This document shows positions 1 through 33,600 of a DNA stretch of 33,600 bases, one piece after another (position 1 is the stretch's first letter; each line of letters begins with the position of its first letter). Origin of the DNA: a virus; the IMG/VR virus record IMGVR_UViG_3300049489_001327, positions 1 through 33,600 of that record. One strand, given 5' to 3'. Below the pieces are notes generated by a model. That model saw only the letters and a program-made list of their open reading frames with translations, was not told where the DNA came from and ran no database searches. A program made the position numbers and the translations under genes.

Positions 1-30
1 AATATAAACGACGAAGGGGTGTCTTTCTGA
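1..30 (+). CDS. Major capsid protein, C-terminal fragment
   Basis: In frame 1, codons 1-30 read NINDEGVSF followed by TGA. This is the exact C-terminus of the capsid gene at 32154-33503. It is not a separate gene: it is the end of that gene carried over by the circular overlap. Confidence 0.9.
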   Translation, partial: NINDEGVSF

Positions 31-43
31 TAGCTTAAATAAA

Positions 44-79
44 GGACAACTCCTTCAATAAAGAGGGGTTGTCCCTTTT
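44..79 (+). terminator. Terminator after the major capsid gene
   Basis: Arms GGACAAC (44-50) and GTTGTCC (68-74) pair perfectly. Two further G-C pairs lie inside after one mismatch, and the right arm is followed by CTTTTG. It sits 13 bases after the capsid stop and before the SD of the next gene, so it is probably an attenuating terminator that lowers transcription after the highly expressed capsid gene. A second copy lies at 33517-33552. Confidence 0.65.
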
Positions 80-96
80 GCATTTAAAGGGTTTTT

Positions 97-363
97 ATGG
101 CTTCATTAGACATCGCCTCTTACGGGTTGGTGGCCGAGTTTTACTCGGTGTCCCTGACCAGCGGTTCGCCAACGACTCTGCCGCAGGGTCTCGTGACCAA
201 CAGGCCGCCTGTGGGCGTTGTGTTGCTGGATGTGGCGTTTGGGCCTGGAGAGACCACAACAGGGACGTCTTGGACGACCTCTGGTGGTGCTGCGGTCATC
301 ACGCCCACCTTCAGCGCTGCGGTCACACGTATAGGCACAGTCGCTGTCCTGTACAAGGTGTGA
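97..363 (+). CDS. Small head-region protein (88 aa), unknown
   Basis: The ATG at 97 has the SD AAAGGG five bases upstream. The 88-residue product is rich in Thr, Gly and Val, has no Cys or membrane segment, and looks all-beta, with a C-terminal strand ending in VLYKV. It lies directly after the capsid terminator and ends three bases before the next start, so it belongs to the virion operon. A role as a capsid decoration or fibre-attachment protein is inferred from position only. Confidence 0.75.
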   Translation: MASLDIASYGLVAEFYSVSLTSGSPTTLPQGLVTNRPPVGVVLLDVAFGPGETTTGTSWTTSGGAAVITPTFSAAVTRIGTVAVLYKV

Positions 364-366
364 CCC

Positions 367-1176
367 GTGGGCACACCGGTCACCTTCAATGGCCTTTCGG
401 TGGTCGTCCCCTCTAATGGGGACCAGGGCTGGGGCAACGACGTCTCGGCGCTGCTCATCGAGCTCGCCAACAACGCCGCGGTCATCAGCGCTCTCGTGCA
501 GAACATCCGGGTGGCCAACGCCACGCCCGTAACCATCCTCAACACGGACTACGCCGTCGGTGTGGACGTGCCCTCCGCCTCTCAGGTGGATCTGCCCCCC
601 GGGGTGGCCTCCATCGGTCAGCTGTTCATCGTGTACGACGCCTCAGGAAGTGCCTCTTCAAACCCCATCACCATCACGCCTTTTGGAAGCGACACCATCA
701 ATGGGGCCGCGAGCTATGTGCTGGCGACGGATCGGGGTGTGGTGACCCTGCAGTACGACTCCTTCACATGGGTGGTGGTCTCGCAGGTCAGCGGGTTCAT
801 GCCCAATCCCTTTTACGGGTCGCAGCCTGGCAACCGCTCGTACGTGTCCGCAGCGGCGGTGGGATTGAATTTTCCCACGGTGTCTGACGGTCAGCAGTCG
901 ACTGTTCAGCTTTCGGGCACGTCCTCCTACGAGCTGGTCGTGTCTTTGGGCACCGGACAGTCCATCAGCCTGCACACCTCGTTTGCCTCAGCGGAGGTGA
1001 CGGCGGTTTCGGACCCCAGCGGTCTGTTTCTGCCGACAGACGCGGGTGTGGGTATCTACGTGTTCAAGAGTGCGGGCAGCGGTTTCATAGGTTTTAAAAA
1101 CAGAATGGGCGCGTCTGTGACCATAGAGGTCAAATCTTTAACAGCGCGTGTGGTCGGAACAAGTTCTTGGAGTTAA
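367..1176 (+). CDS. Virion fibre / receptor-binding type protein (269 aa)
   Basis: The GTG at 367 is preceded by the SD AAGGTG. Residues about 1-50 are an N-terminal attachment region with a short helical stretch. Residues 75-140 match the small beta domain common in phage fibres (pattern ITITPFGSDTI, then VVTLQYDSFTWVVV). Residues about 175-269 form a C-terminal beta domain that is clearly paralogous to the end of the tail fibre at 13885: in the last 45 residues I count 21 identities, including KNRMGAS. It probably exposes a receptor- or glycan-binding tip from the head or tail. The sharing of a tip domain is described under findings. Confidence 0.75.
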   Translation: MGTPVTFNGLSVVVPSNGDQGWGNDVSALLIELANNAAVISALVQNIRVANATPVTILNTDYAVGVDVPSASQVDLPPGVASIGQLFIVYDASGSASSNPITITPFGSDTINGAASYVLATDRGVVTLQYDSFTWVVVSQVSGFMPNPFYGSQPGNRSYVSAAAVGLNFPTVSDGQQSTVQLSGTSSYELVVSLGTGQSISLHTSFASAEVTAVSDPSGLFLPTDAGVGIYVFKSAGSGFIGFKNRMGASVTIEVKSLTARVVGTSSWS

Positions 1177-1179
1177 AAA

Positions 1180-1524
1180 ATGGATAGCAAAGACATTGAA
1201 AAGTCGGTTTTGGAGTCCTTACTGGAGGCTGTGCGCAGCAAGCTGTTTGGGGAAGACGATATGAACCCCATGGAGAAGGACACTAAAGATTTGGACGGGA
1301 CCGAGGGGATGCCCGAGGTGGAGATGGAGCTTGAGAAGGCCCAGAAGGAGCCACCGGCCTTTGCCGCTGAGGAAGAGGAGGGCCCCGATTTGGATTCCAT
1401 CAAAGGTTTTTTGGAGGGCAAGAGAGATCAGGGCCGTCCGGCCATGAAGGGTTTGAAGGTGGGTCAGACGGAAGTTGAGATTGCGCCTTTGAAGAAACGG
1501 GTTGCCCCCAAAAAGAGCTATTAG
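1180..1524 (+). CDS. Acidic low-complexity virion-operon protein (114 aa), unknown
   Basis: The ATG at 1180 follows the fibre stop by three bases. The product is highly charged: residues 20-85 are Glu/Asp-rich (AAEEEEGPDLD near 67-77) and the C-terminus is basic (KKRVAPKKSY). It is predicted helical or disordered, with no membrane segment. The acidic body with a basic tail recalls assembly chaperones or scaffold-like factors, but the genome has a better scaffold candidate at 30209. Function unknown. Confidence 0.75.
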   Translation: MDSKDIEKSVLESLLEAVRSKLFGEDDMNPMEKDTKDLDGTEGMPEVEMELEKAQKEPPAFAAEEEEGPDLDSIKGFLEGKRDQGRPAMKGLKVGQTEVEIAPLKKRVAPKKSY

Positions 1525-1533
1525 AGGTCGTAA

Positions 1534-2457
1534 GTGGACTCAACGGATCTTCTCAACGCCATCAAAAGGGCCATAACGGTTCCTCAGTATCAGGCCCGTT
1601 TCACAGATGAGGACCTTCTGGCGCTGTCCTGCGAGGAGCAGGAGACGCTGGTTGTGCCTCTCATCATCTGTTTGCGAGAAGAGTATTTTGTGGTGCGCGA
1701 CGAGGTCGAGATCCCCACGGGTCAAAGCCGTGTGAAGGTGCCCGTGCGGGCTTTGGGCCGTTCCCTACGGGAGGTCCATTACCGTTTGCAGAACAGCTCC
1801 TATTACAACCTGCCGCGCTACGCCATTGAGGACGCCTACCCCTACATCTCGCCCCATGTGAACGGCTCCCCATCGGGCTTTTACATCATGGGCGACGCCA
1901 TCTATCTCGCACCCACTCCCAATTCAGATGGTGTGTGCGCGTTGTGGTACTGCCTAAAACCCAGCTCCATTGTGTCCACCTCCCGCACAGGGGTTGTCAC
2001 CTCGGTGACCCCCACAACGGTGACCTTGAATCAGGTGCCCGCCAACCTGGCCTTGGGGACTTTTGCAGACATCACGGACGGTCAGCCGGGTTATCAGTTG
2101 GTGTTTCGGGACCTGACCATCACCAACATCTCGGGCAAGACCCTGACGTTTGACTCGGACCCTGTGGGCGTGAAGGTCGGAGACGTGGTGTCCACGGCTC
2201 TGGAGACCTCCCTTGTGCAGCTGCCCACAGAGGTGCAGCAGGTGCTGGTTCAGGCGGTCTGTGTGCGCATCCTGCAGGCCCTGGCCATACCCGAGCAGCT
2301 GCAGCTGGCCCAGAACGAGCTTAAGGCCAAAATGAAGGCCTGCTCCGAGCTGATGGCCCCCCGTGTGGCGGGCGAGTTGCCCAAGATCATACAGACAAAC
2401 AATTTGCTGCGATCCAGCCGGTCGTTCTATGGATCCTTCCCCTTTGGTGCGCCGTGA
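1534..2457 (+). CDS. Head-to-tail adaptor protein (307 aa)
   Basis: The start is GTG at 1534. Residues 1-55 are helical, followed by a beta region and the pattern GFYIMGDAIYLAPTP (115-129), which is typical of podovirus head-tail adaptors. The C-terminus (220-290) is a long helix, as expected for a protein that docks under the portal. Residues about 145-215 are an inserted Thr/Val-rich beta module with VGD motifs. The gene overlaps the next by four bases (GTGA), so translation is probably coupled to the nozzle. The family assignment rests on fold-like pattern and on position next to nozzle and portal. Confidence 0.7.
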   Translation: MDSTDLLNAIKRAITVPQYQARFTDEDLLALSCEEQETLVVPLIICLREEYFVVRDEVEIPTGQSRVKVPVRALGRSLREVHYRLQNSSYYNLPRYAIEDAYPYISPHVNGSPSGFYIMGDAIYLAPTPNSDGVCALWYCLKPSSIVSTSRTGVVTSVTPTTVTLNQVPANLALGTFADITDGQPGYQLVFRDLTITNISGKTLTFDSDPVGVKVGDVVSTALETSLVQLPTEVQQVLVQAVCVRILQALAIPEQLQLAQNELKAKMKACSELMAPRVAGELPKIIQTNNLLRSSRSFYGSFPFGAP

Positions 2458-5400
2458 AACAGCTCAGTGTGGAGCGGTTCTCGGGTCTTCAGATCCAGCC
2501 CAACTCCTTCACCACAGCGCCGGGATCCTTCGAGAGAGCCGACAATGTGGTCGTCTCCCAGGATTTTTTGATTACAAAAGCGCGTGGGGTGTTCACGCGG
2601 TTTGAGGGGCCCTCCGGTCAGCTGTTCAACCGTCTGTTCGACTACGACGGCTTTGTGTTTGGCATCTCCCAAAACGCCGTGTACCGGTTTGTGCAGACAG
2701 CGGTCGTGGCCCAGAGCCGCTGCGTTGCCGGCAGCCCGGTCATCACGGTGCGCCGTGTGTCCCACGGTCTGCGCAACGGCGACTTCATCTCTGAGGTTGC
2801 GGTGGTGAACTCAGACCCGTTTGTGGCTGCGTTCCCCAACAGACATGTGGACTTTGCGGGCATACGGGGGGTCACAAGCTCCTTCTCTTCGGTTGCCGCC
2901 ACACGCCTTTCCAATGTGCTCACCATCACTCTGGCAAACCACGGCTTGCAGACGGGCGATCGCATTGAGATTCTCGCCAGCACCCTGTCTGTGGCTCTGT
3001 CCGTGCAGGCCGTCACGGTCACAGGCACCAACACCTTCACCATCCCCTCCACAGGCTCCAACGGCTCTGGCACCGTGACGTTCTGCAGTTTAGACGCCTT
3101 CCGCATCACGGCCTCTCAAAATGCCCTTTCCAGCGTCACCAGTGGCGCCTCGGCGTTTTCCTACATTTACTATGCGGTCTTGAGCGGCCCCACCGTGTCT
3201 GTGACGGGTTCAGGAGTGGGCGTGTCCCGGGTTGTAAAATCCAATAAGAATGCGTACTTTACGACGGACAATGGGGTTTACAAACTGGAGCGCAGCGATT
3301 TGCCTGTGCTCAAGTCGGGCGCACCGCCGGGCTTGGACCTGAGCGTGACGCTGGGACGGAGCGATGGTGGGACTGGTCTTCTATTGGGACCTGTTAAGCC
3401 TCAGTACAATCTGGCTTACCGGATCCTCTTCGGCCGCAAGGACGCTAACGGTAATTTGGTTCTTGGCGCGCCTAGCGAGTTTTATCTTGTAAAGAACGCG
3501 ACCCTCTACAGCGTGGGCAACGCAAACCTGAGCTTCAATTTGGGGACTCAGGAGCTGACGATCACGCGTGCGGGCAACGGCCACGTGGCCGGTGAGTTCA
3601 TCAGCCTGTACGGCTGCACGGGGTTCACCCCGGCCATCCCCGATGGCACCCGTGTTCTGGTCACGTCCCCTGTGAGCCCCGCAGGCTCTTTTGTGGTGGA
3701 TCTGAGCCCTCTAAGCATCTCCGCGGTGACCACCCTCTCCATCCAATACGGCGATGAATTAACACCCCAGGTGACCTTCACAGTCCCTGATGGGGTGGAC
3801 TCGACCCAATGGCTCTACCGTGTGTACCGCACCGCCCAGACACAGGGTGTCTCCTCCATCCCCGACCCCAACACGTACACGTTGGTGCAGGAGGAGAACC
3901 TGACGTCCTTCCAGATAGCCAACAATTATGTGGATTTTTACGACTCTCTGGATGACGCGCTCATAGCGGGCAACCCGACTTTGTACACCAACCCCAACAA
4001 CGAGGGGGAGCTGCAGGCCAACGCCCGTCCGCCCCTGTGCCGCGACGCCGCGGTGTTTAAGGGCTACACCTTCTACGCCAACACCTCGCAGTACCGCAGT
4101 GTGGAGGTTTCCGTGGTGGCGCCCGATCGGATCGCCGACGCGGACATAGTGGACGTGGGTTTGCAAACCTATCTTTTCCGGGGGGACAGCGCCAATGCGC
4201 CTGTGGGGAACGCTCGGGTCACATCAAATGCCATCACATCCTCTTATGTGGAGATCACACAGCCGGATCATGGCTTCCAAAATGGCGACACTGTGGTTGT
4301 TGTGGGTTCTGTCGCCATTACGGGGCTCTCGCCCGGCCCCTATGCCGTATCATCGGTCACCACCACCACGTTCCGTGTGGGCTCTGGGGCCTCAGGGGGC
4401 GGCACGGTCACGTACGAGGGTCTCTCCGATGCGCTAGGCAAAAGACTCGTAAAGCGGGTCATCCCGAGCTCCACTGTCACGCTCTCGGAAGCCATCGATC
4501 AAACGGCCCGTTACTGGGGCAAAGCCATCAACCGAAACCCGGATTCGACGGTGTACGCAAGCTACATTTCGGGTCTCACAGGGGCGCCGGGCAAACTGTT
4601 TTTGAGCGCTAAGGATCTGAACGCACCGGCCTACAGCCTGACGACGAACACCACCGTGACCGGTGAGGCCTTCCTGCCCACCCTCCCAACGTCTGGCACC
4701 GCGGTTTCCGGGCTTCAGGAGACGTTTGCTAATGAGCTTTTGGTCTCCAAGCTGGGGGAGCCCGAGGCGGTGCCTGCGGTCAACTCCTTTAAAGTCGGCA
4801 GCCAGAGTGCGGCTATCCTGCGCATTGCGGCTCTGCGCGACTCTCTGATTGTGCTCAAAGAAGACGGTGTGTTCCGTTTAAACGGAGACAGCCTCAACAA
4901 CTTTTCAATAACCGCGTTGGACACCACGGTGCTGTGCAAGGCCACAGACTCTGTGGATGTGCTCAACAACTCGGTGTACGCGTTCACCAACCAAGGGGTC
5001 GTTCAGATAGCGGACACCAGTGTGCGCATCCTCTCTCGCCCCATAGAGCCCTTTTTAAGCGCCATCCTGGGAGACCCCAACCTGGAGTCCGTGACAGGCG
5101 GTTTGGCCTATGAGTCGGAAAGGCTCTACCTGCTGTCCACCAAAAGACCGGGGAGCGCGAGCGCGGACGTGGTGTACTGCTACAACTACCTAAACGACGC
5201 GTGGACGACGTTTTCGGGCTCTCCCATGGTGTTTGTCAATGGGTTTGTGTCCTCTTTAGACGACAAGATGATGCTTATACCGACGCACAACCCCTCTTTG
5301 GTGGTTAAGGAGCGCAAGGACAACACCAAGGTGGATTACAGCAGGGAGTCGGTGGCTGTCCTGACCCTCAATGCGTTGGCCTCAAACGCCCAGTCTTTGG

Positions 5401-6518
5401 TGGGTGTGCCGGATCTGACCATCTCCTCAAGCCTGCCCCACGGTCTGTCTGTGGGTGATGTGGTGACGCTGACGCGCTGCTCGTCGGTTCTGGCGGCGGT
5501 GTACCCCGGTGGGGCGTCAGATGTGAACGGTCTGCGTGTGGTCACAGGCGTTGTGGACGACACGACCTTTATTGTGGACGCGGCCTCCAACGCCCTTCTG
5601 TCTCTGGCCTCAACGGTGTTTGCCAAAAAGGGCATCTGCGAGAGCGATCTGTCCTGTGCCGTCGTTGCGGGTGACCGAACGGTGGTCATCACCACCTCTG
5701 TGCCCCATGGGCTGTCTTCCGGGTCCTCAGTGACCATCAATGGGCTGTCCTCTGCGGTCTCTGCGGCCCTCTCGAACCCTTCGGACCTGACCGGGTTCCG
5801 ATCCCTCACCGTGTTGTCCTCTGTGACCTTCTCGGTGCGCTGCACCAACGCGCCCATAGGCTCGGCCACAGGGACCGTGAATGTGACGGACAAGCGTCAG
5901 AACCTCACCCAATGCACCTTGGACGTGCCCGCGAATGTGGTGCCTCAGCCGGGCGACGCGGTGGTTCTGGGCACAGGGCTTTTCAAGATTGAAAGAGTCA
6001 TCAAGTTTTCAAATGTCTTTTACCTTGTGGAGTTTATCTTTCCTTACATGGGTCTCTCAACAGACCCGAGCTTTCTGCACAGCGGCTACACATCGACGGT
6101 CAAATGGAACCCCATCACAGGGGGGAACACAGGGCAGCTCAAGTACTTCCCGGAATTTCAAACGTCCTTTCGGACCCAATCGTCCTGCACGGGCGTGACA
6201 CTCAATTTCTCCAATGACAGCTTCCCGGGCACCACAGCGACGTTTTGGAATTTCAAGGTGGGCAGCGACAAAAGGCCCATCACCTTTGGGGGCTGGGGCC
6301 AGCTGGTGTGGGGCGCGTTCCCGTGGGGAGGCGAGGTGTCCATTGATAAAGAGTTTGTCACGAGCTCAGCGGTCATCCTGCGTGTGTACACGCCCAAAGA
6401 CGCCTTTGTGGGCACCTATCTGCAGCCAAGCCTCGATCACCGCATCGCAGGCGAGCCCCTGGAGATCCAGTCCATCAGCTTTTTGATGAGGCCGGTGTCC
6501 GAAAGAACGACCAAATAA
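2454..6518 (+). CDS. Tail nozzle protein, enlarged (1354 aa)
   Basis: The GTG at 2454 overlaps the adaptor stop. The N-terminus (residues 5-50, with the pattern FTTAPGSFERADNVVV) matches the start of podovirus nozzle or packaged-DNA-stabilising hub proteins. Residues about 770-960 have propeller-like repeats (DGVFRLNGDS, VYAFTNQGVVQI, YNYLNDAWTTF). It closes the tail below the adaptor and holds the packaged DNA. T7 gp12, the reference nozzle, is about 800 residues; this protein is much longer because of inserted beta modules with the signature HGLxxGD at residues 103, 162, 605, 995 and 1084, and a degenerate one at 374. Next is the portal gene, ten bases downstream. Confidence 0.8.
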   Translation: MKQLSVERFSGLQIQPNSFTTAPGSFERADNVVVSQDFLITKARGVFTRFEGPSGQLFNRLFDYDGFVFGISQNAVYRFVQTAVVAQSRCVAGSPVITVRRVSHGLRNGDFISEVAVVNSDPFVAAFPNRHVDFAGIRGVTSSFSSVAATRLSNVLTITLANHGLQTGDRIEILASTLSVALSVQAVTVTGTNTFTIPSTGSNGSGTVTFCSLDAFRITASQNALSSVTSGASAFSYIYYAVLSGPTVSVTGSGVGVSRVVKSNKNAYFTTDNGVYKLERSDLPVLKSGAPPGLDLSVTLGRSDGGTGLLLGPVKPQYNLAYRILFGRKDANGNLVLGAPSEFYLVKNATLYSVGNANLSFNLGTQELTITRAGNGHVAGEFISLYGCTGFTPAIPDGTRVLVTSPVSPAGSFVVDLSPLSISAVTTLSIQYGDELTPQVTFTVPDGVDSTQWLYRVYRTAQTQGVSSIPDPNTYTLVQEENLTSFQIANNYVDFYDSLDDALIAGNPTLYTNPNNEGELQANARPPLCRDAAVFKGYTFYANTSQYRSVEVSVVAPDRIADADIVDVGLQTYLFRGDSANAPVGNARVTSNAITSSYVEITQPDHGFQNGDTVVVVGSVAITGLSPGPYAVSSVTTTTFRVGSGASGGGTVTYEGLSDALGKRLVKRVIPSSTVTLSEAIDQTARYWGKAINRNPDSTVYASYISGLTGAPGKLFLSAKDLNAPAYSLTTNTTVTGEAFLPTLPTSGTAVSGLQETFANELLVSKLGEPEAVPAVNSFKVGSQSAAILRIAALRDSLIVLKEDGVFRLNGDSLNNFSITALDTTVLCKATDSVDVLNNSVYAFTNQGVVQIADTSVRILSRPIEPFLSAILGDPNLESVTGGLAYESERLYLLSTKRPGSASADVVYCYNYLNDAWTTFSGSPMVFVNGFVSSLDDKMMLIPTHNPSLVVKERKDNTKVDYSRESVAVLTLNALASNAQSLVGVPDLTISSSLPHGLSVGDVVTLTRCSSVLAAVYPGGASDVNGLRVVTGVVDDTTFIVDAASNALLSLASTVFAKKGICESDLSCAVVAGDRTVVITTSVPHGLSSGSSVTINGLSSAVSAALSNPSDLTGFRSLTVLSSVTFSVRCTNAPIGSATGTVNVTDKRQNLTQCTLDVPANVVPQPGDAVVLGTGLFKIERVIKFSNVFYLVEFIFPYMGLSTDPSFLHSGYTSTVKWNPITGGNTGQLKYFPEFQTSFRTQSSCTGVTLNFSNDSFPGTTATFWNFKVGSDKRPITFGGWGQLVWGAFPWGGEVSIDKEFVTSSAVILRVYTPKDAFVGTYLQPSLDHRIAGEPLEIQSISFLMRPVSERTTK

Positions 6519-6527
6519 GGACTTTTT

Positions 6528-8510
6528 ATGTCATCGTACCAGAAAAACAGAAATCAGTATTTTGCCTCTGGGAGTGCCGAGGATGTGGTGGAGCGCTCCC
6601 AGTACGAGATTGACAACTGGGGGTACGGCAACACGTCCAGCGTGTTCTTTCAGAATATTCTCAAAACCATGCGCCGCAACATCAATTACTACTACTCCAA
6701 CGTCATCAACACGGCGTCTGGGGACTCGGCCGTGGAGTACAAGGGGGATCAGGGCGAGCTTGTGCAGATGCGCATGCCCGTTGCCCGCACGCTCATCCGC
6801 CAATTCGTGACCCTGACAACCAAGCAGCGTCTCGTGTTTGAGTGCATGACCGATGTGCAGGACCCCAACCCCATCATCACCTCCAAACTTGGGAAGGCCA
6901 TCTGCAACTCGCTGGTGGAGTCTCAAGGCGTCGATCTCAAAATGGAGAAGATCGCAGAGCGTGTGGCGGTTCTGGGAACCTACTTTATGAGCTGCATCTG
7001 GCGCAGCGACAAAGGCTACATTTTCAACAAAACGGAAGAGGGCAACCCGCTGTACTCAGGGGATGTGCACTTTGAAACCCACGATATTAATGATGTGTTC
7101 TTTGATTGGTCCATTGAGGACTTTGAAAATCTCGATTGGCTCATTCTGAGGAGACCTCTCAACCGCTGGAGCCTCATAGCCCAGTTCCCCGACATGCGGG
7201 AGGCCATTCTGGCGTTCCCCAGCGCGAGGCAGGAGCGCAGCGCCCAGACGTACTATTACAACACGATGTCGCGCATGGACAACGACGACATCATTTACGT
7301 GCGGGAGTTCTACCACAAACCCACACCCGCCGTGCCCTTTGGCCGGATGACCGTCTTTTTGGACAAAGAAGCCATTCTCTATGACAACCCCGAGGAAAAC
7401 CCCTATGGGCAGATCCCCGTTGTGCCCTTCATGTTCGAGAAGATCACCAACACGGGCATTGGCTACCCTCTGATCTCAAGCCTGCTGCCCGGTCAGCAGA
7501 TGCTCGATCACTGCTTCTCGGTGGTGAGCACCAACCAGCAGGCCTTTGGTGTTCAAAGCGTTCTGATACCCAAAGGATCTAACATCAACTCCAAAGCCGT
7601 TAATGGCTTAAACTTCATCTACTACACGCCTCAGAGCGCGGAGGGAGGCGGCAAACCCGAGCCTCTGCAGCTCACCCAGACGCCCCCCGAAATCATGCAG
7701 TTTGCCCAGATCCTCTCCCGCAATCTGGGTGAGGTCTCCATGATCAACGACACATTGAGAGGCAACCCGCCTCCCAATGTCACAAGCGGCGCTATGGCAG
7801 CGACCCTATCGGCCAATGCTTTGGAGTTTCTCAACAGCGCCTCAAAAACCCTTTTGATAGGCATTGAAAAGATCTTCAACATCGCTATGACCTGTTACAA
7901 AAAGTTTGCTACTGTAGAGCAGATTATAGACATTGTGGGAGAGGGGCAGATAGCCTTTGTGCGGGAGTTCAAGGCTGAGGACCTGCAGACGATCAAACGT
8001 GTCAAAATCCGCACGCAGAGCCCGCTGATGAACTCCATATCGGGACGCCTCCAGCTCGGTGAGGCCCTGATGCCCATGCTCCAAAACAACCAGTCCTCAG
8101 CCATTGTGAAGTACCTGAGCCTCCTCAACGGCGCACCGGTGGATTCCCTGTTTGAAATTGAGTTTGACGAGGGCATGGCTGCTCAACAAGAGGTCGACGC
8201 TCTGATCGAAGGCCGCAATGTCATGCCGCTGATGACCGACAACCACCCCATCTTCATTCGAGAGCTTATGAAGCTGATCTACAACCCCATTGTGCGCGTC
8301 AACACCGAATTGTCGGCTAAGATCACAGCGGTTATCGAGGAGCGCGTGAAGATGGAGCTCAGCTTGGATCCCGCCATCAAGGCCATGACCCGCGGTCTGC
8401 CCGTCCCTCCTATGCCCCCGCCCAATACGGGTCCAGGGTCTCTAGGGGGCTCCCCCGACGCGCAGCCTGAGGGACTCCCCTCAGCCCCAGCAACCCCAGC
8501 AGTGAGCTAA
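6528..8510 (+). CDS. Portal protein (660 aa)
   Basis: The ATG at 6528 has the SD AAGGA. Length and sequence fit podovirus portals: the aromatic run NINYYYSNVI near residue 52, the segment MRMPVARTLIRQFVTLTTKQ (81-100), and a long helical stem and crown region (450-610). The last 35 residues are Pro/Gly-rich. It forms the dodecameric ring at one capsid vertex that binds terminase during packaging and the adaptor afterwards. It lies downstream of capsid, adaptor and nozzle, not between terminase and scaffold as is usual. Confidence 0.85.
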   Translation: MSSYQKNRNQYFASGSAEDVVERSQYEIDNWGYGNTSSVFFQNILKTMRRNINYYYSNVINTASGDSAVEYKGDQGELVQMRMPVARTLIRQFVTLTTKQRLVFECMTDVQDPNPIITSKLGKAICNSLVESQGVDLKMEKIAERVAVLGTYFMSCIWRSDKGYIFNKTEEGNPLYSGDVHFETHDINDVFFDWSIEDFENLDWLILRRPLNRWSLIAQFPDMREAILAFPSARQERSAQTYYYNTMSRMDNDDIIYVREFYHKPTPAVPFGRMTVFLDKEAILYDNPEENPYGQIPVVPFMFEKITNTGIGYPLISSLLPGQQMLDHCFSVVSTNQQAFGVQSVLIPKGSNINSKAVNGLNFIYYTPQSAEGGGKPEPLQLTQTPPEIMQFAQILSRNLGEVSMINDTLRGNPPPNVTSGAMAATLSANALEFLNSASKTLLIGIEKIFNIAMTCYKKFATVEQIIDIVGEGQIAFVREFKAEDLQTIKRVKIRTQSPLMNSISGRLQLGEALMPMLQNNQSSAIVKYLSLLNGAPVDSLFEIEFDEGMAAQQEVDALIEGRNVMPLMTDNHPIFIRELMKLIYNPIVRVNTELSAKITAVIEERVKMELSLDPAIKAMTRGLPVPPMPPPNTGPGSLGGSPDAQPEGLPSAPATPAVS

Positions 8511-8514
8511 AAAA

Positions 8515-9744
8515 ATGGCATACGTGTTTGGCCGTCTCAACGACCTTATAGGGCAGAACGATCAGGGCCGTCAGCAGGGTCAGCAGGGCGTGGAGAAGCG
8601 CGTGGGCACCGAAAGTGCCAGCGCCTCACCCGCGTCACCTCAGGATTTCTCCAAATCCACCTTTCAAAACGCCGGTGCCATCCTGGATCGCAACAAAAAC
8701 GTCAACACCCAAGCCATCGGCTCGCGCATCGAGCAGCCCGCCCAACAGCGGATCTCCCAGGAGATGTCGGATTTCACCAAGAGCTCTCAGGAGTACAGGG
8801 ACAAACAGACGCAGGGCATCCGGGACACCTACAAACCCGCCTCCACCCAGATTGTGGAAAACGGCGTGCGCAAGGGCACCGACCTCAGCGCCTTTCTAAA
8901 CCCCACCGTTTACAAAGCCGCGGACTTCTCGACACCACCGGCCTCCAGCCGTCAGGAGCTCCAAGGCCTCACACAGGGCGACTCCTCCCGCATCCTGGAG
9001 CAGAGGGCTTCTGGCCCCTACACAGCGGGCATGGGCGCTCTGGACTCTCAGGTGTACAACCGCAGCGGAGGGGCCGCCCGGAGTGCCGCCGCCATCGGGC
9101 AGCAGCAGGCGGCTCTAGACGACGCCCGTAGGGTCAATCCACAGGCCGAAATCCAGGCTTTGGCTGATAGGGGTGCAGCCGCCCTCAAACGGGACACCCA
9201 GGAGCGCTTAAAAGGCCTTTTAGGGGGTATCCAGGACTCCTACAGAGGGCGCATCGACGACGCCACACGGTTGCAGACCTCACGCTTGGTGTCTCAGGAG
9301 CTGGCCGCTCGGGAGAGGGCAAAGGCCCTTTATGAGGACGCACGGGGTCAGATAGACTCTTTGCAGACCCCTCTGCCGGCCAATCTGAGAGCGGGGCGAC
9401 CCGATAACCTGAGGGCCTTGGAGGAGGTGAAAAGCGCTGAGGATGTGCTGAGCCGCAACTTCGGCCGTATGGAGGATCCCTCTGTGCCGCTGTCTCAGGT
9501 GATAAGCCCTGAGGACGCCGAGGCCATGAACCGCATCTACTCGTTTTTGGGGTTGGAGGATCGGATCGATCGCGAGCCTCTCGCCGACTATGAGGTCACG
9601 CTGGACGAGGGGGCCTACCGCTCACGTCTGGATCCGGTGGTGGAGGCGGCTCGGGAGGAGCGGCGTCAGGCCGACGCCTTGGCTCAGCAGCAGGCCGATG
9701 CCGCCCGTTTACAGGCTTTCATGAAACTCAGACCCCGCATTTAG
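8515..9744 (+). CDS. Internal virion / ejection-type protein (409 aa)
   Basis: The ATG at 8515 follows the portal stop by four bases, with no strong SD, so coupled translation is likely. The product is Gln/Ala/Arg-rich, with a Gln/Gly-rich start (residues 12-25) and long coiled-coil-prone stretches (195-290 and 380-405). No enzyme motif or membrane segment is seen. Position directly after the portal and before three similar proteins fits the internal-protein block of podoviruses, whose products are ejected with the DNA. This is inference from context. Confidence 0.65.
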   Translation: MAYVFGRLNDLIGQNDQGRQQGQQGVEKRVGTESASASPASPQDFSKSTFQNAGAILDRNKNVNTQAIGSRIEQPAQQRISQEMSDFTKSSQEYRDKQTQGIRDTYKPASTQIVENGVRKGTDLSAFLNPTVYKAADFSTPPASSRQELQGLTQGDSSRILEQRASGPYTAGMGALDSQVYNRSGGAARSAAAIGQQQAALDDARRVNPQAEIQALADRGAAALKRDTQERLKGLLGGIQDSYRGRIDDATRLQTSRLVSQELAARERAKALYEDARGQIDSLQTPLPANLRAGRPDNLRALEEVKSAEDVLSRNFGRMEDPSVPLSQVISPEDAEAMNRIYSFLGLEDRIDREPLADYEVTLDEGAYRSRLDPVVEAAREERRQADALAQQQADAARLQAFMKLRPRI

Positions 9745-9753
9745 GAGACAACC

Positions 9754-10755
9754 GTGGATCCCATCACACTGGCGATTTTGGCAGGGGGCGCGTCCAGTCT
9801 GGCAGGCGGCGTGTTCCAATGGCTCAACTCAAGAGACGCGCAGAAGGCCACAGAGGCCGAGCGCCGGCGCATCCAAGGTCTGGCCGACCAGATGCAGTCT
9901 CCAAACTTCGACACCCGGGACATCAGCCCAGAGGACATCCGGGTGCTGGAGCGCTACTCGCCCCAGATCGCAGCCTTTGTCCCTGAAAAATCCCCTGAGC
10001 TCGTTAAGGCCTTGTCAGAAGGCTCCCAAAGGGGTCGTAAGGCCCAAACCGACGCTTTGGACCGCTTCACGGCCTTGTCCCAAACAGGCGTTGACCCTCT
10101 GTTGCAGCTGGAGCAGGCGCGGGCTCAGAGACAGGCGGCGGCCCAGGCGTCCTCTGCCCGTCAGAACATCGATGAGGTGAACCAGAGACGCGGTGTGTCC
10201 CTGGGCAGCGGAGTGGGTCTGGCCTCCCAGATGCAGGCCATCCAGGACGCCCAGCTGCAGCAGGCCCTGGCCGGTGAGCAGGCCAACGCCAACGCCTACC
10301 AGAGGCAGATGCTCAATATCGGCAACGCCGCCAATCTGGGCTCTCAGATCCGCAATGAGGACGTGAGTCTGGAGGAGCGCAACGCCGCGGCTCTGAACAG
10401 CTACAACCAGCGTATCGCGGATATGGGCAACCGCTACAACCAGTACGTGGCTAATCAGCGCAACGACGCGCAACGGTTCAATCAGGGCCAGAACCAGAGG
10501 GCCTATGAGGCCAATATTGGCAACCGCTACAGCGCGGCGCGGGACAACCAGTCCAGCCAAAACGCGATTGCCCAAAGGCAGTACGACAACCGTCTGGGCA
10601 TTCTGGGCATCCAGAGTGGGCTCTCCAACCAGAGAAGCCAGGACTTCCAGAACCGAGCGGCCCTCAACAACAGGGCCATCCAGGGTCTGTCCGACACCGT
10701 CAACACAGGCGCTCTGTCCTATATGGACCGAGAAGACCGGTTAAAGAGGAACTGA
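9754..10755 (+). CDS. Internal virion / ejection-type protein, Asn/Gln-rich (333 aa)
   Basis: The GTG at 9754 has the SD AGGAG. Residues 4-23 (pattern ITLAILAGGASSLAGGVF) are a hydrophobic Gly/Ala segment able to insert in a membrane. The middle is helical, and residues about 215-310 are strikingly rich in Asn, Gln, Arg and Tyr, with repeated NRY and YNQ motifs. An N-terminal membrane segment followed by long coiled helices is typical of ejection proteins that build a channel across the cell envelope. The gene ends one base before the next start. Confidence 0.65.
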   Translation: MDPITLAILAGGASSLAGGVFQWLNSRDAQKATEAERRRIQGLADQMQSPNFDTRDISPEDIRVLERYSPQIAAFVPEKSPELVKALSEGSQRGRKAQTDALDRFTALSQTGVDPLLQLEQARAQRQAAAQASSARQNIDEVNQRRGVSLGSGVGLASQMQAIQDAQLQQALAGEQANANAYQRQMLNIGNAANLGSQIRNEDVSLEERNAAALNSYNQRIADMGNRYNQYVANQRNDAQRFNQGQNQRAYEANIGNRYSAARDNQSSQNAIAQRQYDNRLGILGIQSGLSNQRSQDFQNRAALNNRAIQGLSDTVNTGALSYMDREDRLKRN

Positions 10756-10756
10756 T

Positions 10757-11911
10757 ATGCCGCTCTCTCCTTACTTCAAGCCCATCAACAGACCTGACGA
10801 GCCGGTGGACTACGGGGCCTACAGCAAAAACCTCTTTGACAGGGGTTCTGAGGGTTTTGAGGCCAACCGTGTGACCCGTGAGGATTTAGACGCCAACCGG
10901 GAGAGGCAGTCCATACGCAACGCCCTATCGGGCTTTGCGAGGGCCGCCGCCGCCATGGGCGGGTCTGAAACGGTGGTTCCTCAGGTGGCCCAGAGTTTCG
11001 ACGCCGCGGATAAGGCCGACTTGGTCGCCCGTGACCGCTTGGCCTCTCAGGGGTTTGAAACGGCCCAAAAGGGCATAGAGGGGCTGCAGCAGGAGGAGAT
11101 CAGGCCTCTGCGCATGCAAAGCGAGGCTCTCAAGCTGGGGGCTCTGGAGCGCCAGGACAGGCAGGACGCCGAGGCGTCTGACCCCACCTCCGTTCTCTCC
11201 CAAAGCGTCAGACGCTTTTACAAAGACAAACTGGGCATCGCCTTCCCTGACAACGTGTCCGCTGAGGACCTCAAAAAATACGGTGGGGACGTCAAAGACG
11301 CGGTCCTGCAAGAAAAGGCCTTTGGCAACCAACTGAGGGTTCTAGGGGCCAACCAGGCTTTCAACGCCCAGGAGAGACAGAGAGACAGGGATTCTAGCGC
11401 CGAGCTCGCGGCTCTGAGAAGCTCACGCAAGGACAGGGCGTATGAGACCCTGCCTGAACCTCAGAAAATCACCGTGAGGGAGCTGTCCACATCCGCTGCC
11501 AAAAAACAAAGCCTTGTGAACCAGATTGACGGGTTTCTCGAGCAGTGGGGACGCGCCAAAAACTCCGAGGAGAGAACCCGCATTGGTCAGCAGATGATCA
11601 AGCTTTTGAACTCCACAGAGGGTCAGGACGCCGTGGGCGCTGAAGAGGCCAGACGGTTGGCCAATGAGCTCGAGCCCTGGACCCTCAAATCCCCCACGGG
11701 TCTGCCCCGCTTGGGCCAGGACCTGAAGGGCTTCCAAAACCGCGCTGAGAGTGTGCGCAACTCCCTCAAAAACGCCGTAAACACCAACCAAAAACAGGTT
11801 TCGGAAATCTACAAACAGTTCGCCCCTGACTCCGCAGCCGCCAACACGCCGGTTGCCCCATCCGCCCCTGGCACACCCACACGCCGTGTGTGGACACCGG
11901 GAGGCAAATAA
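10757..11911 (+). CDS. Internal virion / ejection-type protein (384 aa)
   Basis: The ATG at 10757 is preceded by AAAGAGGA. The product is hydrophilic and mostly helical, with an Ala-rich patch (residues 50-75), strong coiled-coil character (90-145 and 200-290) and a Pro/Ala-rich end. I find no catalytic motif. The stop at 11909-11911 overlaps the next ATG (TAATG). It is the third of four consecutive internal-protein candidates. A role in the ejected core is inferred from neighbours and composition. Confidence 0.6.
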   Translation: MPLSPYFKPINRPDEPVDYGAYSKNLFDRGSEGFEANRVTREDLDANRERQSIRNALSGFARAAAAMGGSETVVPQVAQSFDAADKADLVARDRLASQGFETAQKGIEGLQQEEIRPLRMQSEALKLGALERQDRQDAEASDPTSVLSQSVRRFYKDKLGIAFPDNVSAEDLKKYGGDVKDAVLQEKAFGNQLRVLGANQAFNAQERQRDRDSSAELAALRSSRKDRAYETLPEPQKITVRELSTSAAKKQSLVNQIDGFLEQWGRAKNSEERTRIGQQMIKLLNSTEGQDAVGAEEARRLANELEPWTLKSPTGLPRLGQDLKGFQNRAESVRNSLKNAVNTNQKQVSEIYKQFAPDSAAANTPVAPSAPGTPTRRVWTPGGK

Positions 11912-13527
11912 TGGCTCTTCTGATGGTGACTCCCGACAACGAGGAGGTGAACGTTGAGGAAAGAGACTTTGACGCGGCTTTAAAAAGCGGTTTGCAGCCG
12001 GCCCTTGAGTACGTGGACAGAGACGGCGTTGTGAATGTGGTCAAAAAGAGCGACCAAAGGGCCGCTGAAAAGGCCGGCCTCAAGCTGCGGGTCCTGGCTG
12101 AGGGCAGGCAGGACGCGGACAAAATGACCTATCAACCCGGCAAAACGGAAAGTGCCCTCCGGGGCTTTGCCAACGCAGCGACGTTTGGGTTCTCCGATGA
12201 GATCGCAGGGGCCGGTGAGTCCCTGTTAAAGGCCGCCCAGAAAGGGTCTGTTGCGGATGTGAAAGGGGACTACCGCAAAGGCCGAGACCGCTACCGCACC
12301 GAGGACGACGCGGCCTATGAGCGCAACACAGCGGCGTATGGATTGGGGGCTGTGGCCCCCACAGTGGCCACTTTAGGAGCCGCCGCACCCGCCCTCACCG
12401 TGGGCAAAGCCGCGCTTCAGGGAGCCGGTCTTGGGGCTTTGGCCTCTGCGGGCGGAGGCACCGACGCTTCGGGTCAGGCGGACCTCACCCGGGGCGAGAC
12501 CGGGGATTTCGCCCGGCAGGTGGGCACAGGAGCGGCTTTAGGCGGTGCTTTGGGCGGTGCCCTCCAAAAGGGTGCTCGGGCCCTGGAGCGGTCCCCCGAG
12601 TCCCTCAAGACCTTTGCCAACCAACGGGCCGTCAAGGCCGCAGGGGGCGACAGCGCCAAGGCCACACGGGTGGTCGATCGCATGCCCGGAGGCGTGGACG
12701 CTTTAGGGCGAGATCTCCTGGAAACGGGCATCGTGTCGGCGGGCAAGTCCCCAACCCAAATCGCCGAGACCGCAGCCCGGGTGGAGCGAGACGCCGGACG
12801 CCGCATAGGCGAGACTTTGGAGCGTTTCGACGATTTGGCGCGGACAAAGGGCTACACGCCCCAGAGCCTGCAAAGGGTTCTTGAGAGGTCCGAGGAGGAG
12901 GTCTTAAAGCCTCTGAACGCAAGCCCCGCGACCCAGGAGCTGGGAGAGCGCTTGGTCTCCAAGTACATCGGCAGGCTCAAATCCTTTGTGGAGGGCAAGG
13001 CCAAAGAGGGCAATGCGCTCTCGTTTAAGGACTTGGCCAAGGAGCGGCGGCTTCTGGACAAAACGGCCTTTACAGAATCAGGCCTCGACAAACCCCTCAA
13101 TGAGAGGCTCCAGCAGATCAGACGGATCTTCAATGAGGAGCTCTTAAACGACGCCCAGGCCGTGGCGCCTCAGAGCCTGCTTGACGACTACGCCCGCCAG
13201 AACCGACTTTTCGGTGTGGCACGGACCGCCAAGGATCTGACCACCGAGCAGCTGAAACGCTCTCAGAAGAACAGAAGCGTGTCGCTGACCGACTACATCA
13301 CGGGGGGTGCGGGGGCGGCCGCTGGGGGTGCCGCTTTGGGGCCCTACGGCCTCGTTTTGGGACCTCTGGTCGCGGGTGTCAACAAGGCGGGTAGACAGCG
13401 GGGCAACCAGGTCATGGCCGCAGGTGCGGACAGGGCCTCTCAGCTGATGCAAACTCTCGATCCTGCTAAACTGAGAACGTATTTGGACGCTCTCAGACGC
13501 GGGCTTGTGCAAAAAGGAACAGAATAA
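11911..13527 (+). CDS. DNA-ejection-type protein with hydrophobic Gly/Ala segments (538 aa)
   Basis: I start this gene at the ATG at 11911, which overlaps the previous stop and has GGAGG six bases upstream; an in-frame GTG at 11890 has no better support. Residues 80-125 (ALRGFANAATFGFSDEIAGA, then a charged helix) resemble a motif common in phage internal proteins. Gly/Ala hydrophobic segments lie at about 140-185, 203-220 and 460-489. The rest is helical and charged. Such proteins are packed in the head and enter the envelope during DNA delivery. It is the last and largest of the internal block. Confidence 0.7.
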   Translation: MALLMVTPDNEEVNVEERDFDAALKSGLQPALEYVDRDGVVNVVKKSDQRAAEKAGLKLRVLAEGRQDADKMTYQPGKTESALRGFANAATFGFSDEIAGAGESLLKAAQKGSVADVKGDYRKGRDRYRTEDDAAYERNTAAYGLGAVAPTVATLGAAAPALTVGKAALQGAGLGALASAGGGTDASGQADLTRGETGDFARQVGTGAALGGALGGALQKGARALERSPESLKTFANQRAVKAAGGDSAKATRVVDRMPGGVDALGRDLLETGIVSAGKSPTQIAETAARVERDAGRRIGETLERFDDLARTKGYTPQSLQRVLERSEEEVLKPLNASPATQELGERLVSKYIGRLKSFVEGKAKEGNALSFKDLAKERRLLDKTAFTESGLDKPLNERLQQIRRIFNEELLNDAQAVAPQSLLDDYARQNRLFGVARTAKDLTTEQLKRSQKNRSVSLTDYITGGAGAAAGGAALGPYGLVLGPLVAGVNKAGRQRGNQVMAAGADRASQLMQTLDPAKLRTYLDALRRGLVQKGTE

Positions 13528-13881
13528 GTGGGAACACTCAGAACGCTAGAATCCACCATAGGCACCAACCTGTCTTTGGCGGCAGACTCCAACACAGGGG
13601 CCTTCAACATCGCGCGGTTCGCCCGTGCGTCCTTTCAGTTCACCTTCACGTATTCAGGGGGTGAGACGGCCGCAGGATCCATCAACCTGCAGGTCTCCAA
13701 TGACGGCGTGGTGTTCACCACCTACCCAGCCTCCACGGTCGCTTACACCGCGGCGTCCACAAGCGCGATTTTGGAGCTCAGTGTCATCAGCTTCAAGTGG
13801 GTGCGCTTCAACATCGACAACAGCTCGGGAACCGGTGGTTTGGTGTCCATTTTAGGAAATTTTGTTGAAATCACGGACTAA
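13528..13881 (+). CDS. Small beta-sandwich virion protein (117 aa)
   Basis: The GTG at 13528 directly abuts the previous TAA. The pattern is seen in small phage structural proteins: SFQFTFTYSGG (about 37-47), INLQVSNDGVVF (54-65), then FKWVRFNIDNSSGTGGLVSI (89-108). This reads as a beta-sandwich similar to carbohydrate-binding or fibre-associated modules. It sits between the ejection block and the tail fibres, so a tail or fibre accessory role is likely. No membrane segment or Cys. Confidence 0.7.
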   Translation: MGTLRTLESTIGTNLSLAADSNTGAFNIARFARASFQFTFTYSGGETAAGSINLQVSNDGVVFTTYPASTVAYTAASTSAILELSVISFKWVRFNIDNSSGTGGLVSILGNFVEITD

Positions 13882-13884
13882 TCC

Positions 13885-14940
13885 ATGACAACACAGTACA
13901 TCTTTCTGCCCCCCACAGGCGGGACCATCCCCATCTACGGCACCCCCCTCGATCTGCCCGTGGCGGGCACCTTGGGAGAGGTCGTTTCGGTCATCAGCGA
14001 CGGCAGCGTGCGGCAGTGGAACGGCACGACCTGGAACGCCATTGGCGGTCTAGCGTCTGTCGCCGACACCAACTCGCTCGATCTGACCAACACAGGCGGC
14101 GTGGTCTCCGGTCAGGTCAAGCTGTCCGCGGCCTCTGCGGGTGCGGGCAACCAGAAGGTGCCCATCAGCATCGAGACCGATGGTTTGCTAGCGGTCATCC
14201 CTATCGCCGCCACAGCGGTCAGTGGCGCTTTGACCTCCACGGACTGGAACACCTTTAACAACAAGGTCTCCACAACCCGTACCATCGCCACAACAGCTCC
14301 TCTGGCGGGAGGTGGGGACCTGAGTGCCAACAGGACACTCTCCATCACCCAGGCGAACACAACCACAAACGGGTTTTTGAGCTCGACAGATTGGAACACC
14401 TTTAACGGCAAGCAGCAGGCCATCACCATAGGGGCTGTGGGGGCTGGGGACGCTCTGGGCGTGACGCTGAGTGCGGGGACCCTGAGTCTGCAGGCAGCGA
14501 CCAACTCTTTGCCAGGGATTGTGACGGCCACGGCCCAGACCCTCGGTGGTTCCAAGACCTTTAACAACAACCTGCTCAAGGCCAACAACGCGACCAACGC
14601 GTCCTTTGTGGGCCTGGTGGCCCCCTCAGCGTCTTTCGCAACAGCCGCCAATCTGCAAAGCGCCACGGTGACGCTAGGGGGATCCCAGGCCTTCACGTTT
14701 CAGATCTCGCTCAGCTCCGGAGAGTGCCTCTTGGTGCAGGGCTGCTCGGCCCTCTCCACGCTGACCTGCCTGAGCGACATGAGCAATCTGTTCCTGACCT
14801 CTGACGCGGGCACGGGCATCTTCGTGTCCAAATCCACCGCGAGCAGCGTCATCACAATCAAAAATCGGATGGGGGCTTCCAGGGACATCGGTGTTGTGTT
14901 CTTTGGAAACACGGTCACATCCTCCACAGTATGGGCGTAA
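13885..14940 (+). CDS. Tail fibre protein with TDWNTFN repeats (351 aa)
   Basis: The ATG at 13885 follows the previous stop by three bases. Residues 1-55 form an N-terminal attachment domain (SVRQWNGTTWNAI at 41-53). Two copies of TDWNTFN (119-125 and 168-174) flank a segment with TAPLAGGGDLSANRTLSI; this repeat is characteristic of phage fibre shafts. Residues 210-227 contain GIVTATAQTLGGSKTF, another fibre motif. Residues 258-351 are the tip domain shared with the protein at 367. It is a trimeric receptor-binding fibre by inference. Confidence 0.85.
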   Translation: MTTQYIFLPPTGGTIPIYGTPLDLPVAGTLGEVVSVISDGSVRQWNGTTWNAIGGLASVADTNSLDLTNTGGVVSGQVKLSAASAGAGNQKVPISIETDGLLAVIPIAATAVSGALTSTDWNTFNNKVSTTRTIATTAPLAGGGDLSANRTLSITQANTTTNGFLSSTDWNTFNGKQQAITIGAVGAGDALGVTLSAGTLSLQAATNSLPGIVTATAQTLGGSKTFNNNLLKANNATNASFVGLVAPSASFATAANLQSATVTLGGSQAFTFQISLSSGECLLVQGCSALSTLTCLSDMSNLFLTSDAGTGIFVSKSTASSVITIKNRMGASRDIGVVFFGNTVTSSTVWA

Positions 14941-14943
14941 AAT

Positions 14944-15792
14944 ATGGCTTATTTCAATGAAAAACTCACAGTGGCTAAAGACCTCTCGACCCTGCGAGGC
15001 GCGGATGTGTCCACATCTGGCACAATTGCGGATTTGGCCAACGACGGCTTCTCCTTCTTTCGGCTGACCGCGGCGACCCAGCTCACGAGTCTCGTGGCGG
15101 CAGCGAGCGGCAAGGAGCTGACCATCACAAACGCCAACACGGCGGACCTGCTCATTAAGAACGAAAGCGGCACAGCGGCGAACCGCATCCTGACGGGGAC
15201 AGGGGCGGACTCGGTTTTGAGACCCGGGGCCTCCTTGACCCTCAAATACGACGACGCGGCCTCCCGCTGGCGGGTCACGAGCGCATTGGCCGCTGAGGGC
15301 GGACGCACGCTCATTTACGGGCAGATCGACGGCAAGGCCTCGGTCAATTACGAGCTCATCGGCCCCAAAACGTTCTTATCGGTGTTTGGCACAAGCTCCA
15401 CAACGGCCAATGCCCCAACGATTTATTACGACCCCTTGGGCCTTGCGGTGGGCAACATCACGAATCTTCCGGCCTTTGACGTCACGGGTCTGCCCCCAGG
15501 CGTCTACGAAGTGGGCTTTACGGTCTTTCTGTTCTCCGCCACAGCGGCCATTGAGTTCACGCTGGGGATCTCAGACGGTGTGACCGACCGCATGGTGTAC
15601 GCGGCCAATCTTTTGCCGAGCGGCAACACCACGGCCTCGGCCAGCGTGTCAGCGTTCTTCCATTACACAGCGCCCAAAGGGGCCACCCGGTTTCAGATGC
15701 TGTGCGCGCTGCCGGCTGTCACGATGCTGATTCTTAATGACAACGCCACCTTCCGGGCCATCCCGTTTTTTCTAAAAAGGTACCCCTTGTAG
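14944..15792 (+). CDS. Tail fibre / receptor-binding protein (282 aa)
   Basis: The ATG at 14944 follows the fibre stop by three bases. Residues 45-115 carry the fibre beta domain (ITNANTADLLIKNESG, then ASLTLKYDDAASRWRVTS), a type also present in the protein at 367. Residues 130-282 are a Val/Thr/Ala-rich beta domain with jelly-roll-like alternation (YEVGFTVFLFSATAAIEFTL), suited to a trimeric tip. Together with the gene at 13885 it probably forms the adsorption apparatus. It is the last gene of the tail operon. Confidence 0.75.
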   Translation: MAYFNEKLTVAKDLSTLRGADVSTSGTIADLANDGFSFFRLTAATQLTSLVAAASGKELTITNANTADLLIKNESGTAANRILTGTGADSVLRPGASLTLKYDDAASRWRVTSALAAEGGRTLIYGQIDGKASVNYELIGPKTFLSVFGTSSTTANAPTIYYDPLGLAVGNITNLPAFDVTGLPPGVYEVGFTVFLFSATAAIEFTLGISDGVTDRMVYAANLLPSGNTTASASVSAFFHYTAPKGATRFQMLCALPAVTMLILNDNATFRAIPFFLKRYPL

Positions 15793-15802
15793 AGGGGCGC
15801 AT

Positions 15803-15840
15803 CCTCATTTGTTCTTCGTAAGACGCGTGTTAAAATGAGG
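15803..15840 (+). promoter_or_regulatory. Hairpin covering the ribosome-binding site of the 50-aa gene
   Basis: CCTCATTT (15803-15810) and AAATGAGG (15833-15840) pair over eight bases with a 22-base loop. The right arm includes the GAGG ribosome-binding site five bases before the ATG at 15846, so folding would hide it. There is no T-run after it, so it does not look like a terminator. A -10-like TAAAAT overlaps the right arm. Confidence 0.4.
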
Positions 15841-15845
15841 TTCAC

Positions 15846-15998
15846 ATGCATTTTGATTTTGAAAAACCAAAAATTTTATCTTTTATGAAGGAGCCTTTAG
15901 GCGTGCGGAGAGGCGCTAAGAGGACGCGCTACCCCCTGTGGATAGGGGGTGTGGCGTTCGCCTACGCGGCCTATCTGCTCTTTCAAATCCTCTTTTGA
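15846..15998 (+). CDS. Small membrane protein (50 aa), holin-like candidate
   Basis: The ATG at 15846 has GAGG five bases upstream. The first 30 residues are basic (KRTRYP before the membrane segment). Residues 30-50 (PLWIGGVAFAYAAYLLFQIL) form one transmembrane helix that ends at the C-terminus. An alternative in-frame GTG at 15903, with AAGGAG upstream, would give a 31-residue form, so dual starts are possible. Small size, one helix and position after the fibres suit a holin or other lysis membrane protein, but no family is recognised. Confidence 0.55.
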   Translation: MHFDFEKPKILSFMKEPLGVRRGAKRTRYPLWIGGVAFAYAAYLLFQILF

Positions 15999-16012
15999 AG
16001 TGGGGTGCACGG

Positions 16013-16429
16013 ATGCAACGCTACTTAGCCATTTTGGATTGGGTCATGAAGTCAACGGTCATTGGCATATCCTCTTTTGGGGTCAACCAGCTCAAGAGCA
16101 TCTCGCTGGAGACCGGACGTCTCAACGACGCCTTGGTCCAGCTCAAGTCTGAGGTCGGCCGCATCACGGATGTGCAAGCCGGCGTTCTGGATCGCTACCG
16201 CAGCCTGGGCAGCCGCATGGAGCGGCTCGAGTCTGTTATGATGGGTCAAAATTTCGAAAGGAGTGGGTATGAGCGGAAAACACGGGATCGAAAACCTCCG
16301 AAAAGCATTGAACGTCACGTCCAAAATCCTCAAGACCGCCGTCTCCCTGAAGGAGCGGGATCTGAGAACCGTTGGAGGCCTGCTTCTAACCCAGAGTCCG
16401 ATTCTTCTGATGGATCTTTGGTCTATTAA
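16013..16429 (+). CDS. N-terminal membrane segment plus coiled coil (138 aa), overlaps next gene
   Basis: I use the ATG at 16013; the longer GTG reading from 15938 runs over the 50-aa gene. Residues 4-27 are moderately hydrophobic (YLAILDWVMKSTVIGISSFG), followed by a coiled coil (about 30-75, LNDALVQLKSEVGRITDVQA). This recalls i-spanins and small phage membrane anchors. From residue 86 on, the frame overlaps the gene at 16269 and becomes Arg/Pro-rich, so this part may be only the shadow of the other frame. The N-terminal 80 residues are the well-supported part. Confidence 0.55.
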   Translation: MQRYLAILDWVMKSTVIGISSFGVNQLKSISLETGRLNDALVQLKSEVGRITDVQAGVLDRYRSLGSRMERLESVMMGQNFERSGYERKTRDRKPPKSIERHVQNPQDRRLPEGAGSENRWRPASNPESDSSDGSLVY

Positions 16430-16643
16430 CGCCAGCGCCCTCAAACCCGAATTCGAGGATCTGGACGCCCAAGAGCTCCTCGTCCTCCTGGAAGACCTCG
16501 CTGAGGTGTACAACCTCAAGGACCATCTGACCCCCGAGACCACAGAGCTCATCAAAAGCCTCTTTGTGGACAGCCTCAAGGCCATCGCCGTCATCAAGGA
16601 AAGCGCCTTTTTCCACCGCACCCTGCTTAGAAAGGCCTTCTAG
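16269..16643 (+). CDS. Unknown helical protein (124 aa)
   Basis: The ATG at 16269 has a strong SD AAAGGAG five bases upstream; an in-frame GTG at 16263 lies inside that SD and is not used. The product is helical, with a hydrophobic patch at residues 37-51 (VGGLLLTQSPILLMD) and an acidic Leu-rich stretch (ELLVLLEDLAEVYNL). No Cys, signal peptide or catalytic motif is seen. It overlaps the coiled-coil frame by 161 bases and shares the last G of its TAG with the next start. Function unknown; a lysis or accessory role is possible from position. Confidence 0.7.
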   Translation: MSGKHGIENLRKALNVTSKILKTAVSLKERDLRTVGGLLLTQSPILLMDLWSINASALKPEFEDLDAQELLVLLEDLAEVYNLKDHLTPETTELIKSLFVDSLKAIAVIKESAFFHRTLLRKAF

Positions 16644-16981
16644 TGGAACAGATGATCGTCAGCGCCTTTATCCATATGGCCGTTCAGATTCTGGCACCCA
16701 AGGGTCTCGCCTACCTCAACGCCTTTGGCGAGGATCGCAAAAACGATTTTATCCGTTTTGTGAAGCAGCAGGCGCCCCTGGCCTGGGCCGCCGAGCCTCT
16801 AGACGCCATTCTGGACGTCATGCTGCCTGTGGTGGTGGATGCCATCAAAGGAAAGCTCAAAGAGTCCGATCACATCAATTTGTACAAGCTGAGCTCTGAG
16901 GTCCTGCACCTGAGCTTCCAACCCGCCCTAGACGCCGTACGGACGGTGGCTGGCCAACCCCCCTCTCGCCCCGTCTGCTAG
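16643..16981 (+). CDS. Unknown helical protein (112 aa)
   Basis: The GTG at 16643 overlaps the TAG of the previous gene, which implies translational coupling. The product is mostly helical with amphipathic segments (residues 2-24 and 50-70, DAILDVMLPVVVDAI) and a Pro-rich C-terminus (GQPPSRPVC). It is not recognised. It forms a pair with the upstream 124-aa protein, and the two may act together. Transcription from the left ends shortly after this gene, where the convergent minus-strand block begins. Confidence 0.7.
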   Translation: MEQMIVSAFIHMAVQILAPKGLAYLNAFGEDRKNDFIRFVKQQAPLAWAAEPLDAILDVMLPVVVDAIKGKLKESDHINLYKLSSEVLHLSFQPALDAVRTVAGQPPSRPVC

Positions 16982-17007
16982 ACTCGTAGGGTGGCACAGG
17001 GCCACAC

Positions 17008-17047
17008 GCCACGTCCTTGAAAACCCCAAGTGTACCCTGGGCGTGGC
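17008..17047. terminator. Inverted repeat between convergent genes, possible bidirectional terminator
   Basis: GCCACGTCC (17008-17016) can pair with GGGCGTGGC (17039-17047) over nine pairs, one of them G-T, with a smaller CTTG/CAAG hairpin in the loop. It lies in the 70-base gap between the plus-strand stop at 16981 and the minus-strand stop at 17052. No T-run follows on either strand, so intrinsic termination is uncertain. Confidence 0.35.
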
Positions 17048-17051
17048 TCAT

Positions 17052-17636
17052 TTACTTAACAAGCATCCATTTGATCAAGCCCGCGCTGATAAGCGGCAAA
17101 TCCCTCTTAAAACGGGCGTGCACCACGCCGTTGACGTAGGGCATCTCGTGGAGCACATAGGCAAAATCCCGTCTCTCCAAAGCCTCTCCAAACTGAACGC
17201 CCCTGGGTCCCTCAAACAGAGCCTCCAGCTCCTGAAGGGCCCACCAGTGCCGGGCGATCTCCGAGGTGTCGAAGGACTCGCTGGTCCAGAAGGTCTGCTT
17301 AAACAGCTCAAACAGGGCCTCCTCTAGCGCGGAGGCGTGCGCGTAGAACCGCAGGACACGGGGCACCTCGGGATCGCAGAACAGGGCCTGCACGTCCCTC
17401 TCCTCCCACCTGACCTCATAACCGTAATGACGGGTCAGGATTTGGGACAGATGGGGCGCAAAATCGCTTTTAAAGGCCTTCTTCCTGTCCGCGTGTCCCC
17501 ACGCCCGCCTCAGGTCGTAGAGAAAATGCGCGTGGGTCAACCCCGGCCGATCGCTCAGCAGAGCGCGCGCATGATCAATCCGTTTGTCGGGCAGAAGGGG
17601 CCACAGATTAAACGCCAGCAGCGCGCCTATCAACAC
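17052..17636 (-). CDS. Unknown 194-aa protein with N-terminal hydrophobic segment (lysis candidate)
   Basis: The GTG at 17636 is preceded by AGGAG inside the end of the 30-aa gene, so the two are coupled. Residues 2-15 (LIGALLAFNLWPLL) are hydrophobic and could be a weak signal anchor. The rest is soluble and rich in Arg, Glu, Trp and aromatic residues. I cannot find lysozyme, amidase, endopeptidase or transglycosylase motifs. As no endolysin is recognisable elsewhere and a 30-aa membrane peptide precedes it, this is the best endolysin candidate, but only by elimination. Opposite-strand frames here lack ribosome sites and coding character. Confidence 0.65.
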   Translation of the reverse strand: MLIGALLAFNLWPLLPDKRIDHARALLSDRPGLTHAHFLYDLRRAWGHADRKKAFKSDFAPHLSQILTRHYGYEVRWEERDVQALFCDPEVPRVLRFYAHASALEEALFELFKQTFWTSESFDTSEIARHWWALQELEALFEGPRGVQFGEALERRDFAYVLHEMPYVNGVVHARFKRDLPLISAGLIKWMLVK

Positions 17637-17639
17637 GTC

Positions 17640-17732
17640 TCACTCCTCATAAACACCCTCATCCCTCAAAACCCAGTACAGAAAACCAAAAAAAGTCACG
17701 TTGACGACCACGTAAACACACACTGTGAGCAT
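17640..17732 (-). CDS. 30-aa membrane peptide
   Basis: On the minus strand the ATG at 17732 has GAGG six bases upstream. The peptide starts MLTVCVYVVVNVTFFGFLYW and continues to a charged tail (LRDEGVYEE). Residues 2-22 form one transmembrane helix, with no charged residue before it. Its final codons contain the SD of the 194-aa gene, whose start lies four bases after this stop. Such peptides are common in phage lysis cassettes as holins or antiholins, but it is too short for family assignment. Confidence 0.55.
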   Translation of the reverse strand: MLTVCVYVVVNVTFFGFLYWVLRDEGVYEE

Positions 17733-17778
17733 ACATCACCTCACAGGACGTATCGGCACACCGTCTCAAAACCTGAGG

Positions 17779-18036
17779 TCAGGTCCACTCCTGAATCGGC
17801 AACCTCTTGGCTTTCCTACGAGAGGGCGCTTGGGAGCGGGCATGCCGCAACAGGGCCTCCGCCACATGCAGAGCCGTCGTGTAATCGCTGTAACACCCCA
17901 TCACGTCGTTGTCGGAGCACACCGATTGGATCTGACCCCATGATATGATGAGATCACGGGCCCTCTCCTCAGCACCCGCTGTGGGGCGCACCACCATAAA
18001 AAGGCCCTCTTCGAACCCACCAATCACGTCTTCCAA
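17779..18036 (-). CDS. Small unknown protein (85 aa), TTG start
   Basis: The start is TTG at 18036, supported by a perfect AGGAGG four bases upstream and by no better in-frame start. The product begins MEDVIGGFEEGLFMVV, is soluble, contains two Cys (SVCSDNDVMGCYSDY) and has a basic region near the C-terminus (SRRKAKRLP). It is the first gene of the minus-strand block and faces the divergent control region. Not recognised. A regulatory or early accessory role is possible. Confidence 0.65.
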   Translation of the reverse strand: MEDVIGGFEEGLFMVVRPTAGAEERARDLIISWGQIQSVCSDNDVMGCYSDYTTALHVAEALLRHARSQAPSRRKAKRLPIQEWT

Positions 18037-18051
18037 AGGTCCTCCTGACTA

Positions 18052-18071
18052 TTAAAAGGTATGTCTTTTAA
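18052..18071. promoter_or_regulatory. Inverted repeat in the divergent control region
   Basis: TTAAAAG (18052-18058) and CTTTTAA (18065-18071) are perfect inverted repeats with a six-base centre. The site lies six bases upstream of the AGGAGG of the minus-strand TTG gene and just left of the plus-strand -35 site. It is a candidate operator, or a leader hairpin of the minus-strand transcript. Confidence 0.45.
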
Positions 18072-18072
18072 G

Positions 18073-18101
18073 TTGCTTTTTTACAAGCTTTGTAGTTTTA
18101 T
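18073..18101 (+). promoter_or_regulatory. Candidate promoter with a palindrome in its spacer
   Basis: TTGCTT (18073-18078), a 17-base spacer and TTTTAT (18096-18101) form a weak sigma70-type promoter directed at the gene at 18149. The spacer contains the palindrome TACAA-GCT-TTGTA (18082-18094), a classical place for a repressor site. Confidence 0.4.
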
Positions 18102-18122
18102 TACATCTGATAAGAGATGTAA
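18101..18122. promoter_or_regulatory. Inverted repeat at the expected transcription start
   Basis: TTACATC (18101-18107) and GATGTAA (18116-18122) are perfect inverted repeats with an eight-base centre. They lie just after the -10 site, where a bound repressor would block initiation. The arm sequence differs from the other two dyads here, so more than one regulator may act. Confidence 0.5.
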
Positions 18123-18148
18123 AGGTTTTATAAGGACAAGGAGAATTC

Positions 18149-18934
18149 ATGAATGATTTGAAAGTGTCCGATTCTGCTTCGTCCAGCGTGTCCAGCGTGG
18201 ACACAGCGCGGGCGGTGGATCAGGCGCGCACGGCCTTTCTGATGGCCAAGACGCACCCGCGAGACGAGGCTCAGTCGTTGAATCGGATACGGGAGGCGTG
18301 TCAGCGGACGGCGTTGGCGCAGGTGGCGCTGTACCGGTACCCGAGGGGGGGACAGAACGTGACGGGTCCGTCGATACGGCTAGCGGAGGTTCTGGCGCGG
18401 TACTGGGGGAACATCGACTGTGGGGTGCGGGAGTTGGAGCAGAGGGGTCATGAGAGCGTGATGGAGGCGTTCTGTCACGATTTGGAGACGAACTTTAGGC
18501 GTTCGATTGTGTGGACGGTGCGTCACGAGATGCACACGCGTTCGGGGGTGCGGACCCTGACGGATCCTCGGGACGTGTACGAGCGCATAGCCAACGACGC
18601 GTCGCGGCGTCTGCGCGCCTGCATTCTGTCGGTGATCCCCAGTCACATCTCGGATGAGGCGGTGGGGGAGTGCGCCCGCACGCTGCAGAGCGGAGGCCGG
18701 GAGCGTCCTCTGATCGATCGGATCCGCGCTATGGTCCAGGCCTTCGCGGCTCTGGGCGTGAGCCGTGAGATGCTGGAGAGGCGGCTGCAGTGCGAGATCA
18801 CGGCGCTAACGCCCGATCAGCTCGTTGAGTGCATCGGCATCTACACAAGCCTGAGCGACCGCACGTCCAAAAAGGAAGATTGGTTCCCTGTGGAGGCGCA
18901 CGCGCCTTTGGGTCTGTCCGAAAATACGCAATAG
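18149..18934 (+). CDS. Recombination/replication-region phage protein (261 aa)
   Basis: The ATG at 18149 has the SD AAGGAG. Residues 30-100 contain THPRDEAQSLNRIREAC and YPRGGQNVTGPSIRLAEVLA (64-83), and residues 135-165 contain LTDPRDVYERIANDASRRLR. I recognise this combination from a conserved family found near recombination genes in phages and integrative elements. A ssDNA-annealing or related role has been suggested for such contexts, but I cannot confirm it. N-terminal residues 5-20 are a Ser/Val-rich disordered tail. The gene is led by a promoter with two dyads and followed after eight bases by an exported-protein gene. Confidence 0.7.
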   Translation: MNDLKVSDSASSSVSSVDTARAVDQARTAFLMAKTHPRDEAQSLNRIREACQRTALAQVALYRYPRGGQNVTGPSIRLAEVLARYWGNIDCGVRELEQRGHESVMEAFCHDLETNFRRSIVWTVRHEMHTRSGVRTLTDPRDVYERIANDASRRLRACILSVIPSHISDEAVGECARTLQSGGRERPLIDRIRAMVQAFAALGVSREMLERRLQCEITALTPDQLVECIGIYTSLSDRTSKKEDWFPVEAHAPLGLSENTQ

Positions 18935-18942
18935 GAGGTTTT

Positions 18943-19392
18943 GTGTCTCTGCAAAAACAGGCTGTGTGTCTTCTGTTGGGGTCTCTGGTGTGTTTGACGG
19001 GTTTAGCGGAGACGTCCGATGAGGGGTTTGGCTACTACCTCTACAAGGGGCCTTACGATAAGCCCGCCGTTGTGGAGGGGGTGACTCCTGACGAGGTCTG
19101 GCAGTTCTCCCACCCCAAAAACCAAGTTAAGATTTGGAACATCGAGTGTCTCTTTGACTACAAAACGGGCATGAGGGACCATTCGGTGCGTGTGTGGGTG
19201 ACCAACGGTGTCATCGCGACCAAATCGCAATGCGACGGCCTCATCCCCGCTGCCCTCTACTTCCACAACAGCTCTGCGGGTGCGAACGAGCGTCTGCACA
19301 CATGCGAGTGCGTGCAGGGGCCCGAACGGTCCGTCGTTGCGGAGCTCGCGGCCCTGCGCCGGCTCATCAAGGACAGGGGCTACCGCTACTGA
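18943..19392 (+). CDS. Exported small protein with signal peptide (149 aa)
   Basis: The GTG at 18943 has a perfect AGGAGG; the longer reading from 18829 runs inside the previous gene and is rejected. Residues 1-22 (MSLQKQAVCLLLGSLVCLTG and LA) form a signal peptide with likely cleavage at GLA-ET. The mature part is about 127 residues with four Cys (IECLFDYK, SQCDGL, TCEC), which could form disulphides in the periplasm. Exported phage proteins made early often change the host surface or block superinfection; that is inference. The stop overlaps the convergent AlpA-like gene by seven bases. Confidence 0.75.
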   Translation: MSLQKQAVCLLLGSLVCLTGLAETSDEGFGYYLYKGPYDKPAVVEGVTPDEVWQFSHPKNQVKIWNIECLFDYKTGMRDHSVRVWVTNGVIATKSQCDGLIPAALYFHNSSAGANERLHTCECVQGPERSVVAELAALRRLIKDRGYRY

Positions 19393-19838
19393 TCGTTCCC
19401 CTCCTCGTAGTCGTAGGGCGTGTACCCGTGCACGGTGTGGAGGGCGAGTTCGGCCTCCTCGTTGGCCCGTTGCCTCAGGCTCTCCAAAAAGCGGTCAAAG
19501 ACCTCTTTGTGCCACCTCCTGACAAACGGGTTGAAGTCTAGGGGCTTGGGGATGACCCCTCTCTTGATGGCCGCTCGCAGTGTGGTCTTGCTGATGTTCA
19601 GAATCTGGATGACGTCTTCGACGGTGTAAAAGTCCGTCTTCAGCTTGGGCTTGACCGCCAGGCTCTTGCGCCGCGTGTGGATGCCGGGAGGGCGGCCCCG
19701 GGATCGGATCCCCACCGCATGGGCCGCGCCCTCCACCACCGCCTGGCTCTTGTGGTTCATGTAGCGGCCCGCGGGGCGACCACGGCCTCTGCTCGCTGTC
19801 TCCGCTGTCTCAACCGCTTTGGCCTTTTTACTCGCCAC
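19386..19838 (-). CDS. AlpA-like HTH regulator with two AT-hook-like motifs (150 aa)
   Basis: I use the GTG at 19838, with GGGGAGG four bases upstream; the longer TTG reading from 19862 runs through that SD. Residues 17-30 (RGRGRPAGRYM) and 44-58 (RSRGRPPGIHTRRKS) are two similar RGRP motifs of AT-hook type. Residues 70-120 (FYTVEDVIQILNISKTTLRA, then PFVRRWHKEVFDRFL) match the AlpA/excisionase-type helix-turn-helix. It probably binds DNA as a transcription regulator or architectural factor; the AT-rich segment next to it is an obvious target. It is one of only four minus-strand genes. Confidence 0.75.
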   Translation of the reverse strand: MASKKAKAVETAETASRGRGRPAGRYMNHKSQAVVEGAAHAVGIRSRGRPPGIHTRRKSLAVKPKLKTDFYTVEDVIQILNISKTTLRAAIKRGVIPKPLDFNPFVRRWHKEVFDRFLESLRQRANEEAELALHTVHGYTPYDYEEGNDQ

Positions 19839-20058
19839 ACAACCTCCCCGTTCTAAAAACAAAAAAACAAATTAAATCAATTTGACACATGAACCCTTCT
19901 AAAGCAACGCCGCGCAAAGGCCAAGTTATTTTTGCAATAAGGGGTAAGTTCGAAAGTTGCTGGAAGGGGAAATGACGGCTAGCACCGCTAAGACAGCTTA
20001 AATGAGGTGTCTAAGCCCAAAGGCTCATTGACGTTTTCAAAATGTTTTTGTAAATAAA

Positions 20059-20098
20059 AAAACTCTGCGGCTCTCTTGTCAGATTCACGCAGAGTTTT
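20059..20098. terminator. Strong 11-bp hairpin with T-run, likely minus-strand terminator
   Basis: AAAACTCTGCG (20059-20069) pairs perfectly with CGCAGAGTTTT (20088-20098), with an 18-base loop. On the minus strand the stem is followed by seven T and then ATTT, a good intrinsic terminator; on the plus strand only four T follow. No minus-strand gene lies to its right, so it may end a short minus-strand RNA or work in both directions. Confidence 0.6.
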
Positions 20099-20142
20099 GG
20101 ATCAACCAACTAGACAAGTTTTAGAAAGGAATCTTTATAAAA

Positions 20143-20198
20143 AATCTCTAATCAATCTCTTAACTAGAAGAATCTTTAATCAATCTCTTAACTAGAAA
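20143..20198. repeat. Tandem 28-bp direct repeat (two copies)
   Basis: Unit 1 (20143-20170) and unit 2 (20171-20198) are adjacent and match at 26 of 28 positions. Each contains TTAACTAGAA. A related ACTAG lies at 20109-20113 and an inverted CTAGTT at 20315-20320. The arrangement suggests binding sites for a repressor or for one of the winged-helix proteins. No spacers are present, so it is not a CRISPR. Confidence 0.75.
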
Positions 20199-20299
20199 GG
20201 CTTATCTAATTAATCGCTTTTAAAACACAAAGCCTGAATTGTGGCTCTGTAACAACGGCTTTAAATCGCCCGTCATCTTTTTTTTTGTACCTTTTCGGC

Positions 20300-20329
20300 T
20301 TGCTGCTGTCAACCCTAGTTGGCTAAAAT
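20300..20329 (+). promoter_or_regulatory. Candidate promoter for the winged-helix gene
   Basis: TTGCTG (20300-20305), an 18-base spacer and TAAAAT (20324-20329) point toward the gene at 20405, with a leader of about 70 bases. The -35 TTGCTG recurs at the candidate sites at 25022 and 28971. Confidence 0.4.
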
Positions 20330-20404
20330 AGCAGGGGACTTCAACAAATTTTGTTGAGAGGCCAAACGTTTTCAATGGTTTATTTTTTGTTTGAGGAGCT
20401 TTTG

Positions 20405-21046
20405 ATGACACAAAATTCGCCTGTCGTCCGCCCCCGTTGTTTAAAGCGAGAGATTAAGCTTTTTGACAACCTTCGATTGATAAATGGCATCACCATTGCG
20501 GATCATCTTTATTTCAATTTGATATGCGAATTGCAAACAAAGGGCCGTCGGTTTTACCCTACGCACGAAGCCGCTGCTGAAAAGCTAGGCGTTTCAAGAG
20601 CGACTATAATAAAAACAGTCGCCAACCTTCTCAAATACGGAATCTTGGGCGAAGGCCCCCGCTGCGGGCGCTCAAAAGAGTTTTTCATTCATCCGTTGGA
20701 GAGCTGGGAGTTTCTTGTCCCTATCCTTCAAAAAAAGGTAGAAGAATCGGAAAAAGAATTCCCCTTTTTAACGTGGTTTTTGAAGCAGAACGAAGGCGTC
20801 ACAGACAACCTAAGTCTCAAGTTCTCACCAGAGAAAGTAAAAGCAGTAAAGAAAACCAAAAGAGCCTTTAAATCCATGGAATCACAAGAACCTCAGGAGG
20901 AACTCCCGGAGTTTGAGTTCCCCGCAGAAAGGGTCAAAACAGAGAGAGTCAAGAAGACGCCTAGTGACGCAAGAGTGCTTAAAGACATACGGATTGCCAC
21001 AGAGGCTTTGGCTCGCCTTCTGCAGGAGCTGAAAAGTGAGAGCTGA
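20405..21046 (+). CDS. Winged-helix DNA-binding protein (213 aa)
   Basis: I start at the ATG at 20405, with GAGGAG seven bases upstream; the longer reading from 20351 has no ribosome site. Residues 28-110 carry a helix-turn-helix with wing (HEAAAEKLGVSRATIIKTVA, then KYGILGEGP and SKEFFI). This region is paralogous to the N-terminus of the next gene: I count about 37 identities over 81 residues. The rest is charged and ends with a helix. It lacks the long C-terminal part of its paralogue, so it may be a regulator or a competitor at the same DNA sites. A terminator follows. Confidence 0.8.
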   Translation: MTQNSPVVRPRCLKREIKLFDNLRLINGITIADHLYFNLICELQTKGRRFYPTHEAAAEKLGVSRATIIKTVANLLKYGILGEGPRCGRSKEFFIHPLESWEFLVPILQKKVEESEKEFPFLTWFLKQNEGVTDNLSLKFSPEKVKAVKKTKRAFKSMESQEPQEELPEFEFPAERVKTERVKKTPSDARVLKDIRIATEALARLLQELKSES

Positions 21047-21063
21047 GTACGCAACACAAGAAA

Positions 21064-21111
21064 AAAAAGTTATAAATGACTCTATGACACTAGAATCATT
21101 CATAACTTTTT
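21064..21111 (+). terminator. Terminator after the first winged-helix gene
   Basis: AAAAAGTTAT (21064-21073) pairs with ATAACTTTTT (21102-21111); after one mismatch AATGA pairs with TCATT. The right arm ends in a T-run. It lies 18 bases after the stop of the 213-aa gene, so this gene appears to be transcribed as its own unit. The left arm has an A-run, so it could also act on the minus strand. Confidence 0.65.
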
Positions 21112-21175
21112 CATTCTTTGGCTATACAGCCACTAGCGCGCTTTTTGCGTTCTCTGTTAAGGAGACCGCATAATC

Positions 21176-21241
21176 ATGAACACGGGACCGATTGGAGGAC
21201 AAAACCCACTTTTACAAACGGACATTAGAATCAGATTTTAA
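21176..21241 (+). CDS. Possible 21-aa leader peptide
   Basis: An ATG at 21176 opens 22 codons ending in TAA: MNTGPIGGQNPLLQTDIRIR and F. AAGGAG lies 11 bases upstream, rather far. It sits between the terminator and the initiator gene in a 290-base gap. It could be a leader peptide or chance; there is no homology to judge by. The same gap has a promoter-like pair, TTGCGT and CATAAT, 18 bases apart (about 21144-21173). Confidence 0.25.
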   Translation: MNTGPIGGQNPLLQTDIRIRF

Positions 21242-21337
21242 GCTTTTATCACTATCATCTCACATCACCACTCTATCGCGTCCCCACAGTTTAGCAGACA
21301 AAAGGACAGAAAGAGTGTAACTAACGAAAGACAATTG

Positions 21338-22960
21338 ATGTCTCAAGCTTATTCTACCGTGCTTAGGAGCACTCAAGTCCAGAATCAAACCTTATCCAAT
21401 TATGGAAAGGCTGATGTTCTGAATTTTAGCACACCTAATAATCTGCGCAACGAAGAAAAGTGGATTGATTTTTTACGATCCATCAACTTTCTAACCATCG
21501 CGGAACATGCCTATCTTTTCCACCTAATCGGCTTCCAAAAAAAAGGCTTGTCTTTATACAAAAAGCACGCAACCGTTGCTGAACATCTTGGGTTTAGCAA
21601 AAGAGCTATCGAAAACGCAGTTGCTAAACTCAAACAGTACGGATTTTTAAGAGAAGGACCCAGAAAACGCAAGTCAAAAGAGTTCTTCATCCGCCCTTTT
21701 CAACAATGGCACTTCCTTTTGCCTTTTGTCGATTCCAAAGTCAAGCATTTTAAAAAAGGCAAAAAACCGTGCCCTCACATGGAAATGTTTACTAAATTAA
21801 ACGAAGGCGCTGAAAAAAACCTTGAACTCATTATAGACTTCAAAGAAGATATTGAGGCTATTAAGAAAAGTAAGAAAAAAGCGGTCTACTCTGAACCACA
21901 TTTCTATCCGCCAGAGCCGAACGGGAAGCCGAAAACCTCGGCTCAAACCGGCGGGCAGAAATGTGGTGCTGGCGGGCAGAAATGTGGTGCCATTAGAAAC
22001 AAGATTTTAAAAAATACAAATACAAATACAAACAACAACATTAGGGAAAAATTTTGCTTAGAAGATGTGATCGAGGGGAAGGGGGGTCTGAAGGTCGATC
22101 GCAAGGGTGTAAAATTTGTTTCTTTAATCAACCGTGAGATCACCCGATGTGGGGAGGAGGGGTTGAAAAAAATTCTCGAGGTCTACGGAGAGGGCTTTGG
22201 GGAGGTGGATGACGAAGGAATCGAAGGAATCGAAGGAATCCGATCCTTCTGCTTCGCTTATGTGATGGCATACCATTTAAAAGCGTTTAGAGGTGTCAAA
22301 TTTGCTTTTGTATCGAAGACGGATAGGGATGCCCTTCGACGAACGTCTATGACCCCAGGAATGTCTCTAAACGATTTTCAAAAGCAGATGCCTTTTTTCT
22401 GTCAAAACAGCTGGGGATACGCCCATGGATTCACGACGTACAGTTCGAATCGAATGCGTATGAGGAGAGCGTCTCGTTCCTTTGGATCCTTATCAGTGGA
22501 TACGGTGTCTATCGTGCCTGTGGTGTCGTCTGTCGTCTCTGTTGTGAAGAGACAGGAGGTCAAGATCGTTAACAACACCAAAAGGGTTGCCGCAGACGCG
22601 TTGCCTCCTATAAGCGGGGAGAGGAAGACAGAAATCCTTGTTAAGGTGAAAGACAGGGAAGACAGGAAAGACACTGTTGTGGCCTCAGCACCTGTGGTTC
22701 AAAAATTAGAGACAACGATAGAGCAAAAGATGACACCAGAGGATGTTCTTAGGGCGTGCTGGGTGAAGGCGCGTGTGTATTACGTGATGCTCGGGGATCG
22801 CACGTTGGAGGACACAAAGGATCTGCCCGATAACGTGTTAGCGTTTTTTGAGGCCAGGGGTTGTGCCCCCTGCAAGACACGCGTGGAGTTTTTCAAGACA
22901 TTTAGCATCACTCAGACGCTGGCGGCTTTAGGAGAGCCCCTCACAGCAAAAGCCTCCTGA
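21338..22960 (+). CDS. Candidate replication initiator, O-like layout (540 aa)
   Basis: The ATG at 21338 (TTG at 21335 is also in frame) has only a weak GAAAG upstream. Residues 50-130 are a winged helix-turn-helix (HATVAEHLGFSKRAIENAVA, then QYGFLREGP) paralogous to the previous protein. Residues about 185-240 are a Pro/Gly/Asn/Thr-rich linker (GGQKCGA twice, then NTNTNTNNN). The remainder (240-540) has a conserved-looking segment (IRSFCFAYVMAYHLKAFRG) and a long Val/Lys-rich stretch. The linker DNA holds repeats and an AT-rich tract, as in lambda gene O. A helicase-loader-like gene and dnaB follow, which supports a role in recruiting the helicase at the origin. No enzyme motif is seen. Confidence 0.7.
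   Translation: MSQAYSTVLRSTQVQNQTLSNYGKADVLNFSTPNNLRNEEKWIDFLRSINFLTIAEHAYLFHLIGFQKKGLSLYKKHATVAEHLGFSKRAIENAVAKLKQYGFLREGPRKRKSKEFFIRPFQQWHFLLPFVDSKVKHFKKGKKPCPHMEMFTKLNEGAEKNLELIIDFKEDIEAIKKSKKKAVYSEPHFYPPEPNGKPKTSAQTGGQKCGAGGQKCGAIRNKILKNTNTNTNNNIREKFCLEDVIEGKGGLKVDRKGVKFVSLINREITRCGEEGLKKILEVYGEGFGEVDDEGIEGIEGIRSFCFAYVMAYHLKAFRGVKFAFVSKTDRDALRRTSMTPGMSLNDFQKQMPFFCQNSWGYAHGFTTYSSNRMRMRRASRSFGSLSVDTVSIVPVVSSVVSVVKRQEVKIVNNTKRVAADALPPISGERKTEILVKVKDREDRKDTVVASAPVVQKLETTIEQKMTPEDVLRACWVKARVYYVMLGDRTLEDTKDLPDNVLAFFEARGCAPCKTRVEFFKTFSITQTLAALGEPLTAKAS
21893..22060. other. Candidate replication origin: iteron-like repeats and AT-rich tract inside the initiator gene
   Basis: Two tandem 21-bp repeats (21950-21970 and 21971-21991) differ at one base and share the core GGCAGAAATGTGGTGC. 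An inverted copy lies at 21893-21912 (17 of 20 positions match). A hairpin AGCCGA/TCGGCT (21927-21943) lies between them. Directly right of the repeats, 21992-22060 is very AT-rich with a repeated AAATAC. Iterons followed by an AT-rich unwinding tract within the linker of an initiator gene is the layout of the lambda origin. Confidence 0.6.
22214..22240. repeat. Three tandem copies of GAAGGAATC
   Basis: The 9-bp unit is repeated exactly three times within the initiator gene and encodes EGI repeats. It looks like slippage expansion in a loop of the protein. The following TCCTTC can pair with the last unit. Confidence 0.7.
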
Positions 22961-23207
22961 GGCCCTTTAAGGCTATCGATTGAGGCACAGAAGGGAAACG
23001 TATTCAACGACTCCGTCGTGAGCCTATAAAAGCCTCTAATGATTCAATAGAGGTTACGTAGTCGTCTTTGTGTCTTTGTGATCCTGGGTTGTGATTGAGG
23101 GTGGGTAGAAGCGGGGTTCACTTTTTCTTCCTTGACAAAATTTTTGTCGACATTGAAGACATGCCGTCAGTTGTCAGAATTTGACGCAAAAATGCAAAGG
23201 AGATGGT
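22961..23207. promoter_or_regulatory. Intergenic control segment with a 15-bp palindrome over TTGACA
   Basis: No gene is seen. The segment contains hairpins ACGAC-TCC-GTCGT (23007-23019) and CCTCTA/TAGAGG (23033-23053), and the palindrome GACAAAA-T-TTTTGTC (23134-23148), which overlaps a consensus TTGACA (23132-23137). No good -10 lies 16-18 bases downstream, so the promoter is uncertain, but a dyad over a perfect -35 suggests a repressor or activator site for the loader and helicase genes. Confidence 0.5.
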
Positions 23208-23555
23208 GTGGACGCTTTGAAAATTTTGAAAGCTTTGAACGCTTTTTTAAGAACAACCGACTTTCCTGAGACTGACATGCGTAACGCTGTTGCTGCAGAT
23301 CGCGTGACGCGTGGGGATCCAGACAGAAATTTGCTTTATTCTAAACTTGTGTTCGTGTGCGCTCTTTTGGAGCCAGAGGTTGATATTTTTAACGTCCATG
23401 TTGCGTCTATGTATTTGGACAATTTGGAGGGCATCCCCATGGAAACGCTTGGTAAAGCTTTTGATCATATTGTCAAAACGATGCCTTCTTTTCCCAAAAT
23501 ATGCCACATCATACGGGTTTGTGATGAAATCAGCAAAAGGGAAAAGATAGAATAA
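23208..23555 (+). CDS. Small replication protein, helicase-loader-like (115 aa)
   Basis: The GTG at 23208 has the SD AAAGGAG five bases upstream; earlier in-frame starts overlap that SD. The product is helical and soluble. Its second half has the pattern MYLDNLEGIPMETLGKAFDH, then MPSFPKICHIIRVCDE, which resembles the helical domain of phage replisome-organiser or helicase-loader proteins, where a ladder of short helices ends in a FP-x-I-x-x-I motif. Position directly upstream of dnaB and downstream of the candidate initiator supports a loader role. It has no ATPase motif, so it would be a lambda P-type (non-ATPase) loader if correct. Confidence 0.6.
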   Translation: MDALKILKALNAFLRTTDFPETDMRNAVAADRVTRGDPDRNLLYSKLVFVCALLEPEVDIFNVHVASMYLDNLEGIPMETLGKAFDHIVKTMPSFPKICHIIRVCDEISKREKIE

Positions 23556-23626
23556 AAAACAAGGGGCCACGGCCCTTTAATACGCTGAAGATTGCATCTT
23601 TTTGGTAGAGCAATTATTTAATTTCA

Positions 23627-25006
23627 ATGCGTATAATCCAAAAAAAGGAACGAGGGGGTAGAGACTTGGCTCCCCCGCATTCCACCCCTGCGGAACTTGC
23701 CATCATCGGATCCATCTTTGCCAATCCTGGCAAAATCCACTCCTTCGCGGACAGACTCAAACCTCGTTATTTCTATTCAAGCCGTCATCAGGTTTTGGTG
23801 GAGGCCATCGTTGAGTTGGCGACAGAGGGGGTTGCCCCTGACGTGGTCAATGTGTTTGAGCGTTTGCGCTTCAATCACGGTGATCGGGTGGCGGAATCCG
23901 CCGAACATCTGATGGGATTTTTGGATTTCTCGACCTATTCAGAAAACGTTTTTGTCTATTTGGATGAGGTCAAAAAGTACTGGGAGCTTCGGGAGCTGAT
24001 TTTGAAATGCGACGAGATTGCGGAAAGGGGTCGAGGGATCAAAGGCGCTTCTGTGAGCGCTTTTTTGGCGGACGTAGAGAAGACCTTTCTGGAAATTTCC
24101 GAGTCCCGTTTGGTTCAAGGGCTCGTGCCCGCCACAGACGTTGTGAGCGAGACCATCCAGTCTTTGGAACACATCTTGGCCAACCCCCACCAGGGCGTCA
24201 CGGGTGTGGGTACGGGGTTTGGGGATTTGGACCACATCACAGCGGGGTTTCAGCGCTCCGACCTCATCATCCTTGCTGCGAGACCGGCCATGGGGAAGAC
24301 CGCTTTGGTTCTCAATTTCGCAACTCACGCAGCGCTTGTTGAGAAAAAGCAGGTTGCGTTTTTCAGTTTGGAGATGAGCAAACAGCAGTTGATGCAACGG
24401 ATTTTGGCCACAGGTGCAAAGATCAAATCGCAGAAATTCCGTGATGGCAGTCTCACGCAAACAGAGCTTGATCGCCTCTACCCCAAAGCCGCCCACCTCC
24501 AAACCGACAAGCTCATGATCGACGACACGCCCAGCATCAGCCTGTTTGAACTCAGCAGCCGGTGCCGGAAGATGAAGAGGGAGAAGGGAGCCTGCGATCT
24601 GGTCATCATTGATTATCTTCAACTGATGTCTGCTGGAGAGTCGTTTTCCGCAAAGGCCACCCGTGAAAGGGAGATCAGCACCATCAGCATGGGACTAAAA
24701 GCCTTGGCAAAAGAGCTCAACTGCCCCGTCCTCTCCTGTGCCCAGCTGAACAGGGGTCTCGAGATGCGCCCCGACAAGAGGCCACGGCCCAGCGATCTGC
24801 GGGAATCCGGCTCCATCGAACAGGATGCGGATCTGATTTTTTTCATTTACAGAGACGAGGTCTACAATAAAGACACCCTGGAAAAAGGCGTTGCCGAGCT
24901 CATCATCGGCAAAAACCGTCATGGACCCATCGATACCATCAAATTGGCTTTTTTAAGTGACTTCACATCATTCCACAATCTGGCAAAAAACAATCCTTTT
25001 CTCTAA
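23627..25006 (+). CDS. dnaB: Replicative DNA helicase, DnaB family (459 aa)
   Basis: The N-terminal domain begins LAPPHSTPAELAIIGSI (14-30), typical of DnaB. The RecA-type domain has Walker A ARPAMGKT (218-225), the SLEM motif (247-250), Walker B LVIIDYLQLM (325-334) and KNRHGP (429-434) near the end. Length matches bacterial DnaB. It is the hexameric 5'-3' helicase of the phage fork. The ATG at 23627 has no clear SD; a TTG at 23666 with GAGGGGG upstream would give a normal DnaB N-terminus and may be the true start. With no phage polymerase visible, it presumably works with the host replisome. Confidence 0.96.
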   Translation: MRIIQKKERGGRDLAPPHSTPAELAIIGSIFANPGKIHSFADRLKPRYFYSSRHQVLVEAIVELATEGVAPDVVNVFERLRFNHGDRVAESAEHLMGFLDFSTYSENVFVYLDEVKKYWELRELILKCDEIAERGRGIKGASVSAFLADVEKTFLEISESRLVQGLVPATDVVSETIQSLEHILANPHQGVTGVGTGFGDLDHITAGFQRSDLIILAARPAMGKTALVLNFATHAALVEKKQVAFFSLEMSKQQLMQRILATGAKIKSQKFRDGSLTQTELDRLYPKAAHLQTDKLMIDDTPSISLFELSSRCRKMKREKGACDLVIIDYLQLMSAGESFSAKATREREISTISMGLKALAKELNCPVLSCAQLNRGLEMRPDKRPRPSDLRESGSIEQDADLIFFIYRDEVYNKDTLEKGVAELIIGKNRHGPIDTIKLAFLSDFTSFHNLAKNNPFL

Positions 25007-25021
25007 AACTTTTCTAATCCA

Positions 25022-25050
25022 TTGCTGAACAAAATAGAATGTGCTAGCCT
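25022..25050 (+). promoter_or_regulatory. Promoter-like site P1
   Basis: TTGCTG (25022-25027), a 17-base spacer and TAGCCT (25045-25050), with an extended -10 TGC directly before. It shares the block GTGCTAxxCTGTGT, at the same distance from TTG, with site P2. Transcription from here would start near 25057. Confidence 0.45.
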
Positions 25051-25056
25051 GTGTGA

Positions 25057-25147
25057 AGACATGAGAGTGTTCCTATTCTTTCGTGTCACCGAGCTGTTTT
25101 GGGTTTCTAAGGGTCCAATCTTGAAAAACTCAAAACAGCGTATTTTT
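25057..25147 (+). ncRNA. Candidate small RNA between P1 and a terminator
   Basis: A transcript from P1 would be about 90 nt and end at the hairpin 25093-25139, whose 14-bp stem is followed by TATTTTT. No open frame with a ribosome site lies inside. The 3' stem-loop and T-run are typical of small RNAs. It could also be a leader that attenuates transcription from dnaB. Confidence 0.4.
25093..25147 (+). terminator. Terminator downstream of dnaB and P1
   Basis: GCTGTTTTG (25093-25101) pairs with CAAAACAGC (25131-25139); the stem extends by GGTTT (25102-25106) with AAACT (25126-25130), one pair being G-T. The loop is 19 bases and the right arm is followed by GTATTTTTATG. It would end dnaB transcription as well as the short RNA from P1. 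Confidence 0.6.
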
Positions 25148-25192
25148 ATGCCCTAGCCCCCTTTTAAAAAACAATTCTTATCTTTAAAACCC

Positions 25193-25244
25193 TTGTCTAT
25201 CAACAACAACTGTGCTATTCTGTGTTCAATCTCTCCCAAGAGAT
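25193..25244 (+). promoter_or_regulatory. Promoter-like site P2 and leader hairpin
   Basis: TTGTCT (25193-25198), a 17-base spacer and TATTCT (25216-25221) with an extended TGC. The predicted start is near 25228, and the RNA would begin with the tight hairpin ATCTCT-CCCA-AGAGAT (25229-25244). It would drive the gene at 25442 with a long leader of about 210 bases. Confidence 0.45.
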
Positions 25245-25381
25245 GTTTGGAAAAGACGCTGAACACGGTGTGGGGATGCAGAGCTGTGTTGTCGCACCTG
25301 TGTTTTCCGTCCTTTTCAAATGAATGGTTTAGACAAAGCTGTTTAAAAAAGGGTTCGGTCGGCAAAACTTGAATTCCTATT

Positions 25382-25441
25382 TTGAACAGCACACGAAATT
25401 CTGTTCAACTCAAGACAGCGACCTTTTAAAAAGGTGTTTTT
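25382..25441 (+). promoter_or_regulatory. Inverted repeat and SD-hiding hairpin before the 70-aa gene
   Basis: TTGAACAG (25382-25389) and CTGTTCAA (25401-25408) form a perfect 8-bp dyad. Next, ACCTTTT (25421-25427) and AAAAGGT (25429-25435) can fold; the right arm contains the AAGGTG ribosome site five bases before the GTG at 25442, and a T-run follows. The second element could act as a translation switch or a weak terminator. Confidence 0.45.
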
Positions 25442-25654
25442 GTGAAGACCTCCCAAGAGCCAAAAGCGGAAGAGCCTGAGAAGAGGGGTCGCGGTCGTAG
25501 GAGCGTGCACTCTAAGGACTTTATCGCGGCAGCGGTGGAGCGTGCCTTGGAGGGTGTGGTTCCGATACGGCATGTGGCTTTGGATTTGGGGGTGAGCCCC
25601 CAGACTCTGTACAACTGGGTGTACCAGACCAGAAACCGCCTTCGGTTTTTCTGA
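25442..25654 (+). CDS. Small HTH protein (70 aa)
   Basis: The GTG at 25442 is preceded by AAGGTG. Residues 14-21 (KRGRGRRS) are a basic arm similar to an AT-hook. Residues 26-62 form a helix-turn-helix (FIAAAVERALEG, then HVALDLGVSPQTLYNWVYQT) of the type found in transposase and resolvase N-termini and in small phage regulators. Its long structured leader and following terminator suggest tight control. It probably regulates the late genes to its right or the nearby promoters; that is inference. Confidence 0.7.
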   Translation: MKTSQEPKAEEPEKRGRGRRSVHSKDFIAAAVERALEGVVPIRHVALDLGVSPQTLYNWVYQTRNRLRFF

Positions 25655-25666
25655 TAGTGTGATTTC

Positions 25667-25720
25667 AGGGGTTCAGAACGTGTTTTTTCCCTAATCAGAG
25701 ACCGCTGTCTGACCCCTTTT
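25667..25720 (+). terminator. Terminator after the 70-aa HTH gene
   Basis: AGGGGTTCAGA (25667-25677) pairs with TCTGACCCCT (25708-25717) with one bulged T, and TTT follows. A second hairpin CTTTTCA/TGAAAAG (25716-25736) overlaps its end. The gap to the next gene also holds the dyad GTGTTTG/CAAACAC (25766-25787) and an AT-rich stretch (25806-25870) that could contain a promoter. Confidence 0.5.
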
Positions 25721-25887
25721 CAAGTGTTGTGAAAAGAGGGTGGACTTCCCCTTGCATCCCCTTTTGTGTTTGGTTATCATCAAACACCCCCCGTTTCTCC
25801 TCCTCTAGACAAAATATAAAATCCTGATATTCTTATTTTAGCCTTATAAGATCATTTACTTTTTTTGAATTTCAAGAAAGAGCGCGA

Positions 25888-26493
25888 GTGTCGTCGAGCT
25901 TGAGTTTACGGAATTTCTCAGAGTCGATTTTGGACGACCTTGATTTTCTAAGGTTTTGCCGTTTGTACTTTGCGGGAGAGTTGGGTTTGCCCGCTTTCCG
26001 AGACGAGTTCTTCATGCCGCCGCGTGTGGCGTTGGTGTTCCTGAAGAGGGCGCACCGGCGCAACCCGCAGTTGGGTCCTGTGCTGCACATCTCGTTTAAG
26101 GGTCATGTGTGGGTTCCGCGTTTGGCCTTTGAAAAGGGGTTTGCGGAGTTTGAGGCGGGGACGGTTCGGATGTTCGATCTCTGTCGGCGTTTCGGGATGA
26201 GCTCTCCGCAGCTGCACCACGTGGCGTTGGCGTATTTCGGCGAGGACGGGCTGAATGAGAGGATGTTGAGGCGCATGCGTCACAAGGGCGCTCGGCAGAA
26301 GGGCTGGGAGGACCCCGCGTTTCAGGAGATCGCCCGTCGGTACGCGGCAGGCGATCCGTCTTTGACGTTGGATTCCATACGCCGCACGCTCGATCTGTGG
26401 GTGTCCGTAGAGACGGTGCGTCATTGGGTGAAAAGGGTGTGTCCGGATTACCCAGAGGGGAGACTGCGTGTTTTTCGGGAAACGAAGGGCTGA
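25888..26493 (+). CDS. Unknown protein with C-terminal HTH-like region (201 aa)
   Basis: The GTG at 25888 has only a weak site (AAGAAAGAG) upstream. The N-terminal 60 residues are aromatic- and Leu-rich (DFLRFCRLYFAGELGLPAF), the middle is basic (HRRNPQLGPVLHISFKGHVW), and residues 140-190 contain two helix-turn-helix-like segments (FQEIARRYAAGDPSLTLDSI and VSVETVRHWVKRV). It opens the rightward late operon, and GC content rises sharply at this gene. A late regulator or DNA-binding packaging factor is possible; no family is recognised. Confidence 0.65.
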   Translation: MSSSLSLRNFSESILDDLDFLRFCRLYFAGELGLPAFRDEFFMPPRVALVFLKRAHRRNPQLGPVLHISFKGHVWVPRLAFEKGFAEFEAGTVRMFDLCRRFGMSSPQLHHVALAYFGEDGLNERMLRRMRHKGARQKGWEDPAFQEIARRYAAGDPSLTLDSIRRTLDLWVSVETVRHWVKRVCPDYPEGRLRVFRETKG

Positions 26494-26626
26494 GATTTTG
26501 CGTCAGGTGGCGATTTTGGCACGGGCGCTGCGGGAGTACCGGCGGCACCCGGACCCTGTGCTCATCCACGAGATGTTTTACGCTGTGGAGACGCTGGAGC
26601 GTCTGGTGAAGAAGCGTTGGTTCTGA
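26468..26626 (+). CDS. Small overlapping protein (52 aa)
   Basis: The GTG at 26468 has the strong SD GGGGAG five bases upstream and overlaps the end of the previous gene by 26 bases. The product starts MFFGKRRAEILRQVAILARA and ends VETLERLVKKRWF: a single basic amphipathic helix pair without membrane segment. It also overlaps the start of the resolvase gene by 10 bases. Chained overlaps with good ribosome sites support it as real. Function unknown. Confidence 0.55.
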   Translation: MFFGKRRAEILRQVAILARALREYRRHPDPVLIHEMFYAVETLERLVKKRWF

Positions 26627-27072
26627 TTGTGGGGGTGGACCCCGGCTTGCGCGGCGGAGTGGCGGTTTTGGACGGTGCGCACGCGCGCTGTGAGCCGCTG
26701 CCGGTGCGGGGAGGCCGTGTGGACGTCAGCGCCCTTCTGTCCCTTCTGCCGAGCTGGCAGGGCTGTGCCTTCGTGGAGCAGCCCTTTGTGAGGCGGGGTC
26801 AGGCGGGTGTTCTGACCATGTGTGCCAATTACGGGCGTGTGCTGGCGGCTTTGGAGCTGCGGGGCTACAGCGTCTGCGAGGTGAGCCCTCGGGTGTGGCA
26901 GAGGCGTTTTGGGATTTCGGGAGAGACCAAGGGGCAGAGCCTGCGTTTGAGCGCGGAGCTGTACCCGGAGGTCGGTCTCGTGCCCCGGGGCGGCCGGGTG
27001 CCCCACGACGGGATGAGCGACGCGCTGCTCATCGCCTCTTACGGAAAAGGGTTTTTGGAGGTGCGATGCTGA
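26617..27072 (+). CDS. RuvC-like Holliday junction resolvase (151 aa)
   Basis: Start TTG at 26617 gives MVLIVGVDPGLRGGVAVLD, the canonical RuvC opening. Catalytic acids fit the RNase H fold: D8 in GVDPG, E54 in FVEQPF, and D131 and D135 in HDGMSDALLIA. The segment GYSVCEVSPRVWQRRFGI (83-100) is also family-typical. It is slightly shorter than bacterial RuvC (about 170). It resolves branched replication or recombination intermediates before packaging, which fits its place just before terminase. The stop overlaps the next ATG. Confidence 0.88.
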   Translation: MVLIVGVDPGLRGGVAVLDGAHARCEPLPVRGGRVDVSALLSLLPSWQGCAFVEQPFVRRGQAGVLTMCANYGRVLAALELRGYSVCEVSPRVWQRRFGISGETKGQSLRLSAELYPEVGLVPRGGRVPHDGMSDALLIASYGKGFLEVRC

Positions 27073-27287
27073 TTTTCTGTTTTTCCCTAAGTGTCTTTTG
27101 TCTTCTTGTCGTGTCCGCCCACGTTTATTTTCTGTTTGACCTGCTGGTCAAGATACGGCGTTTGGAGGAGCAGGTGACGGTTTTTGAGTCCGGCTTGGGC
27201 TCTCTGAGGTCCTCCTTTGCGGCCCTGTCGGAGCGGCAGGAGGAGCTGAGCCAGGACGTGACGCAGCTCAACATGGGTGTCCGGTGA
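27066..27287 (+). CDS. Membrane-anchored coiled-coil protein (73 aa)
   Basis: The ATG at 27066 has GGAGG five bases upstream and overlaps the resolvase stop. Residues 1-27 (MLIFCFSLSVFCLLVVSAHV, then YFLFDLL) are a transmembrane helix. Residues 28-70 are a coiled coil (LEEQVTVFESGLGSL, SERQEELSQDVTQL). The architecture resembles an i-spanin or a small class of holins, although it sits in the packaging operon. Its stop overlaps the GTG of the small terminase gene (GTGA). Confidence 0.7.
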   Translation: MLIFCFSLSVFCLLVVSAHVYFLFDLLVKIRRLEEQVTVFESGLGSLRSSFAALSERQEELSQDVTQLNMGVR

Positions 27288-27853
27288 AGGGCGCCTACCG
27301 GCCCGACGGCGAGGCCATGCCCAAGAAGACCGTCAAAAAGGAGAAAAGCCGTGCGCGCATGCCGGTGTTCGAGGCGGGTCTGGACTCCGAGCCTGTGGTG
27401 CGTCCGCCCCGTCTGAGCCCGCGTATGCTGGCAACCGTCCTCAAGCCCCCGACCCCCGAGTCGGATCCGGAGTTCTACCGCAAGGTGCAGCTGCTGGCGG
27501 GCTACGGGCTGAGGGATTTTGAGATTTGCGATGTGCTGGGTCTGCGCCAGGGGATCTTCAAGCGCAACAAAGAGTTTGACCAGTACCTGATGGAGGCTAT
27601 GCGCATTGGCAACAGCGTGGCGCAGAGCCGCGTGGGCGAGGCCCTGTTCAAGAAGGCGCTGAGCGGGGACGTGAACGCCATCCGCTGGTACGAGCAGAGC
27701 CGGTTCCGGCGCACCGAGCGTGTGCAGGTGGAGGTCGGCGGGGTCGTGCATCTGGAGATCGAGCAGCTGGACCCTGAGATCCGGGAGAGGCGTCTGCGGG
27801 AGCTGCAGAGCAAAATCGGCGAAATCGAGGCCGAGACCATCGATGCTGAGTGA
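27284..27853 (+). CDS. terS: Terminase small subunit (189 aa)
   Basis: The GTG at 27284 overlaps the previous stop. The first 30 residues are basic (PKKTVKKEKSRARM). Residues 60-95 form a helix-turn-helix (LAGYGLRDFEICDVLGLRQG). Residues 105-145 (IGNSVAQSRVGEALFKKALS, then GDVNAIRWYEQSRF) match the oligomerisation helix pattern of small terminases that precede large terminases. An acidic C-terminal helix (ELQSKIGEIEAETID) follows. It recognises the packaging site and controls the large subunit, whose start overlaps it by 11 bases. Confidence 0.85.
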   Translation: MKGAYRPDGEAMPKKTVKKEKSRARMPVFEAGLDSEPVVRPPRLSPRMLATVLKPPTPESDPEFYRKVQLLAGYGLRDFEICDVLGLRQGIFKRNKEFDQYLMEAMRIGNSVAQSRVGEALFKKALSGDVNAIRWYEQSRFRRTERVQVEVGGVVHLEIEQLDPEIRERRLRELQSKIGEIEAETIDAE

Positions 27854-29255
27854 GCAGGAGCAGATCGAGTATCTCAAGCTGCTCGAATTCAAGTACCAGC
27901 AGCTGACCCGGGACCGCTGGCTCAAGGGCGATCTGTCCTTCAAGCTGCACGAGGGTCAGAAGCAGATTTACGAGCGGCTCTCGAGCCCCCATCTGTCCTC
28001 CGAGGCCCTGATCTTCTGCTCCCGCCAGTGGGGCAAAACCTACCTTGTCTGCGTTTTGGCTCTCATGTACTGCCTCAAGAACCCCTACCGCCTCGTGCGC
28101 ATCGCGGCACCCACCCTGAAGCAGGCAAACGACATCGTGGCGGACACCCTGGACGTGCTGACGCGGGACGCGCCCTTTGGGCTCGTGACCCGAAACAGCT
28201 CGACCTACCGCTGGTTCGTGGGCAAATCCTCCTTGCGCCTCGGGGTGCTGGAGCGCGCCCACGTGGACACCCTGAGAGGGGCCATCTGCCATCTGGCCAT
28301 CTGCGAGGAGGGCGGTTTTGTGAGCAGCGACGACTACCAGTACGCGGTCCGCAGCGTCTTGGGCCCTCAGCTCCTGCACAGCAAGGGCCGTCTGATACAC
28401 GTGACGACCCCCAGTGAAGATCCCATGCACCACATCCACACGGAGGTGCTGCCCCGCTGCGAGGCCAAGGGCTCCCTGTTCTGCTACAACATCCACTCCA
28501 ACCCCCGCCTGAGCGCGGATCAGATCGAGACCGCCAAGACCCTAGCGGGCGGCGAGGGCTCGGTGGCCTGGCGCCGCGAGTACCTGGTTGAGATCCTGAG
28601 GGACTCCTCCCTCGTTTGTGTCCCCGAGTTCGAGGAGACGCGCCACCTGTGGGAGGGGCCCTTACCCGAACACGCCCACCACATGATCGCCATGGACGTT
28701 GGGGGCGTGCGCGACAAAACCGTCGCTCTCCTCATGTGCCACGACTTCCTCTGTGACCGCATTCTGGTCGTGGACGAGCGGGTCTTTGAGGCCAACACGG
28801 CCTCCGATGTCATCGTGGCGGAGGTCAAAAAGATGGAGGGGAGTCTGCGCATCACCCAGCGCATCGCCGACGCGCCCGGACAGCTGCTCGTCGACTTCAT
28901 GAACAAACACGACTTCCAGGCTTTGGGACCCCGAAAAGACGACTTCCACGCCGGCATCAACGCCTTGCGTTTGCTGTTTTCACAAGATAAAGTCAAAATA
29001 ACCAAAAAATGCTCTTTTCTCATAACCACTTTAAAAGGTGCCACGTTCAACAAGAACAGGACGGACTTTCACAGGACCGAGTTTTTGGGTCACATGGACG
29101 CCCTGGCAGCGCTCATTTACGGCTGCCGCATGATGGACCGGACCCAGAACCCCTACCCGTCCGAGCCTCGGGATCCGGAGTCCCTTTTCTATGTCACCAG
29201 ACCTGAGAAAGACGCCTACGAGTCGTTCGCAGACGCCCTATTGGGACGCCGTTAA
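27843..29255 (+). CDS. terL: Terminase large subunit (470 aa)
   Basis: I use the ATG at 27843, which lies inside the end of terS; the frame stays open upstream but is antisense-like there. The ATPase has Walker A SRQWGKT (60-66) and a Walker B-like LAICEEGGF (151-159) with Glu where Asp is usual. The nuclease domain has D285 in MIAMDVGG, D343 in IADAPGQ and D419 in GHMDALAALIYG. It pumps DNA into the prohead through the portal and cuts it. Bases about 28975-29040 are unusually AT-rich for this gene. Confidence 0.92.
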   Translation: MLSEQEQIEYLKLLEFKYQQLTRDRWLKGDLSFKLHEGQKQIYERLSSPHLSSEALIFCSRQWGKTYLVCVLALMYCLKNPYRLVRIAAPTLKQANDIVADTLDVLTRDAPFGLVTRNSSTYRWFVGKSSLRLGVLERAHVDTLRGAICHLAICEEGGFVSSDDYQYAVRSVLGPQLLHSKGRLIHVTTPSEDPMHHIHTEVLPRCEAKGSLFCYNIHSNPRLSADQIETAKTLAGGEGSVAWRREYLVEILRDSSLVCVPEFEETRHLWEGPLPEHAHHMIAMDVGGVRDKTVALLMCHDFLCDRILVVDERVFEANTASDVIVAEVKKMEGSLRITQRIADAPGQLLVDFMNKHDFQALGPRKDDFHAGINALRLLFSQDKVKITKKCSFLITTLKGATFNKNRTDFHRTEFLGHMDALAALIYGCRMMDRTQNPYPSEPRDPESLFYVTRPEKDAYESFADALLGRR

Positions 29256-29553
29256 GGAGCTGACCCCTTGGTTTCACGGACTGGACAGCCGCTTCACACA
29301 CCTGCTCCGCTTCTTGGACACCGGCGAGACGATGCCTGTGCGCTTCCAGAGCTTGGGCCAGGGCCTCTTCTCTCTGCACAGCCCCACAGGCGAGGTGGGA
29401 CGCTACAGCCGCAAAACGAGCCTGTACACCTTCACACGGGGGCACTGGATCACATGGGTGAGACCCTATGACCAAGCTGACAACGAGCCGTCTGTTCGAC
29501 ACGGGGCTCATCGGACGGGCGCAGGTCTACCAGGAGCTGCAACCCTTTTTTGA
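29191..29553 (+). CDS. Unknown protein (120 aa), overlaps terL and next gene
   Basis: The ATG at 29191 has GGAG ten bases upstream, a weak placement; AAGGAG at 29254-29259 has no suitable in-frame ATG after it. The well-supported part is residues 18-95 (WDAVKELTPWFHGLDSRFTH, then VGRYSRKTSLYTFTRGHWIT). It overlaps terL by 65 bases and the next gene by 86 bases; the last 28 residues may be a shadow. No motif is recognised. A role in packaging or head completion is only suggested by position. Confidence 0.5.
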   Translation: MSPDLRKTPTSRSQTPYWDAVKELTPWFHGLDSRFTHLLRFLDTGETMPVRFQSLGQGLFSLHSPTGEVGRYSRKTSLYTFTRGHWITWVRPYDQADNEPSVRHGAHRTGAGLPGAATLF

Positions 29554-29851
29554 CTACCAAACCCAGCTCAACGAAAACCTCATGCGCGTTCTCATCAACG
29601 GCGTGGGGCTGCGCGACAACCTGGATGTCCGCATCCTCACGGTGACCGTGCGGCACGGCGAGTTTGTGAGTGTCGCCGTCCCCAAACCCCCTCTTGTGGT
29701 CCTGGTCGGCCGTCAGACCCCCCTGACCCCAGCCCTCCTCTCCTTTGTGTGGGACGTGGACGCCGAGGGGCGTCTCCGGTGCCGGGCGACCACCGACGCA
29801 CCCACCAGCGGGCAGGCCCTGGATCTGACCTTGGTGGTGTTCTTTTCCTAG
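29468..29851 (+). CDS. Unknown beta-rich protein (127 aa), possible head-region protein
   Basis: The ATG at 29468 has GGTGAG upstream. The N-terminal 40 residues are helical (LIGRAQVYQELQPFFDYQ, then LNENLMRVLINGV), followed by beta strands (VRILTVTVRHGEFVSVAVP, WDVDAEGRLRCRATTD and LTLVVFFS). No Cys pattern or membrane segment. Helix followed by beta-sandwich is seen in small phage virion proteins. It lies between terminase and scaffold. Function unknown. Confidence 0.65.
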   Translation: MTKLTTSRLFDTGLIGRAQVYQELQPFFDYQTQLNENLMRVLINGVGLRDNLDVRILTVTVRHGEFVSVAVPKPPLVVLVGRQTPLTPALLSFVWDVDAEGRLRCRATTDAPTSGQALDLTLVVFFS

Positions 29852-29894
29852 TCACTTCCGATAACTCATCTTCTCTCGCCCCTCAGGAGGCCCC

Positions 29895-30146
29895 GTGGAA
29901 AGCGCCAAACCCGTCAAACCACCTCAGGCGTTTCTGCTCAAAGACACCCGCCACTACACCATCGCCTGCTTCCGGGACGACCGGAGAAGCCGCAATAAGG
30001 ACTACGTGGTCGTCACCTACAACTTTATCGGCTCCGTCTATCTGTGCCGGGCGTCTCTGAAATTCATCATGAACAAGTACCACAAGCAGTGTTTCTGCTT
30101 TGAGAAGAGGGAGCAGTTTGAGATTCAAAAAGACATTGATTTCTAA
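29895..30146 (+). CDS. Small unknown protein (83 aa)
   Basis: The GTG at 29895 has a perfect AGGAGG four bases upstream. The product is basic, with three Cys (ACFRDD, YLCRAS, CFCF region) and aromatic residues (HYTIACF, YVVVTYNFIGSVYLC). It is compact and has no membrane segment. A zinc-binding or reduced-Cys fold is possible but unproven. It lies just upstream of the scaffold gene. Confidence 0.7.
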   Translation: MESAKPVKPPQAFLLKDTRHYTIACFRDDRRSRNKDYVVVTYNFIGSVYLCRASLKFIMNKYHKQCFCFEKREQFEIQKDIDF

Positions 30147-30156
30147 AACCCCTTGA

Positions 30157-30171
30157 AAAACAAGTTGTTTT
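30157..30171. promoter_or_regulatory. 15-bp palindrome upstream of the scaffold gene
   Basis: AAAACAA-G-TTGTTTT is a perfect dyad with one central base, placed 52 bases before the scaffold start and 10 bases after the stop of the 83-aa gene. It could be an operator or a short hairpin. No clear promoter overlaps it. Confidence 0.4.
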
Positions 30172-30208
30172 GGTTCAAAATCAGCAAAACACTCACAAAG
30201 GAGATCGC

Positions 30209-31213
30209 GTGGAATCTGCGCAAGGAGAGAGCCCGTCATCAGGAAACCCGGTTGCCGAAGCCGCAGAGGCCGGTCAACAGGTGTTTGAGCAGCAGCGCGC
30301 CGTGGAGCGTGAGCTCCAGGAGCTGGCCGACGAGGAGGCCGCCCGCTACAAAGCCAAGGTCAAGATCAACGGGCGCACCGAGGAGAAAACCCTCAAAGAG
30401 ATCATCGACGGCTACCGGGTGAACACCGCGGCCGAAGAGCGGTTCCGCACAGCGGCCGAGGAGCGCAAGAGGGCACAGGAGCTCTACGAGAGCCACAAGC
30501 AGGAGAGGGAGGCCGCCAAAGGTCTCCTAAGCCTGATCGAGAGCCTGAAGGAGTCGCCCAAAACGGCCCTTCAGTTCCTGCAGGAGACAGGCGTGGACCT
30601 CAACGCCCTGGTGTCCGACTACATCGGGGAGCAGACCCGTCTGTCCCAGATGAGCCCTGAGGAGCGCCGCATCATGGAGCTGCAGGAGAGGCTAGAGGGC
30701 TTTGAGAAGAAGGAGGAGCTGTCCAAAAAGGAGATGCAGGAGCGGGAGCAGGAGGCCATGCGCCGACAGGTGGACGCCGCCATTCAGAACGAGCTTGGAG
30801 ACTCCATTGAGCGCATTGAGGGCATGAGCCTCAAGGAGCTCTCCGCCCTAGACGCCGACGACCCTAGGCGCCGCAACGTCTACCTGTCCCTAGAACGCGC
30901 CCTCCAAATCGGCCTGTATCAGCTCAACAGCAAGGGGCAGTTCCAAAGCTTCGACGCCCTCTACAAAAGGGGCAAAGGGTTTGTGGACTCCCTCACCGAA
31001 AGCGGCAAACGCGCCGCCGTCCAGGAGCTCGCCAGCGGCAAAGCGCCCATCCCCAAGGAGCTCTCCAAGGCCGTGCGCGAACACGACATCAAGACGCTGC
31101 GCGCCCCACACGCCCCCCGCAGATCGGCACCCTCAGAACCCTCAAAACCCAAAAACCAGCCCACCACCATCGACTCCGCCTTTGAGAGCATACAAAAAAA
31201 GCTCCAACGCTAA
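30209..31213 (+). CDS. Capsid scaffolding protein (334 aa)
   Basis: I use the GTG at 30209, with AAAGGAG five bases upstream. The product is hydrophilic and almost wholly helical, with coiled coils (about 15-110 and 150-195). Residues 45-66 have KVKINGRTEEKTLKEIIDGY, a pattern that recurs in phage scaffolds, where a beta turn precedes the long helices. The C-terminus is basic and Pro/Ser-rich with a final helix (IDSAFESIQKKLQR), as needed to bind the capsid shell. Position two genes before the major capsid gene agrees. It directs prohead assembly and leaves before DNA entry. Confidence 0.78.
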   Translation: MESAQGESPSSGNPVAEAAEAGQQVFEQQRAVERELQELADEEAARYKAKVKINGRTEEKTLKEIIDGYRVNTAAEERFRTAAEERKRAQELYESHKQEREAAKGLLSLIESLKESPKTALQFLQETGVDLNALVSDYIGEQTRLSQMSPEERRIMELQERLEGFEKKEELSKKEMQEREQEAMRRQVDAAIQNELGDSIERIEGMSLKELSALDADDPRRRNVYLSLERALQIGLYQLNSKGQFQSFDALYKRGKGFVDSLTESGKRAAVQELASGKAPIPKELSKAVREHDIKTLRAPHAPRRSAPSEPSKPKNQPTTIDSAFESIQKKLQR

Positions 31214-31562
31214 TTCCAAACTTGAAACGCCGATTTGTTTTTTGAAACATCGGCGTCCACTCTGTAAAACTCATCTCATCTAAATTAAATAAACACTCAC
31301 AAATTGTTACATCAAAAATAAAATAATTTTATTTTGAAATGACACGACGAATTTTAGAAAAGCAAAAAACACGTATTTTTGGGGGTTAAAACACCCGTGG
31401 TATTTTGAAAGAAATAAAGACCCTCCGAGCACGCCTACCGGCAGACGCTGCGTCATCTTTCAGACCGCGGCCTCATCGCGAGCCAGTCAAGATAAAGAGA
31501 CTTTTTTTTTATTTTGAAACACTGGCCGAGGCTGATCCTTGGCCGTAACGCTGAGGAAACTC
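31214..31562. promoter_or_regulatory. Long non-coding segment between scaffold and capsid genes
   Basis: No supported gene. It holds an 8-bp hairpin ACGCCGAT/ATCGGCGT (31227-31256), a 21-bp AT palindrome with 10-bp arms (31315-31335), three exact TATTTTGAAA copies (31330, 31401 and 31510) plus a TTTTTTGAAA variant (31238), a GACGC-T-GCGTC dyad (31444-31454) and a GC-rich leader hairpin GGCCGAGG/CCTTGGCC (31524-31544) just before the next ribosome site. This is the largest gap in the late genes and probably controls capsid expression. Confidence 0.6.
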
Positions 31563-32087
31563 ATGACAACCCTAGTACCCCTACTCAACAACGACGCCCT
31601 CAACCGATCCCAAGATTATGTCATCACGCTGCCGTTTGTTCTGACCGCCGGAACAGGCGTGAACACAGCGTCTTTTGTAGGCCCCGAGGTCCCTCAACTT
31701 CTGATTGAAGGGGGCACGGGCGCTGCCCTGACCACCATCACGCAAAGTTCGGTGAACGCGCTTTTGGGTTCCACAAACGAAGTTGTGGTGGCAACGGCCT
31801 TTGGGACAACAGCCATGGTGGACAACAACACCTACGCGTTTGTTTTGAACTGCGACAATCAGATTGACCGTGTGGACCTTGTGGAGGTCACCGTCAACAT
31901 CGCAGGCACCATAGGTCAATCCATCGGCGTGGGCACCAAAACGGCTTTGACAGACACGGCCTTCGCGCTGACTCAAGTGTTCGTCACCCCCCTTGGAAAC
32001 ATCGCTGGGCGCATCACATACACAGCGGTTTCCGCTGCGGCCACAGCTGGGCACATCGTGTTCAAGCTTCACACTGTTTTGAAGTGA
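31563..32087 (+). CDS. Capsid accessory / decoration-type protein (174 aa)
   Basis: I use the ATG at 31563, with GAGGAA five bases upstream; the longer TTG reading begins inside a leader hairpin. The product is Thr/Val/Ala-rich, all-beta by alternation (YVITLPFVLTAGTGVN, then VEVTVNIAGTIGQSIGVG and AGRITYTAVSAAAT), with one Cys and no membrane segment. It lies directly before the major capsid gene, the usual place of decoration or head-stabilising proteins in many phages. No family is firmly recognised. Confidence 0.65.
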   Translation: MTTLVPLLNNDALNRSQDYVITLPFVLTAGTGVNTASFVGPEVPQLLIEGGTGAALTTITQSSVNALLGSTNEVVVATAFGTTAMVDNNTYAFVLNCDNQIDRVDLVEVTVNIAGTIGQSIGVGTKTALTDTAFALTQVFVTPLGNIAGRITYTAVSAAATAGHIVFKLHTVLK

Positions 32088-32153
32088 TTTTTTCCCTCAT
32101 TCACAAATGATGTTGAAAAAAAAGATTTTTTTTAGGCAATTCAGGAGACACAC

Positions 32154-33503
32154 ATGAGTTCAGTATCCAGTCAAAGCGTCATTGACCTATTTAAGAGGGT
32201 CTACGGTCAGCTCAACGATCTGCGTCCCGAAACGGACATTTTGGACAAGTTGATCCCTTTTGAGAATTCCCAGAGGATCGGGGACAGCTACGTCGAAGAC
32301 TTCATTTTGGGAGACTCCGTGGGCATCACCTTTGCGGGGACCGCTCAGGACGCCTTCTCCATCCGTCCGCCCATCGCCGGGACCGTGAAGCAAAGCTCCA
32401 TCAAGGGCTCACAGACCGTGCTCTCCGACGTGCTCTCCTGGGGCTTTATGGCCCGTGGCGCGACCACAGAGGCTGCCTTCTTCGACTCCACCAAGCTTGT
32501 GATGAAGAATCACTTGGAGTCTCATAATAAATTTATCAATGTGGCTAAGGTTTACGGGCAATCCCCTGATCTGTTGGGCTTTGTGTCCTTCGCTCCTTCT
32601 GGAACCGTGTACCGCGGAGCGACCTACAGCGGCTCCGGGAACGTGACGCTGACACGAGCGGACGGCTCCACCATCGCGTTCACAGCGGGCATAAACGTGG
32701 CTGCCAAAGCGATTCTGTTCGCCCCTGGTCAATTCGCCGCTGGTTTCTGGACCGGCAAACAGGGCGTGGTCGTTAAGCAGGTCAACTCCTCTGGCACCGT
32801 GGTGGCCTCTGGCAAGCTGGTCTCCTGGGACGCGTCTTTAGGCTACATTGTGGTTGATTTCGTACCTGTGGCCCCCTCTGCGGTGTCCGGCGCCGGATCT
32901 CTGCGCATCGCCTACGACGGGTGGGAAAGCGGTTTGGAGCTTGTGGGGATGAAGAGGATTCTGACCAACACAAGCACTCTGTTTGGCATCGACGCCTCCC
33001 AGTACCCCCTGTGGGCCGGCAATGTGGTCAATCTGCAGAACAAACGCTTTGACCTCAAAGCCGTGTTCCTCGGTGTGGCCAACGCCATCAATGCGGGTGG
33101 TCTGAACGAGCCTTTGGACATCCTGGTCAACCCCCGCACCTACGGGAACATGGCCAACGATGAGGCCTCCTTCCGCAAATACGACGCCAAATACGTTCCC
33201 TCCCAAGGCACCAACGGCTTTGAGGCCATTGAGTACTACGCCGCCAACGGGGTCAACCGCATTGTGAGCTGCTCCTGTGTGAAAGAGGGCGACGCGATTG
33301 GGATCGTCAACAAGCACTGGCGCTTCTCCGGCTCACAGCTCCCCGCCTTCAAGGTCACAGGGATTGATCAACAAGTCATCTTCCCTCTTCAAGACAACGC
33401 CGGTTTTGCCGTCAGAAGCTACGCAGACGCGTACCTCATGTGCCGTATGCCCGCTAAGCAGATTCTTTTCGTGAATATAAACGACGAAGGGGTGTCTTTC
33501 TGA
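32154..33503 (+). CDS. Major capsid protein (449 aa)
   Basis: The ATG at 32154 has AGGAG six bases upstream. The order fits HK97-fold capsids of podoviruses: an N-terminal helical arm (1-35), residues 315-350 with GGLNEPLDILVNPRTYGNMA, then YYAANGVNRIVSC (361-373) and VKEGDAIGI (376-384), and the end FAVRSYADAYLMCRMPAKQI (418-437). Residues about 148-255 are an inserted beta domain (GNVTLTRADG, VVKQVNSSGTVV), as is common in this group. The last nine codons lie in the terminal repeat. A terminator follows. Confidence 0.88.
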   Translation: MSSVSSQSVIDLFKRVYGQLNDLRPETDILDKLIPFENSQRIGDSYVEDFILGDSVGITFAGTAQDAFSIRPPIAGTVKQSSIKGSQTVLSDVLSWGFMARGATTEAAFFDSTKLVMKNHLESHNKFINVAKVYGQSPDLLGFVSFAPSGTVYRGATYSGSGNVTLTRADGSTIAFTAGINVAAKAILFAPGQFAAGFWTGKQGVVVKQVNSSGTVVASGKLVSWDASLGYIVVDFVPVAPSAVSGAGSLRIAYDGWESGLELVGMKRILTNTSTLFGIDASQYPLWAGNVVNLQNKRFDLKAVFLGVANAINAGGLNEPLDILVNPRTYGNMANDEASFRKYDAKYVPSQGTNGFEAIEYYAANGVNRIVSCSCVKEGDAIGIVNKHWRFSGSQLPAFKVTGIDQQVIFPLQDNAGFAVRSYADAYLMCRMPAKQILFVNINDEGVSF

Positions 33504-33600
33504 TAGCTTAAATAAAGGACAACTCCTTCAATAAAGAGGGGTTGTCCCTTTTGCATTTAAAGGGTTTTTATGGCTTCATTAGACATCGCCTCTTACGGGT
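33474..33600. repeat. Terminal direct repeat, right copy
   Basis: Exact copy of bases 1-127. It carries the capsid gene stop (33501-33503), the post-capsid hairpin and the first codons of the 88-aa gene, which is complete only at the left end. The non-redundant genome is therefore 33,473 bp. Confidence 0.95.
33517..33552 (+). terminator. Terminator after the major capsid gene (right copy)
   Basis: Same hairpin as at 44-79, repeated because of the terminal overlap. GGACAAC and GTTGTCC pair and are followed by CTTTT. Confidence 0.65.

Follow-up and report, generated by a model that had tools for sequence, protein, structure and literature searches.

A probable origin of replication within the initiator gene of a tailed phage with its own DnaB helicase

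The gene of a candidate replication initiator contains, in the part that encodes its linker, a group of short repeats followed by an AT-rich tract, and the question is whether these sequences are the origin from which the phage replicates. A sequence-only reading had described them as a lambda-type origin. The window, that is, the whole stretch of DNA that was analysed, is the complete virus record IMGVR_UViG_3300049489_001327 (positions 1-33,600). Its two ends are identical over 127 bp, and the record thus represents a complete genome, a circular unit of 33,473 bp, as the same reading had assumed. Family profile searches recognise genes of a tailed phage, those of the terminase and of a P22-like portal. 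The features of the region are listed in Table 1.

Table 1. Candidate origin, replication genes and neighbouring repeats (coordinates of the window)
Feature	Position	Strand	Remarks
Two 28-bp direct repeats, 93% identical	20140-20195		Intergenic, very AT-rich
Truncated initiator paralogue	20405..21046	+	213 aa from ATG 20405; 231 aa from TTG 20351
Initiator-like gene, 540 aa	21338..22960	+	ATG 21338; TTG 21335 also possible
Inverted iteron copy	21893..21912	-	17/20 to unit
Long imperfect stem	21893..21990		Inverted copy can pair with either direct copy
Small hairpin GAGCCGA (21914-21920) / TCGGCTC (21938-21944)	21914..21944		17-nt loop
Iteron 1, GGCGGGCAGAAATGTGGTGC	21950..21969	+	Repeat comparison
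Iteron 2, identical to iteron 1	21971..21990	+	21-bp spacing, about two helical turns
Putative DNA unwinding element	21992..22060		AT-rich, weak duplex; encodes NKILKNTNTNTNNNI
124-aa ORF between initiator and dnaB	23181..23555	+	Predicted all-helical, low confidence
DnaB replicative helicase, 459 aa, N- and C-terminal domains	23627..25006	+	Pfam, PHROG

All three iteron copies fit in 98 bp of the linker-coding DNA. The tandem copies are identical in 20 of 20 positions, or in 20 of 21 across the full unit, and the inverted copy also reaches 18 of 20 when taken as the arms 21895-21914 and 21969-21988. The small hairpin is nested within the inverted pair, between the inverted and the direct copies. 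The tandem repeats, the inverted copy and the hairpin had all been noticed in the sequence-only reading and are confirmed here. Folded as single-stranded DNA, the long stem has an energy of -28.3 kcal/mol (z = -6.2); a wider fold of 176 nt has z = -4.4.

The best other match to the iteron unit on either strand of the whole genome has 14 of 20 positions. The consensus of the three copies, with three mismatches allowed, recovers these and no other sites (chance expectation 0.06), a scan that is descriptive only, as the consensus was derived from those copies. The direct repeat has a score of 20, and when the codons of the gene were shuffled synonymously 300 times, no direct repeat as strong arose (maximum 18); the inverted repeat alone is weaker, its score of 14 being equalled in 2 of 150 shuffles. 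The probability that the seven repeated codons are identical through codon choice alone is about 7e-4. The direct copies encode the peptide GGQKCGA twice and the inverted copy encodes the unrelated EPHFYPP, so the latter copy is not forced by the protein. The iteron repeats are seen in no other phage among those searched. The single match to the iteron pattern in IMG/VR, in contig L037, lies in tail-type or unknown genes of an AT-rich phage and was judged to be due to chance.

The tract downstream of the repeats, which had also been pointed out from the sequence, is indeed AT-rich from 21992 to about 22060, its A+T content being 82% in the 50 bp that begin at 22005 and 79% in the 70 bp that begin at 21997. 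Among 40-bp duplexes, the segment 21992-22031 ranks as the weakest of the gene and as the second-weakest non-overlapping one of the genome. It starts at gene nucleotide 658, one nucleotide past the end of the iterons. Two control genes were analysed with the same script. In lambda O, the weakest 40 bp start from gene nucleotide 436, just after the end of the annotated iteron 4 at 433; in gene 18 of P22, they start from nucleotide 435, inside the annotated rep_origin. Thus lambda O and P22 gene 18 have the same layout, in which the repeats precede the gene's weakest duplex. By simple proportion (our own estimate), the weakest duplex of a 1.6-kb gene would fall within 10 bp of the repeats by chance in less than 1% of cases.

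Comparison contigs were those retrieved from IMG/VR with the DnaB of this phage. Five of them (L012 and L014-L017) have initiator-family genes near or directly before dnaB, encoding proteins of 233-305 aa and containing intragenic tandem repeats of their own; in L014, L016 and L017, among others, the initiator assignment is confirmed by PHROG matches. The types of repeats include 23-bp (L014), 24-bp-spaced (L016), 15-bp-spaced (L017) and 12-bp (L012), and all sequences are unlike those considered here. A weak duplex occurs at the repeats or shortly downstream of them in L012, L014, L016 and L017, but not in L015. In the rep gene of TP901-1, which also contains intragenic repeats, the weakest duplex does not adjoin them. 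Thus iterons followed by a weak duplex are a common layout, not a universal one.

The reading frame of the candidate initiator opens with TTG at 21335, which gives 541 codons, and the ATG at 21338 gives 540 aa. The protein consists of an N-terminal winged helix (about residues 40-130), a linker and a large C-terminal region. The N-terminal domain alone matches O-like initiator families, namely PHROG 270 (E=1e-5), phrog_391 (8e-5), phrog_428 and 678, and also phrog_8102, which supports the winged-helix protein of the sequence-only reading. The match to Pfam HTH_36 is below the cut-off. The nearest folds found by Foldseek with the predicted model are winged-helix regulators of the CodY/MarR type, all with E above 0.001. 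The AlphaFold model is confident only in the winged-helix domain, and the C-terminal 300 residues have no family match. Because the models are poor outside the winged helix, no claim is made about the folds of the C-terminal region or of the 124-aa protein.

Alignment of the initiator with lambda O and P22 gp18 by hhalign gave probability 0 with very shallow, two-sequence profiles; the link to the lambda O family is indirect, through the O-like PHROGs only. Pattern-seeded searches, which distant relatives may escape, found no relatives of the initiator, its paralogue or the 124-aa ORF in IMG/VR or phage records, and none of the initiator and the paralogue in GTDB genomes.

The dnaB gene lies on the same strand, 667 bp downstream of the initiator gene, and its assignment is based on matches to Pfam DnaB_C (1.8e-101) and DnaB (7.8e-15) and to phrog_19 (1.5e-106). 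The closest "phage" DnaB matches (MT83xxxx) were set aside, as their dnaB genes are surrounded by ordinary bacterial genes and the records look like chromosome fragments. The 124-aa ORF before dnaB has no family or PDB sequence match, and its fold model (pLDDT 50) is too poor to use. By position, the same as that of SPP1 gene 39, it is possible that this protein is a helicase loader, and the chain from initiator to helicase may therefore be SPP1-like.

The GC skew changes its sign within the initiator gene, from -0.11 before the repeats to +0.21 after them, with the coding strand unchanged. The G+C content also shifts, from 38.5% to 49.5%, so the skew change could instead be due to a mosaic joint at the linker. 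The whole-genome skew places no origin here: its global minimum is at 18045, with an amplitude that is not significant (P = 0.08). There are no DnaA boxes near the candidate origin.

An O-like winged helix, iterons in the linker, the adjoining weakest duplex, a downstream DnaB and the local skew change together assign the locus to a class of origins. These sequence features are very probably best explained by an intragenic iteron origin like those of lambda O, P22 gp18 and SPP1 gp38, and it is likely that the phage replicates in the theta mode from an origin embedded in its own initiator gene, with a mechanism as in those three systems. Several observations count against this assignment: the presence of two direct iterons and one inverted copy versus four in lambda and P22, the whole-genome skew, the lack of detectable homology to lambda O and P22 gp18 in the profile alignment, the lack of relatives in the collections searched, the repeats of L015 and TP901-1 that do not adjoin the weakest duplex, and a competing AT-rich repeat locus at 20140-20195. 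The name given to the origin in the sequence-only reading holds in part. The class stands as the best explanation of the repeats, the weak duplex, the winged helix and DnaB; the label "lambda-type" is loose, as the phage-borne DnaB is P22/SPP1-like and no homology is detectable in the shallow profiles.

Since this phage encodes a DnaB itself, it is nearer to P22 and SPP1 than to lambda. The arrangement 18/origin/12 of P22, and 18-12 of phage L, similarly features repeats internal to the initiator gene, an AT-rich tract and a phage-borne DnaB downstream (PMC8022706). An Asn/Thr-rich stretch of the linker covers the melting region in both P22 (INTNTP) and this phage (NTNTNTNNN). However, P22 has four repeats of about 20 bp and phage L has six of 11 bp, compared to two direct copies and an inverted one here; the repeat sequence differs from that of P22, this initiator is twice as long, and the extra 124-aa ORF precedes dnaB. 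In SPP1, genes 38 (oriL), 39 (loader) and 40 (DnaB) form a similar series of an initiator with internal direct repeats and an unwinding element, a small protein and DnaB (PMC6316719), although no relation of the 124-aa protein to G39P is detectable. In lambda, O is an initiator of the winged-helix type, and ori-lambda has its iterons halfway along gene O, with an AT-rich tract immediately 3' of them (PMC5043065). On the other hand, the four iterons of lambda show internal dyad symmetry and are bound by O dimers, and the helicase of lambda is the host DnaB, recruited through P, whereas this phage has a unit without evident internal dyad, one inverted copy and its own DnaB.

Lambda, P22 and L each carry different iterons within the initiator gene (PMC8022706). 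A new initiator should therefore come with a new iteron sequence, which is unsurprising by itself. An origin within the initiator gene is an already known kind, and this phage very probably adds to it a member with new iterons. Its less usual traits are the long hairpin formed with the inverted iteron, the size of the C-terminal region and the truncated initiator paralogue shortly before the gene. It is another example of the pattern in which the iteron sequence is particular to each intragenic phage origin, the fixed part of the pattern being iterons, then the weakest duplex, then the helicase gene.

The mechanism may be outlined by analogy to lambda, P22 and SPP1, from which all its biochemical steps are taken, the anatomy being that of the sequence. 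The N-terminal winged helix of the initiator would bind all three 20-21-bp iterons of its own gene, and the complex would melt the adjoining AT-rich tract 21992-22060. The phage DnaB would be loaded at the melted tract, either by the initiator itself, through its C-terminal region, or via the 124-aa protein. The host replisome would then take over, with replication in the theta mode and dependence on the host polymerase; the latter step is proposed because none of the genes scanned with family libraries was recognised as encoding a phage polymerase or primase.

Upstream of the initiator gene lies its truncated paralogue, which consists of the winged helix only, is 43-46% identical to the initiator and has no iteron/AT segment. 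Its matches to PHROG families overlap those of the initiator. Possibly, it is a replication regulator, and such a truncated copy would be a possible route from initiator to regulator. Comparison with plasmids yielded weak matches to HTH/RepL proteins of small plasmids (the best about 7e-4, over about 48 residues); these say no more than "Rep-type winged helix". One could imagine a duplicated system, in which the full-length initiator acts at the intragenic origin with a functional cruciform or hairpin of the iterons, and the paralogue, having its own 28-bp repeats, serves as a regulator or acts at a second origin. This arrangement is unlikely; if true, it would be an initiator-derived copy-number switch in a phage.

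The 28-bp repeats, with perhaps a third, degenerate copy near 20200, could also mark the origin themselves, which is the strongest of the competing explanations. Then the intergenic AT-rich locus at about 20115-20240 would be bound by the paralogue or the initiator, and the intragenic repeats would be either accessory, as a second origin like in the oriL/oriR pair of SPP1, or regulatory. The repeats at 20140-20195 have the best tandem-repeat score in the genome (103), the weakest 80- and 100-bp duplexes of the genome start from 20115-20134 onward, and the paralogue gene is just downstream. However, the 28-bp unit is unrelated to the intragenic iterons, a scan of the genome with it recovers its own two copies only, and the locus does not have the iterons-then-unwinding-element layout of the controls. 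Moreover, it lies between a leftward HTH_17 regulator gene (19386-19862) and the early genes, which run rightward; operators and promoters would be expected in such a position, and thus the locus suits an operator better than an origin. We consider it quite improbable that this locus is the main origin.

Another possibility is that the initiator or a different protein of the phage binds the intragenic repeats as an autoregulatory or a packaging/partition site. Copies in both orientations and a fold into a long hairpin would be in keeping with a regulatory binding site or a cruciform as well. However, the repeats are deep in a coding region and directly beside the weakest coding duplex, share their arrangement with known origins and contain no promoter-like or terminator-like feature of note, which makes such a function very doubtful. 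Least credible of all is a chance or protein-level repeat: one slippage could have yielded both tandem copies as a recent in-frame 21-bp duplication (GGQKCGA twice), and the Asn/Thr/Lys-rich linker could happen to be AT-rich, as hydrophilic linkers frequently are, but the direct repeat is not reproduced in synonymous shuffles, and the inverted copy, encoding another peptide yet matching the unit in 17 of 20 positions compared to at most 14 in the rest of the genome, is left unexplained.

A 449-aa protein of the phage is related to one of Silvanigrella phage CP017838 (tblastn 41%), which also has the portal and terminase in common with it. Structural genes are shared with IMG/VR contigs L025-L028 (portal 48-49%). 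Contigs L025-L028 and L031, related in the structural module, contain neither the initiator nor DnaB; no gene of either was found in the fetched parts of G001-G003. Thus the replication module has a separate history. The intragenic origin and its initiator, if correctly identified, are experimentally testable and belong to a phage group, the structural relatives of the Silvanigrella phage, without studied replication.

The structural module (window 1-33473; L024-L028) is akin to CP017838 and several IMG/VR contigs. These contigs use a different replication/recombination set, which suggests a group with swapped replication modules. The 261-aa protein encoded at 18149-18934 strongly matches phrog_3657 (1.7e-93), a family of unknown function present in 86 diverse phage records; in Gordonia phage Mutzi it is annotated as ssDNA-binding. 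Rfam and tRNA scans of the phage returned nothing.

Additional repeats were observed around the replication genes. A strong stem at 20059-20098 (AAACTCTGCG...CGCAGAGTTT) has a T-rich tail on the minus strand and might terminate a short RNA transcribed leftward close to the initiator genes (cf. oop of lambda). Between the paralogue and initiator genes, a 21-bp inverted repeat (21064-21111) is terminator-like on both strands and is followed by a 21-codon ORF at 21177 (MNTGPIGGQNPLLQTDIRIRF). The initiator gene contains a second inverted repeat at 21708-21773, about 120 bp upstream of the iterons, with 20-nt arms that are 80% complementary (fold z = -2.9). Finally, in the C-terminal half of the same gene, the 9-bp repeat CGAAGGAAT occurs three times at 22213-22240 and encodes EGI three times.
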